NCBI RefSeq assembly: GCF_000565075.1 | Contig: NZ_JDFG01000012.1 | Location: forward strand, 124,001-188,000 | Reading direction: 5' to 3' | Length of the DNA stretch: 64,000 nucleotides | Source of the DNA: Atopobium sp. BS2 | GTDB taxonomy: Bacteria > Actinomycetota > Coriobacteriia > Coriobacteriales > Atopobiaceae | Shown: positions 1-64,000 of the stretch, piece after piece | Layout: each line of letters starts with the position of its first letter | Position numbering within the stretch: position 1 is the first letter of the stretch | Notes under the pieces: model-generated | Databases searched by the model: none | Seen by the model: only the letters and a program-made list of their open reading frames with translations | Told to the model about the DNA's origin: nothing | Translations under genes and position numbers: made by a program

Positions 1-216
1 TGCAACAATCGGTGAGAGATCAACGCCAGAAATTGGAGGAATTACGTTCCTAAACACACTGAGGTATGGCTCAACAATTTTGCCAATTGCCTCAAGAATG
101 TTCTTAACCGAATCATTTGAAACGGTAATCCAAGAGGACAGGCACCATACCACAATGCAGAAGCTGTAAATCCTCAACAAAGTATAGAGCGAGTTCAAGA
201 CATAATACGAAAACAC
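1..216 (-). CDS. yggT: YggT family membrane protein (3' end outside window)
   Basis: Partial gene running off the left edge. The 72 visible codons start at a GTG (214-216) preceded by GGAGG five bases upstream, only 12 bp after the sepF stop. The translation has a hydrophobic first segment (residues about 4-27) and then an amphipathic stretch followed by VEPYLSVFRNVIPPISGVDL, the proline-rich P-P-x-x-G-x-D-x-S-P motif typical of YggT/YlmG proteins. In Gram-positive bacteria this family sits beside sepF at the end of the dcw cluster and is thought to act in membrane or division-site organisation; its exact role is not known. Position right after sepF supports the call. Confidence 0.85.
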   Translation of the reverse strand, partial: MFSYYVLNSLYTLLRIYSFCIVVWCLSSWITVSNDSVKNILEAIGKIVEPYLSVFRNVIPPISGVDLSPIVA

Positions 217-228
217 AAAAACCTCCAG

Positions 229-912
229 TTACCTGGTAATCTCGCCCTCATCAGCAAGCTTATCAAGATCAGCCTGCGTCAAAGAGATGCCATGAGGAAG
301 TACAACAAAAACGCGGTCAGCAACTTCTTCAACAGCGCCGTCAAGTCCATAAGAAAGGCCAAAACTGAAGTCCAAAATTCTCTTAGCAACCTCAATGTTG
401 GTGTTTTTAAAGATAAGGACAACTGGCTGACCAGTACGAACACGACGAACTACCGACTGAACATCATCATAAGAAACAGGACGAAGAACGTATGGTGGCA
501 GCTGTCCGGAATAGCTTGTACGGCTCACAGGACGAAGACCAATATCACCAGGAGTTGGCAGATTTGGGCTCACAGTATGCTCGTAAGAAGGAGTGTATCC
601 GGAAGGCTCCTGACGAGATGCATACGCAGAAGCGCGCGAACGCATATCCTGCTGAGGATTGTAAGAAGCGGCTGGATTAGTGCTGATTGGCTTGCCAGAG
701 CGCGTATACACAGAAACGCTCTCTGCCTCTGGTCTGGATGGATTGCCCAGTAGTCTGTTGGAAGCGCCTTGCTGTGCACGATCATCGTACGAACGTGGAG
801 AAGCTCCGTCTACCTCGTCATAGCCTTCGTCGCCATAATACTCATCATCGTAGTACTCATCGTCCTGACCACCACGAAGCTTTGCTCTTAGCGTATCAAG
901 AATGCTCATCAT
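229..912 (-). CDS. sepF: Cell division protein SepF
   Basis: 227 residues. SepF is a membrane-binding partner of FtsZ; in Actinobacteria lacking FtsA it is the main tether of the Z-ring. Visible are an N-terminal amphipathic membrane helix (MMSILDTLRAKL), a tyrosine- and acid-rich linker (about 18-35), a long polar disordered region, and the conserved C-terminal SepF domain from about residue 140 (RPVSYDDVQSVV, GQPVVLIFKN, DFSFGLSYGLDG). Two ATGs lie in tandem at the start; AAAGG is suitably spaced for the first. Downstream of ftsZ, pgeF and yggS, in the classical Gram-positive ftsZ-yggS-sepF-yggT order. No ftsA is present in this window, which fits SepF as the tether. Confidence 0.95.
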   Translation of the reverse strand: MMSILDTLRAKLRGGQDDEYYDDEYYGDEGYDEVDGASPRSYDDRAQQGASNRLLGNPSRPEAESVSVYTRSGKPISTNPAASYNPQQDMRSRASAYASRQEPSGYTPSYEHTVSPNLPTPGDIGLRPVSRTSYSGQLPPYVLRPVSYDDVQSVVRRVRTGQPVVLIFKNTNIEVAKRILDFSFGLSYGLDGAVEEVADRVFVVLPHGISLTQADLDKLADEGEITR

Positions 913-970
913 TGTGCCTTTCTGTAACGCACGTAACTTCTTACTACTGTATCAAAAACTTGCAACTATT

Positions 971-1732
971 TTAGTGCCCACTCAACGTATAGGCTGGGTC
1001 AAACAATACTCGACCCAGGCGAATAGTAGTAGAACCCTCTTCAATGGCATACGTAAAGTCATCACTCATGCCACAAGAAAGAACATCTAACTTCAAACCA
1101 ACTTGTTGGCTCAAGCAATCACGCAATTCTCGAAGTCCTGAGAATGTTCTCTTTGCGCGCTCTGAATCATCTTTTGGTGCCATAGTCATCAGACCTACAA
1201 CAGAAATGTGAGGAAGCTCAACAATCTTTTGAATAGACTCTGACACTTCTTCTGGCGAGAAACCCGATTTTGAGGCTTCAGCGGAGACGTTTACCTCAAG
1301 GAGAACAGACTCCTCAGTACCCTTCACCTCAGCACGCTTTGAAACCGCCTCTGCAAGGTGCTCGGAAGAAATTGAATGAATGTAGCGAACCTTGCCAACT
1401 ACCTGGTTAATCTTGTTCTTCTGAAGATTACCAATCATGTCAAAAGATATCTCAGACGCAAAAGGAGCCTCAGATAAACACGTCAGTTTATGTGTCAGCT
1501 CTTGTGGGCGATTCTCGCCAAAAACCCTATAGCCTGCCTTATAAGCTGCAAGGACAGCCTCAACAGGAACGGTTTTGGAGACAGCTACAATTTCAATCTC
1601 AGAGGCGCTTCTGCCGGACTTTTTTGCAGCATCCGCCACAAGTGACTCAATCTGAGCTCTACGAGCCTTTATAAACTCAAGATATTCGTCTGAATCGTAC
1701 GCCATAGCCATCATCTCTTGCGGTGAATACAT
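971..1732 (-). CDS. yggS: PLP homeostasis protein, YggS/PLPBP family
   Basis: About 253 residues. Fold type III PLP-binding protein that buffers pyridoxal phosphate and affects amino and keto acid balance; no catalytic activity is known for the family. The PLP-lysine lies in VAVSKTV (about residue 53); FGENRPQEL, HMIGNLQKNKIN-like and SCGMSDDF-like motifs follow, the last with the serine and glycines that hold the phosphate. I chose the ATG at 1732; a TTG immediately upstream and ATGs at codons 8-9 are alternatives because no strong Shine-Dalgarno sequence decides it. Sits between pgeF and sepF, the usual dcw-end position. Confidence 0.92.
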   Translation of the reverse strand: MYSPQEMMAMAYDSDEYLEFIKARRAQIESLVADAAKKSGRSASEIEIVAVSKTVPVEAVLAAYKAGYRVFGENRPQELTHKLTCLSEAPFASEISFDMIGNLQKNKINQVVGKVRYIHSISSEHLAEAVSKRAEVKGTEESVLLEVNVSAEASKSGFSPEEVSESIQKIVELPHISVVGLMTMAPKDDSERAKRTFSGLRELRDCLSQQVGLKLDVLSCGMSDDFTYAIEEGSTTIRLGRVLFDPAYTLSGH

Positions 1733-1809
1733 CAATATCTTACGTAACGTTTAACGACTTTTGTCGTAGACCTAAACACCTTCTCCGATAGCGCTAAACG
1801 TCTTCTACC

Positions 1810-2619
1810 CTACTTTGACGCCATGTAAGCAACAGCCGCGTGTCTTCCGCACTTGCCATGCTCTGCTCGGTACGAGAAGAACCGCTCAGTTGTAGAGGCG
1901 GTCGAGTCAGTAACCTCTTCAATAGCAGACGCGCGTACACCAGCATCTACCAGTGCGGCTCTGACGGCATATCCAAGATCTAAGTACCTCTCGCCAGATG
2001 CACGGTCTACAACGCCGGGACCAAACTCTTGTGAGAACATCTGAATGAGCTCAGGAGAAACCTCGTAGTCAGCGCCGCCAATGTGCGGACCAATATAGGC
2101 TTTGACCTCAGAAGACTTGGCGCCAGTTGCCTGGCAAAGCGCCTCGGTTGCGCGCGCAGAAATGCGGGCAATTGTGCCTTTCCAGCCAGAATGCGCCACC
2201 GCAAATCCGCCGGGAGCTACAAGAATTACGGGCACACAATCGGCAAACGCCAACATCACAGGCGTATTTTGAACCGTACATACTATGGCGTCTGCACCAG
2301 CTTCTGCCTCAGCTTGAGCCTGTTCAAAAGCCTCTGATGTATTGGAAGTCAGACAAACTACCTTGCTTCCGTGCACCTGATGAGGAATAAGCAGTTGCGA
2401 GAAAAGCTTGCCAGCTCCAAGAGCCTCTAAGACCAGCTGGCGGTTCTTTTGCACCTGTTGCAGATTGTCTCCACACCTACTGCCTAGATTGAGGGAACTA
2501 AACTCCCCTTCTGAAAAACCGCCAGTACGCTCAGTAAATGCGAGCGTGACCCCGCATGGAACCTCAGGATCCATGAGCAGGGTCACGCCGTGTAAGCACT
2601 GTCTATTCAGCGCGCACAT
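1810..2619 (-). CDS. pgeF: PgeF/YfiH family multicopper polyphenol oxidase-like purine nucleosidase
   Basis: 269 residues, full length for the family. YfiH/LACC1-like proteins have been shown to act on purine nucleosides (adenosine deamination and phosphorolysis) and to edit peptidoglycan precursors. The metal-binding His-Cys-His set is visible: HQVHGSKVV (about 81-89), FADCVPVILV (about 125-134) and VAHSGWKGTI (about 140-149), followed by GPHIGGADYEV. The ATG is two bases after the ftsZ stop, so it is very likely cotranslated with ftsZ; a second in-frame ATG lies at codon 16. Its place between ftsZ and yggS is conserved in many Gram-positive genomes and fits a cell-wall quality-control role. 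Confidence 0.9.
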   Translation of the reverse strand: MCALNRQCLHGVTLLMDPEVPCGVTLAFTERTGGFSEGEFSSLNLGSRCGDNLQQVQKNRQLVLEALGAGKLFSQLLIPHQVHGSKVVCLTSNTSEAFEQAQAEAEAGADAIVCTVQNTPVMLAFADCVPVILVAPGGFAVAHSGWKGTIARISARATEALCQATGAKSSEVKAYIGPHIGGADYEVSPELIQMFSQEFGPGVVDRASGERYLDLGYAVRAALVDAGVRASAIEEVTDSTASTTERFFSYRAEHGKCGRHAAVAYMASK

Positions 2620-2621
2620 GT

Positions 2622-3758
2622 TTAGATGCGGCTACGCTTAAGGAAGTCTGGAATATCAAACTCTTTCTCATTAGAAGAGTTGTTGGTGCGAGCAGGCTGT
2701 GGCTGAGCAGCTACAGGACGAGTTGGCTGTGGCTGAACAGGACGACTTGGACGGGTGGTACTCTGAGTGTTCAGAGTTGGAAGCTGCTGCTGAACGTTAG
2801 AGTCATTGAAACCAGTTGCAATAACGGTTACGCGAACCTGATCGCCCAGGGACTCATCAACAACAGTACCAAAGATGATGTTTGCATCAGGATCAACGTT
2901 CTTAGCAACCAGGTCAGCTGCCTCGTTAATCTCCTGAATACCAAGGTCTTTGTTACCAGCAATGGAGAGAAGAACGCGGGTTGCACCCTCGATGGAGCTC
3001 TCAAGCAGGCGGCTAGAAATTGCCTCAGTTGCAGCATCAGCAGCGCGGTTATCACCAGCAGCAATACCAATGCCCATCATTGCGCTACCTGCGCCCTTCA
3101 TGATGGTGCAGACGTCTGCAAAGTCGAGGTTGATCAGGCCAGGAACAGTGATGAGGTCGGTAATACCCTGGGTTCCCTGGCATAGAACATCGTCAGCCAT
3201 GCGGAATGCCTCAAGCATAGTGGTCTTCTTCTCAGAAAGATCAAGCAGACGATCGTTTGGAATAACAATGAGCGTATCAACATTCTCGGAAAGAGTCTTG
3301 ATACCGTCAGCTGCAGAACCATAACGACGACGGCCCTCGAAGGAGAATGGTTTAGTAACAACGCCAACGGTCAGTGCGCCAACGTCATTCTTTGCAATAT
3401 CAGCAACAACTGGAGCAGCGCCGGTACCAGTACCGCCACCCTCGCCAGCAGTAATGAAGACCATATCAGCGCCAGCAAGTGCAGCCTTAATCTCGTCGCG
3501 GCTATCCTCTGCTGCCTCTTTACCAACCTCAGGGTTAGCGCCAGCACCAAGACCCTTGGTGATGTCAGTACCGATGTGAACCTTAATGTCAGCATCGGAG
3601 ATTGCAAGAGCCTGTGCATCGGTGTTTACAGCAACGAACTCAACGCCACGGATGCCTTCTTCAATCATGCGGTTGACAGCGTTAGTTCCGCCGCCACCAA
3701 CGCCAACAACCTTGATAACAGCAAGATAGTTGTTAAGGGTATCGGTGTCCTTAATCAT
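2622..3758 (-). CDS. ftsZ: Cell division protein FtsZ
   Basis: 378 residues. Tubulin-like GTPase that polymerises into the Z-ring. The GTP-binding loop [13 protein letters not shown] lies near residues 19-31 and the tubulin signature GGGTGTG at 107-113. The catalytic T7-loop region (INLDFADV) is present. A proline/glutamine-rich linker follows residue about 325, and the protein ends in the conserved C-terminal peptide [10 protein letters not shown] that binds SepF and other partners. The ATG at 3758 has AGGAGGAAGAC upstream. It is separated from ftsQ by about 250 bp containing its own likely promoter, so it can be expressed apart from the upstream mur genes. Confidence 0.98.
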
Positions 3759-3895
3759 GTCTTCCTCCTTGAGGCACGCTTGTGCCCGTTTGTCCCGGAG
3801 CGCGACTGCGCTTAGGCTACGTTTATGCGCTCGCAGAACCGCTGTATAAAACCCTAAACCTCAAGTTAAGGCTTACGCTTCATGCAAAGCGGGGT

Positions 3896-3925
3896 ATATT
3901 TGCACAACTGACCCATACAAGTCAA
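3896..3925 (-). promoter_or_regulatory. Candidate ftsZ promoter
   Basis: On the minus strand TTGACT (3920-3925), an 18-base spacer, then AAATAT (3896-3901), about 140 bp before the ftsZ start. This gap is the only sizeable one within the dcw cluster. Only the minus-35 is a good match; a TTATAC nearer the gene is another possibility. Confidence 0.35.
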
Positions 3926-3983
3926 ATAATATGTAGAAATTGTGAAGAAACCTGGTAAACGGTAGGAAACTATTCCCTAACGG

Positions 3984-4000
3984 CGCGCATTGTCTGCGCG
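3984..4000. repeat. Short GC-rich hairpin after ftsQ
   Basis: Inverted repeat CGCGCA / TGCGCG with a 5-base loop starting just after the ftsQ stop. No run of T follows on the minus strand, so it may slow or process the transcript rather than terminate it. The rest of 3759-4005 holds only the possible ftsZ promoter. Confidence 0.4.
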
Positions 4001-4005
4001 TTTAC

Positions 4006-5064
4006 CTACGAAACACCAGAACCAGACTGAACATTTCCGGTAGAAACTCGCCTATAGGTTGGGCTTGCAGGTGTTCTTACGTTCAAGTACGTAAGCTCTC
4101 CTGGGAACTGCTTAAGCATTGCCAGAATCACTTTTTCTTTGTCAGCAATCTGTGTTGGAGAGCCTAGGGCAACCTGTACACCATTGGTTAGGGTGACAGA
4201 AATAGCATCAACGCTACTTGCTGAGTAACTCACAATTTGCGAAGTAAGCTCTGATGAGAACGTAGACTGATACTGCATAACCGCTTGAATTTCTGCGTCT
4301 GTTGCTGTGGTGCCTGCTACAGGAGAAACTGTTGCAGGAACATCGGTAATCAGTAGCTCACCTTCTGAGGTTGCCTTCTCAAGCGCAACGGTAGCGGTAG
4401 TTTTTCCTTCTGGTACGTTGAGCTGATCTGCCTCTAGCCAGACGTTATTCTCGCCCAAATACCATGCAACGGGACCAGAAGAAAGCGCCACTATAGCTGT
4501 GACCTTACGCTCTGTGATAGTAATGCGCAGCGTATTGGGGAACTGCCTCTCGTACGTTGCAGAAGCTACCCAAGGATCCTTCTGTAGTTCTTGGGTAATA
4601 AGGGATTCATCCATATTAAGCAGCGTTGTTCCCTCTTCTACTGCAATGAGCTTTTGAATTTGCTCGTTTGAGACGTGCTCTGTTGGCTCTACCTGAATGT
4701 TGGTAATAGCAAAGACTGAGGAAGAACGTAGGACGAGAAAAGCAATGCCAGCGAGAAGGGCAAGGCTAAGCAAAACGATAAAGGCCGTGCGTACTGCCTT
4801 AAACGATACCTTTCTGCTGTGTTTAATGCGCTCAGCTCGAGCTTGAGCTGCAGTTTTTGTAGCGTTATTTGGCTTTTTAGTAGAAATCTTTTTAGCAGAA
4901 GGCTTGGCGTCAGAAGCTGTAGCCTCAACCTTTGGCTTAGGCTTAAACGCCTTGCTCATAAAAGAAGGCTTAGTAGCCCCTGCCGTCTGAGCAGCACCAG
5001 ACGATAAAGGCTCCCTTTTTGTGCCCTTACGGCGTGTTGTTTGCTTTGAAGTATCTTCTGCCAT
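4006..5064 (-). CDS. ftsQ: Cell division protein FtsQ (POTRA domain)
   Basis: 352 residues. Bitopic divisome protein that links early and late division proteins. Architecture: a long basic, Lys/Ala-rich cytoplasmic tail (1-90), one membrane helix (about 92-112), a POTRA domain (FAITNIQVEPTEHVSNEQIQKLI onward, about 115-185) and a FtsQ/DivIB C-terminal domain ending with the conserved YLNVRTPASPTYR-type segment. The ATG at 5064 was chosen because AGGGA lies just upstream and it begins 7 bp after the murB stop; a longer reading would overlap murB. The order murB-ftsQ-ftsZ matches Actinobacteria, with no ftsA between ftsQ and ftsZ. Confidence 0.92.
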   Translation of the reverse strand: MAEDTSKQTTRRKGTKREPLSSGAAQTAGATKPSFMSKAFKPKPKVEATASDAKPSAKKISTKKPNNATKTAAQARAERIKHSRKVSFKAVRTAFIVLLSLALLAGIAFLVLRSSSVFAITNIQVEPTEHVSNEQIQKLIAVEEGTTLLNMDESLITQELQKDPWVASATYERQFPNTLRITITERKVTAIVALSSGPVAWYLGENNVWLEADQLNVPEGKTTATVALEKATSEGELLITDVPATVSPVAGTTATDAEIQAVMQYQSTFSSELTSQIVSYSASSVDAISVTLTNGVQVALGSPTQIADKEKVILAMLKQFPGELTYLNVRTPASPTYRRVSTGNVQSGSGVS

Positions 5065-5071
5065 ATCTTCC

Positions 5072-5986
5072 CTATGCCCCAAAACCCAGAAGTTTAACCT
5101 CTGGCTGAAGATCAATATCAAACTTTTCTTGGACCGCATCGTGTGCTCTGCGCATAAGTGCAATGACATCTGAGGCGGTGGCGTTACCGGTATTCACAAT
5201 AAAGTTGGCATGAACATCAGAAATTTGTGCGCCGCCCTCAGTAGCTCCCTTAAGACCACACTCTTCAATAAGTGCACCAGCAGACCTACTACCTGGATTC
5301 TTAAAAACAGAACCGCAGCAAAGCTGACCAGTTGGCTGAGTATTTCTTCTACGCTGCAAGAGTGTATCCATGCCAAGAGCAACTTTAGGACGATTAGATG
5401 CTGTCAGCGCAAACGTTGCCTCAAGAATGATCTCATCTGGAGCAAACGTGGTATAGCGATAACCCCATTCAATCTCGGAGGCATCGTAGCGTATAAGACC
5501 CTTACCAGGCTTAAGTACCACGCAATCACGGACGGCTTTACCAATCCAATCATGCCTGGTACCTGCATTCATCGAAAGAGCGCCGCCGATAGTTCCGGGG
5601 ATACCAGCACACATTTCAAGGCCAGAAAGACCTGCTTTCATAGCCTCATTGCAAACGCGTGCCGTAAGTGCACCTGCACCTGCAGTAATGAGGTTATTCT
5701 CGCCAACTGAAATGGTAGAAAGCTCATCGTCAAGCACAATAACGCAGCCGTTGTAGCCCTTATCAGAGACAAGGATGTTTGAACCTTTACCCAAAAGCAC
5801 CCAATCAACTTTATTAGCTGCAAGCACCTCAAGCACACGCACCAACGCCGCATGGCTGTGAACAGCAGCAAAAAGCGACGCCTTACCACCAATCCTAAAG
5901 GAGGTATGGTGGCTCAGCGGCTCATCTTGCTTGATTGTTGCATCAAGGGCCCCAGAAAGGCTTACATAGGCGTTAAACAAGCTCAC
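5072..5986 (-). CDS. murB: UDP-N-acetylenolpyruvoylglucosamine reductase MurB
   Basis: 304 residues. Reduces UDP-GlcNAc-enolpyruvate to UDP-MurNAc with NADPH and FAD, the last step of UDP-MurNAc synthesis. FAD-binding signatures TSFRIGGKASL, LLGKGSNILVSDKGY and GAGALTARVCNEAMKAGLSG are present; the catalytic serine lies in CGSVFKNPG, typical of type II MurB. I chose GTG 5984-5986 with AGGG eight bases upstream, 10 bp after murC; an ATG at 6046 would overlap murC by about 50 bp. Immediately followed by ftsQ. Confidence 0.93.
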   Translation of the reverse strand: MSLFNAYVSLSGALDATIKQDEPLSHHTSFRIGGKASLFAAVHSHAALVRVLEVLAANKVDWVLLGKGSNILVSDKGYNGCVIVLDDELSTISVGENNLITAGAGALTARVCNEAMKAGLSGLEMCAGIPGTIGGALSMNAGTRHDWIGKAVRDCVVLKPGKGLIRYDASEIEWGYRYTTFAPDEIILEATFALTASNRPKVALGMDTLLQRRRNTQPTGQLCCGSVFKNPGSRSAGALIEECGLKGATEGGAQISDVHANFIVNTGNATASDVIALMRRAHDAVQEKFDIDLQPEVKLLGFGA

Positions 5987-5996
5987 AGCAAAGGCC

Positions 5997-7412
5997 CTAG
6001 TTGCTCTGAAGACGCTCTTTGAGTGCGCGGATAAACATTGGACCAATCTGAGTGACGTCTCCTGCGCCCTGAGTAATCAGCAAATCTCCTGGCTGAACCG
6101 TATCAAGAAGGTCGGCGATAAGATCGCGGCGAGAAGGGATATAGCGCACGTCAGGAACAGTATTGGCAGCCTGAACTCTTAAAGAGACGGTCTTGCCTGA
6201 GACACCTGGAATAGGAAGCTCACCTGCGGAGAAGACATCCATGACGCGCAACACGTCAATGCCGTCAAATGCGTGAGCAAACGAATCTGCCAAGTCCTGT
6301 GTTCTGCTATAGCGATGTGGCTGGAAAACAACAACAACACGCTTAAAGCCAAGAGGAAGAGCTGCAGACATGGTTGCTGCAATCTCGGTTGGATGATGGC
6401 CGTAATCGTCTACGACGGTAATACCGTTGATGTCGCCTACGTGCGTAAAGCGACGGCGTGCGCCCTTGAACTGGGAAAGCGCTGCTGCGGCCTGGTCAAG
6501 ATCAAAGCCAAGAGCATCAGCAACAGCAATTGCAGCGGTTGCGTTTGCAACATTGTGCTTACCAGGATTAGCTGGAAGTACCACAGAGATAGTCTGACCA
6601 GAAGGAGTCTTGATGGTAAGAGGATTCTCAATACCAGCTTTTCTCTCCTCCTGTGTGCAAACAAAATCGCAGCTTGAATCAAAGCCGTAGGTTACTACGT
6701 GCCTACCAGTTGACTGAGCAAGTTCAACGTAATGAGGATTATCGCCGTTGATAACAACAGTTTCTTCCTTATCAAGCAAGCTCATAAACTCACAGAAGGT
6801 CTTCTCGATATTCTCTAGAGAGCCGTAGTGGTCAAGGTGATCTGCCTCAATATTGGTGACAACAACCACGTTAGGGTTAAGGAACATAAACGAACCGTCA
6901 GACTCGTCCGCTTCGCAGACAAAATACTGGCCATTACCGTTTTTACCGTTGGTGTCGTAGCCCTCAACAACGCCACCTATCAAAAATGATGGATCAGCGC
7001 CAAGCTTGTCCAGCATGGTAGCAACCATAGAAGATGTGGTGGTCTTGCCGTGAGTGCCCGCAACAGCAATGGTCTTGCGGCCGCGCGACAAATACGAGAG
7101 CATCTTAGCGCGAGGCCAAATAGGAATGGAAAGCTCACGTGCGCGAATGACCTCTGGGTTTGTCTCTGGGATTGCGGTAGAGGTAACAATGACATCAGGC
7201 ATCACAGCGTCAATAGTGGCTGCGGTGTGGCCGATGCTTACCTGAATACCTGCATCTTCAAGCTCTCTAACATAATGCGAGCTCTTTAGATCGGAGCCGG
7301 TAACGGTGCAGCCGCGCTCGTGCAGAACAAGCGCAATTCCGCTCATACCTGCGCCACCAATTCCAATAAAATGTGCACGCGAGATGGTCTTCTCGCCCAT
7401 GGAATCTGCCAT
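5997..7412 (-). CDS. murC: UDP-N-acetylmuramate--L-alanine ligase MurC
   Basis: 471 residues. Cytoplasmic ATP-dependent ligase adding L-Ala to UDP-MurNAc. Seen: N-terminal Rossmann motif HFIGIGGAGMSGIA (about 14-27), the ATP-binding loop VAGTHGKTTT (about 117-126), the central Mur ligase block EADESDGSFMFLNP and VVVTNIEADHLDHYG, and the C-terminal domain with VVDDYGHHPTEI. The ATG at 7412 follows GGAAAGG by seven bases; an upstream in-frame ATG at 7466 lacks such a site. Lies between murG and murB. Confidence 0.96.
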   Translation of the reverse strand: MADSMGEKTISRAHFIGIGGAGMSGIALVLHERGCTVTGSDLKSSHYVRELEDAGIQVSIGHTAATIDAVMPDVIVTSTAIPETNPEVIRARELSIPIWPRAKMLSYLSRGRKTIAVAGTHGKTTTSSMVATMLDKLGADPSFLIGGVVEGYDTNGKNGNGQYFVCEADESDGSFMFLNPNVVVVTNIEADHLDHYGSLENIEKTFCEFMSLLDKEETVVINGDNPHYVELAQSTGRHVVTYGFDSSCDFVCTQEERKAGIENPLTIKTPSGQTISVVLPANPGKHNVANATAAIAVADALGFDLDQAAAALSQFKGARRRFTHVGDINGITVVDDYGHHPTEIAATMSAALPLGFKRVVVVFQPHRYSRTQDLADSFAHAFDGIDVLRVMDVFSAGELPIPGVSGKTVSLRVQAANTVPDVRYIPSRRDLIADLLDTVQPGDLLITQGAGDVTQIGPMFIRALKERLQSN

Positions 7413-7493
7413 AAGAGAGCCTTTCCAAGTATTGTTATCGTTTGAGTCTTGGACATTCCAAGACATGTTTACTCTAACGCAAAACCGAATGTT

Positions 7494-8627
7494 TTATGCG
7501 CCACAAACGGCACTTTCCACAGCGTCAGCCACAAGAGATGCGGCACTGCGCTGGTCAAGTGTAGCGGCTGCCTCGGAAAGCTTTTTGCGCTGGTCCGCGT
7601 TATCTACCAGCTCAAACAGAGCTGTCGAGAAGGTCGTGGTGCCCACCTGGTTATCTGGCACCAGAATAGCTGCTCCCGCGTCCGACAACAGGTGTGCGTT
7701 AGTAGTCTGATGATCTGCTGTTGCCAGAGGGTACGGCACCAAAATGCTGGGGAGCTCAAGCGCTGCAATCTCGGCTACAGAAGATGCTCCGGATCGAGAA
7801 ACCACCAGGTCAGCCGCAGCAAGGGTGGCACCCATGTTGGAAATGTAGGGCTTAACCTCCCAGCGAGCAGCCTCCTCGTCAGAAAGCTTCATAAGCGAGA
7901 CAACCTCGTCGTAGAGCTTCTGACCTGTTGACTGGATGATGCGCAGGTTAGGACGGGCAAGAAGCTCCTGCTTAAGCGCAGCAAACGTCTCGTTGATACT
8001 ACGAGCGCCCAAACTACCGCCAAAGATGAGCAGCAATGTCTGGTTGTCTGCAATACCCAACTCCTGCCTCGAGGCGGCTCTGTCAGCAGAAAGAACACTC
8101 TTACGTACAGGATTACCGGTAACCACAATGGTGTCTTGAGCCTTTACGTGACCCTCAAAAGCCTTACGAGCCTCTGGGAACGCAATGCACACCTTAGATG
8201 CTTTACCAGCAGATACACGGTTAGCAAGACCGGTTACTGAGTTCTGTTCGTGAATCAAATAGGGGATGTGTAGCTTTGCACAAAGCTGAAGCAAAGGCAG
8301 CTCTACGTAGGCACCAAAGCCAATAGCAACATCGGGGGCACCATGCTCTTTAAAGCGCTTGTGCAGCTGCATCTTTGCGCGCTCAAGATTGTATGCCGCA
8401 CTTATGAGCGTCCAAGGACGTCTGCGATCAAAGCCATTTACATGGATAGATACCAGCTCAAATCCTGCCTCAGGTACCAGCGTACCTTCAAGCTTGTTGG
8501 GCTGACCGTAAAACGTAACCTGGTGGCCGCGCTCACGAAGCTCCTCAGCTAGAGCCAGAGCTGGGTTAATGTGACCAGCGGTTCCACCTGCAGCAATTGC
8601 AACAGAGAGTTTCTTCTGTTCTGCCAT
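7494..8627 (-). CDS. murG: UDP-GlcNAc:undecaprenyl-PP-MurNAc-pentapeptide transferase MurG
   Basis: 377 residues. Peripheral membrane GT-B glycosyltransferase converting lipid I to lipid II. The N-terminal glycine loop AAGGTAGHINPALALAEEL, IHEQNSVTGLANR (acceptor side) and the second-domain loop LLIFGGSLGARSIN are visible, as is the donor-binding LVVSRSGASSVAEIAALELPSILVPYPLATADHQ block. Two in-frame ATGs compete; the second (8627) has AGGAG at the right distance, while the first would have none. Downstream of ftsW as usual. Confidence 0.96.
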   Translation of the reverse strand: MAEQKKLSVAIAAGGTAGHINPALALAEELRERGHQVTFYGQPNKLEGTLVPEAGFELVSIHVNGFDRRRPWTLISAAYNLERAKMQLHKRFKEHGAPDVAIGFGAYVELPLLQLCAKLHIPYLIHEQNSVTGLANRVSAGKASKVCIAFPEARKAFEGHVKAQDTIVVTGNPVRKSVLSADRAASRQELGIADNQTLLLIFGGSLGARSINETFAALKQELLARPNLRIIQSTGQKLYDEVVSLMKLSDEEAARWEVKPYISNMGATLAAADLVVSRSGASSVAEIAALELPSILVPYPLATADHQTTNAHLLSDAGAAILVPDNQVGTTTFSTALFELVDNADQRKKLSEAAATLDQRSAASLVADAVESAVCGA

Positions 8628-8650
8628 GCAATCCATCTCCTAGAAATCAG

Positions 8651-10177
8651 CTATCGGCGAGCCCTGTTGTTTCCACGAAGCCTGTCCGATGCAGAAGGTC
8701 CCAAATCAATTCTGCGCCTTCCGGAGGCATCTGTCGTAATGCGACCTTGAGGGGCGTCGTCATCTCTTGAGCGCAAAACGCCTCGTGATGGGCGCGCGGA
8801 GCTTTGTGCGCTGCTCTTAGGGCGAGAAGAACGTGGGAGTGGCGTGCCTACTCCTACCCCACCGTCAACCATGGTAAGACCAGCAAAACCTGGAGCATCA
8901 AAGGTATCCTGCTCTTCAGCTATGCTCCAAGAAGCGCGCTGTCTATCGTACTCGGTCTCTGGAAGCCTTGACTGCCTTGAAACAGACATCAAAAGACCAA
9001 CCATCAAGATACTAGACATGATGGTTGAACCGCCGTATGAGATAAACGGCAGAGGCTTACCAGAAAGAGGCAAAAGGCCCAAAACACCACCAATGTTAAC
9101 AAAGGCCTGGATGATAAACATAGAGGTACAACCTGCAGCAATAAGCCTACCGGTCAAATCTGGTGCATAGCGAGCAATCTTAAAGCCTGCCCATACCAGT
9201 GCGCCAAATACAGCCAAAAGACCTAAAACGCCAATAAAGCCCAGCTCTTCTCCAATGACCGCAAAAATAAAGTCATTGTGAGCCATAGGAAGATAGGAAT
9301 ATTTCTGGCGAGAAAAACCAAAGCCAACACCAAAAATACCACCAGAGCCAAAAGCATAAAAGCCCTGTGCAAGCTGATAACCTGCACCGTAATAATCAGC
9401 CCAAGGGTTGAGCATAGTAACAACGCGAGCACGAGAATAATCATCTTTAAGAGATAAGAAGGCAAAGCCAATAAAACCCACAACAGCAATAGTTACCAGA
9501 ACTCTTCGATCAAAGTCAGAAAGATAGCCAATGACCAGAAGCGTTCCCACAATAATCAGCGTGGAACCCTTATCTGGCTGAGCCAAAATTAACGCAAGCG
9601 GAACGACTGCGGCAAAAGCAAACTTTTTAAAGAACTCCATCTGATCTATGGTCTGATCAATAAAGTACTGCTGAGCCAAATACGAGACAGAAATTAAGAT
9701 GGTAATCTTTGCAAACTCAGACGGCTGGAAAGAAAACGGTCCAACTGAAATCCAACGGGTTGCACCATATGCATCAGCGCCAGCAATAGGAGTAAAAATA
9801 ATTGCTAGCATTCCAATGGTCACAATCCAGATAGGTACCTGGAAGTTTCTTACTACTGCACGGTAGTCAATGCGAGAAACAATAAACGCTAACGCAACTC
9901 CTGCCGCAGCAAAGCCAAGCTGACGCTGCACGTAGTAGAAGGGGTTATAGCCCATGTCCTCAGAAGTCATTGCAGAAATCGAGGATGCGGAATAAATCAT
10001 TACCAGGCCAAAGCACACCAGAATAGCCGTTGATACCAGAAGCACCAGACGAGGCTGCATAAAACGCTCTGGAATAGCACCAAAGCGGCCTTTGGCCTGC
10101 GAGCCCTCGGAAGATTTCTGGCGAGAAGTACGTGGTTGCTGCGCGCGCCCCCCTGTTCTGTTTCTGCTGGTAGCCAT
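8651..10177 (-). CDS. ftsW: Peptidoglycan glycosyltransferase FtsW
   Basis: 508 residues. SEDS-family polymerase that makes septal glycan strands with its cognate class B PBP (the FtsI in this cluster). About ten membrane helices lie between residues 40 and 410; the SEDS signature GISYG-like segment reads PFISYGGSTIMSS, and GEELGFIGVLGLL and AHNDFIFAVIGEE are recognisable. Both ends are basic and disordered: an Arg/Ser-rich N-terminus and a long Ser/Arg-rich tail of about 90 residues. The ATG overlaps the murD stop by one base (TAATG), a sign of translational coupling. Confidence 0.95.
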   Translation of the reverse strand: MATSRNRTGGRAQQPRTSRQKSSEGSQAKGRFGAIPERFMQPRLVLLVSTAILVCFGLVMIYSASSISAMTSEDMGYNPFYYVQRQLGFAAAGVALAFIVSRIDYRAVVRNFQVPIWIVTIGMLAIIFTPIAGADAYGATRWISVGPFSFQPSEFAKITILISVSYLAQQYFIDQTIDQMEFFKKFAFAAVVPLALILAQPDKGSTLIIVGTLLVIGYLSDFDRRVLVTIAVVGFIGFAFLSLKDDYSRARVVTMLNPWADYYGAGYQLAQGFYAFGSGGIFGVGFGFSRQKYSYLPMAHNDFIFAVIGEELGFIGVLGLLAVFGALVWAGFKIARYAPDLTGRLIAAGCTSMFIIQAFVNIGGVLGLLPLSGKPLPFISYGGSTIMSSILMVGLLMSVSRQSRLPETEYDRQRASWSIAEEQDTFDAPGFAGLTMVDGGVGVGTPLPRSSRPKSSAQSSARPSRGVLRSRDDDAPQGRITTDASGRRRIDLGPSASDRLRGNNRARR

Positions 10178-11580
10178 TATCGACCACTCTCTTTTTGAGC
10201 AAGATCTGCCACCAGCTGTTTAAAGACACGACCACGCTGAGCCATGCCTGTAAACTCGTCAAATGAGGAACAAGCTGGTGAGAGAAGCACTACAGAACCT
10301 GGACGAGCAAGCTCTACCGCACGGTCAAAAGCTTCATGCATATGAGGCTCTTCTACCACTTCTGCATGGCTGCCAGAAACGCGGCGAAGCGCCTCTGCAA
10401 AGCGAGGACCTGCCTCTCCAAAGCAGATTGCGTATGCACAGGTAGCGGATACCTTCTGAGCAAACTCATCAAGCTCTGTGCCCTTATCGTGACCACCAAG
10501 TAGCAAAATAACGTCTTTACCTGGGAACGAAGTTAATGATTTTTCAACTGAATCAGTGTTTGTTGCTTTGGAATCGTTAACGTACAAAACACCATTAACC
10601 GTATCAACTGGCTCAATTCTGTGCTCAAGCGGCATAAAGTCCAACAGGGCATGCCTAATAGAAACAATATCAAGTCCCAGGAATAAGCCACATGCAGCTG
10701 CAGCAAGAGCGTTGAGTGCATTGTGTGCTCCCCTAATGTGGAGTGCATCCGCTGCTACAAGCTCCATCTCTTTACCAGATAGCCTGACTACCAGCGCTCC
10801 ATTGCGTACAAAAGCGGCGTTTTGCGTACCGGGATCTGTCTGAGCAAGATGGCATACGGTAATGCCGCGTGCCTCAAGGCGAGAAGACGCGTCCTGACAA
10901 AACTCATCCAAGTCAGAAACAATTGCCAGGTCATTTGCATCAAGGTTGGCAAAAATCTTCTCTTTAGCTGCTGCATACGCCTCGAGTGAACCATGCCACT
11001 CAAGATGATCCGGCGTAATGTTTAAAAGCATCGCAACGTGAGGATGCAATTTTTGAGTAGTAGCAAGCTGGAAGCTTGAAAGCTCTGCTACAAACCAGCT
11101 CTTAGGTTTTCTCTCTGCAAGTTGGTCCGTAATAGTTAATCCGATATTGCCAACAGCGCTTGCATCAAGGCCTGCATACTGCAGAATAGACGTGGTCAAA
11201 CTTGTGGTAGTAGTTTTACCGTTTGTACCGGTAATACCAATCCACTGTGAAGGACTCTCTTGATAGGCAAACTCTGGCTCGCCCATAATCTGCTGAGAAG
11301 CTACCTTTGCACTTAAGAACAGCTCAGAGGTGTCTGGAATACCAGGAGATGCAATAGTCAGGTCAAAGGTACCCTTAACCTGATCGGAGCCGCATTGTAC
11401 CTGTACGCCTGAGTCTGCAAGCTCTTGGATCTTCTCGCCAACAGTAGCCTCTGCGCCGCCTACAAGAGTTACGGAAGACACACGACCCTCTGGCTGCTGC
11501 AGCAAATACATGCAGACAGAGACGCCGGTCTTACCAAAACCAAGAACACATACATTTCCAAGTGTTTCTAGAAGCGACAC
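10177..11580 (-). CDS. murD: UDP-N-acetylmuramoylalanine--D-glutamate ligase MurD
   Basis: 467 residues. Adds D-Glu to UDP-MurNAc-L-Ala. N-terminal CVLGFGKTGVSV nucleotide-like fold, central ATP loop GITGTNGKTTTT, LLNITPDHLEWHGS and YVNDSKATNTDS (the carbamylated-lysine/substrate region) are visible, plus HDKGTEL in the C-terminal domain. GTG at 11580 was chosen as start because AAAGGA lies eight bases upstream; a longer form from 11604 adds eight residues. Followed by ftsW with a one-base overlap and preceded by mraY. Confidence 0.95.
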   Translation of the reverse strand: MSLLETLGNVCVLGFGKTGVSVCMYLLQQPEGRVSSVTLVGGAEATVGEKIQELADSGVQVQCGSDQVKGTFDLTIASPGIPDTSELFLSAKVASQQIMGEPEFAYQESPSQWIGITGTNGKTTTTSLTTSILQYAGLDASAVGNIGLTITDQLAERKPKSWFVAELSSFQLATTQKLHPHVAMLLNITPDHLEWHGSLEAYAAAKEKIFANLDANDLAIVSDLDEFCQDASSRLEARGITVCHLAQTDPGTQNAAFVRNGALVVRLSGKEMELVAADALHIRGAHNALNALAAAACGLFLGLDIVSIRHALLDFMPLEHRIEPVDTVNGVLYVNDSKATNTDSVEKSLTSFPGKDVILLLGGHDKGTELDEFAQKVSATCAYAICFGEAGPRFAEALRRVSGSHAEVVEEPHMHEAFDRAVELARPGSVVLLSPACSSFDEFTGMAQRGRVFKQLVADLAQKESGR

Positions 11581-11609
11581 GCAAGCGATCCTTTCTAAGA
11601 GCAATATCT

Positions 11610-12641
11610 TTAGTGAAGCTGGAAGTACAGAGCAAAGCCCAGAGCGGCAAATGCGCCGGAAATAATCCAGAATCTAAAGACTACTTTTGTCTCGTTCCAG
11701 CCAAGTTTCTCAAAGTGATGATGCAGTGGAGCCATCAAGAATACGCGCTTTTTAGTTGCCTTGTAGCTGACAACCTGAATGATAACGGACAGTGCCTCGA
11801 TGATAAAAAGACCGCCCATGACCAGGGAAACTACCTCGGTCTTGGTAAGAACGGCCAGGGCCGCAAAGGCAGCACCCCAGGCAAGAGAGCCGGTGTCTCC
11901 CATAAAAATGCTTGCAGGATAGCTGTTAAACCACAAAAAACCAATACAAGCGCCTGCGATAGATGCGGCAAAAACAGCAAGGCTACTCTCGCCATAGCGG
12001 AAAGCTACTGCAGCCATAAAAATCATGACAACCATAACGCAGCCACCAGCCAGGCCATCAAGGCCGTCGGTCAGGTTAACAGCGTTGGAGAGGCCAGCCA
12101 TGAGCAAAAAGACAAAGAAGAGATACAGCCAAGGGATAGAAATAATATTTCCGCCTAAATTGACGGTGGTAGTAAGGATTCCCAGGTTGATATCAAGGCC
12201 ACCAGGGAACGCAATAATGGGCGTAATGCCCCAAATGTTGACTGCTGCCAGGCAAAATGCCACAGAGATAGTAATGAGTCCAGCCATCTTCTGAGATGCG
12301 GTAAGACCAAGGCTTCTACCGTGGGCAACAGACTCAATATCGTCCAGAAGACCAAGCGAGCCTGTGAGCAGCATAGCTGCCATAGCAAGAATGAGGTCGG
12401 TGTTCCACTGAGCAAGCGCAATACAGGTAAGCACAATGCTTACCAGCATAACGACGCCACCCATAGTAGGAGTACCCTGCTTGACCAGGTGTTGCTGAGG
12501 GCCGTCAGCGCGAACCTGCTGTCCTACTCCCTCTTTCTTCATCAGTTTGATAAAGAGTGGCATTAAGATCAACGTGATGATGCAGGAGACACCAAGCGCC
12601 ACAAACACCTGGTATGTTGGGTAAATAGTCTGGAAAAACAT
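11610..12641 (-). CDS. mraY: Phospho-N-acetylmuramoyl-pentapeptide transferase MraY
   Basis: 343 residues. Integral membrane enzyme that transfers phospho-MurNAc-pentapeptide to undecaprenyl phosphate, giving lipid I. About ten membrane segments. Family motifs seen: GTPTMGGVVML, the catalytic aspartate stretches GLLDDIE and NLTDGLDGLAGG, SYPASIFMGDTGSLAWG, and the cytoplasmic LMAPLHHHFEKLGW histidine cluster. The ATG overlaps the murF stop by one base (TAATG). Confidence 0.97.
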   Translation of the reverse strand: MFFQTIYPTYQVFVALGVSCIITLILMPLFIKLMKKEGVGQQVRADGPQQHLVKQGTPTMGGVVMLVSIVLTCIALAQWNTDLILAMAAMLLTGSLGLLDDIESVAHGRSLGLTASQKMAGLITISVAFCLAAVNIWGITPIIAFPGGLDINLGILTTTVNLGGNIISIPWLYLFFVFLLMAGLSNAVNLTDGLDGLAGGCVMVVMIFMAAVAFRYGESSLAVFAASIAGACIGFLWFNSYPASIFMGDTGSLAWGAAFAALAVLTKTEVVSLVMGGLFIIEALSVIIQVVSYKATKKRVFLMAPLHHHFEKLGWNETKVVFRFWIISGAFAALGFALYFQLH

Positions 12642-14077
12642 TACTCAGTAACTCCTTTTACAAAAATATCAAGCTGGGCAGACCTCGATGCCTTGGCGAG
12701 AAGAACGTCTCCTTGCGCAAGTACTGGTCCGAGCACGGTAAGTGCTTCGTTGACATCGCTGAACTGTTCAATTTTATCTTCCGAGAAACCCATGACGCGT
12801 GCGGCTTCAACCATTTCACGCGCGGCTCCCGTGCCTACAAAGGCAACGAGGTCTGGGTTCTTAGCAGCAATATAGGCGCCCACATAACCGTGAAGGCGCT
12901 TCTCCTCTGGACCAAGCTCGCCAATCTCTCCGATAAGAGCAATGCGGCGACCCTCTGCAGGCATCTGCATCAAAACGTCAAGCGCTGCAGCTGTTGAGTT
13001 AGGACTTGCATTATATGAATCGTCAATAATCTTGGCACCACAGGTTGCGTCAAGTACCGAAAGACGCATACGAGTGGCAGGCATCTGCTCAATAGCCTCT
13101 GCAGCTGCGTCAAGGTCAAGACCAAGCGTCTCTATAGCCTCAAGTGCCAAAAGAAGGTCGTCGACAACAACGCGCCCAGGTACCTCAAGGGTTACCGTGC
13201 GTGACCAGCCGGATGCAGCAACAATAGTGGCAGTTGGAAGGCCCTCCTCGTCAAGAGTGACCTGCTGTGCGCTCATGACGTCAGCTTCTGTGGCGCCCAC
13301 TGTCTTGCAAACAACGCGAGCAGGGCGAGCAAACTCATCTGCAATGAACTTGGTGTAGTCCCCCGCCGAAGCCTGAATAAGCGTAGGTTCAATTGAGCCA
13401 AATGCACGCATGCCCGAGACAATCTCTGCCTTGGCGCGCGCAATGTTTTCTCTGCTGCCGAGAAGACCAATGTGGCTGGTACCAACGTTGGTAATGACCG
13501 CCACTGTTGGACGGGCAACAGAGGCAAGCCTGGTAATCTCGCCGGCGTGATTCATGCCCAGCTCAAGAACAAGTACCTCGGTATCCTCTGGAGTAGAAAG
13601 TACCGTAAGTGGCAGGCCAATGAGGTTGTTGTGATTGCCAGCGGTGGCGTGAACACGACGGGTAGCACCAATGCCGCGACGAAGCATTTCTTTGGTAGTA
13701 GTTTTACCGACCGATCCGGTTACGCCCACAACCAGCCAGTTTGGATGGGCTTCTCGCCAAGCAGCAGCAAGAGCTAGCAGAAATGCCTCACAGTCATCGT
13801 CAGCGGTTTCAAGAACGCTGACTCCTGTGGCGGCCAGGTTGTCGAGCAGATTGTCTGCTACAGGCTCAGATGCCACTACAACAGCAGCGCCCGCCTGAGC
13901 AGCAGATAAAAGATAGGAGTTTCCATTGACCTTCTCGCCAGCAAAGGCCACGAAGAGCGAGCCTTCCTGGACCTCGCGAGAGTCGATGACGGCCGCGCGC
14001 GCAACCTCGCGGGTTCCGCGGTGGAGCAGTCGTGCATTTGTAGCTGCGACTATCTGTTCAACCGAAAGCTTAACCAT
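12641..14077 (-). CDS. murF: UDP-MurNAc-tripeptide D-alanyl-D-alanine ligase MurF
   Basis: 478 residues. Adds D-Ala-D-Ala to the UDP-MurNAc tripeptide. N-terminal substrate domain (VIDSREVQEGSLFVAFAGEKVNG), ATP loop VVGVTGSVGKTTTKEM (about 118-133), TAGNHNNLIGLPLTVL and LGMNHAGEI, and C-terminal IIDDSYNASPNST are typical. Start ATG has AGGAG five bases upstream. The step before it, MurE, is not encoded in this cluster, although murE normally lies between ftsI and murF. Confidence 0.96.
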   Translation of the reverse strand: MVKLSVEQIVAATNARLLHRGTREVARAAVIDSREVQEGSLFVAFAGEKVNGNSYLLSAAQAGAAVVVASEPVADNLLDNLAATGVSVLETADDDCEAFLLALAAAWREAHPNWLVVGVTGSVGKTTTKEMLRRGIGATRRVHATAGNHNNLIGLPLTVLSTPEDTEVLVLELGMNHAGEITRLASVARPTVAVITNVGTSHIGLLGSRENIARAKAEIVSGMRAFGSIEPTLIQASAGDYTKFIADEFARPARVVCKTVGATEADVMSAQQVTLDEEGLPTATIVAASGWSRTVTLEVPGRVVVDDLLLALEAIETLGLDLDAAAEAIEQMPATRMRLSVLDATCGAKIIDDSYNASPNSTAAALDVLMQMPAEGRRIALIGEIGELGPEEKRLHGYVGAYIAAKNPDLVAFVGTGAAREMVEAARVMGFSEDKIEQFSDVNEALTVLGPVLAQGDVLLAKASRSAQLDIFVKGVTE

Positions 14078-14085
14078 GAGCTCTC

Positions 14086-15885
14086 CTAGTTATTGATTGG
14101 TTGAATATTAAGGCGTGTAGCTGCGTCTTTTGCAAATTGCGAGAAGACCACAGCAGCAGACTGCGACGCAAGCTGGTGGGTATCGTTAAGTCCAACGTAA
14201 ACCATCAAATCAGATTCTGATGGATTCACGATACCGCAGAAGGAAGCAACAAAACCGGAATTCTCGCCGTACGAGCCGGTTTCTTCCACAACCTGCTGGC
14301 CCGTACCTGTTTTACCAGCAACGGTATAGCCATAGATACCTGCACGAACACCGGTACCCTCTTTGACAACGGTAGTCATCATGTCAAGCTCGGCCGAAGC
14401 TGTGGAAGCGGAAATAACGTCTTTAGTAGGCCAGGTAACCTCTTGACCGCCCTTAGAAACCATAAAGTGCGGAGTCACCATAGTTCCCTTATTAGCAACA
14501 GCGGTATATGCGCGAATGACCTGGATAAATGGGATTGCAAGACCCTGACCAAACGCCATGTTTCCACCAGTTGGGCCTTCATATTCGTCCAGAGAGCGGA
14601 CAATTCCTGTGGCCTCACCAGGGAAGTCAATGCCTGTGGTGTGACCTATACCAAACTTATCAATTCCTGCTGCAAAGCGCTCATCACCTATGAGCTGTGT
14701 CTCGAGGAAGGCCATACCAACGTTTGAGGAACGTCTGAGCATCTCTCTTACGCTCATGTCCATGGCGCTGGTACGCCAGTCATCGTCGGTAACCTTGTTA
14801 TCGCCAACTTTGAGCTCGGTTGGGATATTGAAGGTTGAATTTGGACCAAAGAGATTGTCATCTATACCAATTGAGGTAGTAATTACCTTAAATACGGAGC
14901 CTGGCTCATAGATACTTGAGACAAGCTTGAGGTTGAGGGATTCGTAGTCAACGCCGTTATCGCTCTTAAAATCTGGCAGAGGGTATGAAGCTGCGGCATA
15001 AATCTCTCCGGTACGAGGATTCATAGCCATGATTGAGCCACCCTGCTGGGCCTCAATGTCTTTTACTGCAGCAGTCAGCTGCTCTTCTGCCTTCTTCTGC
15101 AGCTCAATATCAATGGAAAGAACAATATCCTGGCCGTTTTGTGCCTCAGTGATATTGGAGGTGCCACCTGCAATTGGTGTACCACCAGCGCCGGTCTCTA
15201 CAATCATGTGGCCGTTAGTGCCCGCAAGGATATCGTTGTAGTAATACTCCAGGCCAGAAGCACCCTCATTATCAGCGTTTACAAAGCCTAGAATCTGAAC
15301 GCCAACGTTGCCGTATGGATAGACACGCTTGGTGTTATTAACAAAATAGACGCCTTTGAGGTTTTTCTCGTCAAGTGCTTTTTCAATCTTGGAAGCGGTG
15401 TCCGTGTCAACACGACGACGAACGTAGACAAAGGTAGTGTCTTGCTGCAGATCCCCAAGATAGTCTGAAGGACTTCCGCCTAGAAGCGAGGCGAAAACCT
15501 GAGCCACGGTGCTGGCGTCTTTGATTTCTGAGGGATTGGCGTAGATGTCTTTGCAGTCAACGCTCATGGCTAAGACATTGCCGTTGCGGTCGTAAATGGT
15601 GCCGCGACGAGCGTGCAAGACAATGTCGTTGGTGCGGTTATTCTCGGCGCCCTTTGCAAGATCTGCTGCCGTAAAGATTTGCAGCCAAGCAAGCCTAAGA
15701 ACAACAATTGCCACCATAATGGCCATAGCAGCTGCTACGCGACGGAGTCTACCTTCAGGGCCAACACCATCCGAGCCACCGCTGCTACCACGATGACCAC
15801 GAAAATGCACACGAGAGGCCTCGTCGTACGAGGCCTCAGGAGTTTTTCTGCGCGATGCGCGAGTATGTCGATTCTGCGTACTCAC
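14086..15885 (-). CDS. ftsI: Class B penicillin-binding protein FtsI (PBP3-type transpeptidase)
   Basis: 599 residues. Septal transpeptidase. Basic N-terminal tail, one membrane helix (about 51-71), a PBP dimerisation domain beginning with the conserved RGTIYDRNGNVLA, then a transpeptidase domain with the active-site S330-x-x-K (GSVFK), S-S-N at 386-388 and K-T-G at 525-527. No PASTA domains are present. GTG at 15885 is the start; the ribosome site is weak. Followed nine bases on by murF; it should pair with the FtsW encoded below. Confidence 0.95.
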   Translation of the reverse strand: MSTQNRHTRASRRKTPEASYDEASRVHFRGHRGSSGGSDGVGPEGRLRRVAAAMAIMVAIVVLRLAWLQIFTAADLAKGAENNRTNDIVLHARRGTIYDRNGNVLAMSVDCKDIYANPSEIKDASTVAQVFASLLGGSPSDYLGDLQQDTTFVYVRRRVDTDTASKIEKALDEKNLKGVYFVNNTKRVYPYGNVGVQILGFVNADNEGASGLEYYYNDILAGTNGHMIVETGAGGTPIAGGTSNITEAQNGQDIVLSIDIELQKKAEEQLTAAVKDIEAQQGGSIMAMNPRTGEIYAAASYPLPDFKSDNGVDYESLNLKLVSSIYEPGSVFKVITTSIGIDDNLFGPNSTFNIPTELKVGDNKVTDDDWRTSAMDMSVREMLRRSSNVGMAFLETQLIGDERFAAGIDKFGIGHTTGIDFPGEATGIVRSLDEYEGPTGGNMAFGQGLAIPFIQVIRAYTAVANKGTMVTPHFMVSKGGQEVTWPTKDVISASTASAELDMMTTVVKEGTGVRAGIYGYTVAGKTGTGQQVVEETGSYGENSGFVASFCGIVNPSESDLMVYVGLNDTHQLASQSAAVVFSQFAKDAATRLNIQPINN

Positions 15886-15901
15886 AACGTATATTTTACG
15901 C

Positions 15902-16321
15902 CTAAGCGTTGTTGTTTACATCTACAACAGGGCGATTTGTCTCAAGAGTCATGCCGTAATTCTGAGTAGCAATGCGCTCAATGCGTGTAGTGCTTGCAAG
16001 CAGAGAGCGAGAAACGCGCAGGGAATCGTTAGTTGCAGTTGTTGCGCGCATTTCATTTCTGATGACGTTGTTAGCCTGAAGAGTTGAAACCGTAGCGGTG
16101 GAGATACCAATACGGACAACACCAAGTGTCAGGAAGAGTGCTGCAGCAACAGCAATAAGCTTGACACGCTGGATGAACTGGCTGCTTACGCCACGGCGAG
16201 CATCAGCATCAAGGCCGCCACCAGGGACAACCTCAAAAGATGTGCGAGTGCTCTGTTCAGGAGCGTACTCATGCTCAAACTGAGTTGTGCGTGCTACAGC
16301 TTCTGATCCGTAACGTGCCAT
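15902..16321 (-). CDS. ftsL: FtsL-like septum protein
   Basis: 139 residues, weak in sequence but right in shape and place for FtsL: a polar cytoplasmic N-terminus of about 52 residues, one membrane helix (LIAVAAALFLTLGVVRIGIS, about 54-73) and a short extracytoplasmic helical region (about 75-130) rich in Ala, Thr and Ser that could form a coiled coil with a FtsB/DivIC partner. Genes between rsmH and ftsI are almost always ftsL. The call rests mainly on topology and synteny. Confidence 0.8.
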   Translation of the reverse strand: MARYGSEAVARTTQFEHEYAPEQSTRTSFEVVPGGGLDADARRGVSSQFIQRVKLIAVAAALFLTLGVVRIGISTATVSTLQANNVIRNEMRATTATNDSLRVSRSLLASTTRIERIATQNYGMTLETNRPVVDVNNNA

Positions 16322-16379
16322 TAAACTTCAATCCCTTCAAAAACTTCTTAACAACAAGCAACAAGTGCTATGGGGTACT

Positions 16380-17363
16380 TCATTTCTCTGGGTCGCGTTT
16401 AACCGCTACCCTCATCAGGGCGCTTCTCGCCCTTGGGTTGCGCTCTATCTCTTCTGGAGTGGCCACAAGAGGTTTGCGCGTAATCACGTCAACTATCGGC
16501 ACTTGACCGCACATACAAACCGGAAGGTCTGGCGGGCAGATACAACCTTGACTCAGCTCGGAGAACACGTGCTTGACAATGCGATCTTCAAGCGAGTGGT
16601 ACGAGATAACGCAAATCCTGCCTCCTGGATTAGCCCAGGCAATTGCACAGCGTAGTCCGCGCTCCAAAACCTCAAGCTCGTGGTTTACTTCAATACGAAG
16701 TGCTTGGAACGTCTTTCTGGCGGGATGTCCGCCGTGACGGCGCGCTGCTGCGGGAATTGCTGCCTTGATTACCTCAACAAGCTCAAGCGTCGTTTGGATG
16801 GGACGCTTTTCTCGCGTTTGCACAATGCGTCGTGCAATGCGTGAGGCAAATTTCTCGTCTCCGTAAATTCGAAGGATTCGGGCGAGGTCGGCTTCGTTGT
16901 AGGTGTTGATGACCTCTTGTGCAGTTGGAGTTTGTTTGCCCGGGTCCATTCGCATATCCAACGGGGCATCTTCGTGGTACGAAAAGCCTCGCTCTGGGAT
17001 ATCAAGCTGAGGAGAAGAAACACCAATGTCAAAGAGGAAACAGTCAACTCCGGGGACTTCTGCAGAGACGAGAAGTTCATCGAGGTCGCCAAAGTTTCCC
17101 TTAAGCGGCAAAAACTCCGCGTTTGGTACTTCTTGCTTCAGGCGAGCAGCTGCTGCTTGATGAGCCATTGCATCCTGGTCAATTCCAATGGAAAGACCGT
17201 CTGGAGCAATCAGCTTTGCCATCTCTACGGTGTGGCCCGCTCCTCCCAAGGTGCAGTCGCAAACAACTTCACCTGGCTTGGGGTCCAGCTCGCGCAGCAC
17301 TTCTGCAAGCATTACTGGTTGGTGCCGATATTCGACTTTCAAGTTACCGTCTTCTACCTTCAC
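16380..17363 (-). CDS. rsmH: 16S rRNA (cytosine-1402-N4)-methyltransferase RsmH
   Basis: 327 residues. SAM-dependent methyltransferase that modifies C1402 in the ribosomal P site. Motifs: YRHQPVMLAEVL at the N-terminus, the SAM loop VVCDCTLGGAGHT, FLFDIGVSSPQLD, RGFSYHEDAPLDMRMD, and FQALRIEVNHEL and VISYHSLEDRIVKH near the C-terminus. Starts at GTG 17363, 15 bp after the mraZ stop; a copy of the dispersed GGCGAGAAG motif lies exactly where the ribosome site should be (17368-17375 and flanks). Confidence 0.96.
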   Translation of the reverse strand: MKVEDGNLKVEYRHQPVMLAEVLRELDPKPGEVVCDCTLGGAGHTVEMAKLIAPDGLSIGIDQDAMAHQAAAARLKQEVPNAEFLPLKGNFGDLDELLVSAEVPGVDCFLFDIGVSSPQLDIPERGFSYHEDAPLDMRMDPGKQTPTAQEVINTYNEADLARILRIYGDEKFASRIARRIVQTREKRPIQTTLELVEVIKAAIPAAARRHGGHPARKTFQALRIEVNHELEVLERGLRCAIAWANPGGRICVISYHSLEDRIVKHVFSELSQGCICPPDLPVCMCGQVPIVDVITRKPLVATPEEIERNPRARSALMRVAVKRDPEK

Positions 17364-17378
17364 GATCTTCTCGCCTCA

Positions 17379-17813
17379 CTAGGCGCCAAAGATGAGGTCC
17401 TCGAGCGTTGCAACGCGGTCATCTGCCGAGAAGAGGCTGTTCCACTTGTTGGTGTTCCAAATCTCAAAGTGGTCGCCGTTACCGACAATGGTGACGTCGC
17501 GGTCAAGCTGGAGCTTCTCCCTAGCCTGTGGATCGGACTCGTCAATCTTTCCCAGGGCAACACGGCCGGCCGAGTCAATGTCGACGGTTGTTGCTGCTGC
17601 GTTCAGCATGCGAAGTGCTGTGACGTCGTCGCGGTTCCTTGGGTTGAGGTTCAGACTTGCAATCCAAGCCTCATACGCCTCAGGTGAGTAGCCGTAAAGC
17701 GCGTCCTGTCGACGGAGCAAGATGACAACATCGCCAAGCTGCTTGCGCTGAGGTGCAGGAAGAGTCACGCGAATCTTGGAGTCCAGCGAGCGCTGATACT
17801 GACCAGTAAGCAT
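17379..17813 (-). CDS. mraZ: Transcriptional regulator MraZ
   Basis: 144 residues, normal length. AbrB-like double-repeat DNA-binding protein that caps dcw clusters and controls its own promoter. Each repeat carries a D-x-x-x-R-type motif: LDSKIRVTLPAPQR (about 8-21) and VDIDSAGRVALGKID (about 82-96). I start it at ATG 17813 (MLTGQYQ) because AAAGGGGGAGAC lies just upstream; a longer reading into the leader has no support. Four MraZ-type boxes occur about 120 bp upstream. Confidence 0.95.
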   Translation of the reverse strand: MLTGQYQRSLDSKIRVTLPAPQRKQLGDVVILLRRQDALYGYSPEAYEAWIASLNLNPRNRDDVTALRMLNAAATTVDIDSAGRVALGKIDESDPQAREKLQLDRDVTIVGNGDHFEIWNTNKWNSLFSADDRVATLEDLIFGA

Positions 17814-17914
17814 GTCTCCCCCTTTCACGTTGGCGCCCCTTGCCGCGCGGGCTGTGTTTGTGTTGTGTGTGCGCGGCAACGCTTGGGCATAGTCCGTCGA
17901 TTGAACGTGGAATA

Positions 17915-17943
17915 AATATAACTCATTCCGACACTTACACACA
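17915..17943 (-). promoter_or_regulatory. Likely mraZ/dcw promoter
   Basis: On the minus strand TATATT (17915-17920) is a good minus-10; the hexamer 17 bases upstream (TGTGTG, 17938-17943) is a poor minus-35 and lies inside the MraZ-box array. Such an arrangement fits a promoter that is controlled by the bound protein. Transcription would start near 17905, about 90 bp before mraZ. Confidence 0.45.
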
Positions 17944-17967
17944 CTAGAAAACACTTTCCAACACCAA
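17931..17967 (-). promoter_or_regulatory. MraZ operator: four direct repeats at 10-bp period
   Basis: On the plus strand ACACTTA, ACACTAG, ACACTTT and ACACCAA begin at 17931, 17941, 17951 and 17961, each followed by three bases. On the minus strand this reads TTGGTGT, AAAGTGT, CTAGTGT, TAAGTGT with N3 spacers. MraZ boxes known to me are direct repeats on one face of the helix: AAAGTG(T/G)-N3 in mycoplasmas and TGGG-type repeats with 5-base gaps in E. coli. The match in period, sequence and position just above mraZ is close. Confidence 0.8.
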
Positions 17968-18042
17968 GTATTTTTCTTATGGTCTAGCTGGGGATTAACG
18001 TAGATGTGAATTGATAGAGTAAGACCACAATATGTAGTGTTT

Positions 18043-18074
18043 AAAAAAATCCGAACTACAAAAGAACGGATTTT
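18043..18074 (-). terminator. Rho-independent terminator downstream of xerD
   Basis: Inverted repeat AAAATCCG (18046-18053) and CGGATTTT (18067-18074), 13-base loop; on the minus strand it is followed by seven T. It would separate the xerD transcript from the dcw promoter. The remaining bases of the 450-bp gap 17814-18263 hold the MraZ boxes and a small tandem repeat. Confidence 0.75.
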
Positions 18075-18208
18075 CTTAGTCTTGGACTCAATTTATTAAA
18101 TTTTTTATGAAGTGAAAATTTTTGAGGAAATTGTGGTGAACTCGTGGCGAAAATCACACGTTACTCAAACAAAACCTTCGTCTTGCTTTTACGCAGTCAC
18201 CACTTTGC

Positions 18209-18251
18209 CCCACACCTGTCCCACGCTTGTCCCACGCTTGTCCAACACTTG
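18209..18251. repeat. Four degenerate 11-bp tandem repeats
   Basis: Plus-strand units CCCACACCTGT, CCCACGCTTGT, CCCACGCTTGT and CCAACACTTG follow each other just behind xerD. Two units are identical. On the minus strand they give TGGGA repeats 11 bp apart. Role unknown; the spacing is one base longer than expected for MraZ sites. Confidence 0.6.
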
Positions 18252-18263
18252 CGTCAAGCGCGA

Positions 18264-19172
18264 TTATTTGTCCGCATGAACGTGGGCTCTTGGGTGAGCC
18301 TCAAGGTACACGTCTCTAATGTGCGACCTATCTACGTGCGTATAGAGCTGCGTAGTTGAAATATCTACGTGTCCCAAAAGCTCCTGCACCGAGCGAAGAT
18401 CAGCGCCACCCTCTAGAAGGTGTGTGGCAAAACTGTGGCGCAGTGTGTGAGGATGCAAACCTTCAATCCCCACTACCCTGCCGTAATTTGCCACCAGTTT
18501 ATGTACCGACTGGCGAGAAATGCGTCCACCTCTGGCGTTTACAAACACCTCAGACACCTGACCGTGCTTAAGCAAAAGCGAGCGAGCCTCATAAAGATAT
18601 GTTTTAAGCGCACGATACGCAGAGCCCAACACAGGGACTATGCGCTCTTTGGAACCCTTACCAAAAACACGCAAGAGTTCATCTTCTAGAAGGACACCCC
18701 GAACCTCAAGATCGCAAAGCTCAGACACACGAAGACCGCATCCATACAACAACTCAAGTATGGCTCTATCGCGAATACCTAGAGGCGAATTAGGAAACGG
18801 CTGATCAAGCAGTTCTTCTGCCTTCTCTTGAGAAATAACATCAGGAAGCCTTTGAATTCTTGCTGCGGTAGGTAAATCTTCTGCTGGAGATGACTTACAA
18901 ATTTGCTCAACAGCCATAAACTTGTGGAAGTTTCTAAGTGCCGCAGTGTGGCGCTCAACCGAAGCTGGAGCCATACCTAAATCTCTAAGAGAGCCTATGT
19001 ACTCTTCAACATCTGAGCGAGTTACCTGGTTGGGCAAAGTAATTTTTTTGCCATTCAGCCAAAGCAAATAACCCTCTAAATCTCTGGTATAGGCATCAAG
19101 AGTATTTACAGAAAGACCTCGCTCAACAGCAACGTACGCTAAAAATTCTGTACGCGCCTGAGCGAGGTCCAT
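18264..19172 (-). CDS. xerD: Tyrosine site-specific recombinase XerD
   Basis: 302 residues. Resolves chromosome dimers at dif with a XerC partner. N-terminal SAM-like core-binding domain (1-90) and a C-terminal catalytic domain with the full residue set: Arg in YGCGLRVSELCDL, Lys in FGKGSKERIVPV, H-x-x-R in HPHTLRHSFATHLLEGGADLR-type block, His in LLGHVDIS and Tyr in TQLYTHV. It starts 27 bp after pyrG, so it is probably cotranscribed with it; no phage or integron genes are near, so a housekeeping role is favoured. Confidence 0.93.
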   Translation of the reverse strand: MDLAQARTEFLAYVAVERGLSVNTLDAYTRDLEGYLLWLNGKKITLPNQVTRSDVEEYIGSLRDLGMAPASVERHTAALRNFHKFMAVEQICKSSPAEDLPTAARIQRLPDVISQEKAEELLDQPFPNSPLGIRDRAILELLYGCGLRVSELCDLEVRGVLLEDELLRVFGKGSKERIVPVLGSAYRALKTYLYEARSLLLKHGQVSEVFVNARGGRISRQSVHKLVANYGRVVGIEGLHPHTLRHSFATHLLEGGADLRSVQELLGHVDISTTQLYTHVDRSHIRDVYLEAHPRAHVHADK

Positions 19173-19199
19173 AAGTATTCTTCCCTAGTAAAAATCTGC

Positions 19200-20849
19200 T
19201 TAGAGAGACTGGTTTACATCATGACGGTCAACACCCTCATGATGAGCGATTGCTGCACGTGCAAACTCACGGAACAAAGGTGCAGGATGAGTTGGACGGC
19301 TCTTGAACTCTGGATGTGCCTGACTTGCAACAAACCATGGGTGAACAGACTCTGGAAGCTCAATCATCTCTACAAGGCGATCATCTGGAGAAACACCAGA
19401 AACGACCAGACCAGCCTCAACAAGCTGATTACGGAATACGTTGCTTACCTCATAGCGGTGACGATGACGCTCATAAACCAAGTTGTTACCATATGCCTCG
19501 TGTGCAAGAGTTCCCTCAACAACCTTGCAAGGATAAGAGCCAAGGCGCATGGTGCCGCCCTTGTCAGTAATATCCTCCTGATCAGGCATAAGATCGATGA
19601 CAGGATATGGAGTATCTGGACCAAACTCTGCTGAATTTGCACCCTCCATGCCGCAGACGTCACGAGCAAACTCAGTAACAGCCATCTGCATACCAAGGCA
19701 AACGCCAAGGTAAGGAATCTTGAGCTCACGAGCACGACGAATAGCAACCATCTTACCCTCTACGCCGCGAAGACCAAAGCCGCCAGGAACCAAAATACCA
19801 TCTGCGCCAGCAAGCTCCTGCTCTACGTCTTCTTCTGTCAGCTCTTCACCGTTCACCAGGCGGATATCAACGTGCCTGCCATAGAAAATACCAGAGTGGT
19901 GAAGTGCCTCAATAACAGAAAGGTAGGCATCAGGCAGTTGCGTATACTTGCCGACAACATAAATTCTTGTTGCGTCTTCAAGCGCATTTGCCTTGTGCAT
20001 AGCAGTAGTAAATGCTTCCCAGCCGCCAAGATCACTTGGACGGACTTCAAGACCAAGACGCTCAAGTACCTTCTTGTCAAATCCCTGTGCTGCCAGATGT
20101 GCTGGAACATCGTAAATTGAAGGCAAATCGTTGTTTTCAAAAACGCAATCTGCATCAACATCGCAGAAATTAGCGATTTTCTCGCGAATAGATTCATCCA
20201 CAGAATGGCTAGAACGGCACACGATAAAGTCTGGCTGAATACCAAGGGAACGAAGCTCTTTTACGGAGTGCTGCGTAGGCTTAGTCTTAACCTCATGAGC
20301 TGCTGCAATATAAGGAACAAGGCTCACGTGAATAATAGCAACATTGCTTGCGCCACGCTCTTTTCTAAACTGGCGAATTGCCTCAACAAAAGGCTGAGAC
20401 TCAATATCACCAATGGTGCCACCAAGCTCAGTGATGACTACATCAGCGTTAGTAACCTCTTCAATGCGAGCAAAACGAGCTTTAATTGCATCAGTTACAT
20501 GAGGAATTACCTGAACTGTACCGCCAAGGAAGTCTCCAGCGCGCTCACGCTGAATCAAAGACTGATAAATGAGACCAGTGGTGAAGTTAGACTCCCTGGT
20601 AAGATTCTCGTCAATAAAGCGCTCATAATGACCAAGGTCAAGGTCAGTCTCTTTTCCGTCCTCAGTAACAAAAACCTCACCATGCTGGAAAGGACTCATA
20701 GTGCCTGGGTCAACATTGAGATATGGGTCAGCTTTTTGCATCATGACCTTATAGCCACGAGCCTTAAGAAGTCGGCCGAGAGATGCAGCAGTGATTCCTT
20801 TTCCAAGAGAGGAAACAACGCCACCTGTTACAAATATGTGCTTGGTCAT
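19200..20849 (-). CDS. pyrG: CTP synthase
   Basis: 549 residues, full length. Makes CTP from UTP, ATP and glutamine. The N-terminal amidoligase domain begins with [26 protein letters not shown] and includes [22 protein letters not shown] and [11 protein letters not shown]. The C-terminal class I glutamine amidotransferase domain has the oxyanion loop [12 protein letters not shown], the nucleophile Cys in YLGVCLGMQ and the His/Glu of [11 protein letters not shown]. Followed by xerD, preceded after 130 bp by recN. Confidence 0.98.
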
Positions 20850-20983
20850 GGATTACTCCCGTAGGTAAGATTAGCCAATTACATTTCTACGGGTCTTTAT
20901 ATTATTCCGCTTTGAGACCCATAGAGCCGAGAAATTTAATCTCCAAACAAATACATTGTTATGTCCATGTAGTTCTGAAAAAT

Positions 20984-22615
20984 CTAGCGGACTTCTGACA
21001 GCAGCTCATGCGCGTGAGCCAAAGAAGCCTCAGTTATAGAGCCTGAAAGCATGCGTGCAATCTCTTCTTCTCTCTGAGTACCAGAAACCTCTGTAAGAGA
21101 AGTTACAGGGATCGCGTTATGTTCTTCTGTCTTTGAGACTACATACTGTTTAGAGGCCATAACAGCAACCTGTGGCAAGTGAGTTACCACAATCACCTGA
21201 TGTGTTTTAGCAAGCTGCGCTAAAACCTCTGCAAGAGCAACGGCAGTAGCTCCACCAACGCCAGCGTCAACCTCATCAAATACAAGCGTATCGCAGACGT
21301 CAGACTCTCCCAGAACCACTTTACATGCGAGCATGACACGAGAAACCTCACCACCAGAGGCAATCTTTCTAAGCGGACGAGCAGTCATCTGAGCTGAAGG
21401 CTTATACATAAGCTCAATCTTTGTAGAGCCAACTTTATTCCACTGCTCAAAAGGAAGATCTTCAAAGTTCAATTCAATCTGAGCTGAACCCATCTGCAGA
21501 TGACTCATTTGCTTAATAACTGCATCACAAAGTTTTGGAGCTGCAGCAACACGAACCTTCTTAAGTGCCTGGGCCTTTACGGTAAGAGTCTCTTTTGCCC
21601 TATCTACCTCTGCCTGTGCCTCACGGACAAGCTTTTCTGTGTCTCTTGTAACCTCAAGAAGATTTTGAGCTACCTGGTATTTTTTAAATACGTCTTTCAT
21701 GCCAGGGCCATACGTTCTCATAAGACCCTGGAGACGAGCCATACGACTTTGCATCTCTTCAAGTGCTTCTTCATCAAAATCAAGAGATCCAACATAGCTT
21801 CTGAGCTCTGAAGAAACATCCTCAATCTCTATAAGTGCACTTGAAAGAGACTCTGCATAATTACCTAGCGTAGCATCAAATGTTGCAGCACTTTGAAGCA
21901 TCTGAACTGCATCAGAGAGAGAATCAATAACGCCCTCATCTCCTGAGAGCAACTCATGTGTTCCTCCTGCAGCTTGAAGAAGAGCCTCTGCGTGCTCAAA
22001 CCGAGGAAGTTGCTCTTCTAAGTCTTCTAGCTCCCCTTCTTTAGGAGAGACCTCATCAATTCTTTGAACAAGAAATGCCGCTTCATCAATCTTTGCATTG
22101 CTAGACTGGCTTACTTCAATAACTCGTTGAAGTTCAGCGACTGCAGCATGATAAGCATGAAGAGCGTCTACATACTCTGTCTGGCAAGATTGAATATCTG
22201 ATCCAATCCATGCGTCCAACATGCTGACATGGTTCTTTACGTCAAGCAGCCTTTGATGCTCATGCTGACCACACAGATCAATTGATGTTCCAATACCTCC
22301 GGCCAGTTCTTTAACTGATGCCATGTGGCCATCAATCTCTACTCTGCCTCTGCCATCAGCAGAGACTTTTCTAGAGACTACAATTCCCTCTTGATCTTCT
22401 GGCGAGGTAAAAAAGCGTGCCTCAACCCTAAGAGCGTCTGTTCCTTCTCTTACTGCAGAAGCATCCGCACGCTCTCCTACTAAGAGCTTAATGGAAGATA
22501 AAAGAGCGGTTTTACCAGCACCTGTCTCTCCTGTTAAAACAGTTAAACCTGAGGCGGGTGCAAGAGAAGCGTCTTCAATAAGTGCAACATTTTGCACGCG
22601 AAGTTCATCAAGCAT
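20984..22615 (-). CDS. recN: DNA repair protein RecN
   Basis: 543 residues. SMC-like ATPase for double-strand break repair. N-terminal LDELRVQNVALIEDASL and Walker A GETGAGKTALLSSIKLL, a long helical coiled-coil region (about 155-360), then SGGEVSRVMLACKVVL (signature) and the Walker B TLVFDEVDAGVGG. ATG at 22615, 11 bp after nadK; the tlyA-nadK-recN order is common in Actinobacteria and Firmicutes. Confidence 0.96.
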   Translation of the reverse strand: MLDELRVQNVALIEDASLAPASGLTVLTGETGAGKTALLSSIKLLVGERADASAVREGTDALRVEARFFTSPEDQEGIVVSRKVSADGRGRVEIDGHMASVKELAGGIGTSIDLCGQHEHQRLLDVKNHVSMLDAWIGSDIQSCQTEYVDALHAYHAAVAELQRVIEVSQSSNAKIDEAAFLVQRIDEVSPKEGELEDLEEQLPRFEHAEALLQAAGGTHELLSGDEGVIDSLSDAVQMLQSAATFDATLGNYAESLSSALIEIEDVSSELRSYVGSLDFDEEALEEMQSRMARLQGLMRTYGPGMKDVFKKYQVAQNLLEVTRDTEKLVREAQAEVDRAKETLTVKAQALKKVRVAAAPKLCDAVIKQMSHLQMGSAQIELNFEDLPFEQWNKVGSTKIELMYKPSAQMTARPLRKIASGGEVSRVMLACKVVLGESDVCDTLVFDEVDAGVGGATAVALAEVLAQLAKTHQVIVVTHLPQVAVMASKQYVVSKTEEHNAIPVTSLTEVSGTQREEEIARMLSGSITEASLAHAHELLSEVR

Positions 22616-22626
22616 ATATGACCTGC

Positions 22627-23484
22627 TTACTGACCAGTTTTACCGTAAAATACACGAGAAACTGAACGATAGAAACTATCAGCACTTCTATCAAGCAGAA
22701 TGATATCTCCTGGTCCACGGCTAATACGAGCTTTGGTAGCCACACCCTCTTCTGGATGCTTAATGTTTTGCCCATCAGAGAAGAAGTGACATGTCGCCGG
22801 CCTATCTTTTGACATGGTAATTTCAACCACATCAGAAGGAGAGGTAAGGAATGCACGAGCCAAAATAGTATGTGGTGCGATTGGCACGCAAACCATTCCC
22901 GAGAACTCTGGTGTAACAATAGGGCCACCAGCAGCAAGAGCATAGCCGGTGGATCCAGTTGCTGTACTAACAACAAAACCATCACCGCGAAGCTTATCAA
23001 TATGGTTGCCTGATACAGAAACTGTAAACTCAACCATATCGCCTGCTCCACCTCTGGAAACTGCAAAATCATTGAGCGAGAAGGTCTTCTCGACGTAAGT
23101 TTCTCCAGATGGAAGCTCATACTCTGTTTCTATTGCAAGTGTTGCTCTTCTAGATACGTGAAGCTCTCCAGCAAGAGCATCAGCTACCATCTCAATCATT
23201 TGATGAGGAGTTGCACTAGTTAAAAAGCCAAGGTGACCATAAGAGATACCCAAAATTGGAATTTCTGAATACTCAACAATTTTGGCGGCCCTCAGAAGCG
23301 TTCCGTCTCCACCAAGAGAAATAACAAGCTGGCAATCAGAACAATCTACAACTTTATCCGGGAATAGCTTTTTATCGTGTGCCCATTGAACATCACAGCC
23401 CTGCTCAAAGAGCCATTCTTCAAGTTCACGTGCACCAGAAACAGCAACTTCTCTTGAATAATTTGGAACAAGAAGTACCTTCAC
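22627..23484 (-). CDS. nadK: NAD kinase
   Basis: 285 residues. Phosphorylates NAD to NADP. The diagnostic ISLGGDGTLLRAAKI (Gly-Gly-Asp catalytic motif), LGISYGHLGFLT, the NDFAVSRGG NE/D-type motif and DGFVVSTATGSTGYALAAGGPI are all present. GTG at 23484 is chosen: the reading KVLLVPNYSRE is the normal N-terminus and GGGAGAGTGG lies upstream; a longer ATG form from 23574 adds 30 unrelated residues. Lies between tlyA and recN. Confidence 0.94.
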   Translation of the reverse strand: MKVLLVPNYSREVAVSGARELEEWLFEQGCDVQWAHDKKLFPDKVVDCSDCQLVISLGGDGTLLRAAKIVEYSEIPILGISYGHLGFLTSATPHQMIEMVADALAGELHVSRRATLAIETEYELPSGETYVEKTFSLNDFAVSRGGAGDMVEFTVSVSGNHIDKLRGDGFVVSTATGSTGYALAAGGPIVTPEFSGMVCVPIAPHTILARAFLTSPSDVVEITMSKDRPATCHFFSDGQNIKHPEEGVATKARISRGPGDIILLDRSADSFYRSVSRVFYGKTGQ

Positions 23485-23601
23485 GCAAACCACTCTCCCG
23501 ATTTTGCTTGATTGCACAACTGAAACAGTTAAAGCGTCTGATTCGATGTACTTAGTATACCTAAAAAAATACAAACAATACTACAAAATAGAACATTCGT
23601 T

Positions 23602-24408
23602 CTATTTCACTATTTCTACAGAATGACTCGATACCACTGAAGCAAGATCCAAATCATGCGAACCTGCCTCAAGCTGTCCAAACAGTAAATATTCCACGTT
23701 GCCCTTAGCACCGTGAATAGGACTTTCACACGCGCCCAAAGGACCCATATGAGCTTCCTTAAACGCATCGGAAACCTTTTGCAGCGTTTGCAGGCGCACG
23801 GAGGCATCAGTCACAATACCGCCCTCACCCACTTCTTCCCTCTTAGCTTCAAACTGTGGTTTGACCAGTGTAACAAAGGCTCCTTCAGGAGCTAGAACAT
23901 CTAAAACAGAAGGAAGAATTGACAAGATTGACGTAAACGATACGTCACATACAGCAACATCAAAAACGTGCGAGTAGCCCATTTCTGGCAGGGACGTAAT
24001 ATTTGTACGTTCGAGCAGTTCAACCCTGCTGTCGTTTCTGAGCGACCAATCAAACTGCGCATAGCCAACATCAACCGAGGTAACCGAAGCAGCTCCATGT
24101 TGAAGCAGGCAATCGGTAAAACCGCCAGTTGAACAGCCAATATCTAGACATTTTTTATTTTGAACCGTAAAATCAAAAACTTCAAAGGCACGCTCGAGCT
24201 TAAGTCCACCTCGGCTCACGTATGGAATAGCACCTTTTACGTGCAGAAACAATCCCTCAGGAACAAGCTCTCCCGCTGAAGTTAATCTTCTGTCGCTTGT
24301 AGAAACATCACCCGCAAGAATTGCGCGTAATGCAGCTTGAGTGTCCTTGAAAAATCCTTGCCTAACCAGCTCTTTATCGAGCCTTTGGCGAGAAATGCGT
24401 TGAGCCAC
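23602..24408 (-). CDS. tlyA: TlyA family rRNA 2'-O-methyltransferase / hemolysin-like
   Basis: 268 residues. N-terminal S4 RNA-binding domain (RQRLDKELVRQGF through GDVSTSDRRL, about 6-65) fused to an FtsJ-like Rossmann methyltransferase with KCLDIGCSTGGFTDCLLQHGA. TlyA in mycobacteria methylates 16S and 23S rRNA; some members are called hemolysins. Starts at GTG overlapping the xseB stop by one base (TAGTG). Confidence 0.92.
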   Translation of the reverse strand: MAQRISRQRLDKELVRQGFFKDTQAALRAILAGDVSTSDRRLTSAGELVPEGLFLHVKGAIPYVSRGGLKLERAFEVFDFTVQNKKCLDIGCSTGGFTDCLLQHGAASVTSVDVGYAQFDWSLRNDSRVELLERTNITSLPEMGYSHVFDVAVCDVSFTSILSILPSVLDVLAPEGAFVTLVKPQFEAKREEVGEGGIVTDASVRLQTLQKVSDAFKEAHMGPLGACESPIHGAKGNVEYLLFGQLEAGSHDLDLASVVSSHSVEIVK

Positions 24409-24755
24409 TAGTGCTCATCGCTTTCTGAAACCGCGTCATCAGACGACGTTTCATATGCAGCTGAAGCCTCAACCTGCTCAGAAGAAGCCTGCTCATCAGT
24501 GGCAGCCGCTGCGCCGCTTGCGTCAGCTGCGTCCCCTGCTGCCTGGGCCTGAATCAGACGCTCTTCCTCTTCCGGCGTAAACTCTGTGGTGTCAACCATG
24601 TTGACAGCCTTTGAGCCTAGAGCAATTGCCTCATCAAAGAGGTCAAGAGAATGCTCCAGCGAGACGTTTTTATCGCGAACTTGATCAACAATTGAATCAA
24701 GTCTTGCGGTTATCTGGCCAAAGCTCTGATATTCAGACGTATCGATTTTTGCCAT
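24408..24755 (-). CDS. xseB: Exodeoxyribonuclease VII small subunit, acidic tail
   Basis: 115 residues. The first 70 are the XseB fold (FGQITARLDSIVDQVRDKNVSLEHSLDLFDEAIALGSKAVNMVD). The remaining 45 are a low-complexity acidic Glu/Asp/Ala/Ser tail not usual in the family. The catalytic subunit XseA is not adjacent, unlike many genomes, so it must be elsewhere if the enzyme works. ATG two bases after nusB and overlapping tlyA. Confidence 0.88.
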   Translation of the reverse strand: MAKIDTSEYQSFGQITARLDSIVDQVRDKNVSLEHSLDLFDEAIALGSKAVNMVDTTEFTPEEEERLIQAQAAGDAADASGAAAATDEQASSEQVEASAAYETSSDDAVSESDEH

Positions 24756-24757
24756 GA

Positions 24758-25261
24758 CTACTCTGCATCTTCCACAGAGCTCTCTGGCTCTTCTTCAGAA
24801 ACGTCTTGCTCAGCAGACTGCTTATGGCACAGAGAATAAATGTCTTCTCCAGCCTCAATGTCATCAACAATACGACCAAGAACGCCGTTAATAAAGCGAG
24901 GTGAATCATCGCCACAGTAAGCGCGAGCAAGGTCAACTACCTCGTTAATAGCAACAGCTACATCAACCTCAGGAACCTCAAGAATCTCGTAAAGAGAAAT
25001 TCTTAGGAGATTGCGGTCTACGGAAGGCATGCGATCAATTGCCCAGTCTTTTGAGTAAGCAGCAATGATGTCATCAAGATCATCTCTAATGCCATCTGCT
25101 CCTACTGCCAGTGACTGCGCATACTCGTCAAGAGGTCCCTCGGAGAGCGTGTAGTCTCCGTCGAGGACCTCAAGAACGCTGCGATTAGTGGCTTCAGCCT
25201 GGAATAAAAGCTGTAGTGCTTGGCTACGGGCGCGGGTACGTCCAAAAAACTTAACGCTCAA
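24758..25261 (-). CDS. nusB: Transcription antitermination protein NusB
   Basis: 167 residues. RNA-binding all-helical protein of the rRNA antitermination complex. RTRARSQALQLLFQAE at the start, DLDDIIAAYSKDWAIDRMPSVDRNLLRISLYEIL and VAINEVVDLARAYCGDDSPRFINGVLGRI are family hallmarks; an acidic tail of about 20 residues follows. Start appears to be TTG 25261 with AAGGAG five bases away, the site overlapping the last codons and stop of the asp23 gene. Confidence 0.94.
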   Translation of the reverse strand: MSVKFFGRTRARSQALQLLFQAEATNRSVLEVLDGDYTLSEGPLDEYAQSLAVGADGIRDDLDDIIAAYSKDWAIDRMPSVDRNLLRISLYEILEVPEVDVAVAINEVVDLARAYCGDDSPRFINGVLGRIVDDIEAGEDIYSLCHKQSAEQDVSEEEPESSVEDAE

Positions 25262-25263
25262 GC

Positions 25264-25629
25264 CTACTCCTTAGGAAAAACAAGGCTGTCAATGTAAACA
25301 TCAACGGAAGCAATGCTGACGCCAATCTGCTCATTTACAGCAGTTGCAACAGCAAGCCTTACCTCAGATGCAAGCTTTGTGAAAGGATAGCCATAGAAAA
25401 CGGTAAGGTGTACTCCAAGGTGGAGCTGACCGTTCTCTACACCTGCCTCTACAGCCTTCTCTGGAGCAAGGCTTCTGCTGGTAAAGACGTTAATAAGGTT
25501 GGATGCCAGGGTATCGTTTCCGCCAACGGAGGCAACACCTTCAACACTTCCAGCTGCGCCGGAGACAACCGTTGAAATTACATCTTTTGAGATGCCGATG
25601 CCTGCTATACGAAGCTCTGTTTCAGCCAT
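25264..25629 (-). CDS. Asp23/Gls24 family envelope stress protein
   Basis: 121 residues, a single Asp23 domain (ISKDVISTVVSGAAGSVEGVASVGG, VHLTVFYGYPFTKLASEVRLAVATAVNEQIG, VDVYIDSLVF). Family members collect at the membrane and are linked to envelope or alkaline stress; the molecular role is unclear. Encoded directly before nusB, a frequent Gram-positive arrangement (efp-asp23-nusB). ATG preceded by a run of G (GGGGGTAGAC). Confidence 0.9.
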   Translation of the reverse strand: MAETELRIAGIGISKDVISTVVSGAAGSVEGVASVGGNDTLASNLINVFTSRSLAPEKAVEAGVENGQLHLGVHLTVFYGYPFTKLASEVRLAVATAVNEQIGVSIASVDVYIDSLVFPKE

Positions 25630-25642
25630 GTCTACCCCCTAA

Positions 25643-25659
25643 AAAGACAAACTGTCTTT
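25643..25659 (-). terminator. Weak AT-rich hairpin between efp and asp23
   Basis: AAAGACA / TGTCTTT with a three-base loop, followed on the minus strand by TT and then the asp23 ribosome site. It could thin out transcription from efp. Weak stem. Confidence 0.35.
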
Positions 25660-25709
25660 GAAATAATTACTCAATACTGTTGGATGCCAATGCACCCAAA
25701 GAGAATGCA

Positions 25710-26273
25710 TTAAACGCGAGAAACAAACTTGCCGTCGCGGGTGTCAACCTTAATGCGCTCACCCTGGTTCAGATACATTGGGACCTGAAGAGTTGCACCG
25801 GTCTCAATAGTTGCTGGCTTAGTACCACCCTGAACGGTGTCACCCTTGAAACCTGGATCGGTCTCAGTGATCTCTGCCTCAATAAACATTGGAGGCTCAA
25901 CGCCAAGAAGCTCAGTGTCTGCATAGAGAAGCTGTGCGTTATCGTTCTCCTTGAACCAGACGCTCTTCTCGCCAATGAAATCAGCAGGAACAGCTACCTG
26001 ATCGTATGTCTCATTGTCCATGAAGTAGAAGGACTCACCGTCGTTGTAGAGGTACTGCATCTCTTTGGTGAGCAGAAGAACGTTCTCAAACTTGGTGCCA
26101 GCGTTGCAGGTCTGATCGATAACGCGGCCAGAGCGAAGGTCACGAATCTTATAGCGGACAAAAGCGCCGCCCTTACCTGGCTTTACGTGCTGGAACTCAA
26201 CGATGGTGTAGTACTTATCGTTAATCTTAAGGCCAAGGCCGTTCTTAAAATCTGCGGTGCTGATAGTTGCCAC
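25710..26273 (-). CDS. efp: Elongation factor P
   Basis: 187 residues, three beta-barrel domains. Relieves ribosome stalling at polyproline. The domain I loop HVKPGKGGAFVRYK carries the lysine that is modified in some bacteria (about residue 32); the C-terminal signature reads GATLQVPMYLNQGERIKVDTRDGKFVSR. No modification enzyme is seen in the window. ATG at 26273 with gene upstream of asp23 and nusB. Confidence 0.97.
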   Translation of the reverse strand: MATISTADFKNGLGLKINDKYYTIVEFQHVKPGKGGAFVRYKIRDLRSGRVIDQTCNAGTKFENVLLLTKEMQYLYNDGESFYFMDNETYDQVAVPADFIGEKSVWFKENDNAQLLYADTELLGVEPPMFIEAEITETDPGFKGDTVQGGTKPATIETGATLQVPMYLNQGERIKVDTRDGKFVSRV

Positions 26274-26409
26274 GTCTAACTCTTTTCACTCGGTAAAGTC
26301 GCGAGAAGAACGTGAATTTTCAAACTACCCGCGACACGTATATGCATGTTGGATTTTATCAGTTTCACGCCTTCCGTGCTGGCGGCTCTTGTGAAAATGC
26401 AAAATTTGC

Positions 26410-26817
26410 TTACTTCTTTTTAATAAAACTCTCTTTAATAAGGCGAGGAAGCTGTGGAATTGCCATAAGTCCGTGCTTAAAAACAAACCAGAAGTTTGGA
26501 GAACGCACGAGTTTCTCCTCCCCTATATAGGCGCGAATTGCCCTCAGTGTTGCCTTGTTGTCTCGCGTAGAAAACGAATAATTACCATTGCTTTTAGTAA
26601 AAATGGCAAAGCGAGAAATGCTTTTGGTGCGTCCCATAACTGAGGCAGCCACATGATCTATCTGATCCCAGGGAATCTGAATGTAATCTTCGGGATTTTT
26701 TTGGTTGTAGAACTCAAAGGCCTTGTTGCCAATAAGGATATCGCCATACGTAGCTAGCCCATGAAATGACGTTGCCTTTGCGGTGAAGTCAACCGTACTG
26801 TTTTGAGACTGAGCCAT
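26410..26817 (-). CDS. manO: DUF956 family protein, PTS-associated (ManO-like)
   Basis: 135 residues. Matches the DUF956 proteins that end mannose-family PTS operons in lactic acid bacteria (called ManO): LIGNKAFEFYNQKNPEDYIQIPWDQIDHVAASV and SRFAIFTKSNGNYSFSTRDNKATLRAIRAYIG. It has a PH-like, glucosyltransferase-GRAM-like appearance; its job is not settled, probably regulation of the transporter. A strong terminator separates it from the IID gene, so its level is likely lower than that of the transporter genes. Confidence 0.85.
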   Translation of the reverse strand: MAQSQNSTVDFTAKATSFHGLATYGDILIGNKAFEFYNQKNPEDYIQIPWDQIDHVAASVMGRTKSISRFAIFTKSNGNYSFSTRDNKATLRAIRAYIGEEKLVRSPNFWFVFKHGLMAIPQLPRLIKESFIKKK

Positions 26818-26828
26818 ACAATCCTTTC

Positions 26829-26865
26829 AAAAAATGGGTCGCACCCATTATAGAGCGCGACCCAT
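26829..26865 (-). terminator. Rho-independent terminator inside the man operon
   Basis: ATGGGTCGC (26834-26842) pairs with GCGACCCAT (26857-26865) and is followed on the minus strand by six T. It lies between the IID and DUF956 genes. The loop contains a partial copy of the stem (ACCCAT), so an alternative fold is possible. Confidence 0.8.
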
Positions 26866-26904
26866 ATTCGTGCGACTTTAAGTACTAGAGCGTACGCTTA
26901 CTCA

Positions 26905-27831
26905 TTACATAAAGCCAAGGAGTCGACCAATAATACCAACGGCAAAGAGAGCCAGGATGATAGCAATTGGAGAGACCTTCTTCTTAAGCAGTGAGCAGCA
27001 GAGCAGTGTCAGACCAACAGCTGCCAGTCCAGGAACAAGGGAATCAAGGTTGGACTGAAGTGTGGTTACCTTCACTGGATCAAGACCGTTTGGTCCAAGT
27101 GCAGCGTAAAGCTTTAATGCCTGGTGCATTCCCTCTACTCCTGAAGGAATGCTTGTCCAATCAATGTAGGCACCTGCCTGCTGAGGAATGGTAGAAACAA
27201 CTGGGGTAAATGAAATTGAAACCCAGCGCTGTACCAGGGCGCCAATGATAAACATACCAAGAATAGAAGCACCCTCGGTAATCTTGCCCAGCATGCCGCC
27301 AGAAAGATCGGAAGAGATTGAGGCACCTGCCTTGTAGCCAAACTCCTGGGTGTACCACAGGAAGGAAAGGCGGATGACGTTCCACAGAACAAAGAAGAGA
27401 ATAGGGCCAAGTGCAGAACCACCAGCGGCAATAGATGCGCCGAGTGCTCCAAGAATTGGACGGACAGTAAACCAGAAGACTGGGTCACCAACACCGGCCA
27501 GAGGGCCCATCATGCCTACCTTAACGCCCTGAATTGCAACATCGTCAATAGGCTCACCGTTAGCACGTCCCTCTTCCAGTGCAAGGGTAACGCCCATGAC
27601 TGGTGCAGAAACATAAGGGTGAGTGTTGTAGAACTCAAGGTGGCGCTTAAGAGCTGCTACCTGATCTTCTTTGTTTGGATAAAGCTTTTTGATGGCTGGA
27701 ATCATTGAGAATGCCCAACCACCGTTCTGCATACGCTCATAGTTCCAAGAACCCTGAAGGAACTGATGACGAAGAGCAACAGACATGCGGTCTTTCTTAG
27801 AAAGCTGAATCTTATTCTCCATTAGTTTCAC
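26905..27831 (-). CDS. manZ: PTS mannose-family transporter subunit IID
   Basis: 308 residues. Membrane subunit that forms the sugar channel with IIC. N-terminal KKDRMSVALRHQFLQGSWNYERMQNGGWAFSMIPAIKKLY is the IID signature; GVKVGMMGPLAGVGDPVFWFTVRPILGALGAS and several C-terminal membrane helices follow. Starts 12 bp after the IIC stop. Substrate by family: mannose, glucose, glucosamine or related sugars; exact specificity cannot be read here. Confidence 0.94.
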   Translation of the reverse strand: MKLMENKIQLSKKDRMSVALRHQFLQGSWNYERMQNGGWAFSMIPAIKKLYPNKEDQVAALKRHLEFYNTHPYVSAPVMGVTLALEEGRANGEPIDDVAIQGVKVGMMGPLAGVGDPVFWFTVRPILGALGASIAAGGSALGPILFFVLWNVIRLSFLWYTQEFGYKAGASISSDLSGGMLGKITEGASILGMFIIGALVQRWVSISFTPVVSTIPQQAGAYIDWTSIPSGVEGMHQALKLYAALGPNGLDPVKVTTLQSNLDSLVPGLAAVGLTLLCCSLLKKKVSPIAIILALFAVGIIGRLLGFM

Positions 27832-27843
27832 GCTCCTTCAGAA

Positions 27844-28659
27844 TTAGTAGTTGTCAATAATATCGCCGAGCGGATCACCAGATCCGCCACCTGCGCCGCC
27901 ACCCTGCTTAGCAAGGTCTTTAAGACCAATGTAGAGAATAGCAAGGCAAACACCAATAACACCAAGAGCAATAAGAGTGAGCTGGTTAATAGCAGCAAAG
28001 ACAAAGCCAAGAGCAAAGAACGGCCAAACCTCACGAGTAGCCATCATGTTAATGACCATTGCGTAACCAACAGCAGCAACCATGCCGCCGCCAACTGCCA
28101 TACCGCCAGTGAGCCACTTAGGCATTGCGTTTAGAGCATCAGTGACAATAGCTGGGTCAATGAAGCAAAGAGCAGCTGCAGGAACAGCAATACGTGCGCC
28201 CTGCATGAGGATAGCTACAATGTGCCAACGCTCGATTGCAGCAAAATCGCCCTTCTCGGCAGCTGCGTCCATTGCGTGGACAATACCAGTTGCAATAGTA
28301 CGAGCAATCATGGTGAGGAACAGGCCTGCTACGGACAAAGGAATTGCAAGTGCAATAGAGGTGTTAATAGCAGCGGTGGTGTCAGTGTCTCCGCCGTTAA
28401 GTGCCAAAACCATAATGATTGCAGATGCGACAGATGCCAAAGCTGCGTCTGGTGCAACTGCAGCTCCGATGTTTGCCCAACCAAGAGCAATCATCTGAAG
28501 AGAACCGCCGAGGATAATTCCCTCAGCAGGGTGACCAGTCACAAGGCCAATCAGTGAGCAAGCAACCAGGGGCTGGTGGAACTCCCACTGGTCAAGAATA
28601 CCTTCCATGCCAGCGAGAAGAGCAACAATTACGACAAGCAGTATTGTGATAGGTGTCAT
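27844..28659 (-). CDS. manY: PTS mannose/fructose/sorbose-family transporter subunit IIC
   Basis: 271 residues. Eight or so membrane segments; family motifs GMEGILDQWEFHQPLVACSLIGLVTGHPAEGIILGGSLQMIALGWANIGAAVAPDAALASV are clear. Together with IID it moves the sugar while IIB phosphorylates it. A glycine-rich C-terminus precedes the IID gene. Starts 16 bp downstream of the IIAB gene. Confidence 0.95.
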   Translation of the reverse strand: MTPITILLVVIVALLAGMEGILDQWEFHQPLVACSLIGLVTGHPAEGIILGGSLQMIALGWANIGAAVAPDAALASVASAIIMVLALNGGDTDTTAAINTSIALAIPLSVAGLFLTMIARTIATGIVHAMDAAAEKGDFAAIERWHIVAILMQGARIAVPAAALCFIDPAIVTDALNAMPKWLTGGMAVGGGMVAAVGYAMVINMMATREVWPFFALGFVFAAINQLTLIALGVIGVCLAILYIGLKDLAKQGGGAGGGSGDPLGDIIDNY

Positions 28660-28675
28660 TTCTACCTCCTTCTAG

Positions 28676-29677
28676 TTACTTACGGGCGCCAAGCTCAGAC
28701 TTAGCTTTTTTAAGCATTGCCTCAAAGTTCTCTGCGCTGTCTGCAGGAACCTTACGAACATCAAACGTTGTACCGCACTCGCGGATAGCCTCAAGAGTCT
28801 TTACATCGTCCTCATCCATAGCAACTGCGTTGGTAACAACAACTTTGCCAACAGAATGAGCCATAGAACCAAGGTTTGCTTCCTTGATTTCTACGCCACC
28901 CTCAATAGCACGAAGCATATCTTGAGGAGTCTCAAACAGAAGCATTGCCTTGGTATTGCCAAAACGAGTGTCGTGAGCAATCTCAATAATCTTCTTAATA
29001 GGAACAACGTGGACATGTACTCCTGGAGGAGCTGCCTGAATAATCATGGTCTTGCGGAGCTCATCTTGAGCAACACCGTCAGAGCAGACAATAATGCGAT
29101 CTGGCTTGGTCATCTTTGTCCACGTAGTTGCAACCTGACCATGCAGAAGACGGGTATCAATACGAGCAAGAACAATCTTAAGCTTGCCATCACCAATAAC
29201 AGTACCCGCAGGAATTGCACCCTGAGGTGCTGCTGGAGCAGCAGGAACATCAGTAGGTGTTGCCTCTTGTGGCTCAAGCTCTTCTGGCTTAATCTTTACG
29301 CCCATACGAGCTTCAGAGTAGATCTCTTTTGCTACCTCAGCTGCGGTATCTACACCAAGACGAGAGCCATAAGCTGCAATAAGCATTGGGAGGTTAAGGC
29401 CAGTAACAGCAACCCAATCCTCTTTACCCTCTTCCTCAAGAACGCGAGAAATCTGGTTAAAGGGGGTGCCACCCCATAAATCAACCAAGAACAAAACGTG
29501 CTCTTGATCTTCAAGCGTGGCAATTGCTTCGAGAATCTTCTGGTGCAGGTCATCTGGGCCCATATCAGGAGTAAGCGTTACAGCTACAACGCCTTCCTGT
29601 GGTCCAAAAATCATGCCGCCAGAATCTTTGATGCCCTCGGCAAATTTGCCATGGCTGGCTAGAACGATACTAACCAC
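28676..29677 (-). CDS. manX: PTS mannose-family IIAB fusion
   Basis: 333 residues. IIA domain (1-135) with the phosphohistidine in VLASHGKFAEG (His 9); an Ala/Pro-rich hinge (about 138-165); IIB domain (about 168-333) with the phosphohistidine in ARIDTRLLHGQVATTWTK. Phosphate passes from HPr to IIA to IIB to the sugar. GTG start at 29677 with AAGGAGG well placed. First gene of the operon; about 250 bp of non-coding DNA upstream holds its promoter. Confidence 0.95.
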   Translation of the reverse strand: MVSIVLASHGKFAEGIKDSGGMIFGPQEGVVAVTLTPDMGPDDLHQKILEAIATLEDQEHVLFLVDLWGGTPFNQISRVLEEEGKEDWVAVTGLNLPMLIAAYGSRLGVDTAAEVAKEIYSEARMGVKIKPEELEPQEATPTDVPAAPAAPQGAIPAGTVIGDGKLKIVLARIDTRLLHGQVATTWTKMTKPDRIIVCSDGVAQDELRKTMIIQAAPPGVHVHVVPIKKIIEIAHDTRFGNTKAMLLFETPQDMLRAIEGGVEIKEANLGSMAHSVGKVVVTNAVAMDEDDVKTLEAIRECGTTFDVRKVPADSAENFEAMLKKAKSELGARK

Positions 29678-29788
29678 TTCTACCTCCTTCTTTTACACCT
29701 AATAAAACAAATGAAACTGTAAACATAACAATGAAAATAACATTTACTTTTCTGATTTTATTACATATATCTGAAGCGTGTCTTCACT

Positions 29789-29817
29789 AACCTAACTCTT
29801 TTTAGATTTTTTAGGTT
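29789..29817. promoter_or_regulatory. Possible operator upstream of the man operon
   Basis: Inverted repeat AACCTAA (29789-29795) / TTAGGTT (29811-29817), 15 bases apart, in the AT-rich gap 29678-29926, 110-140 bp before manX. I could not place a convincing promoter. The gap also holds the two hairpins listed separately. Confidence 0.3.
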
Positions 29818-29829
29818 TTATAAGCCAAT

Positions 29830-29859
29830 TTTAGGGCGAGAAGACCTTCTCGCCCTAAA
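29830..29859. repeat. Perfect 14-bp inverted repeat made of two GGCGAGAAG motif copies
   Basis: TTTAGGGCGAGAAG, two bases, then its exact reverse complement. Both arms contain the dispersed octamer. It is placed about 70 bp downstream of the pepQ stop and behind a normal terminator, before the man promoter region. There is no T-run of note on either side. Confidence 0.85.
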
Positions 29860-29866
29860 GGTGAAC

Positions 29867-29900
29867 AAAAAATGCGGCCAGAAACCCAAAGCTTCTGGCC
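29867..29900 (-). terminator. Rho-independent terminator of the long sigma-alaS-pepQ gene string
   Basis: GGCCAGAA (29876-29883) and TTCTGGCC (29893-29900), 9-base loop, then six T on the minus strand. It directly follows the peptidase gene. Confidence 0.85.
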
Positions 29901-29926
29901 GTAAGAATTCTGTATATCGCGTCTAG

Positions 29927-31051
29927 TTAGCAGCCAACAGACACAAGGTCGTGTGTGGACTGAGTAAAGACATCGTAGCCGTCCTCAGTAACAACGCCAA
30001 AGTCCTCAAGACGGATACCAAACTTGCCAGGCAGGTAAATGCCAGGCTCATCGGTAACAACAGAACCTGCTGCAATAACCTTGTTCCAGCGAGGGTTGAA
30101 GAATGGACGCTCGTGAATCTCAACGCCAACACCGTGGCCAAGGCCATGGCCAAAGTACTCACCGTAGCCAGCCTCAGAGATAACCTTAACTGCAAGGTTA
30201 TGAATATCAGAACCAGTGACACCTGCATGAATAGCTGCCGCGCAAGTTTCGTTTGCCTTGCGGACAACGTCAAAGACGTGCTGCTGCTCCTCGGAAGGTG
30301 CGCCAACAACAACAGTACGGGTCATATCTGAGTGGTAATCCAGGTAACCTGCACCGTAGTCCATAACAATCATGTCGCCTGTCTGAACTACGCGCTCACC
30401 TGGCTGTGCATGAGGATTAGCACCATTAGGACCAGAAGCAATGATGGAATCAAAGGACAGGGCATCTGCACCGTTAGAGAGCATGTAGTTCTCAAGCTCT
30501 GCGCGGATCTGCTGCTCAGTAAGACCTGGCTTAATGTACTTGCAGATGTGGAGGAACGCCTTGTCAGTAATTGACTGAGCGTGCTTCATAAGCTCAATTT
30601 CAGCTGGGTCTTTAACAATACGCAGCTCAGCAATATCACCATGCATGCGTGGAAGCAAAGCAGCAACAGAACGATCGCGCAATGCCTGCTCAAGGCCATC
30701 AAAGAACGCAAGATCAACGGTGTCCTCAATAGCAACTACGCGAGCACGAGCCTCAGCAATATGAGCGGCAACCCACTCGGTAGGAGTAGCGACTTCCTGG
30801 TCAAACTTCCATGGAGAATCAGCACCAAGGCGCTCCAGGAATGTGTTGTAGTAACGAGAGTCAGTGTGCATGAAGAGCCCATCCTGCGTAATAAATGCAG
30901 TATGTGCCTGCTCAAAGTCAAAGACACGCTCAGCGTCAGTCAACCAACGAAGGTCTGGGTTGTGACGTAGAACAACAGCGTCGTAACCCCTCTGAGCCAT
31001 TACCTCGCGAAAGCGCGCAACGCGCTTTGCTGCTGCCTGTAAATCTGCCAT
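29927..31051 (-). CDS. pepQ: M24 family Xaa-Pro peptidase
   Basis: 374 residues. Creatinase-like N-terminal domain (1-130) and a pita-bread metallopeptidase domain. Metal ligands are visible: Asp in VMDYGAGYLDYHSDMTRTV (two Asp), His in GHGLGHGVGVEIHERP, Glu in TDEPGIYLPG and Glu in GIRLEDFGVV. Cleaves X-Pro peptides, probably for peptide use. Follows aroB-like after about 90 bp and ends at a strong terminator. PepQ versus PepP cannot be told apart from sequence alone. Confidence 0.9.
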   Translation of the reverse strand: MADLQAAAKRVARFREVMAQRGYDAVVLRHNPDLRWLTDAERVFDFEQAHTAFITQDGLFMHTDSRYYNTFLERLGADSPWKFDQEVATPTEWVAAHIAEARARVVAIEDTVDLAFFDGLEQALRDRSVAALLPRMHGDIAELRIVKDPAEIELMKHAQSITDKAFLHICKYIKPGLTEQQIRAELENYMLSNGADALSFDSIIASGPNGANPHAQPGERVVQTGDMIVMDYGAGYLDYHSDMTRTVVVGAPSEEQQHVFDVVRKANETCAAAIHAGVTGSDIHNLAVKVISEAGYGEYFGHGLGHGVGVEIHERPFFNPRWNKVIAAGSVVTDEPGIYLPGKFGIRLEDFGVVTEDGYDVFTQSTHDLVSVGC

Positions 31052-31100
31052 TTCAAATCCCTTCTCGAGATGTTTACAACAAAGAGTTGCACCTAGTGGA

Positions 31101-31140
31101 GCCGCATCAGCAAACGGAGCTCCTTACTGCAAGATGCGGC
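31101..31140. repeat. Hairpin right after the aroB-like gene
   Basis: GCCGCATC (31101-31108) and GATGCGGC (31133-31140), with a GGAGCTCC palindrome in the loop. It begins three bases after the stop codon on the minus strand. No T-run, so termination is uncertain. Confidence 0.45.
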
Positions 31141-31143
31141 GCT

Positions 31144-32280
31144 TTAATGCGAAGCGTGAGCCTCACACCAAGCGCGGGCATGCTCGGCGAGAAGTTCCTC
31201 GTCGACTGAAGCTAATCTTACCCTTCCAATAGACATTGGAATCGGCAACATAAAACGATTAGTAGAACGGAAACATTCCTGTTTGAGCGCTTCGATGAGC
31301 TGCTCGGGAGTAATGTCACACGTAACAAAACCAATATTCAAGCGCTCAAGAATCTCGTCTTGGGCAAGCATATCGTCAAAAGAAAGTGCCTCTTTAGCTA
31401 CTGCAATTCTTGCCGAAAAACGCAGTGCGTCTGCATAAAGTGCAGAAAGAGGCTGATCAGCTGGGATGAGCGGGCGAAGTGCCTCCACAAAAACCCAACC
31501 GTAAGGAACAGACTGCTGAATAGCAATAGCGGAAGAATCAGAGAGACGGCCACGGGTCTTAGTAGACTCTGCCAGCTGCTCTGCAACTATATCGGCAACT
31601 CCAGAGGAGAGGTTATCTGCTCTATCCCAAATGCGGCCAAACTCCGCCTCGTTATCAGACATAGCCGTTGCAACCATGCATACCTGGGCAACCTTAGCAC
31701 TGTCATCGCAAAGGTCCATAACCTCAAGATCTGCAAAGCAGAAACGAGCACAAGGCTTAGTGGTAACAAGGCGCTGATGTTCAGCGTCAGTATCAAGTGC
31801 TCGAGGAGTAATGGACGAGACAATAACTGCTGCTAAATCAAGTGGAACAGTAGCAAGGGAAACTCCCCCACACCACTTGTTTGCCACGTGGTTAGCAAGA
31901 GAAATGACGCCCTCGTGGCCCACGGCAACTACTAAATCATCAGCTGTCAGGTGCATTTCTGCCAAAGCAGACAATACCTGTGCCTCAGTTGCCACGGTAG
32001 TTGCTGCCTTGCCATCTTCCACATCTACACGTGTGACGAGAAAACCAATGGTGGTGAGGTCTCTACGCAGAAGCTCAGCAAGGTCTTCATCTGCCTGATT
32101 GCTGACAAGAAAAGCACAGCGATGAGGTCTTCCCACTGCGGTTCTGAGCTCAGTACCAAAGTTTGAAAGAACGCCTGCGCCAGAACGAAGTGCAATAGAG
32201 CCACCAGGAATAGAAACCCACTGTTTGATCTGAACAGGTGGCAATTCCTCTTCAAGTTCAGTCTGGACGTTGTCACTCAT
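31144..32280 (-). CDS. Degenerate 3-dehydroquinate synthase (AroB)-like protein
   Basis: 378 residues. Length, position directly after aroK (ATGA overlap) and several stretches suggest an AroB relative: VSIPGGSIALRSGAGVLSNFGTEL near the N-terminus, VGHEGVISLANHVANKWCGGVSLATVPLDLAAVI where AroB has G-G-G-x-x-G-D and P-T-T-L-L-A, and a C-terminal helical half ending in RFMLPIPMSIGRVRLASV. Key residues appear lost: no G-G-K-T/A-x-N lysine, no N-x-G-H-T-x-G-H-A-x-E, and YGWVFVEALRP where H-G-E-A-V belongs. These supply NAD, substrate and zinc contacts in true AroB. It may be inactive, regulatory, or have another reaction. I start it at ATG 32280 with GAGG six bases upstream. Confidence 0.6.
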   Translation of the reverse strand: MSDNVQTELEEELPPVQIKQWVSIPGGSIALRSGAGVLSNFGTELRTAVGRPHRCAFLVSNQADEDLAELLRRDLTTIGFLVTRVDVEDGKAATTVATEAQVLSALAEMHLTADDLVVAVGHEGVISLANHVANKWCGGVSLATVPLDLAAVIVSSITPRALDTDAEHQRLVTTKPCARFCFADLEVMDLCDDSAKVAQVCMVATAMSDNEAEFGRIWDRADNLSSGVADIVAEQLAESTKTRGRLSDSSAIAIQQSVPYGWVFVEALRPLIPADQPLSALYADALRFSARIAVAKEALSFDDMLAQDEILERLNIGFVTCDITPEQLIEALKQECFRSTNRFMLPIPMSIGRVRLASVDEELLAEHARAWCEAHASH

Positions 32281-32825
32281 AGAAGACCTCTTTCCCAAAG
32301 CAGCTTGCCAGAATCAATGGCTACCTGCTCAAATGTTTTCTCACGAATATCAATAGTAATATCAGCAGCGGCCTCATAACGCGGGCGCAGGCGTCTATAG
32401 AGCTGAGTAGCGTTTTCAAAGCTTCCCAGATCGGGACGCCTATCCGTGCGCTGAATTTGGCGAAGCGAGTCAGAAAGATCGCCGTCGAGAAACACGATGA
32501 CTCCCATCTCACGCATAAGCGCAAGATTGACGTCCTTCTCGACAATTCCACCGCCGCAGCTTACGAGCAGTGACTTCTTAGACTTAAGCGTGTGTAAAAC
32601 CTCAGTTTCTGCCTGCCTAAAAAGCTCTTCACCGTCATCTTCGTAGATTTCTGCCAGTGATTTACCTGCTATACGCTCTGCTAGGCGATCGGTGTCAACA
32701 TAACGGCGGTGAAACAGCTCGCCCAAATTACGTGCGAGTGTAGACTTTCCGGCGCCCAGAAAGCCTACAAAAAAGATATGATCACAGCCCTCATGTACAA
32801 CGTATCTTGAATCGCGAAGCTCCAT
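32277..32825 (-). CDS. aroK: Shikimate kinase
   Basis: 182 residues. P-loop kinase with FFVGFLGAGKSTLARNLGE (Walker A), the shikimate-binding DTDRLAERIAGKSLAEIYEDDGEELFRQAE (Asp and Arg), VSCGGGIV and a lid with RTDRRPDL and RLRPRYEAAADITID. ATG 32825 follows GGAGG by three bases; a TTG 45 bases upstream is less likely. Coupled to the AroB-like gene by overlapping stop and start. Phosphorylates shikimate for chorismate synthesis. Confidence 0.9.
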   Translation of the reverse strand: MELRDSRYVVHEGCDHIFFVGFLGAGKSTLARNLGELFHRRYVDTDRLAERIAGKSLAEIYEDDGEELFRQAETEVLHTLKSKKSLLVSCGGGIVEKDVNLALMREMGVIVFLDGDLSDSLRQIQRTDRRPDLGSFENATQLYRRLRPRYEAAADITIDIREKTFEQVAIDSGKLLWERGLL

Positions 32826-32889
32826 ACTCCTCCAGCCTTTCAAGATGATTCTATCATCGAGTTGGAGCAAGTAAACTAAAGCCGTCTTG

Positions 32890-33387
32890 TTATGACGTAA
32901 AAGTTACATTTTTTAAAATGCGGCGCTCGATGTGACGAATGATATTGGTGTACCAAAGATCCTCATTGGACTGCGGCTTTACCAAAATAGTTGAAACGCC
33001 AGCCAAATTACCTGCAATAACATCGGTAAAAATCTGGTCTCCCACCATCACGGTTTGCTCTTTAGTTGCCGAGAAACGCTTCATAGCAGCAGTTAGCGCG
33101 CGAGGAAGCGGCTTGCATGCAAAGCCTTCTCCTTCAATTCCCAGCTCGTGAGCGCTATGCTGGACCTCATTGAGGTGAATGTTATTGGAGATGAGACAGA
33201 GCGTTAATCCAGCTGCATGAGCCTTCTCAAACCAAGCAGAAACCTCTGGCGGCACCATCTTGGTGTCTCGGGGCACACAGGTATTATCGCGATCTAAGAG
33301 CACAAGCTTAATCCCCTGCTGAACCAAATCCTCTATTGAGATGTATTCAACAGCAGAAACGTATTGCGTTGCTTTAATTAAACTCAT
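32890..33387 (-). CDS. yqeG: YqeG family HAD-IIIA phosphatase
   Basis: 165 residues. HAD fold with nucleophile motif LVLLDRDNTCVPRD (D-x-D-x-T), motif II serine in LCLISNN, motif III lysine around ACKPLPRAL and motif IV VMVGDQIFTDVIAGNLAG. Homologues hydrolyse phosphatidylglycerophosphate or are of unknown function. ATG 33387 starts the homologous part; it overlaps the end of mltG by nothing but lies 10 bp past it, with only a weak ribosome site. A longer in-frame reading upstream overlaps mltG and is not supported. Confidence 0.87.
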   Translation of the reverse strand: MSLIKATQYVSAVEYISIEDLVQQGIKLVLLDRDNTCVPRDTKMVPPEVSAWFEKAHAAGLTLCLISNNIHLNEVQHSAHELGIEGEGFACKPLPRALTAAMKRFSATKEQTVMVGDQIFTDVIAGNLAGVSTILVKPQSNEDLWYTNIIRHIERRILKNVTFTS

Positions 33388-33397
33388 GCCACACCAG

Positions 33398-34708
33398 CTA
33401 TTGCTTACTTGCGGCTTCACGCTCGCGTGCGTTTTCAATAGCCTGCTGATGCTCGTCGTACGTCTCTGAGAAGACGTGCTCATCCGAGGTAATCCAGAAG
33501 TAGTAATAATTGGTTGCTGCTGGATCCATAGCCGCCTTAATAGAGGCATAACCTGGGGAGCAAATAGGTGTAGGAGTCAAACCCTTAAACGCATATGTGT
33601 TATAGGGGTCGCTTGTCATTGAGCTGAGCTCTTCTGCAGTAGCTTCCCTACCCAGGGAATAAGCAAGAGTAGCGTCACTTTGCAGATACATATCATCGTA
33701 CAGGCGGTTGTAGAAGACAGATGCAACCTTAGGACGGTCATCATCAGTCAGTGCTTCTCGCTCAATAATCGATGCCATGATAATGATTTGCTCGTTAGTA
33801 AGATTCAAGTTATAACGCTTATTAAGCGTAATGCGAGCAGCGTCCAAGTTAAGATCAGCCGTCTCTGTCTCAAACTGATCAAGCATGGCACGGATGACCG
33901 TATCGGCAGTTACATTGCTTTCTGTAAAGGTATAGGTCTTGGGGAACAAGTAGCCTTCAAGAGAATCATTAGCATCTACCGCACCTGCAAGGAACGGATA
34001 GTCAGCAACATAATTGGATGCTTTTGCCTGGTTCAAGAAATCATCGCGAGAAATACCAAAGTAGTCCTGAACCAGATCAGCAACCTGAGAAACGGTATAA
34101 CCTTCTGGTACAACAAAGCCACTACCAGGAGCATTAGGGCCAGAAATAAGCAGATGAACGATGTCTGCTGGCTTGGTGCCAGTGGTAATAACATAGATAC
34201 CGCTCTTGATTTTCTGCTCAGCATCCTGACGCTTTACCTGGTTTAAAAACTCGCTCTTAGTAGCAATAATTTTGTTCTCAAAAAGAATCTTTGCGACTTC
34301 CTGCGCACCAGCACCATCTGGAATAGTAATGGTAACTTGCTGACCTGCGGTAATTTCTTGTGTATCGGAATTAGCACGAGAAAGCTCTGGAAGCGCTACT
34401 TTCCATACAAAGATGCCAAGGGCCGCGACCATGATAAAAGCGATAAGTGCCGCAAAAATACGAGAACGCTTTGAAGCCTTCTTATCTCTATGCTTTACTT
34501 GCTTGTTCTTTGCCATATGAGTGACTTGAGCGCTTCTTGAAGAAAGCTTGCCACCGGTAAGTGCAGGTAGCGATCCCGTAGCCTCAACTGAAGGCTGTGT
34601 GATCTGTTCCTGCTGAGCCTGCTCTTCCTGAACCTGTCCTTCTGGTACAGGAGAAGAAAAATGTGCGCCCTGACGACGCGGAGAAGAACCATTGGATAGG
34701 GTGGGCAT
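33398..34708 (-). CDS. mltG: Endolytic transglycosylase MltG
   Basis: 436 residues. Cuts nascent glycan strands at the membrane. Disordered Gln/Glu-rich cytoplasmic tail (1-75), one membrane helix (about 85-107), a LysM-like subdomain (VTIPDGAGAQEVAKILFENKII) and a YceG catalytic domain with DSLEGYLFPKTYTF and the catalytic Glu in MASIIEREALTDDDRPKVASVFYNRL. C-terminus has LTPTPICSPGYASIKAAMDPA, a strong family marker. ATG directly follows the ruvX stop. Confidence 0.95.
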   Translation of the reverse strand: MPTLSNGSSPRRQGAHFSSPVPEGQVQEEQAQQEQITQPSVEATGSLPALTGGKLSSRSAQVTHMAKNKQVKHRDKKASKRSRIFAALIAFIMVAALGIFVWKVALPELSRANSDTQEITAGQQVTITIPDGAGAQEVAKILFENKIIATKSEFLNQVKRQDAEQKIKSGIYVITTGTKPADIVHLLISGPNAPGSGFVVPEGYTVSQVADLVQDYFGISRDDFLNQAKASNYVADYPFLAGAVDANDSLEGYLFPKTYTFTESNVTADTVIRAMLDQFETETADLNLDAARITLNKRYNLNLTNEQIIIMASIIEREALTDDDRPKVASVFYNRLYDDMYLQSDATLAYSLGREATAEELSSMTSDPYNTYAFKGLTPTPICSPGYASIKAAMDPAATNYYYFWITSDEHVFSETYDEHQQAIENAREREAASKQ

Positions 34709-35131
34709 TTAGTCTCCCTTATTCATCTGTGCATCAAGCCATGATTGCAAAAAGAGCGAAGCAGCAACCATGTCAACTTTTCCACGCATGGCTTTTTCAG
34801 ATAAACCTTGCGCTCGAAGAATCTTCTTTGCCTCCGCAGAAGAAAGTCTTTCGTCAGTAAATTCTAATGGAAGTTGGCAGTTCTTCGCAATTTGCTCAGC
34901 TTGAGCGGTAATTTTTTGGGCCTGTGGTCCATCTTCGCCGGCGAGCGTCTTAGGACGACCGCACAAAAGCAGTTCTGGCTCCCAATCTTCAAGCACAGCT
35001 TTAAACGTACGTGCATGTGAGAGCACCTCTTGCGCAGGTAGCACGCAAACAGGTGATGCAATAGCACCATCGGGGTCACTTACAGCAACCCCGATGCGAA
35101 CTTCACCAATATCTAAAGCTAAAACGCGCAA
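34709..35131 (-). CDS. ruvX: Putative pre-16S rRNA nuclease / Holliday junction resolvase-like RuvX (YqgF)
   Basis: 140 residues, RNase H-like fold. ALDIGEVRIGVAVSDPDGAIASPV (first catalytic Asp), LLLCGRPKTLAGEDGPQAQKI and EFTDERLSSAEAKKIL (second acidic site), then a C-terminal DMVAASLFLQSWLD. YqgF matures the 5' end of 16S rRNA in E. coli. Appears to start at TTG 35131, three bases after alaS. The alaS-ruvX-mltG order is widely conserved. Confidence 0.93.
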   Translation of the reverse strand: MRVLALDIGEVRIGVAVSDPDGAIASPVCVLPAQEVLSHARTFKAVLEDWEPELLLCGRPKTLAGEDGPQAQKITAQAEQIAKNCQLPLEFTDERLSSAEAKKILRAQGLSEKAMRGKVDMVAASLFLQSWLDAQMNKGD

Positions 35132-35134
35132 ACG

Positions 35135-37780
35135 TTACGCACCAAGCTTTGTTTTTGCAGCCTCAAGCGCAGCATCAATTCCTGCAGCGTTTGAGCCACC
35201 TGCCTGCGCCATTGCTGGCTTACCGCCACCACGGCCACCAACAAACTCTGCAATCTCTTTGACAATGTCTCCTGCCGAGAAGCCCGCTGCAACTGCAGAA
35301 TCAGTGGCACCTGCAAGCAGGGAAACCTTACCGTCAGCGGTTGCGGATGCAATGACGCAAGCAACAGGCTGGCCGTCAGATGCATCACGGATGCCATCCC
35401 ATGCGGAGCGGAGCTCTTTACCAGAAAGGCCCTCAAGCTTAGCAATTACACAGCTATAGCCATTAAGCTGAACAGCAGACTTAAGTGCTTCTGCTACCTG
35501 GTTGCTGCCTGCTCCGGTAAGAGCGGCCTCAAGCTTATGGTTTGCAGCGCGAAGATCTTGCTGCAGCTGCTCAACGCGGTCTGCAACAGCAGAAGGACGA
35601 ACCTTCAGAGCTGCGGCAACCTCATCAAGTTGAGCCAGGCGCTCATCAACGTACTCGATAGCACCCATAGAAGTTACAGCCTCAATACGCCTTGAGTTAG
35701 AACCAACGGAGCTCTCAGAAATAATCTTGAAGAGGCCAAGGTCGGCTGTGTTGCGTGCGTGAGTACCACCGCAGAGCTCACGAGAGAATGGAGTGTCTTC
35801 TGCACCAGCAGAGACAACGCGTACGACATCACCGTACTTCTCGCCAAAGAGTGCAACAGCACCAGCGGCCTTTGCGTCCTCAATGCTCATAATCTGAGTA
35901 ACAACAGGCTTAGCAGCAAAAATCTCTGCGTTGACCATACCCTCAATACGATCAAGCTCATCTTTGGTAAGAGCCTCAAAGTGCGTAAAGTCAAAGCGCA
36001 TACGATCTGGAGCAACAAGAGAACCAGCCTGGTTCACGTGGTCACCCAGAACCTTTTTGAGGGCTGCGTCAAGTAGGTGAGTTGCGGTGTGGTTGCGGCG
36101 AATGAGCTCACGACGGCCGGCATCAATGGTTGCGGTGACTGAATCACCAACAGAGATGGTGCCCTCTTCTACCACGCCAACGTGGGACTCAAGGCCGCCG
36201 TCGCGGTGCTTGGTGTCAGTGACGTGAACGTAGAGACCAGGAGCTGTCAGCTTGCCGGTATCTCCAACCTGACCGCCCATCTCTGCATAGAAAGGCGTAC
36301 GGTCAAGTACAACCTCAACCTCAGAGCCAGCAGAAGCGGACTCAACCTCCTGTCCATCCTGAACAAGAGCAACAACACGAACGCCGGAGAGCTCATTGTT
36401 GTCGTAGCCGTCAAAGACGGTCTCATCAAGGCGGTCAGAGAGTGCAACCCAGATGCTCTGAGCGTTACCCCAGGCATCGCGGTTAGCAGACTTACGGGCG
36501 CGCTCACGCTGCTCAGTCATTGCAGCATCAAAGGCGTCCATGTCAACAACGTGACCTGCATTTGCAGCAATCTCACGAGTAAGATCAATGGGGAATCCGT
36601 AGGTATCGTGTAGAAGGAATGCAACCTCACCGTAAAGCTGTGCGCCGTCCTCAAGCTGCTCAAGCTCTGCAGTGAGTTTAGACTCGCCTGCGTCGAGCGT
36701 AGCGCCAAAGCGCTCCTCTTCTGCAGTCAGAATACCGTCGATAAGAGCGCTCTTCTCGACAAGCTCTGGATATTCTGCGCCAAGCAGAACAGCAACCTCA
36801 TGTGCGTACTCTGCCATGAAGGTGCCCTGAATGCCCAGTAAGCGGCCGTGGTAGACAGCGCGACGGAGCAGGCGGCGAAGAATGTAGCTTCTACCCTCGT
36901 TACCAGGGAGAATACCATCACCAATCATAAAGGTAACTGCACGAGAGTGGTCTGCAAGGATACGCAGGCTGCGGTCAATCTCATCAGTTGAGTGATACTT
37001 TTTACCAGAGAGTTTCTCGCCCAAAGAGATGAGGGTACGCATGATGTCACCCTCGTAATTGGTGCCTTCATGCTGCATGATAGCTGCGATACGCTCAAGG
37101 CCCATGCCGGTATCGATGTTGCGATGAGGAAGCTCAGGCAGAGAACCATCTTCCTGGCGATCAAACTGAGTAAAGACGAGGTTCCAGAACTCAAGGTAAC
37201 GGTCACCGTCGTCTCCAGGAGCCTCTCCCTCAAACTCAGGACCCTGGTCAAAGTAAATCTCAGAGCAAGGACCACAAGGACCAGTTGGACCAGCTGCCCA
37301 GAAGTTGTCTTCCTCGCCCAGACGGGTGATGTGATCTTCTGCTACACCAAGAGACTTCCAAATCTCAATTGCCTCATCGTCGTCAGTAAAAACAGTAAAG
37401 TACAGGCGATCAAGAGGCAGGCCAAGGTGCTCTGGAGAAGAAATAAACTCCATTGCCCAGGTGCATGCATCGCGCTTGGTGTAACCACCAAAGGAGAAGT
37501 TACCCAGCATCTCAAAGAATGAGAGGTGGCGTGAGTCACCAATGTTGTCAATATCGTTAGTGCGAAGGCACTTCTGGCAGGAAGTTGCGCCAATCTCCTT
37601 CATAGTCTTGATGCCCTGGTAATACTCCTTGAACTGGTTCATGCCAGCATTAGCAAGAAGCAGCGAAGGATCAGAAGGCACCAGAGATGAAGAAGGATAG
37701 CGCTTGCAACCCTTGCTCTCAAAGAAGCTTAGGAAGTCATCACGAATCTCTGCTGTTGTCATTGTTTTATAGTCAGCCAT
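35135..37780 (-). CDS. alaS: Alanyl-tRNA synthetase
   Basis: 881 residues, full length. Class II catalytic core starts EIRDDFLSFFESKGCKRYPSSSLVP, with LLANAGMNQFKEYYQG and TGPCGPCSEIYFD. The editing domain has HTATHLLDAALKKVLG and ELCGGTHARNTADLG (zinc-binding), and a C-Ala oligomerisation domain with the glycine-rich VGGRGGGKPAMAQAGG closes the protein. ATG 37780 follows GGAG by nine bases; an upstream TTG is in frame. No T-box leader is seen; it is 25 bp behind the permease gene. Confidence 0.98.
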   Translation of the reverse strand: MADYKTMTTAEIRDDFLSFFESKGCKRYPSSSLVPSDPSLLLANAGMNQFKEYYQGIKTMKEIGATSCQKCLRTNDIDNIGDSRHLSFFEMLGNFSFGGYTKRDACTWAMEFISSPEHLGLPLDRLYFTVFTDDDEAIEIWKSLGVAEDHITRLGEEDNFWAAGPTGPCGPCSEIYFDQGPEFEGEAPGDDGDRYLEFWNLVFTQFDRQEDGSLPELPHRNIDTGMGLERIAAIMQHEGTNYEGDIMRTLISLGEKLSGKKYHSTDEIDRSLRILADHSRAVTFMIGDGILPGNEGRSYILRRLLRRAVYHGRLLGIQGTFMAEYAHEVAVLLGAEYPELVEKSALIDGILTAEEERFGATLDAGESKLTAELEQLEDGAQLYGEVAFLLHDTYGFPIDLTREIAANAGHVVDMDAFDAAMTEQRERARKSANRDAWGNAQSIWVALSDRLDETVFDGYDNNELSGVRVVALVQDGQEVESASAGSEVEVVLDRTPFYAEMGGQVGDTGKLTAPGLYVHVTDTKHRDGGLESHVGVVEEGTISVGDSVTATIDAGRRELIRRNHTATHLLDAALKKVLGDHVNQAGSLVAPDRMRFDFTHFEALTKDELDRIEGMVNAEIFAAKPVVTQIMSIEDAKAAGAVALFGEKYGDVVRVVSAGAEDTPFSRELCGGTHARNTADLGLFKIISESSVGSNSRRIEAVTSMGAIEYVDERLAQLDEVAAALKVRPSAVADRVEQLQQDLRAANHKLEAALTGAGSNQVAEALKSAVQLNGYSCVIAKLEGLSGKELRSAWDGIRDASDGQPVACVIASATADGKVSLLAGATDSAVAAGFSAGDIVKEIAEFVGGRGGGKPAMAQAGGSNAAGIDAALEAAKTKLGA

Positions 37781-37805
37781 AAAGTACTTCTCCGTATTCA
37801 AATAA

Positions 37806-39188
37806 CTACTCTTTTGTACTGTCTGAGTCTACCGCATCTGACGATGGTTTATCTGGTTCCTTAGTAACTTCTTGAGTATTCCTAAAAAGTAACTGAGAAA
37901 AATCATGTCCAAGAATCTTGGGCGCGGGAGCTGAAGACTTGCTGCGCACATGAGCTGTAGTGTCTTGATCAACAAGACGCGACTCCTCAAAGAACTTTGG
38001 GTCATCGAGGGCATCATACTCTGGCAGAATAGCGCCAGACTCATCTACATACTGCGTCGAGTTAAAAAGCGCGCCATTTGGCGAGACGATCTGTCTGCCT
38101 GAATACTTCTCAAAGAAGTACACAAAGATGCCCCTCAGTGCTGCTGTCAAAGGTATGGCAAGAATAGTTCCAACTACTCCGCCAAGAGCGCTGCCAATGA
38201 CAATACCAACGAGCGAAAGACCCGGGTGAACTTTAACGCTCGTTGCCATAACCAAAGGTGAAAGCACGTTATCAACAACGTTTTGTGCAACCATCAAGAT
38301 AACGATAGTCCATACGGTCATGACAGGGTCTACCAAGATGCTCAAAATAAGAGCAATACCTGCCGAGAAAACCGGTCCAACTACAGGAATAATATGGAAG
38401 ATTCCTGTAACCATGCCAATAAGAGCGGCATAAGGGTTGCCTAAAATCAGACACCCAAAGTACACAAGAATGCCATTAATCGCAGAGGTAATGATAGTGC
38501 CTCGCATATATCCACTGGTAGATCTACTTAAGATTGCAAGAATAAGTCTGAACTCATTCTCTTTTTGAGGACCAGCAATAATAGCCATCTCACGGACAAT
38601 AACTGGATAATCTTTAGCCAACCAATAGGCAAGCACTAGGCCTAAGAAGAAGACCATGAGTTGGTTTGCCATAGAAGAGATGTTGCCTAAAGCAGATGTG
38701 GAAAGCCAACTCAAAATACCAGAAGCAACTGATATTCCAATACTTGATGCCTGTTCAATTGCAAGTTCTACTGTCTGTCTAACAGCAGGGTTACTTTGAG
38801 TGTCAAAGTTCTGCCAAAACTCCCTTGCCATTGCTCCTATCTGACTTGCATACGAAGGGGCATTTCTGAGTAGCGTAGTAAGCTCAAATACCAATGGCTG
38901 CGCAATCAAAATCAAAAATCCTACCAGCACAATGAGCGTAAGAACAAGCGCGATAAGAGCGGAAATGCCACGAGGCACTCCCCTGTCTTCAAGCCAATTG
39001 GTAACAGGGCTGCAGACAAACGCAACAATTGCGCCAATGGCGAGCAGCTCAACAGCCTGTCCCAGGATGCCAAGAACATACAATGCAAGTGCAAACAATG
39101 CGGCCAGACCAATGACTGTCCACACCATTAAGCCACGTTGTTTCCATTTTTGAGATGAATCGGAGAAGTTTTGATGCTTTTGATCCAT
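37806..39188 (-). CDS. AI-2E family transporter (PerM-like permease)
   Basis: 460 residues. Two N-terminal membrane helices, a soluble helical region and about five further helices; motifs FVCSPVTNWLEDRGVPRGISALIALVLTLIVLVGF, GNPYAALIGMVTGIFHIIPVVGPVFS and GLSLVGIVIGSALGGVVGTILAIPLTA are typical of this family, which includes the autoinducer-2 exporter TqsA and cation antiporters. A polar tail of about 95 residues follows. Start ATG overlaps the sigma gene stop by one base. Substrate unknown. Confidence 0.88.
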   Translation of the reverse strand: MDQKHQNFSDSSQKWKQRGLMVWTVIGLAALFALALYVLGILGQAVELLAIGAIVAFVCSPVTNWLEDRGVPRGISALIALVLTLIVLVGFLILIAQPLVFELTTLLRNAPSYASQIGAMAREFWQNFDTQSNPAVRQTVELAIEQASSIGISVASGILSWLSTSALGNISSMANQLMVFFLGLVLAYWLAKDYPVIVREMAIIAGPQKENEFRLILAILSRSTSGYMRGTIITSAINGILVYFGCLILGNPYAALIGMVTGIFHIIPVVGPVFSAGIALILSILVDPVMTVWTIVILMVAQNVVDNVLSPLVMATSVKVHPGLSLVGIVIGSALGGVVGTILAIPLTAALRGIFVYFFEKYSGRQIVSPNGALFNSTQYVDESGAILPEYDALDDPKFFEESRLVDQDTTAHVRSKSSAPAPKILGHDFSQLLFRNTQEVTKEPDKPSSDAVDSDSTKE

Positions 39189-40042
39189 TAACGGTTCACG
39201 CTTTCTGGGTCAATCTTTTCTTGGATACGCTTTAAGGTGCGACGAAGCAGCCTTGAAACCTGTACCTGAGAGATATTAAGTTTCTCCGCAATCTCTACCT
39301 GAGTAAGACCTTCAACAAAACGCATACGAATAATCTCTTGCTCTCGTGGCGAGAAGTCTCTAATGGCCTCTTCAAGAACAATGCGGTCATCAGAACCAGC
39401 AAGATCCTCATCTTCGGTCACATACTGATCAATGATTGAAGGAGTCTCGTCGCCATCAGCGCCAGAACCGCCTCCCTCAAGAGGAACAGAGCTATAAGCG
39501 CTAGAAGACTCCATAGCCTCAAGAACTTCTTCAACGTTAGTATCAAGGCGCTGGGCGATCTCTTCAATTGAAGGGCTTCTTTGCAGCTCTTTAGTCAAAT
39601 CATCAGTGACCTGATTAATCTTGGACGAAAGCTCCTGCAAACGACGAGGAACACGTACTGACCAGCCTTTATCGCGGAAGTGACGCTTGATTTCTCCCAT
39701 GATGGTTGGCGTTGCATATGTTGTAAATTCAAGACCACGATCAGGCTCGAACCTATCAATTGCCTTGATAAGTCCAATGGTTCCCACCTGAATCAAATCA
39801 TCAAGAGGTTCTCCACGGTTTTTAAACTTGGAGGCCAAAAAGCGCACGAGGTTTAAGTGACTCACGATAAGCTGGTCTCTTACCTCAGGGTCTTTTGTTT
39901 CTTTATATTGGGCAAAGAGCTTTCGTGTTCTATCTTTATCCCAGGCCGGGGTACCTTTAGAAGCACGGCGAGCAGCTCTTCTTGCGGCTTTCTGCTCTTC
40001 TGCAGATGCCTGTACTGCCTCGTTAGCTTCAGGTTTAGGCAT
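39188..40042 (-). CDS. RNA polymerase sigma factor, SigB/SigF family
   Basis: 284 residues. Region 2 (QLIVSHLNLVRFLASKFKNRGEPLDDLIQVGTIGLIKAIDRFEPDRGLEFTTYATPTIMGEIKRHFRDKGWSVRVPRR) is close to SigB/SigF/SigG types; region 3 covers about 125-170 and region 4 ends in the helix-turn-helix LTQVEIAEKLNISQVQVSRLLRR. Extra acidic Gly/Asp-rich linker between 3 and 4. Overlaps the upstream anti-sigma-like gene by eight bases from ATG 40042 (a GTG two codons earlier is possible). Spore or general-stress role cannot be decided; no spore genes are visible. Confidence 0.9.
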   Translation of the reverse strand: MPKPEANEAVQASAEEQKAARRAARRASKGTPAWDKDRTRKLFAQYKETKDPEVRDQLIVSHLNLVRFLASKFKNRGEPLDDLIQVGTIGLIKAIDRFEPDRGLEFTTYATPTIMGEIKRHFRDKGWSVRVPRRLQELSSKINQVTDDLTKELQRSPSIEEIAQRLDTNVEEVLEAMESSSAYSSVPLEGGGSGADGDETPSIIDQYVTEDEDLAGSDDRIVLEEAIRDFSPREQEIIRMRFVEGLTQVEIAEKLNISQVQVSRLLRRTLKRIQEKIDPESVNR

Positions 40043-40418
40043 GTGCACCGCCAGAAATCTTTACAAGATGAAGCGTATAACCGTCATCACAAAGCGCAAA
40101 CTCATCACAAATAGCGGAGAGTAGTAACTCTACAAGTTCTAAGGGCTGAGAATTATCTGCCTCAGACTCAACTGGATCCTCATCACCCAAGTCAAAATCA
40201 ATAGCCATAGTATTGTCTTCGAGGGTAAACGTAATATCTACGGAATCCTTCTGAGTACCGCACGCAAACACAAAGCCTTCTTCAGCGGCCATTTTGACAT
40301 CTTCAAGCTCATCAACATTCATCTTGCACAAAACGGCAAGATTGGCAGCCATCATTCTGACGGAGCGAGCAAATGTTGGATCTGCGGGAGCGGAAAGCTC
40401 AACAATTTTTTGTGCCAT
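40035..40418 (-). CDS. RsbW/SpoIIAB-like anti-sigma factor, degenerate ATPase motifs
   Basis: 127 residues, HATPase (GHKL) fold by size and neighbourhood. Partner switching kinases of this type bind the sigma factor and phosphorylate an anti-anti-sigma protein. The N-box region reads DVKMAAEEGFVFACG, where the Mg-binding Asn of D-x-x-x-A-x-x-E-A-x-x-N is replaced by Phe; the G1 box is only DLGDED. So ATP binding may be weakened. No STAS-domain anti-anti-sigma gene is nearby. The overlap with sigma suggests the two are made in step. Confidence 0.8.
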   Translation of the reverse strand: MAQKIVELSAPADPTFARSVRMMAANLAVLCKMNVDELEDVKMAAEEGFVFACGTQKDSVDITFTLEDNTMAIDFDLGDEDPVESEADNSQPLELVELLLSAICDEFALCDDGYTLHLVKISGGAHA

Positions 40419-40424
40419 AACAAT

Positions 40425-41036
40425 CTACTCCTCAGTCTTCTGAGAAGACTCAGAACCATACTCAATATAGAACTGCTCAGAACGAGCTGGTCTGGAATGC
40501 TTGGTCTTATCCTGAGAAAGCAAAGGAAGCTCCTCAAGATACTCTTGAGCACGCTGTGCACTCTGTTGTGCGGAAGCAGTCGCACCGCTCAGGCGAGCCT
40601 GAGCAGCCTCAGCAAGCTTAGAGGGATTCAAAGATCCGCCAAGACCAGTTCCCAGCTTTGAAACAGACTCAACAACGCCTGTCACCGCATCGCTTGCAGC
40701 CTTGCTGACTGTTGCAGTTACTGCGGAAGCAGCGCCAGAAACGGTTGCTACATCACCAAGAACCACATTGAGGCTCTCAAGAGAGGTATTAGCGTTCTCT
40801 GCAGCCTCATCAACCTTCTGCATGAGTGCAGGTAACTGCTTGATAGTTGGATCAAGCTCATCAACCATGCCATCAATCTTTGAAATAACAGGTTGAATCT
40901 GCTCAATAGTGTTGTTAGCTGAGAGTGTAATCTCAGTAATTGACTTTCTTGTTGTTCTTAGGGTCAGAGCAACCTCGACAATAGCCCAAACACCAGCTAC
41001 GGCTAAGACTACAAGGGCAATCTGTAAGTAATCCAT
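40425..41036 (-). CDS. DUF948-like membrane-anchored helical protein
   Basis: 203 residues. One N-terminal membrane helix (YLQIALVVLAVAGVWAIVEVAL, about 3-24) then a long helical region with heptad-like Ile/Leu/Val spacing (about 30-110) and an Ala/Ser/Gln-rich region resembling LEA-type or general-stress proteins such as YtxG. The C-terminus is polar. First gene of the sigma operon; such proteins are often part of the stress regulon in Firmicutes. Function not known. Confidence 0.75.
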   Translation of the reverse strand: MDYLQIALVVLAVAGVWAIVEVALTLRTTRKSITEITLSANNTIEQIQPVISKIDGMVDELDPTIKQLPALMQKVDEAAENANTSLESLNVVLGDVATVSGAASAVTATVSKAASDAVTGVVESVSKLGTGLGGSLNPSKLAEAAQARLSGATASAQQSAQRAQEYLEELPLLSQDKTKHSRPARSEQFYIEYGSESSQKTEE

Positions 41037-41127
41037 CTATGCCATCCCTCAAAGCTAACGGTTACAGTTCTTTCTATTCTACCCGAGGAGCGCCTTCTTG
41101 ATGCTCCCACTTAGGTAATTCAAAATC

Positions 41128-42459
41128 CTAGACTTCCTCGTGACGATCACGCTCTGTAGCTGCAATTCTCCACGCTTCCCAACCTCTTGGAGATGGCGAG
41201 AAGAACGCACCGCGTTCAAGTCCTTCTGGAAGATAACGCTGCTCAATCCACCCGCCAGGATAATTGTGAGGATAGAGGTAGTTGCCGTACTCTTCAGAAC
41301 CGGGGCGCGTACGGTCTCTTAAGTAACTTGGAACTTCTCGCCTTGGACCTGTTCTGACCTCGTGAAGTGCCGCATCAATACCTGCTTCTGCAGCATTAGA
41401 CTTTGGAGCCAGTGCCATATAAATAACCGCTTGCGCAAGGTTAATTCTGCACTCGGGATATCCAATGACCTCAGCTGACCTGAATGCTGCATGTGCAATG
41501 AGCAGCGCCTGAGGATCGGCATTGCCAATATCTTCTGAGGCCAAAATCATAATGCGTCGAGCAATAAATTTAGGGTCCTCGCCTGCATCAATCATGCGCG
41601 CAAGCCAATAGAGTGCGGCATCTGGGTCTGAGCCACGCATGGACTTAATAAACGCAGAGATAATGTCATAGTGCATATCTCCTGCTTTATCGTAGGGAAG
41701 TCCGCGACGAGGATTTGCCTCAAGAACGTTTTGCTTGGTGATAACAAGCGGCTCAGATGCTTTGTTGTCAGCAGATTCTGGAACATCAACCATCTGAGAG
41801 GCAAGCTCAAGTGAAGTTAGGGCTGCACGGCCATCTCCGCCTGCAAGCGTCACAATCTCTTTACGAGCGGCTTCATCCAGGACAAATGCGCCTGCTAGAC
41901 CATCTTCTGACTCAAGTGCTCGCTGAATGAGCTCATCGATTGCCTCATCTGACAATACATGCAGCTCCACTACACGAGAGCGAGAAATTAGAGCACTATT
42001 AACCTCAAAGTAAGGGTTTTCTGTAGTAGCGCCAATAAGTACAACTATTCTGTCTTCTACTGCATGAAGCAAGGCATCTTGCTGAGAGCGCGTAAAACGA
42101 TGAATCTCATCAATGAACAGAATAGTTCTTCTACCTGCTGTTAAAAGCCTTGATTCTGCTGCTTCAATCTCTCTACGAAGATCTTTAACAGTTCCCGTAA
42201 TTGCAGATACTTCTACAAATTCTGCGTGCGTTGTATGAGCGATGATGCGCGCAAGCGTGGTCTTTCCGGTGCCTGCTGGACCGTACAGCAAAACGGACGA
42301 GAGCGTATCGTGCTCAATTGCCTTGCGCAGCCAAGAACCCTGACCAACCGCATCTTCCTGACCTACGTATCCATCAAGCGTGGTAGGACGCATGCGAGCA
42401 GCAAGTGGTGCATTAGCTTTTTTAGCGGCACGTTCCATGCCAGAAAATAAAGTATCCAT
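41128..42459 (-). CDS. rarA: Replication-associated recombination protein RarA (MgsA)
   Basis: 443 residues. AAA+ ATPase of the clamp-loader clade acting at stalled forks. MRPTTLDGYVGQEDAVG, Walker A LLYGPAGTGKTTLARII, Walker B TILFIDEIHRF, sensor LIGATTENPYFEVNSALISRSRV, then the C-terminal MRGSDPDAALYWLARMIDAGEDPKFIARRIMILASEDIGNADP block and the PNYPGGWIEQ-type end. I start at ATG 42459 (MDTLFSG); the ribosome site is not strong. Stand-alone unit between dgt and the sigma operon. Confidence 0.94.
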   Translation of the reverse strand: MDTLFSGMERAAKKANAPLAARMRPTTLDGYVGQEDAVGQGSWLRKAIEHDTLSSVLLYGPAGTGKTTLARIIAHTTHAEFVEVSAITGTVKDLRREIEAAESRLLTAGRRTILFIDEIHRFTRSQQDALLHAVEDRIVVLIGATTENPYFEVNSALISRSRVVELHVLSDEAIDELIQRALESEDGLAGAFVLDEAARKEIVTLAGGDGRAALTSLELASQMVDVPESADNKASEPLVITKQNVLEANPRRGLPYDKAGDMHYDIISAFIKSMRGSDPDAALYWLARMIDAGEDPKFIARRIMILASEDIGNADPQALLIAHAAFRSAEVIGYPECRINLAQAVIYMALAPKSNAAEAGIDAALHEVRTGPRREVPSYLRDRTRPGSEEYGNYLYPHNYPGGWIEQRYLPEGLERGAFFSPSPRGWEAWRIAATERDRHEEV

Positions 42460-42565
42460 GCAGCTAATTTTACCCCGTCTCAAACATAAAAGCTTGGCGA
42501 GAAGCCCGCTCAGCACAAATGCTCTTTACGTGCCCGTTTGCCACACCGTGACTGAGTGGTAAACC

Positions 42566-43807
42566 TTACGCACGTACCCCTTCTGCAAAGTAGCTCCTCT
42601 TTGGAAAGAGCTCCTGAGCTTCTGGGAAAAGTGCTTCACAGGTAGCCACAAAGTAGTCATCGGTCATTGCGGAAATAAAATCAACAACAGTACGATGCAC
42701 GTCACTCTTCCACTCATACGTATGGCCGTACCTAGAAAGGTGCCTGCTTACTGGCTCAATATGATGCTTAAAGATTGCAAGGCTCTGATCACCAGATTTA
42801 AGCGAGGACAACTCGTATTCGTACAACTTCTCAAACAGGTGCTTAATGTCTTCAGAGAAATCACCATTGGCTTCTGATGCACCATAAATCTTCTGGTAAT
42901 TCTCGCGCTTTGCTCGTTTCATCTCTTTAAACGCCTCTTCTGAGAGAGAAATCTGAGGCTTACCAAAGCTATTCTGAACAATGTCTGCAACAAAAGCAGA
43001 GGTAGCCCATGCGTTATAGGCGCCACCAAGGCCATCATCAAACGTTTCTTCTGTTGCAGCGCCAGCACGAAGCGCATCCTGTCTGTCTTTTCCAACATAC
43101 GCAATAATGTCCGAGATGCGCATAACGCACCCTTCAAGCGTCATAGGACGCAGGTGAGCAATAGCCTGAGGACCTCTCTCCCAACAATCTTCTACAACCT
43201 TGTCAAACTCATCAAAAGTTGAAAGATCACTCATTTGAAGTATCTGCTGTTCAAACTCGCCGTTGTGGCAAATTACCCCGTCAAGCGTCTGTAAAGAAAG
43301 GTTTCTTGCATAAAGACCATCAAGTACGCGCACACTTTGTACGTTGTGGAAAAACCAACGCCCCGTTTGCTCGTGATAAATATCATTGAGGAAATACTCC
43401 CCTGCATGACCAAAAGGAGTATGTCCTACGTCATGACCAAGAGCTATCGCTTCAATCAAATCAAGGTTAAGGCCAAGTGCGCGTCCAATATCTTTAGCAA
43501 CTCTGCAAACAAGCTGCTCATGAAGGCCGCGGCGTGTAATATCATCATGCGCACGGAACGAGAAGACCTGTGTTTTGCCGTTTAGCCTGTTATACGCAGG
43601 GGTATGCATGATTTTCTCGACATCTCGCATAAAAGCAGGACGCAAAAGCGATGCCTGATCATGGGTGGAGTCTCGGCGGATGATGTCTTCATTTTTGCAC
43701 GCGTAAGGGCTTAAGGTGCCCTTAGCTATTTGCTCAGCCACAAGGGCCTGAGTTTCTTCTGAAAGTTGCCCGGTCATATGAGGTGCAAAAGGATTAGTGA
43801 TGTTCAT
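42566..43807 (-). CDS. dgt: dGTPase-like HD-domain triphosphohydrolase
   Basis: 413 residues. HD-superfamily metal site: His in RRGLHEQLVCRV, H-D in AIALGHDVGHTPFGHAGE and a later Asp in MRISDIIAYVGKDRQDA. NRLNGKTQVFSFRAHDDI at the N-terminus marks the dGTPase-like group. Hydrolyses dNTPs to nucleosides and triphosphate in characterised members. ATG 43807 with GAGAGGATACAC upstream. It shares a 15-bp promoter motif with htrA (see regulatory site). Confidence 0.88.
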   Translation of the reverse strand: MNITNPFAPHMTGQLSEETQALVAEQIAKGTLSPYACKNEDIIRRDSTHDQASLLRPAFMRDVEKIMHTPAYNRLNGKTQVFSFRAHDDITRRGLHEQLVCRVAKDIGRALGLNLDLIEAIALGHDVGHTPFGHAGEYFLNDIYHEQTGRWFFHNVQSVRVLDGLYARNLSLQTLDGVICHNGEFEQQILQMSDLSTFDEFDKVVEDCWERGPQAIAHLRPMTLEGCVMRISDIIAYVGKDRQDALRAGAATEETFDDGLGGAYNAWATSAFVADIVQNSFGKPQISLSEEAFKEMKRAKRENYQKIYGASEANGDFSEDIKHLFEKLYEYELSSLKSGDQSLAIFKHHIEPVSRHLSRYGHTYEWKSDVHRTVVDFISAMTDDYFVATCEALFPEAQELFPKRSYFAEGVRA

Positions 43808-43852
43808 GTGTATCCTCTCTAGATGTTTTTCACCTCTAGTGTAGAAGTTTCA

Positions 43853-43867
43853 CCGGACAAAAAGTCG
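43853..43867. promoter_or_regulatory. Conserved 15-bp element upstream of dgt
   Basis: CCGGACAAAAAGTCG, 46 bp before the dgt start; the same sequence with one change lies upstream of htrA (63786-63800). On the minus strand both are followed eight bases later by a TAnAnT hexamer. May be a shared operator or an alternative promoter element. Confidence 0.4.
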
Positions 43868-43905
43868 TGTTGAATTTTGGAAGAACTTTTGAGAAAGCCT
43901 AGCGT

Positions 43906-44994
43906 CTAAAAAAGACTATCCTGAACTGGCTGTTTTAAGGCTTCAAACAGATTTTTTGCTAAAAGTGCTGCACCCTTAGAATTTGGATGCACGTCATCAG
44001 CAAAATATTTCTTCTCCTGCGGCAATAGTTTTTCTCCAGAAATACACTGCAAACCAAACTTACCGGCAACCTCTTCAATTATTTGAGGAACCTCGGTAAA
44101 ACAAGAATAAGGGTGCGTGGGATACGTATCCTCAAAATAAGGCGTAGGTGTCAGAACCACCACGCGCGCATCCGCATACATTTGAGAGATCTGCCAGAGT
44201 GAATTTTTAATATCATATGTTACCTGTGACTTTGCGCATTTCTCGTATCGATAATTTGCTCCAAGTGCAACAACAACTAAAGAAGCATCCTCGATAAACG
44301 TATACGAGCCAGGCTGATAAACTTGTCCACCAATTCCCTGGTTAACCACATCAAGCTTCATGCGCTTAGCAAGACGGTGTGGCCAAGTGTGGTCTGGGCG
44401 CTCAATAACAAAACCCTGCGCAATAGAATCGCCAAACACCACCAGCTTTTTCTTAGCTTCATCGGGCGAGAAAAACGTGCCATTGCCACGGAGATTTTTA
44501 ACGGAAGCGCTCTGCAAACAGGGCAAGTAAACACTCACGTGATGCGTGTCATTAAAACCTGGAAGCCTAGCAAGGTCATCCTGAGAGGTTTCTGTTTCTA
44601 GATGAATAGAAAGTGTCTGTTCACCTGCATCATCCAGCGAGAATTTCTTGTAAGGTTTACCGTCAACTGTCACAAATACAGAGCTGAGCTTTTTAAAATA
44701 CGTGGCTTTAAGTAACTGTAAAACAGACGAGGATCCCTTAGGAAGTTCATCAATTTTTAGATCAAGAACCACTTCTGAGCTGTCCGTGGTAAAAGCAACT
44801 TGAATATCTGAAGTGCACGTTGCCATCTGTTTAAAAAGACCGGGGTGCCAAGAAGAGCAGGAGCCAATGACTCTAAGCTGATTGGAAGAGAAACGCAGCG
44901 GATGGACCCATCCGTGAGCAAGCTTTTCAGACCACGGCGCACCAAGTAAAAACTTGGATGCCGGAGAACTAATGCTCCACTCCCCAACTTCCAT
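43906..44994 (-). CDS. SGNH/GDSL hydrolase with N-terminal beta domain
   Basis: 362 residues. C-terminal SGNH domain with block I VVFGDSIAQGF (catalytic Ser), block II Gly in NQGIGGQVY, block III VVALGANYRY and block V DDVHPNSKGAALL (Asp and His). The first about 170 residues look like a beta-sandwich, as in carbohydrate esterase family 2 deacetylases; substrate unknown. No signal peptide, so probably cytoplasmic. ATG 44994 is five bases after GGAGG; a TTG four codons upstream is in frame. Divergent from the small membrane protein gene. Confidence 0.85.
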   Translation of the reverse strand: MEVGEWSISSPASKFLLGAPWSEKLAHGWVHPLRFSSNQLRVIGSCSSWHPGLFKQMATCTSDIQVAFTTDSSEVVLDLKIDELPKGSSSVLQLLKATYFKKLSSVFVTVDGKPYKKFSLDDAGEQTLSIHLETETSQDDLARLPGFNDTHHVSVYLPCLQSASVKNLRGNGTFFSPDEAKKKLVVFGDSIAQGFVIERPDHTWPHRLAKRMKLDVVNQGIGGQVYQPGSYTFIEDASLVVVALGANYRYEKCAKSQVTYDIKNSLWQISQMYADARVVVLTPTPYFEDTYPTHPYSCFTEVPQIIEEVAGKFGLQCISGEKLLPQEKKYFADDVHPNSKGAALLAKNLFEALKQPVQDSLF

Positions 44995-45111
44995 ACGCAC
45001 CTCCAATCACAAGTTAAATTACTATAGTTATATACTACGAGGTTAATAGACAGTATTACAATCTTTAGTAACAAATAAACTGCTCTTGTTGTCCATAGGG
45101 AGGCAACAGAT

Positions 45112-45393
45112 ATGTTTGGCGAGAAGATATTTAATTTTTCAGAACCGATTTCTAGAAAAACAGTTCGTATTGTAATATTAGTCAGTTTTCTGGCTTATCA
45201 GGGAATGCGGCTACTGTGGAAACAGGGACTTATTCCACCATTACTATTTTTTCTAGTATTAATTCTGACTGAGGTTATCGATTTTTATGTCTTTTTTAAA
45301 AGCGGTATCAAAAAATGGGTAAGAATTTTGTTCTTAGTTTTCCTCATACTTGCGCTTATATTTGAGATCAGCCACATCATTTATTTTCTTTAA
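45112..45393 (+). CDS. Small membrane protein, unknown function
   Basis: 93 residues, one of few plus-strand genes. GGGAGG lies eight bases before the ATG. Three hydrophobic helices (about 20-38, 42-60 and 70-92) separated by short basic turns (RLLWK, KSGIKKWVR). I do not recognise a family. The second to fourth codons are a copy of the dispersed motif (GGCGAGAAG). Ends in a palindrome-rich non-coding element. Confidence 0.65.
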   Translation: MFGEKIFNFSEPISRKTVRIVILVSFLAYQGMRLLWKQGLIPPLLFFLVLILTEVIDFYVFFKSGIKKWVRILFLVFLILALIFEISHIIYFL

Positions 45394-45463
45394 CCGGTGA
45401 ATAAAACCCTCTTCTGTGAACTGCCTCCCATTTCTTGGACACGAGAAATAGGAGGCAATTCAA

Positions 45464-45594
45464 AACACACCTAAGTCGGATAATCTGTTAAAAAGACGTA
45501 TACATGACGCAGAAATTACCACAAACATGCAGATTATCGTCATTAGATGTGTAAAATGCCCACATTTGAGCAGAATATCCGACTTAGGTGTGTT
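45464..45594. repeat. 24-bp inverted repeat pair (one mismatch)
   Basis: Left arm 45464-45487 and right arm 45571-45594 match in 23 of 24 positions as reverse complements (core CACACCTAAGTCGGATA), 83 bp apart. The inner nine bases of the left arm (GATAATCTG, 45479-45487) can also pair with CAGATTATC at 45530-45538, giving two exclusive folds. Confidence 0.8.
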
Positions 45595-45777
45595 CTGTAG
45601 ATGCAGAATTCATCTATAGTTAAATTTCTTATATTTCTCTATTCATGTTTAAGCATATTAGATGAAGTTTATGCATAGATATGCATATCAGGTAGTGTGA
45701 CCACCTAGCTGCCTGGCTATCTTGATTAATAACATGTCGATTCTTCGGCAGAACCTACCAAAGCTGCGCTATTTTGT

Positions 45778-45800
45778 GCGCCAGGCCTAAAAGCCGGCGC
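45778..45800. repeat. GC-rich hairpin within the non-coding element
   Basis: GCGCC, bulged A, GGC, six-base loop, GCC, GGCGC. Stable stem of eight pairs; no T-run follows. Part of the element 45403-45859. Confidence 0.65.
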
Positions 45801-45887
45801 TAACACGCTGCAGAATCATAATCACCTGCATTTGAACTGCCTGCACAGAAGAGGGTTTTTCATATGCATTATATAAGGCTCACGTAA

Positions 45888-46883
45888 TTACTCAGTAGCA
45901 GATACTTCTTCTGAAGCCTGTACCTCACCGGCATCATTTTTCTTTGCAAGCTTCTTATCAAGCCAACCAGTAAATGCTGGAGCTACCAGTGCAGTAATAA
46001 CTACCGCGGCAGCAAGCTGAGCGTTTGCGTTTGCAACAACCTGGGCTGTATACGTTGGATCAACACTAGCAACCGCTGCAGGAGTGGTTGTTGCAGTACC
46101 AGCAATAGTCGCGCTTGCAAGACTTGCCTTACCAGAGCCACCAAGAAGACGCTCAACAAGCATGGTAAGAATACCCGTGATGATGCAAAGTACTGCTAGG
46201 AGAATACCTGATGGACCACCAATAATAAGGTTCTCAACACTCATGCCGCAACCAAGCGCAAAACCAACAACAGCAATGCAAGGGTTAATACCAGGAACCA
46301 AAAGTGCCCTGATAAAAGGACTAAGGTTACCAAGAACAACACCAAGGACTAGAGGAAGAAGGGTACCCGCAAGTGCGGTTGGAGAAATTGCTGCAACGCC
46401 TGCTGCACCAAGAGCAATCATGGTAACTGCTGGACCTGCAACAAGAGACAAAACTGCAGCCGCGCCTTGCTCATCAGGAGTTCCGTACTCAGCAGTAATA
46501 CCAATGTACAGAGCAACATTACAGAAGGTAATGCCGCCAATAATGGAAAGAGCATTAAGACCAAAGAAATTATCGTTCATGAATTTTGCAACAAAGAGAC
46601 CAAAGGCAATGGCAATAGCAAGCTTAGGGATAAGAATAGTCAGGCCAGTCTTCAGAACCTTTGGAACAGTCTTCAGATCAATGGAGGCGCCAACAAACAG
46701 CAGAACAATACCAACAATCGCAGGAGCACCCTTAGCAACAGCTGTAGTAAAACTACCAATTTCTAGAACCTGAGGGAAAAAAGAGTGGAGTAGTAGGCCC
46801 ACAGAAAGTGGATACAGCATAATATCGCCGGGAAACCTGGGAACGCCAATTTTACGAGTTGCTTTTTGCTGTTCAGCTGCCAT
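45888..46883 (-). CDS. kdgT: 2-keto-3-deoxygluconate permease
   Basis: 331 residues, KDGT family (about ten membrane helices). KIGVPRFPGDIMLYPLSVGLLLHSFFPQVLEIGSFTTAVAKGAPAIVGIVLLFVGASID is diagnostic; GGSGKASLASATIAGTATTTPAAVASVDPTY near residue 250 is also conserved. Imports 2-keto-3-deoxygluconate or a related sugar acid. No kdgK or kdgA is beside it, so the catabolic genes must lie elsewhere, or the substrate differs. Polar C-terminus. Confidence 0.88.
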   Translation of the reverse strand: MAAEQQKATRKIGVPRFPGDIMLYPLSVGLLLHSFFPQVLEIGSFTTAVAKGAPAIVGIVLLFVGASIDLKTVPKVLKTGLTILIPKLAIAIAFGLFVAKFMNDNFFGLNALSIIGGITFCNVALYIGITAEYGTPDEQGAAAVLSLVAGPAVTMIALGAAGVAAISPTALAGTLLPLVLGVVLGNLSPFIRALLVPGINPCIAVVGFALGCGMSVENLIIGGPSGILLAVLCIITGILTMLVERLLGGSGKASLASATIAGTATTTPAAVASVDPTYTAQVVANANAQLAAAVVITALVAPAFTGWLDKKLAKKNDAGEVQASEEVSATE

Positions 46884-46989
46884 TATCAGCCCCTTTGCCC
46901 TAGTCGGTCAAAAAAATAGTTGACCTACTTTATCAGCACAAAGAATCATTTTTAAAAAGTACTGTACAAATTAACAATTTGGCTACAAA

Positions 46990-47026
46990 CGCGAGAAGAC
47001 CTTACAAGCTGCAAGGTCTTCTCGCG
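46990..47026 (-). terminator. 14-bp hairpin built from the dispersed motif, after the solute-binding gene
   Basis: CGCGAGAAGACCTT (46990-47003) pairs exactly with 47013-47026; nine-base loop. It differs from the dispersed octamer only in the first base. It follows the ABC transporter operon by about 45 bp. Only TTTGT follows on the minus strand, so it may be a modest terminator. Confidence 0.7.
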
Positions 47027-47068
47027 AAATGGGTGTATTGAGCTGTAAAGACGGACTAAGCCCAGAAC

Positions 47069-47965
47069 TTAGATTTTGCCGCCCTCGACGACCATAGTAT
47101 TCGGATCTACCTCATCGCCGTAAATTGGAGCGAGTGTCTCTTCATAAGCCTTGTGGAAGAAGTTCTCCTCTGCAAGAGGGCCGGTAATCTCGTTGTTGAT
47201 AAACTCCAACACCGAGGAGTTACCCTTGTGAACTGCAGCGGCAATAGTATCGGAGTCGCCCAGGTCATCAATGCCAACAACAAAGCCAGGGTTAGACTTG
47301 ATCCATGCAAGTACCTCGGTATTATCGGTTGAGAAAGCATCGCCGCGGCCGTCGAGCAGTGCGTTATACGCATCAGCATAGCTATCAAATTTGACCAGCT
47401 CAACCTTAGGCGCGTTCTTAGCAAACCAAACCTCAGCCGTGGTTCCCTTAGAAACAATAAGCTTCTTGCCATCAAGCTGGGAAACATCAGTAATTGGCGC
47501 AGAAGCGGGAGAAACAACACCCAGCTTGATCTTCATGTATGGCAGGGAGAAATCAACCTTTTCTTTACGGTCATCAGTTACCGTAAAGTTTGCCAACATG
47601 ATATCTGCCTTATTGGACTGCAAGAAAGGCACGCGATTTTGTCCGTCAGTGGCAATGTAGTTGATCTTGACGCCCATATCCTTTGCAAGACGCTCAGCAA
47701 AAACAATGTCGTAACCAGCGTAATTACCGTTTGCATCAACGTACCCAAAAGGAGCTTTATCGCTGAAGACACCGATATTTACCGTGCCTGCCTTCTTGAT
47801 GTCATCAAGAGTTCTGAACTTTGAGTCTGTATCAGAAGATCCGCCCTGAGCTCCATCGGAATCCTTTTTCTTGCAAGCAGCCAAAAGAGCTGCAGCAGAA
47901 AGTGCGCTTGCACCAAGGAAAGCACGGCGAGAAAGAGAAGCGGAAGTATTTTCAAAGAAGTTCAT
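47069..47965 (-). CDS. Amino acid ABC transporter substrate-binding lipoprotein
   Basis: 298 residues. Signal peptide with twin-arginine-like SRRAFLGASALSAAA and lipobox LAAC at about 29-32, so a membrane-anchored lipoprotein. The mature part is a family 3 bacterial solute-binding domain (GTVNIGVFSDKAPFGYVDANGNYAGYDIVFAERLAKDMGVKI; DIMLANFTVTDDRKEKVDFSLPY). Last gene of a permease-permease-ATPase-receptor operon. ATG 47965 has AGGA six bases upstream. Polar amino acid, perhaps Cys or Glu/Asp; not resolvable by eye. Confidence 0.92.
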   Translation of the reverse strand: MNFFENTSASLSRRAFLGASALSAAALLAACKKKDSDGAQGGSSDTDSKFRTLDDIKKAGTVNIGVFSDKAPFGYVDANGNYAGYDIVFAERLAKDMGVKINYIATDGQNRVPFLQSNKADIMLANFTVTDDRKEKVDFSLPYMKIKLGVVSPASAPITDVSQLDGKKLIVSKGTTAEVWFAKNAPKVELVKFDSYADAYNALLDGRGDAFSTDNTEVLAWIKSNPGFVVGIDDLGDSDTIAAAVHKGNSSVLEFINNEITGPLAEENFFHKAYEETLAPIYGDEVDPNTMVVEGGKI

Positions 47966-48024
47966 TTTAAATCCTAACAAGTTGAATCAATTACTACATC
48001 ATCTACGTGCAAAAAACACGCTGT

Positions 48025-48780
48025 TTATTTATGTACACGTTCAAATTCAAAGGTGCGCAAAAACTCTTGTGCCCTTTCTGTTTTAGGTGCCGAGAAAAAC
48101 TCTTGTGCGTCAGACGACTCTTCTACGATGTGTCCCTGATCAATCAAGATGACTCGATCAGCAACTGCTTGAGCAAAACGCATCTCGTGAGTTACCACCA
48201 GCATGGTCATCCCCTGCTCTGCCAGCTCCATAACTACCTGCAAAACCTCGTGAACCATTTCGGGATCAAGAGCTGCGGTAATTTCGTCTAGCAAAAGCAC
48301 CTCAGGATTAGTCATCAAAGCACGAACAATGGCCACACGCTGCTTTTGACCGCCAGAAAGCGCTGATGGATAGGCATCCTTCTTCTCCCACAGCCCTACT
48401 CGACGTAGCAACTCTTCTGCCTGAGTTAAAACCTCAGCCTCTGAACGCTTCTGCACCACCAGAGGAGCCAGAGTTACATTTTTCAAAACCGTCATGTTAG
48501 GGAACAAGTCATAGCTTTGAAAAACCATTCCAATGCCTATTGCAGCGCTTTCCCTCTTCTGACCAGAAATAACCTGATCGTGGAGAAGCACTTCTCCCCC
48601 TTGGATATCTTCCAAGCCAACAATGGCGCGAAGCAGCGTAGACTTACCGCAACCGGAAGGTCCCAACACCACGACTACCTCGCCTTTATTGATGGAGAGC
48701 GAGATCTTATCAAGCACGGGTTTCTGACTTGAGGGATATACCTTAGTGAGGTCCTTAACTGCTAAAACGGTGTTACTCAT
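48025..48780 (-). CDS. Polar amino acid ABC transporter ATP-binding protein
   Basis: 251 residues, GlnQ-like. Walker [21 protein letters not shown]-loop [19 protein letters not shown], signature [16 protein letters not shown], Walker [18 protein letters not shown] (Ile in place of the usual Pro-Thr second position), and the switch His in [12 protein letters not shown] 48780 overlaps the permease stop by eight bases. Confidence 0.95.
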
Positions 48781-49450
48781 GTGAGGCGCTCCTCTCAAGC
48801 CTGCGTGAAAGATACGAAAGTGGGAAGCAGGCAGCAAAATACAGGAAGAAAATAGCTCCGTAAATCCAAAGTGCTCCGTCGGTTGGGAACTTAAAGCGAT
48901 AAAAATCGGTGATCTGACTACCAACTCTGAGCAGCTCAACCACGCCAATCAGATTACACAGTGACGTTGTCTTAATCATGCGTGTAATCAAGTTGATAGC
49001 TGGAGGCAAAAGACGCTTGAAAGCCTGAGGTAGGATGACCTTAAAAAACGTCTGCTGGCGAGAAAGGCCAAGTACAAACGCACTGTCATACTGAGATGCT
49101 GGAATTGACTCCAACGCTCCTCGTACCAGGTCTCCAAGCTCGGCTGCTCCCCAGAAGGTAAAAACTACAATTGAAGCTTCAACGCCATCAAAATTAACAT
49201 CAAACCATTCAGAAGTACCAAAGAACACCACAAAGAGCAGCACCAGCTGAGGCATAACACGAACAACCTCAAGGTAAACGCGAAGAATTGCACGAACCAC
49301 CTTGTTGTTGGATGTCATAAAAAGTCCAACGAGAATACCAAGAGGAATGGAAAGTGCCACAGAGATAAGGCCAATGTGCACCGTTGTTGCAAGACCTCCA
49401 AGAAGGCGCGTTATCACTCCTTCCTGCAGCAAAATGTTATCGACGGGCAT
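48773..49450 (-). CDS. Polar amino acid ABC transporter permease
   Basis: 225 residues. HisM/GlnP-type membrane subunit with about five helices and the EAA loop region reading [49 protein letters not shown] is the amino acid permease signature. ATG 49450 has GAGGAGG seven bases upstream and overlaps the first permease by 14 bp; both permeases form a heterodimer. Confidence 0.93.
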
Positions 49451-50090
49451 AGTCAAGCCTCCTCTCCAGCCAGCTGCCAAGCAAAGAAATAGGAACAAGG
49501 ATAATCACATAGGCAATTACCAGCATAAAGAGGGCTTCTGTAGTGTCGTATTGCATGCCAATAATGTCCTTGGTTACGTACATCAAATCTGCAAGAGCAA
49601 TGCCGGAAACAACGGAAGATTCCTTGATTAAGAAAATGATGTTAGCAACAAGGCCTGGAATTGCTACAGAAAGTGCCTGTGGAAGAATAACGTGCTGGAG
49701 AGCTTGAATCTTTGAGAGGCCCAAAACCTGTGCAGATTCAAACTGAATAGCTGCAACTGATTCAAAACCTGCACGAAACACTTCTGCCATATAGGAGCCA
49801 CCAAGAAACGTTAGACCCACAACAGCAGCTACCTCTGCATCCATTTTGAGACCAACTTTAGTCAGACCAAAGTAGATAAGAAACAGCTGAATAAGCAGGG
49901 GTGTTCCTCTGGAAAGCTCAACGTAAACAGCATTAAGCTGACTTAAAACAGGAATTTTTGTCAGCGAAATCTGAGCACTTATCAAACCAACGATAAGCGA
50001 GAAGAGAACTCCAAAGAAAGAGATAGTAACCGTTATTTTTGCAGCTTCTGCATACAGTGGGAGGTGTTCCCCTATGAAGCTCCAGTCCAT
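49437..50090 (-). CDS. Polar amino acid ABC transporter permease
   Basis: 217 residues. First gene of the operon. About five membrane helices; VYVELSRGTPLLIQLFLIYFGL and the EAA loop LGLSKIQALQHVILPQALSVAIPGLVAN are clear. ATG 50090 (MDWSFIGEH) with AGAGGA nine bases upstream. About 185 nt of leader separates it from a promoter that overlaps the end of the preceding glycosylase gene. Confidence 0.93.
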   Translation of the reverse strand: MDWSFIGEHLPLYAEAAKITVTISFFGVLFSLIVGLISAQISLTKIPVLSQLNAVYVELSRGTPLLIQLFLIYFGLTKVGLKMDAEVAAVVGLTFLGGSYMAEVFRAGFESVAAIQFESAQVLGLSKIQALQHVILPQALSVAIPGLVANIIFLIKESSVVSGIALADLMYVTKDIIGMQYDTTEALFMLVIAYVIILVPISLLGSWLERRLDYARR

Positions 50091-50281
50091 GCGAATAAAT
50101 CCTCTCGGGATGTGCGAATACTCACACAAGAGTTACAAAATAGCTTTACGCCCGAGTCTATACCAGGAAAATTTTGCTCAGCGACAATTACACCCTGGTC
50201 GTATGTGACCCGGGCACCAGACACATCGCGGTGCATGCACAAAGTGCAGTGTATGTCGTAGCCATAATTCGCATGCGTATA

Positions 50282-50309
50282 ATCCTAGCCGCAACTAGGA
50301 TATTGTCAA
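50282..50309 (-). promoter_or_regulatory. Promoter with palindromic spacer for the amino acid ABC operon
   Basis: On the minus strand TTGACA (50304-50309), 16 bases, TAGGAT (50282-50287). The palindrome ATCCTAG / CTAGGAT (50282-50301, six-base centre) fills the region between and over the boxes, as a repressor operator would. It overlaps the stop codon of the upstream glycosylase gene. The leader to 50090 shows only short inverted repeats (around 50231-50250). Confidence 0.5.
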
Positions 50310-50852
50310 CTCACAATTGGTAAATTTTTTGATAATGGAAAATTCCTCCACCAAATCCTCAACTGACATACGTGCGTTAGCAGGACTTGTAGAAGGTAGT
50401 TGACGTGCAGAAATACCAGTTTGTTGCTCAGTATAACGCTTGTAGAATTTTGTTGCGGTTCCACCCAGCGTAAAAATAGCGCAGATTGATGAATCTTGAA
50501 TAAGAGCGCCAATATTGTGTGGAATCGGATTTGCAATAGAAGCATCACTAGCACCCTTAATATCACAAGCCTTAAGCACATCACAAAGAGCAAGATGATG
50601 TCTTTTACAGAAGTCAATCTTTTCAGATATGGACTTGAGGGGTTTCTCGCCATATAGCGCAGCAACTACGCGCCAGAATCTATTCTGAGGATTGCCAAAG
50701 TAAAAGCCAATTTCTCGAGACTTAGGGCTTGGCATGGATCCCAAAAGCAGCACGCGAGAGTCCGGGAAAATAATGGGATCAAGCGTGTTCTCTACATGCG
50801 TAAGCGCAGTTTTTGTACTATCGCTGGCAGGCTGTGGCGTCTTTACAGCCAC
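50295..50852 (-). CDS. DNA-deoxyinosine glycosylase, uracil-DNA glycosylase superfamily
   Basis: 185 residues. VLLLGSMPSPKSREIGFYFGNPQNRFWRVVAAL is the active-site region of family 6 (HDG) glycosylases, with catalytic Asn in GNPQNRFW; the C-terminal motif LPSTSPAN (canonical S/P-rich L-P-S-T-S-P) is present. Removes hypoxanthine from DNA in characterised homologues. Followed by the ABC operon promoter; preceded by the phosphatase gene with two bases between. Confidence 0.9.
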   Translation of the reverse strand: MAVKTPQPASDSTKTALTHVENTLDPIIFPDSRVLLLGSMPSPKSREIGFYFGNPQNRFWRVVAALYGEKPLKSISEKIDFCKRHHLALCDVLKACDIKGASDASIANPIPHNIGALIQDSSICAIFTLGGTATKFYKRYTEQQTGISARQLPSTSPANARMSVEDLVEEFSIIKKFTNCELTIS

Positions 50853-50854
50853 AG

Positions 50855-51634
50855 CTACTCACCTTCTTGCAGCGACTCAACAAACTCCTGCAAATCATCA
50901 AGGCGCAGTACAGTTACTTGGCCATAGCCGGCTCCACCTGTAGTGCCTGTGTCAATTCCCCACTTGTCGCCATCTGACTGTACCCATTGCGCAAGGCCAT
51001 CAGGAGTGGTGGCACTGCGGTTCAAGTTTTTTGCACCAAAGCTTGCTAACAAAGGTGTGGGTGTATGACCGCAAATTACAACGGGATATGCTGCTTCTGA
51101 CGTGCGGAAATCCGTTGGATATTGCCAAAACTCTTCACGAATCCACAAAAGATCGTTTTCAGACTGCTTGCTTAAATACTGCTCCAAAGAAGTCTTATCC
51201 CAGGCGGTTGGCAAGGGAACGCCATTGGACTTTACACCCGCATGCACCAGAACAAAATCTCTGCCTTGGACCTCAACGGTGGCGTACAAAGGAAGCGCCT
51301 GCAACCAGTCAATCAGCTCACCATATTCTTCTTCAGAAAGCGTCTTGAGCTCAGCAAGTGTTGCGTCTCCCCCGTTAATCTGCCACATAAACTGAGCTTC
51401 AATATCCGCCTCTGGGGCCAATGCTTGCAGCGCAAGTTGCTCATGATTGCCCATTAAAACGGTACAGTTAGGAAGCTCACGAATTGTCTTTATAGTGGCA
51501 AGCGAGCTAGGACCACGGTCAATCATGTCGCCAAGACAATAGAACACGTCTGACTCAGTTGGATTAATACGCTCTAGAGCACGCCTAAGCGGCTCCACAT
51601 GACCGTGAATATCAGAAAAAACGTACGTTGCCAC
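50855..51634 (-). CDS. Metallophosphoesterase (Ser/Thr phosphatase / ApaH-like)
   Basis: 259 residues. Metallophosphatase motifs in order: FSDIHGHVEPL (D-x-H), CLGDMIDRGP (G-D-x-x-D-R-G), LMGNHEQLAL (G-N-H-E), a His in VLVHAGVK and VVICGHTPT. Similar to PrpE/PrpA phosphatases or diadenosine tetraphosphatase; substrate unknown. Lies between the phospholipase-like gene and the glycosylase, all within a few bases, so likely one transcript. Confidence 0.88.
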   Translation of the reverse strand: MATYVFSDIHGHVEPLRRALERINPTESDVFYCLGDMIDRGPSSLATIKTIRELPNCTVLMGNHEQLALQALAPEADIEAQFMWQINGGDATLAELKTLSEEEYGELIDWLQALPLYATVEVQGRDFVLVHAGVKSNGVPLPTAWDKTSLEQYLSKQSENDLLWIREEFWQYPTDFRTSEAAYPVVICGHTPTPLLASFGAKNLNRSATTPDGLAQWVQSDGDKWGIDTGTTGGAGYGQVTVLRLDDLQEFVESLQEGE

Positions 51635-51640
51635 AAAAAC

Positions 51641-52603
51641 CTATTCTGTCGAACCTTCATCTGCAAGCGTCTGACCATCAAAGTTCAGATTTTGCGTAAG
51701 CTCTTTTGCAGTATCAAGATTAAAGTCTGGCGAGAAGAAAACGTCAAGTGCATACGGCACATTTGCCAGCGCATGGTCATACAAATCCCAGAAGCTCTCT
51801 TTGCGAATCTCTCCCGTAAAAGGATCAGTCCACTCATTTCCCGCTCTGTTATCAAAGTCAGAATCGGAGGATTCCCTTGCCCCGTGAGAGAGCGCCTCAA
51901 TCAAAGAGAACCTATTTGTACCAAAGGTGCGTTCAAGATGACCAAGTAGCTTTCTCTTCTTACCTGTTGGCGAATATGCTAGATGTTGGATAATCCTAAA
52001 ATCAACAGCAGCTGACGAGAAAATCCTGGTATCGGTAGGTTTTTCATACGTCCATAGCAACGCAAAGAAAAACACCCTATCCAAAACGTAAAGCGTATGC
52101 AGCGATGCCTTCAAAACCTCGCTATAAGGCCTATAGGTAGCTACCGTTTTACCAAGATGAGCGTAAAGAATTGCCTCATCAAGGTCCTTCTCAATCTCTG
52201 CATGTACTTGATTTTTAGCAGATTCATCCAAGCCCTCTACGCCTTGAGAGATAAGCATGTTTTGCCAGTAATAGACAAAGGGATGAGCAGTGGAATCAAG
52301 CATATAGTGGCAGAGAAATCCCGCAATATAGGCGCGAGCAACCGCAACGTCTTTAAGTGGCAGAGGCGCAATTGCGTCTCGCATAGAAAGAAGAAGTTCA
52401 GGCGTTTTTTCTTTATGCATGATCGACGCATATTTAGCGTAGCGATGCAGCAGCGGATCTGCTGCTAAATAAAACAGCGGATCTGGACCTTGGTTACCCA
52501 ACAGAAAAGCTTCTCGCTCTTCCATCGTAGAAAAACCAAGTTTGCCTGCAGCTATATCAAAGGCATCCTTACCAAAGAAGTCATGAGTCAAAATTGCGGG
52601 CAT
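51641..52603 (-). CDS. Zinc-dependent phospholipase C family protein
   Basis: 320 residues. S1/P1-like all-helical fold: MPAILTHDFFGKDAF, LLGNQGPDPLFYL, and YIAGFLCHYMLDSTAHPFVYY, which gives the His and Asp zinc ligands. There is no signal peptide, so it acts in the cytoplasm or is not a secreted toxin. ATG 52603 follows GAAAGGA by six bases. Function of this cytoplasmic subgroup is not known to me. Confidence 0.82.
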   Translation of the reverse strand: MPAILTHDFFGKDAFDIAAGKLGFSTMEEREAFLLGNQGPDPLFYLAADPLLHRYAKYASIMHKEKTPELLLSMRDAIAPLPLKDVAVARAYIAGFLCHYMLDSTAHPFVYYWQNMLISQGVEGLDESAKNQVHAEIEKDLDEAILYAHLGKTVATYRPYSEVLKASLHTLYVLDRVFFFALLWTYEKPTDTRIFSSAAVDFRIIQHLAYSPTGKKRKLLGHLERTFGTNRFSLIEALSHGARESSDSDFDNRAGNEWTDPFTGEIRKESFWDLYDHALANVPYALDVFFSPDFNLDTAKELTQNLNFDGQTLADEGSTE

Positions 52604-52748
52604 GTCCATTCCTTTCAGATTGCTACCATCCATTTTACCCAGCAATGGCTCAGTACGTTAGAGAGAATATAAAACAGCATGTAGTCACTATTGTGAGCAA
52701 GTTACCTCTAAGCTCTCTTCAGCTACCGCCCGCCGATTAATAAGCCTT

Positions 52749-52939
52749 ACCCCCTGTAGTAATACTTAAATATTTGATATCTTTAAACATACTTGGGGGA
52801 GATATTTTCTGTCTGAGCCATCTAGCTTGTATTGCGACTACAAGCTAGGAAAGTAAGGATCTAAGGAGTGAGGCATTCCTTACGGCACAGTAAAGAAAAA
52901 TCTGTAAAGACAGAGAATATCTAATTGAGGGGAGCAATC
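52749..52939 (+). ncRNA. Structured 5' leader of the ADP-ribosylglycohydrolase operon
   Basis: The 420-bp gap 52604-53027 has several folds on the plus strand: CCCCC at about 52750 against GGGGG at about 52797; a perfect 10-bp stem CTAGCTTGTA (52822-52831) / TACAAGCTAG (52839-52848); GTAAGGA (52854-52860) with TCCTTAC near 52880. A 31-codon ORF follows. No riboswitch class I know fits; no T-run terminator is seen, so it may act on translation. Upstream part (52604-52745) holds a possible promoter but nothing firm. Confidence 0.4.
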
Positions 52940-53035
52940 ATGGCAAGCTGCTATGAGAAGCTTATCTCTGCAGGTAACAAGAGTCTCTGCAGAGCCAAAA
53001 CATCACGTTCTTCTGACATAGAGAAGCGTGAGTAA
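52940..53035 (+). CDS. 31-residue leader or small protein
   Basis: Short ORF starting MASCYEKLISAGNKSLCRAK and ending in a basic, charged tail. AGGGGAG lies exactly five bases before the ATG, the best ribosome site in this region. The stop TAA is one base before the ATG of the next gene, and overlaps its alternative GTG start, so translation of the two is probably coupled. Two cysteines. I do not recognise it. Confidence 0.5.
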   Translation: MASCYEKLISAGNKSLCRAKTSRSSDIEKRE

Positions 53036-53036
53036 C

Positions 53037-54071
53037 ATGAACACGGCAAGAAAAATTAAACTCTACAGGATGCTTACGGCCCTTGCTTATGGCGACGCCT
53101 ATGGCATGCCAACAGAGATGATGTCACCACACCAAATCGATTTTGCATTTCCTGATGGAGTTCAAAGTCTTTCAAATCCACCTAAAAATGACTTTTTTGG
53201 AAGACCTTTTACCGCAGGTCAGACTACAGATGACACAGCAAATGCAATCATTTTGACTAAAAACATCATTGATAACCAGGGGGTTTTTAACCAATCCCGC
53301 TACTTTGATGCACTAGAAAATTATGTGGCAACAGAGCCAAACGCTGCACAGGTAGTTGGCCCTTCCACAAGAGCTGCGTTAGCCAATCGACTTTCTGGCC
53401 ACTCGCTTAAAACGTGTGGTCGCCTTGGAACCACTAACGGATGTGCCATGAAATGTGCGCCGATGGCTTCAATTGTGAGCTGGAAAGACAAACATGCGCT
53501 CATTAACAGCGTTACTGAACTTGCGCTTCCCACTCATGGAACCAACGTAGCTATCATGGGCGCATCAATGATTGTTGCCGCCATAAGCAGAGGTCTTTCT
53601 GAAAACTCGTTTACGGTAGAGGACGCTCTTGAAACTGCTTTAAGTTACGGACACCGAGCTCTCTACACAAAAATTGGTACACAAATGCCTATGCCCAGTA
53701 TGTATCAAAAGTGCATCATGGCGCTGGAGTTTTGCGAGGGTGCCAAAAACCTAGAGACTCCCCTAGCAGCATCAAGAGACATCTACGACTACTGCGGCTG
53801 TGGTTATGAAACTATAGAGACCATCCCTGCAGTTCTTGCGGTAGTTAAGCTCTCTCAAGGAAAGGTCTCTAGAGCAGCGAGAATAGCTGCAGAGATGGGT
53901 GGAGATACAGACACCATTGGATCTATTGCCTGCGCTATTTGCTCTCAGATTCACTATGACGTTTTGCCTGATGAAGTACATCTGCTTGAGCGCGTCAATG
54001 GATACCAGTTTGAAAAACTTGCGAACGATTTGGAAAACGCCACTTCCCTACCGTATGATGTAGCTATCTAG
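53037..54071 (+). CDS. ADP-ribosylglycohydrolase family protein
   Basis: 344 residues. DraG-like fold: LTALAYGDAYGMPTEMM at the start, the Mg-binding TTDDTANAI (about 55-65), and the C-terminal GGDTDTIGSIACAI with the second Asp pair. Removes ADP-ribose from proteins or small molecules, or acts on related N-glycosides. ATG 53037 directly follows the small ORF; a GTG at 53028 would add three residues. No matching ADP-ribosyltransferase is nearby; adenosine deaminase follows. Confidence 0.88.
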   Translation: MNTARKIKLYRMLTALAYGDAYGMPTEMMSPHQIDFAFPDGVQSLSNPPKNDFFGRPFTAGQTTDDTANAIILTKNIIDNQGVFNQSRYFDALENYVATEPNAAQVVGPSTRAALANRLSGHSLKTCGRLGTTNGCAMKCAPMASIVSWKDKHALINSVTELALPTHGTNVAIMGASMIVAAISRGLSENSFTVEDALETALSYGHRALYTKIGTQMPMPSMYQKCIMALEFCEGAKNLETPLAASRDIYDYCGCGYETIETIPAVLAVVKLSQGKVSRAARIAAEMGGDTDTIGSIACAICSQIHYDVLPDEVHLLERVNGYQFEKLANDLENATSLPYDVAI

Positions 54072-54116
54072 TTTGCGCTCTTTGCGCCATAGCATACGTT
54101 TCTTGTAGGAGGCGCC

Positions 54117-55115
54117 ATGAGCTCCTGTGCTCTTATCGATTTGCATGTTCATCTTGATGGATCAATCCCACTTCCTGCCGCGGCCCAACTTGCAGCAGAA
54201 GCAGGACTTGATTTCTCTTTGGCTGAACTCAAAGAAAAGATGCAAGTCCCAGCTCATTGCCAGGATCTTAACCAGTATCTTGCTACATTTGAGCTGCCGC
54301 TCAAGCTTATGCAGTCAGCACAGGGCATTCGTACGGTTGCAAAGGCATTTCACGAGCAACTTGACGCAGAGGGCATTCTCTATGCTGAACCTCGCTTTGC
54401 ACCAGGAAGTCTTACTGCAGGAGGTCTTTCTCAGCAAGAAATTCTTGAGGCTGCTCTTGCTGGTAGAGCTGACTTCTATGCAGAGCATCCACAGTCAGCG
54501 CTCCACACGGCATACATTATTTGCGCTATGCGTGGCACAGGTGAAGCGCTTAAGCACAAAAATGAAGAGTCAATTGATCTGGCTGCAGCGTACCTTGGAA
54601 ATGGCGTCGTAGCTGCAGACTTAGCAGGAGCAGAAGCGCTTTTTGCCACAGAGAATTTCTCGTCACTTTTTGCTGAAGCACAAAGAAAAGATGTTCCTTT
54701 TACTATTCACGCGGGAGAAGCTGCTGGTCCAGAAAGCATCAAGGCTGCGCTTCGACTTGGCGCACAACGTATTGGTCACGGTGTTCGTTCTTTGGAAGAC
54801 ACAGGCGTTATCCAGGACCTTAAAGCTGCAAATGTTGCGCTTGAGATTTGCCCTACCAGCAACCTTCAAACGCGCATCTTTGAGTCAATAGAGCGCTTCC
54901 CTCTTGAGCAACTGCTTGATGCTGGTCTGACGGTCACTATCAACACGGACAACATGACTGTCTCCAACACTACCCTCTCACGCGAGTTTGAGCTTTTACA
55001 ACAGCACTGCGGTCTAGACAAAAATACCGCACGTGAGCTTGCTGAAAATGCTGCACGTGCGGTATTTAGTGATTCTAGCGAGAAAGACCGTCTACTTGCC
55101 CACCTTAGGCAATAG
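54117..55115 (+). CDS. add: Adenosine deaminase
   Basis: 332 residues. Zinc amidohydrolase: [13 protein letters not shown] (H-x-H), [14 protein letters not shown] (His and Glu), [11 protein letters not shown] and [10 protein letters not shown] (Asp). Converts adenosine to inosine. GTAGGAGGCGCC precedes the ATG, 45 bp after the glycohydrolase gene. Its last 11 bp overlap the end of copA on the other strand, so the transcripts converge without a terminator between. Confidence 0.95.
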
Positions 55116-55311
55116 TAGCCTCATATCCTGCCTGAACAACAGCATCAACCAATACGCTATCAGCGACATCAGAAGACAGCTCAACAACAGCGCTCTTCTC
55201 GTCAAGTGAAACGGTTGCCTTAGAGACACCCTCGACAGCCTCAAGAGCCTGTGTGACGTGTGCAACACAGTGCTGGCAAGACATGCCCTCTACGTTTAGT
55301 TTCTTCTCCAT
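55105..55311 (-). CDS. copZ: CopZ-like copper chaperone from an internal start in copA
   Basis: An ATG inside copA (55309-55311, codon 800) is preceded at 8 bases by AAGGAGGAA (55318-55326), as strong as any ribosome site here. Starting there gives 68 residues, [19 protein letters not shown] onward, the exact size of CopZ. The bases that form the ribosome site also encode the linker residues K-E-E. I infer that cells make both the fused form and a free chaperone. Confidence 0.65.
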
Positions 55312-57708
55312 ATAAGATTCCTCCTTCTGTGACGCGGATGCGTCGTTTATGGACTTAGTTTGGACGTCAATGACTGGTTTTGTGTCATGAGCGTCTTGGC
55401 GAGTTGCTGAGCTGGTATTCTTTGGCTTCCAGGTACGCAGGCGCAGTGCATTGCATACAACAAAGACTGACGAGAAGCCCATGGCGGCTGCACCAATCAT
55501 AGGGTTCAGCGAAATGCCAAATGGATACAACAGGCCCATAGCTACAGGGATACAAATGGTGTTATAGAACAGAGCCCAGAACAGGTTTTCTTTAATGTTG
55601 GTCATGGTGGCGCGAGAAAGCTCAATTGAGGTAGCAACATCAGCTGGATCAGACTTCATCAAAACAATGTCAGCGGACTCAATAGCAACATCGGTACCTG
55701 CACCAATTGCAATTCCCACGTTTGCTCGCGCGAGTGCTGGAGCATCGTTGATGCCATCGCCAACCATGACAACGTTTTCTCCAGCATCCTGGAACTGCCT
55801 AATGTAAGACTCTTTTTGGCTTGGCAAGACGTCAGAAATGACCTGGTCAACGCCAAGCTCTTTACCAATAACGTTTGCTGTTGTTGCCTGATCGCCAGTA
55901 AGCATGACGGACTTAACGCCCATAGCACGAAGGCGAGCAATAGTGGATGCGCTGGTCTGCTTAACCTTATCGGCCACAGCAATAACACCAAGAAGCTTAC
56001 CCTCAAGCGCAAAGTACAGCGGTGTTTTTGCCTGTTCAGCTAGCTGCTGAGCCTGAGAAGTCAGCTCTTGTGTGCTGATGCCCTCCTGCTCCATAAGACG
56101 AGCGTTTCCTGCTACAAGGCGTTTCTCGCCAACTTTTGCCGTAAGGCCACCACCAGCAACCTGTGAGAACTCCTGTACATCAAGAGAGCTGCCTGCAGAC
56201 TCTCCAAGCTTCTCTTGAGCATACGTAACAATAGCCTGCGCAAGTGGATGCTCGCTCTTTTGCTCAAGCGCATATGCATACTCAAGTAGCTGCTGCTCGG
56301 AAGTTCCACCTGCACAAAGTACGTCAGTTACGCTCGGCTTGCCCTCAGTGAGCGTTCCGGTCTTATCAAGAACAACCACGGTTGCTCTAACCGCACCCTC
56401 AAGCGCCTCGGCTGACTTGACCAAAATGCCATTTGAAGCGCCCAAACCAGTGCCTACCATGATGGCAGTAGGTGTTGCAAGACCAAGTGCACAAGGGCAC
56501 GAAATAACCAGAACAGCAACAGCGTGCGAGAGAGCAACCGCAAAGTCACCAGGTGCCACAAAGACAAACCATGCTGCAAACGTTACCAGCGCAATTCCAA
56601 TGACAACAGGTACAAAAACACCAGCAATGCTGTCAGCAAGACGCTCGATAGGTGCTTTGGAGCTTGTTGCCTCGTCAACTAAGCGGATAATGCCTGCAAG
56701 CGTTGTATCATCACCAACAGCGGTGGCGCGCATCTTAAACCAGCCGCCAGTAGATACCGTTGCGCCTGTTACGGAATCGCCAACGGTCTTACTTACAGGA
56801 ACGGGTTCTCCAGTAATAGCGGACTCATCGACAGATCCTTCTCCTTCGATGAGCTGGCCATCAACAGGAATTGACTGTCCAGCCCTTACCACAAGCACGT
56901 CTCCCACCACAACGGTATCTGCAGGAACTTCTTGTTCAACACCGTCTTTGACGAGAATAGCAGTCTTTGGGGCAAGGTTCATAAGTGCGTTAATTGCACC
57001 TGTGGTATGACCTTTTGCGCGAGCCTCAAAGAACTTACCCAAGGTAATCAGAGCAAGAATCAAACCTGCGGACTCAAAGTACATGCCGTGCATTGCCTGG
57101 TGAGCTGCAGTAATGTCTCCTGCAACAAAAGCGTTTGCCATCTGGTACAAACTGACAACACTGTAGGCAAACGACGCTGCTGAGCCCAGCGCAATGAGCG
57201 AGTCCATATTAGGAGCGCCATGCAGCAATGAGCGGAATCCACCAACAAAATAGTGGCGACAAATAAACAGAATAGGAATGCAAAGCAAGAGTTCGGTAAG
57301 AGCCAAGTTCATCATGCCATTCATACCAGAAACAGCAGGCGGAACAGGTGCTCCCATCATCTCACCCATGGCAAGATAGAACAGTGGAATGGCAAACGCC
57401 ATTGAGGAGATAAGTTCAATCCTCTTTTGCTTTACCGCCTTTTCTGAAGCATCGGTAGCATCTGCCTTAGTAGTTGCAGCAGAATCTTTTTTGTCGCTAC
57501 GAGGTGTTGCCTCATAGCCTGCTTTGCTTACTGCGTCAGAAATCTGCTTGAGGGTATCTGGATTACCGTCGTAATCAACTTCCATAGAATTCTTAAGCAG
57601 ATTAACGCGAGCCTCAGAGACACCAGAAACAGAGCTTGCCGCCTTCTCTACGTGCGCAGAACAACTTGCACACGTCATTCCTTGTACATCAAAAACTTTC
57701 TGATCCAT
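55105..57708 (-). CDS. copA: Copper P1B-type ATPase CopA fused to a C-terminal CopZ-like domain
   Basis: 867 residues. Cu(I) exporter. N-terminal HMA domain with GMTCASC (10-16); membrane helices from about 100; actuator loop with [10 protein letters not shown] (about 298-307); the CPC metal site SCPCALG at 404-406; phosphorylation site DKTGT at 448-452; hinge [16 protein letters not shown]. After the last helices a polar linker (about 760-798) leads to a second HMA domain (800-867) with GMSCQHC. Usually that second domain is the separate chaperone CopZ; here it is in frame with copA. ATG 57708 has AAGGTGG upstream. Follows csoR. Confidence 0.95.
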
Positions 57709-57717
57709 AACGCCACC

Positions 57718-58041
57718 TTACATAAAACGCTTAAAGAGGTCCATGACCTCATCAATAACTTCTGTATCACCCGACTGGATGCGGTCAACCACGCAAGACT
57801 CCAGGTGATCCTGCATTACTTCTCTTGAGATGGCCTTAACCGCAGACTCAACTGCTGCAAGCTGAATAAGGACATCTCCGCAATAACGATCCTCATCGAT
57901 CATTGTTTTAATGCCATTTAACTGGCCGATTGCACGGTTAATACGGCGAGAAACTCCACTTTTAAGCTCGCTTGAGCGAGGAGTTGCCTTGTGATCACAA
58001 TGACAACAAGTTTCCTGTGGTTGGCTGTCTTTCTGAGCCAT
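57718..58041 (-). CDS. csoR: Copper-sensing repressor CsoR
   Basis: 107 residues. Four-helix DNA-binding repressor released by Cu(I). Ligands: Cys in EDRYCGDVL, then His and Cys in DHLESCV (x-C...H-x-x-x-C set). The N-terminal segment CCHCDH adds extra thiols that are not part of the core. ATG 58041 with AAAGGAGGACAG ahead. It precedes copA by nine bases and has two operator-like sites upstream, so the operon is likely autoregulated. Confidence 0.94.
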   Translation of the reverse strand: MAQKDSQPQETCCHCDHKATPRSSELKSGVSRRINRAIGQLNGIKTMIDEDRYCGDVLIQLAAVESAVKAISREVMQDHLESCVVDRIQSGDTEVIDEVMDLFKRFM

Positions 58042-58055
58042 CTGTCCTCCTTTGC

Positions 58056-58072
58056 ATACCCTAAGGGGGTAT
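58056..58072. promoter_or_regulatory. CsoR operator box 1
   Basis: ATACCCTAAGGGGGTAT: perfect ATACCC / GGGTAT half-sites with a 5-base centre, between the promoter and the csoR start. Agrees with the G-C tract dyads bound by CsoR proteins. Confidence 0.75.
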
Positions 58073-58086
58073 TAGTTTCTGTAAAC

Positions 58087-58116
58087 AGTATACCCCCATA
58101 AGGTATTTTTATGCAA
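58087..58116 (-). promoter_or_regulatory. csoR-copA promoter with CsoR box 2 in the spacer
   Basis: Minus-strand TTGCAT (58111-58116), 18 bases, TATACT (58087-58092). The dyad ATACCCCCATAAGGTAT (58090-58106) overlaps the spacer and the minus-10, the place where a repressor blocks polymerase. Confidence 0.65.
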
Positions 58117-58117
58117 C

Positions 58118-58143
58118 AAAAAAAACAGCAACCGAAGCCGCCG
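58118..58143. terminator. Bidirectional UUCG-loop terminator
   Basis: On the minus strand a 7-bp stem closes a C-UUCG-G tetraloop (58126-58143) and is followed by eight T; on the plus strand five T follow. It lies between the export operon/mini ORF and the csoR promoter. Confidence 0.85.
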
Positions 58144-58146
58144 TTT

Positions 58147-58167
58147 TTATCTACCCATGATTCCCAT
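58147..58167 (-). CDS. Six-codon mini ORF (MGIMGR)
   Basis: AAGGAGG (58172-58178) and four bases precede an ATG with only six codons before TAA, directly followed by the UUCG terminator. The site has the form of a leader peptide or of a small copper-controlled transcript. It could be chance. Confidence 0.3.
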   Translation of the reverse strand: MGIMGR

Positions 58168-58181
58168 AAAACCTCCTTCAA

Positions 58182-58231
58182 ATACCCTTATGGTTTATTA
58201 ATATCCGAAGGAAATTACCCCTTATGGGTAT
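58182..58231. promoter_or_regulatory. CsoR-like boxes 3 and 4
   Basis: ATACCCTTATGGTTTAT (58182-58198, right half degenerate) and TACCCCTTATGGGTA (58216-58230, perfect half-sites) lie between the export operon and the mini ORF. They resemble boxes 1 and 2 in centre (CTTAT/TAAGG) and half-sites. Confidence 0.55.
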
Positions 58232-58244
58232 CTTTATACAGTAT

Positions 58245-59030
58245 TTACAAATGCATTCCCTCTATTTGACCAGTAATTCTCTGTCTGTTGTTGCAAAAAG
58301 AGATGAAAGCAAGCGTTATCAATATCCATAGAAGTTCTAAGAGCAACGCATAACCACACAATAGAAACGCATCACTTGTATTAAAACTCAAAAATAATCC
58401 GACACTTTCAACAATCCATGAAATCGGAATGCACTTGCAGATAGAAATCAAAGGGTTTGGAAATAAATAAAGTGGTATAACAGCTCCAGAAAGTATGGGG
58501 ATACTTATTGATAATAAGTTTAGTACAGCAAATCCATCAGTTAACAATAAACCAATTACTGAAGAAAATACTCCAAATATAGCGCCACCAAGAGAAGCAA
58601 GAATAAGGGATATACATAAAGGAACAAGTAGGGTCAGAACATCAGCTGCTGCAATATAAAGAACAATAACTGAGGTTACAAGAGAACTCATAAAACAAAT
58701 AACAGTAATTGTTATGTATCTAATTAAAAAGAATACCATTGCACGGTTTTGAGAAATCAAATACATAAAAATTGTTTTAGCAAATCGATCTTGAACAATA
58801 ATATTGGCCGAACATTGCATTGCAGAAAGCCATGACGATAAAGTTAAAATTCCTACAAGCAGTGACATACTTGAGGCAGAAAGCTGCATACCAAACAGAA
58901 TAAAGTATAGATATGAAAAAATAGGTTCAATAAAAAATTGAATGCAAAAAGCTAAAATAGAGCCGTAGCTGGATAAAGAAGTCAATGATATACAAATTGC
59001 AGGATAGATATATGAAGTAATTTTTTTCAT
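58245..59030 (-). CDS. ABC-2 type transporter permease
   Basis: 261 residues, six hydrophobic helices typical of ABC-2 exporters (for example around 5-27, 45-65, 95-120, 130-155, 160-185, 225-247); LSISIPILSGAVIPLYLFPNPLISICKCIPISWIVES is the usual GAVxPxxxLP-like segment. Start ATG 59030 is two bases after the previous permease stop. AT-rich with codon use unlike its neighbours. Last gene of the operon; substrate unknown. Confidence 0.82.
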   Translation of the reverse strand: MKKITSYIYPAICISLTSLSSYGSILAFCIQFFIEPIFSYLYFILFGMQLSASSMSLLVGILTLSSWLSAMQCSANIIVQDRFAKTIFMYLISQNRAMVFFLIRYITITVICFMSSLVTSVIVLYIAAADVLTLLVPLCISLILASLGGAIFGVFSSVIGLLLTDGFAVLNLLSISIPILSGAVIPLYLFPNPLISICKCIPISWIVESVGLFLSFNTSDAFLLCGYALLLELLWILITLAFISFCNNRQRITGQIEGMHL

Positions 59031-59032
59031 AA

Positions 59033-59797
59033 TTATGAACAATCTCCATCCTTGCGAAGATTTGAAAATGCTAATTGAATTAGAAACCGTCCTAAACAAA
59101 CATATGCAATCGAAAAAATTAAACAAACAACCGAATACAAGAAAAAATCTTGCACAGTAGCTGAGGTAATTAACTTTACTGCTGGAGTCAAAGGATGTAA
59201 GTATGCGATTATACGCATTGGTAATGGAAAGTTTTCTATTGGTAAAACTATACCAGACCCTATCCATATACCAGTTAGAATAAGGCTTTCAAATGATGAA
59301 GCATTTTTTGTTAAAACATATAAAGAAGACAAAACCAAAGATGAAGAGGCGCATGCAACCGTTGAAAAAAATAGTGCCAATATCTCATTTATAGAAAGAA
59401 TAATAGGAACACCAAAAAATAAGCTAAGAAGAATAGAGCACGGTACTCCAAGAACTAAACCTAATGTAGTTGCAGAAAAGATAATTGGATAAAAAATATT
59501 AGCAATTCCCTTCGGACTTATAAACAAATAATCCAAAGTTCCCTGATAACGCTGATATCCAATAATACCTGTTGAGAGAATTGTAGAAGCCCATATAGTT
59601 GCGATAGATGAATAAACCCAAAATGAATGATTACTAGACCCCTGAATCATTGAAAAAATCTTAAACAAAGAGAAGCTAAAACATGATCCAAGAACACTTA
59701 TTAAAAAGAATGGAGTCGTTAAAAACATACTCGTATGAAAGCGTAACATCTGCAATTCTGAGCGCATATCAAAAATTGAATTAACACTATCTTTCAT
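59033..59797 (-). CDS. ABC-2 type transporter permease
   Basis: 254 residues, six hydrophobic helices. IGYQRYQGTLDYLFISPKGIANIFYPII and WIGSGIVLPIENFPLPMRIIAYLHPLTPAVKLI are typical of ABC-2 permeases of antibiotic and polyketide exporters. Overlaps the ATPase gene by 11 bp. AT-rich. It should form a heterodimer with the downstream permease. Confidence 0.85.
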   Translation of the reverse strand: MKDSVNSIFDMRSELQMLRFHTSMFLTTPFFLISVLGSCFSFSLFKIFSMIQGSSNHSFWVYSSIATIWASTILSTGIIGYQRYQGTLDYLFISPKGIANIFYPIIFSATTLGLVLGVPCSILLSLFFGVPIILSINEILALFFSTVACASSSLVLSSLYVLTKNASSFESLILTGIWIGSGIVLPIENFPLPMRIIAYLHPLTPAVKLITSATVQDFFLYSVVCLIFSIAYVCLGRFLIQLAFSNLRKDGDCS

Positions 59798-60767
59798 TAT
59801 CTTTTCCCATTACAGCAAGGTACACCTCTTCGAGTGAAGCACGTCTTTCATTGACTTTCTTCCAACCAAAATCATCAACACATAAATCAAAAACCATTTT
59901 CTTATTTCCCGACACATCCACATAAATTGAATCAAACTTCTCAAGAACTTCAACTGACGCAATTCCAGAACATTCCTTTAAAATTTTAATTTTAGATTCA
60001 TCAAGACAATCAGTTATAAACGTGTATACGCCCTCTATTTTTACTTTCTGCCTTAACTCCTCTAGGCTGCCCAGAAAAATACACTTTCCTTTTTTGAGAA
60101 CAAGCACGCGATCAGCTAATAATTCAACCTCTCTCATGCTATGAGACGTAAGTAAAATACCACTAGGGATATGACGTAACTCAGCGATAAGCCGCCTGAC
60201 GTCTGCCGCATTATTTGGATCTAAACCAGATGTTGGCTCATCAAGAAGAATTAAACTATGAGCCGAAATTAAAGCTCTTGCAAGATGAAGCCTTTGTCTC
60301 ATTCCCCTAGAAAAAGTTGATACATTTTGATTTGAAAATTCAACTAAATGTACTTGTTGAAGGGCATTTTTAATTCTTGATTCTTGCTCATCAAAAGGGA
60401 CACCACTCACTTGCGCAAAATATCTTAAGTTATTAATAGCAGTAGCATGAAGATAAAACCCATTTTCTCCACCAAGAACTAAAGAAATATTCTTACAAGC
60501 CTTGCGAGGACATTTAAGAACGTCTACACCACATGCTTCTACTTCTCCACAATCTGGGAGTAAAAGCGATGAAGCAATTTTTACTAAAGTAGTCTTTCCA
60601 GCGCCATTCGGTCCGAGTACACAAACTATTTCCCCTAAATGAACAGAAAACGACACATTATCTAAAACTATACGTTTCCCTTCTTTCATCCTGTATGATC
60701 TACTTACTTTTTTTACACTCAGAGGAAGTAAAATATCATGGTCAAGATTTGATTCCCGCTGGATCAT
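59787..60767 (-). CDS. ABC transporter ATP-binding protein (drug/bacteriocin export type)
   Basis: 326 residues. Walker A LGPNGAGKTTLVKIASSLL, Q-loop near SLVLGGENGFYLH, signature FSRGMRQRLHLARAL (variant of L-S-G-G-Q), Walker B LILLDEPTSGLDPNNA and switch LLTSHSMREVE. C-terminal about 110 residues are the extension seen in CcmA/DrrA-like ATPases. AT-rich compared with the rest of the window. No biosynthetic or peptide gene is adjacent. Confidence 0.9.
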   Translation of the reverse strand: MIQRESNLDHDILLPLSVKKVSRSYRMKEGKRIVLDNVSFSVHLGEIVCVLGPNGAGKTTLVKIASSLLLPDCGEVEACGVDVLKCPRKACKNISLVLGGENGFYLHATAINNLRYFAQVSGVPFDEQESRIKNALQQVHLVEFSNQNVSTFSRGMRQRLHLARALISAHSLILLDEPTSGLDPNNAADVRRLIAELRHIPSGILLTSHSMREVELLADRVLVLKKGKCIFLGSLEELRQKVKIEGVYTFITDCLDESKIKILKECSGIASVEVLEKFDSIYVDVSGNKKMVFDLCVDDFGWKKVNERRASLEEVYLAVMGKDNER

Positions 60768-60850
60768 TTTTCATCTCCTCTCGGACCGTACTAAATATAT
60801 ATTCTTCTTTAATGTATCTTGAACAACTTATCAATTATCGAAAAAATTAC

Positions 60851-62212
60851 TTACTTCTCATCCTCGTCTTCATCATTTACCACGCCACTAATCCCCAACG
60901 TTTTCTGAGCCTCATCGAGATTTTCTAATGCGGTAACAGTTCTCAATTTTCTACTCATAACATTTGTTCTTGTAGTCAAAATGGTATCCAGTGCTTTTTC
61001 TGCTTTTTGAACTTGTGATCGAGCCTTTTCTAGCTGAGCCTGATACGTCTCAAACTCTGTCTTAACCGCAGAGAGTACCTTTTGAATCTCGTCTGCATGC
61101 TTCTGAATAGCAACAGATTGGAATCCCATTTGAAGACTGTTAAGAAGCGCAGCCATAGTGGAAGGCCCACACACATTAACGCGATACTCTCTCTGTAGCT
61201 GCTCAAGCAAACCCGTCTGACTGACTACCTCTGCATAAAGTCCCTCAAAAGGAAGGAACAAAATAGCAAAGTTAGTTGTCTCTGGTGGAGCAATATACTT
61301 TGTAGAGATATCTTTTGCCTCTGCCTTAATTCGAGTCTCTAGACTCTTTTTAGCAGCAGCAATCGCCTCCTCATTACCTACATTGATTGCATCCACTAAA
61401 TGCTCATAGGTATCCCCTGGGAACTTAGAATCAATAGGAAGCCAAACGGTCTCCCCTGACTCTCCAGGCAACTTAACAGCAAACTCAACACGCTCAGTAG
61501 AACCAGAAACAGTAGCAACATTCTCTTCGTACTGCTCTGGAGAAAGAATGTCTCTTAGAATTGCGCCAAGCTGAATTTCTCCAACAATTCCGCGAGTCTT
61601 AACGCCAGAAAGAACCTTCTTTAAGTCTCCAACACCTTCCGCAAGACCACGCATTTCTCCCAAGCCTTGATGAACTTGCTCAAGTTGCGTAGATACGCGC
61701 TGGAACGATTGGGTCATACGCTCATCGAGCGTTTTCTGGAGTTTCTCGTCAACGGTCTGACGCATAAGCTCAAGCTTTGCTTCATTCTCTTTACGCATGT
61801 CGCTGAGCTGTTTGTCAACAGTCTCTCTAACCTTAGCAAGCTGCTCAGTTGAAGCCTGGGAAGTTGCTTTCATGTTGTCATCCACACGACGCTGAAAAGC
61901 ATCAAAGCGAGCATCAAGCTGAGCAATACGCTGATCAGTCTGCTTCGTCTGATTTTGCAGTGTTGAGGTGAGCTTTTGATCAACTACCTCTCTTACCTTC
62001 TCAAGCTTTGTATCCATAAGCTCTTGCATTTTTGCCATGTTATCCGTAACACGACGATCCAACTCTTGGGAGCTTCTTATAAGCTCTGCAGATGATGTTT
62101 GACTTTGCTCTTGCAGCGTCTTTACTTGCGAGAGCTTAGAGGAAAGTGTGACAAGGCTCACGATAAGCACAATGACAACTACAGCCAAAACTAACAGCAC
62201 AAGCAAATCCAC
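60851..62212 (-). CDS. rmuC: DNA recombination protein RmuC
   Basis: 453 residues. N-terminal membrane helix (LLVLLVLAVVVIVLIVSLVTL, about 3-23), a long coiled coil (about 25-190), then the RmuC nuclease-like domain: VLSGVKTRGIVGEIQLGAILRDIL, LPIDSKFPGDTYEHLVDA, and FLPFEGLYAEVVSQ with CGPSTMAALLNSLQMGFQ. Thought to limit rearrangements at inverted repeats. GTG start with GGGGAG upstream. Confidence 0.93.
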   Translation of the reverse strand: MDLLVLLVLAVVVIVLIVSLVTLSSKLSQVKTLQEQSQTSSAELIRSSQELDRRVTDNMAKMQELMDTKLEKVREVVDQKLTSTLQNQTKQTDQRIAQLDARFDAFQRRVDDNMKATSQASTEQLAKVRETVDKQLSDMRKENEAKLELMRQTVDEKLQKTLDERMTQSFQRVSTQLEQVHQGLGEMRGLAEGVGDLKKVLSGVKTRGIVGEIQLGAILRDILSPEQYEENVATVSGSTERVEFAVKLPGESGETVWLPIDSKFPGDTYEHLVDAINVGNEEAIAAAKKSLETRIKAEAKDISTKYIAPPETTNFAILFLPFEGLYAEVVSQTGLLEQLQREYRVNVCGPSTMAALLNSLQMGFQSVAIQKHADEIQKVLSAVKTEFETYQAQLEKARSQVQKAEKALDTILTTRTNVMSRKLRTVTALENLDEAQKTLGISGVVNDEDEDEK

Positions 62213-62273
62213 AAGACTCCCCTAACTCATAGCAGAACAAACAAACGCAAACACAGCAAACACAATCTGAGTG

Positions 62274-63689
62274 TTAGCCAAAAATTCCGTAGATTGCTTC
62301 TGCAATGCTATTGGTAATGCTCTCTACGATATTCACAAATGGATTATCGGAATTAACATCTTTATCTCCATAAGGATTAGTGAAGTAATCCCAGAATTCT
62401 TCCCAATAGTTTTGCTGGCGGTAATACCTATAGGAATCATCATCTTCAGTACGATCCTGCTTATCATCAACGTTGTTTGTTTCGTTCTTGCTGTTCTTTT
62501 CTTTCTCTTTCATAGAAGAAAGCGTCTCATCAGAACCAAGCGTGACGTTGATGGTAAGGCGGTCTTCTCCACGTACGACCTCTACAGGAACGGTCTCTCC
62601 AATCTTGTGAGAGCGAACGGCAATAATAGCTGCATCAGCAGAAACTACGCGCTCTCCACCAATAGAGACAATAACATCACCCTTTTTAATACCAGCACCC
62701 TCTGCAGGACTATCATCAAGAAGGCCTGCTACATACGCACCGTAATCTACCGAGAGATCATTGCGCTTTGCAACTCGAGGAGTAACGGTCTGCATAGAAA
62801 GGCCAATATAGGCATGCTTAACTTGTTGGCCAGAAAGAATCTGATTTGCAATATCAATGGCATAGTTAGAAGGAATTGCAAAGCCAATACCCGCAAATGA
62901 CTTGGTATCTGACGAGAACAACGTACAAATACCCACAAGCTGACCATTGGAGTCAACCAGAGCTCCGCCAGAATTACCTGGGTTAATAGCTGCATCAACC
63001 TGGATGAGGTTTGCATAAATAGTAGTTTCTCCACCCTCTGTCTCAAGCATATCTCCACGGGAAAGAGCAGACACGATACCTGCAGAAACAGAGTGATCAA
63101 GACCAAATGGGCTACCAACACTCATAACCCAACTACCAGGAGCTAAGTTATCGGAGTTACCAATCTCAATTGGAGTAAGACTATCTCCTTTAAGGTCAGC
63201 ATGAAGAACAGCAAGGTCAGAGGTTGGATCTGTACCAACAACAGTACACTCATACTCTTTATCGTTAACGGAGATAGAGAACGTATCCATACCCTCAATG
63301 ACGTGGTAATTGGTAAGAATGTCTCCATTTGCATTCAATACAACGCCAGAACCGGTTGAGCCTGATGAATCACTGGTAGCCTTAACGGACACAACCGAAG
63401 GCAAAACCTTAGAAGCTACCGTTTCTGCCGTCTTAGTATCAGTTGGTTCTGCAGCAGGACGAGACGTCGCTGCTTGAGAAATAGTTGCCTGACCAGATGC
63501 TGCAGGAAGCTTAGAAATTCCCTCTCCCAAAGCAATGGTAGGGACACAAGCAACGGCAAAAGCAATTGCACAAGCTGTTCTTTTTACACTTGAGCTTTTG
63601 AACATAGACATAAATCCAGTCTGCTCAACTGGCGAGAAACGCTTATAAACAGCGGTATCTGTGGTTAAACCATGTGCTTGGTTCTCCAT
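62274..63689 (-). CDS. htrA: HtrA/DegP-like serine protease with PDZ domain
   Basis: 471 residues. Cytoplasmic tail, one membrane anchor or signal helix (about 35-55), linker, trypsin-like domain with the triad His in ILTNYHVIEG, Asp in TSDLAVLHAD and Ser in NPGNSGGALV, then a PDZ domain (about 300-390: GAYVAGLLDDSPAEGAGIKKGDVIVSIGG). An acidic linker and an aromatic, partly hydrophobic tail (NYWEEFWDYF; IVESITNSIAEAIYGIFG) end the protein, which is unusual. ATG 63689 is six bases after AAGGAGG. Downstream of a response regulator that may control it. Confidence 0.93.
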   Translation of the reverse strand: MENQAHGLTTDTAVYKRFSPVEQTGFMSMFKSSSVKRTACAIAFAVACVPTIALGEGISKLPAASGQATISQAATSRPAAEPTDTKTAETVASKVLPSVVSVKATSDSSGSTGSGVVLNANGDILTNYHVIEGMDTFSISVNDKEYECTVVGTDPTSDLAVLHADLKGDSLTPIEIGNSDNLAPGSWVMSVGSPFGLDHSVSAGIVSALSRGDMLETEGGETTIYANLIQVDAAINPGNSGGALVDSNGQLVGICTLFSSDTKSFAGIGFAIPSNYAIDIANQILSGQQVKHAYIGLSMQTVTPRVAKRNDLSVDYGAYVAGLLDDSPAEGAGIKKGDVIVSIGGERVVSADAAIIAVRSHKIGETVPVEVVRGEDRLTINVTLGSDETLSSMKEKEKNSKNETNNVDDKQDRTEDDDSYRYYRQQNYWEEFWDYFTNPYGDKDVNSDNPFVNIVESITNSIAEAIYGIFG

Positions 63690-63785
63690 AGACATCCTCC
63701 TTAACATCACTTTGATGCAAACAGCTAACGCACATAATTCTGCGCTAAACACCAATTTTTCAATATGTGTATTCTACCCGTTATA

Positions 63786-63817
63786 CCGGACAAAAATTCG
63801 TTTCTCATTATGAGAAA
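63786..63817. promoter_or_regulatory. Operator-like palindrome and 15-bp element upstream of htrA
   Basis: TTTCTCAT-T-ATGAGAAA (63801-63817) is a perfect palindrome. Next to it CCGGACAAAAATTCG (63786-63800) repeats the element upstream of dgt. Both lie about 100 bp before htrA and after the response regulator gene. Confidence 0.5.
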
Positions 63818-63884
63818 GACGCGCGGGAGTCCTGCTCGTAAGTAAGAAGTTTCAGATCCCATTAAATGCAGTTTGTACCTGCGA

Positions 63885-64000
63885 TTATGCTCTAAACAGA
63901 TAGCCTACACCACGTACCGTCTCAAGATGAGCGGCTGCTTGAGGACCAATCTTTGAGCGAACACGCCTGACGTGAACGTCAACTGTTCTGGTACCGCCGC
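63885..64000 (-). CDS. OmpR/PhoB-type response regulator, C-terminal end
   Basis: Partial; the 5' part is outside the window. The 37 visible codons end a winged-helix effector domain: [17 protein letters not shown] and [12 protein letters not shown] before the TAA. This is the standard recognition helix and wing of OmpR/PhoB regulators. The gene lies 195 bp before htrA on the same strand, so it may control or share a locus with the protease. Confidence 0.9.

Follow-up and report, generated by a model that had tools for sequence, protein, structure and literature searches.

An IS3-associated, MITE-like element of Atopobium carries a conserved array of predicted protein-binding sites

The DNA analysed is a stretch of 64,000 nucleotides (the window) from contig NZ_JDFG01000012.1 of Atopobium sp. 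BS2, whose genome of ~1.6 Mb is denoted G000. The element under study lies between two genes that an earlier note on the window had described as convergent, and the strands of the ORFs on each side bear this out. The left neighbour is a hydrophobic 93-aa ORF with no match in Pfam or NCBIfam, and the right neighbour is a KdgT permease; used as query against GTDB contigs, the permease returned no relatives. We note that ~330 bp at window positions 45068-45400, including the 93-aa ORF, are missing from the orthologous locus of A. parvulum, and that this segment is bordered by short TCTTTA repeats. The features of the locus are as follows.

45112-45393, + strand: left neighbour, hydrophobic 93-aa ORF
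45403-45416, no strand: predicted host bidirectional intrinsic terminator, left arm, AAAACCCTCTTCTG; from the unbroken A. parvulum hairpin and the 14-bp arm match
45417-45462, + strand: left terminal 46-bp palindrome, the true left end, TGAACTGCCTCCCATTTCTTGGACA...; equals the left end of an IS3-family IS
45465-45487, + strand: 23-bp site 1, ACACACCTAAGTCGGATAATCTG; from the motif scan, kept across paralogs and orthologs
45530-45552, - strand: 23-bp site 2, ACACATCTAATGACGATAATCTG; from the motif scan, with the same conserved positions though site 1 does not pair with it
45571-45593, - strand: 23-bp site 3, ACACACCTAAGTCGGATATTCTG; from the motif scan, its stem with site 1 covarying
45594-45690, no strand: AT-rich module of the resident element, TAGTTAAATTTNTTATAT...TATTCAT...TTTATGCATA; common to the stand-alone copies (alignments A1 and A2)
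45691-45832, no strand: extension with small hairpins; in mobile copies and at three stand-alone loci
45833-45842, - strand: remnant of the right terminal palindrome, TGAACTGCCT; from comparison with two-palindrome copies, e.g. L002, L003, L004, L034 and L047
45846-45859, no strand: predicted host terminator, right arm, CAGAAGAGGGTTTT; likewise from the unbroken A. parvulum hairpin
45888-46883, - strand: right neighbour, KdgT permease

Every repeat that the earlier note had described was found at its coordinates. There are perfect 16-bp arms at 45403-45418 and 45844-45859, a left hairpin with arms at 45417-45435 and 45444-45462, and an inner inverted repeat with 33-nt arms at 45461-45493 and 45565-45597 that are 88% complementary; an alternative pairing of 45465-45487 with 45530-45552 reaches 78%. 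The inner 132 nt fold with an energy of -48.4 kcal/mol, compared with -21.1 +/- 3.0 kcal/mol for shuffled sequences, giving z-scores of -9.0 for the plus strand and -8.0 for the minus strand. No plausible ORF of at least 60 aa lies between the convergent neighbours, in agreement with the claim that the element has no coding frame. The inverted repeats, and their ~30-fold recurrence in the genome, are far beyond chance. The limits of 457 bp (45403-45859) originally given to the element are slightly too wide; the element proper occupies approximately 45417-45842, and of the wider interval the first and last 14 bp belong to the host.

The basis for this is a comparison with Atopobium (Lancefieldella) parvulum IPP 1246T, a member of the same genus with a genome of 1,543,805 bp (PMC3035223). 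At the orthologous locus (G002:C1:518374-518396) the two flanks of the window run directly into each other, and an unbroken bidirectional terminator hairpin, AAAACCCTCTTCTACCTGTGCAGAAGAGGGGTTTT, is retained. Since the terminator is unbroken at this empty site, with arms that correspond to 45403-45416 and 45846-45859 in the window, the 16-bp repeats are to be read as the halves of the target; their assignment as the ends of a MITE was mistaken. Judged from this alignment they are the two arms of a predicted terminator common to both convergent genes, and not the ends of the element. The two extra matching bp of the repeats are the first TG of the element and the CA beside the right arm. A single MITE comprising the whole 457 bp, with the 16-bp repeats as its terminal inverted repeats (TIRs), would account for the perfection of those repeats, but other copies have their own, differing terminator arms at the same position, and the unbroken terminator at the empty site already refutes this reading, to which we give practically no weight.

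Intact copies have differing outer flanks and identical ends, TGAACTGCCTCCCATTTCTTGGACA, each being a 46-bp palindrome. The consensus fold of the palindrome has an energy of -35.9 kcal/mol. In the window copy the left palindrome (45417-45462) folds at -26 kcal/mol, and ~36 bp of the right palindrome have been deleted. Exactly the same end is also the left end of a complete IS on contig C37 of G000 (L061 3199..1746), whose right end is TGAACTGCGTCCCAAAACTTGGACG. This has the features of the IS3 family, i.e. two ORFs, a transposase with rve and HTH_21 domains, a TIR beginning TGAACTG and a 3-bp target-site duplication (TSD), whereas the element studied here has no ORF and shares the end palindromes only. 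The protein encoded by ORFB is an IS3 transposase (NF033516, 7.2e-71, 239 bits over its 160-bit cut-off) with Pfam domains rve, rve_2 and HTH_21. The layout of the putative helper IS is IS150-like, the subgroup being our own reading. We note that at the left end of the IS (L061 3199-3150, minus strand) a hairpin encloses GGGAGG, which resembles a ribosome binding site and is directly before a possible start codon; such a hairpin could silence the transposase on transcription from outside. Solo 46-bp palindromes also exist (L076, and L069 in another genus), and from these the element could be a composite of two 46-bp mini-elements around a cargo.

There are ~30 copies of the element in G000 and two in A. 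parvulum, the number being approximate because the assembly breaks at many copies. They are mostly located in terminator loops. Seven insertions have both flanks, namely the window copy, L002, L003, L004, L034, L047 and the IS itself. Terminator arms are split by the insertion in five of these, with match scores of 9-14, where random positions in the window have a 99th percentile of 7. A 3-bp target duplication is present in six of the seven; the window copy is the exception, where truncation of the right palindrome leaves none to be read. L002 and L034 are one insertion common to both species, and this is at the foot of a terminator, not in the loop. Many single-flank copies at contig ends also adjoin an A-run and a G+C-rich arm, and in three cases two contig ends can be joined by matching terminator arms and TSD. 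In two other genera, copies of the IS split terminators too (L036 and L037; arms compared by eye). Targeting of the kind used by group IIC introns was considered and dropped for lack of support. No description of an IS3 element that targets terminator loops was found in the literature searched, from which subscription papers were largely absent, and no claim of novelty is made. The element was not found in phages, and among plasmid records only one, from Collinsella, gave a match, of 42 bp and to the IS end.

The suggestion that this is a MITE thus proves sound in kind. The element is ~426 bp long with no ORF of at least 60 aa; intact copies have the sequence TGAACTGCCTCCCATTTCTTGGACA at each outer end, as the C37 IS has at its left end; 3-bp duplications flank other members of the ~30 copies, and the window copy has its empty site in A. 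parvulum. Taken as a whole the element is very probably MITE-like and non-autonomous. From the shared ends and the length of the duplication we infer that the IS3 transposase would mobilise it in trans.

The sequence between the palindromes also occurs without them at other loci. This cargo contains three copies of a 23-bp motif, ACACAnCwAnnnnnGATAwTCTG, in the orientation + - -, and the inner 24-bp inverted repeat of the earlier note corresponds to two of the three. BLAST matches to the extension continue up to query position 421 in L018/L055, L075/L062 and L027/L063. An interpretation as two nested MITEs is unsupported as stated; the conserved sequence extends ~95 bp past the supposed inner terminus, and eight loci orthologous between two species have the inner element with no IS ends. 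The inner part would be a copy, captured by the mobile element, of an intergenic element that was resident earlier. A sequence that was single-copy and conserved in place in all relatives had been set against a mobile element: the whole element is repeated and does not fit this description, while the inner part, at other loci, is indeed conserved in place. At the three long-form stand-alone loci (L018, L062, L063, L075 and L027) the right edge adjoins an intrinsic terminator at its A/T run, and the orientation is the same each time. An ARG box, a DnaA box and a Xer/dif site were considered as readings of the AT-rich module, from resemblance alone, and were dropped as unsupported.

A scan of 140 genomes of the family gave 90 sites in G000, 31 in A. 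parvulum and 0-4 in the others, the last being about the number given by the reversed pattern. In GTDB contigs and IMG/VR there were scattered single matches to the 23-bp pattern, at about chance level. All 31 sites of A. parvulum belong to one of 11 clusters, among them those at 65, 96, 347, 412, 710 and 1517 kb; the mobile element accounts for two of the 11. Alignment of flanking genes provided an orthologous counterpart in G000 for eight of the nine stand-alone clusters, at the fusA-dxs, 96 kb, ettA, yebC-deoR, pfk-eno, adhE, galK and pknB-tRNA loci (gene names were read from the translations unless a family search was made). For the ninth cluster, at 72 kb, the expected G000 ortholog falls at an assembly gap. 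A further apparent repeat, GGTAAAAAATC..TTTAGTTGGGG, ..AAGTGGTGTAAG.., is located at the end of L180 (C24) and the start of L181 (C48), the contig break at which the 72-kb ortholog is expected.

Clusters contain from three to eight sites, and their orientation relative to neighbouring genes is mixed. The array at the galK locus (G000:C47, L115 649-975) has grown to eight sites with a spacing of ~42 bp; it appears to have been enlarged by tandem duplication of ~42-bp units, its A. parvulum ortholog (L113) having three clear sites. In three more distant members of the genus, where empty sites of the resident clusters were sought, other genes occupy the gap at the pfk-eno and pknB-tRNA loci. An extra flanking block, CGAGAAGATCCGATTTTCTCGC ... 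GATATTTATATAAAAG, is common to L111 (the A. parvulum 72-kb locus) and L018/L055, so that modules around the sites seem to have been shuffled between loci.

Change at the conserved positions of the sites is much rarer than elsewhere, in keeping with purifying selection. For orthologous pairs in the two species, conserved positions were defined on all other loci with the pair held out, which avoids circularity. Between the species the conserved positions of the sites differ in 6/252 cases (2.4%) and the variable positions in 35/162 (21.6%; p = 2e-10); the spacers and the AT module show the same trend, more weakly. Within 27 mobile copies 0.6% of cells at conserved site positions differ from the majority, compared with ~7% for the rest (p = 2e-17), and among singletons the counts are 2/941 and 61/7212 (p = 0.03), although these p-values are only indicative because the copies share ancestry and the cells are not independent. 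Departures in the mobile copies are approximately twelve times rarer at conserved site positions than elsewhere; the corresponding values are 7.5% for the spacers, 6.6% for the AT module, 5.2% for the extension and 3.3% for the left IS-end palindrome. Shared variants show the effect strongly and singletons modestly, so that the constraint may be exerted in part on copies where they lie and in part on which of them spread. For the mobile copies, some of it may come from a requirement for the sites in spreading rather than from their use in place.

The cargo might be read as DNA or as RNA. The stem formed by sites 1 and 3 covaries, with a score of 0.101 against 0.048 for shuffled alignments (none of 500 as high) and a maximum of 0.049 when slid. 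The pairing of sites 1 and 2 scores 0.032 against a shuffle mean of 0.026, with 113/500 shuffles as high; the switching RNA proposed from this alternative pairing is thus without support. The hint of selection on minus-strand RNA is weak. Over 13 copies, eight pairs are of the G-U type on the minus strand alone and three on the plus strand alone, a slight bias. A structured non-coding RNA transcribed from the AT-rich module, with a folded site 1-site 3 stem and with copies spread by the mobile element, would be consistent with the very stable fold, seen on both strands, with the covariation and with a flank that could hold a promoter. However, a DNA cruciform predicts the same covariation, which in inverted repeats can also arise by template-switch correction. 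An Rfam search gave no match near the gathering score, site 2, which does not pair with site 1 in the supported stem, keeps its conserved positions, and the motif persists in both orientations; duplex DNA fits this better than single-stranded RNA. The mixed orientation to neighbouring genes and the variation of the arrays from three to eight sites also count against an RNA, which we consider unlikely.

We judge it equally unlikely that the inner element is an old MITE, its sites being transposase-binding repeats and its resident copies dead remains. Repeats of this kind occur at the ends of Tn7-, Mu- or Tn552-like elements. The sites do point inwards from both sides (-> <- <-), the conserved sequence begins sharply at site 1, and the copies are dispersed and intergenic. 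Yet dead copies should decay evenly, and since the species split the conserved and variable positions have diverged by 2.4% and 21.6%. Moreover site 3 is not an end, with conserved sequence for ~95 bp beyond it; no transposase with such ends was found, a search for rve yielding two IS3-type elements and one partial match; and no clean empty site was found in three more distant members of the genus at the two loci examined.

The keeping of site 2 outside the supported stem and the occurrence of the motif in both orientations agree with what recognition as double-stranded DNA predicts. We somewhat favour a predicted array of protein-binding sites as the nature of the cargo, over RNA and over decayed transposon ends. 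The number of sites in G000 is approximately three times that in A. parvulum, and the sites are more intact than the element's own transposase ends. More tentatively, and at less than even confidence, the sites could be lineage-specific chromosomal landmarks that selection keeps at some nine intergenic loci, in clusters of at least three, and that a putative protein (an organiser, recombinase or regulator) reads in duplex form, one cluster having been captured and multiplied by the IS3-driven composite.

The events might be put together as follows. The IS3 transposase would act in trans on the 46-bp palindromic ends. Two 46-bp mini-elements would have come to bracket a copy of the older resident intergenic element, creating the composite. 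Its copies insert mostly into terminator loops with a 3-bp duplication, the window copy having split the terminator of the convergent genes. With each jump a further cluster of sites would be placed at a gene's 3' end, where the element's own hairpin could replace or supplement the broken terminator. Less certainly, a lineage-specific protein would bind the 23-bp sites as double-stranded DNA. As a joint statement, an IS3-mobilised MITE-like element with a captured site array as predicted protein-read DNA is in our view fairly probable, this grading being a compromise.

Bacterial MITEs are usually regarded as empty shells. The cargo here has been constrained since the two species split and within the mobile copies, so that a selfish element would be redistributing an apparently functional site array. 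The terminator-loop target suggests a route by which ~30 copies could be accommodated in a 1.6-Mb genome with little damage, because insertions fall between genes and bring with them a strong hairpin, the end palindrome. The 23-bp sites could be used directly as bait for the putative binding protein.

The element may be compared with two repeats of Streptococcus pneumoniae. RUP is 107 bp long with TIRs similar to those of IS630-Spn1, and is among the MITEs for which mobilisation in trans by an IS of the same genome has been proposed (PMC3049150). Like RUP, the element described here is short and gene-free, with many intergenic copies, ends common to a transposase-bearing IS and target duplications. 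It differs in having IS3-family ends as 46-bp palindromes, in inserting mostly into terminator loops and in carrying a constrained site array as cargo. BOX elements comprise boxA, a variable number of boxB and boxC (PMC3049150), and are similarly modular intergenic repeats with variable tandem sub-units, here the ~42-bp site units at three to eight per locus. The likeness to BOX is of layout alone, however, for the present element has a 23-bp motif in both orientations that is found at orthologous loci of two species within a narrow lineage.
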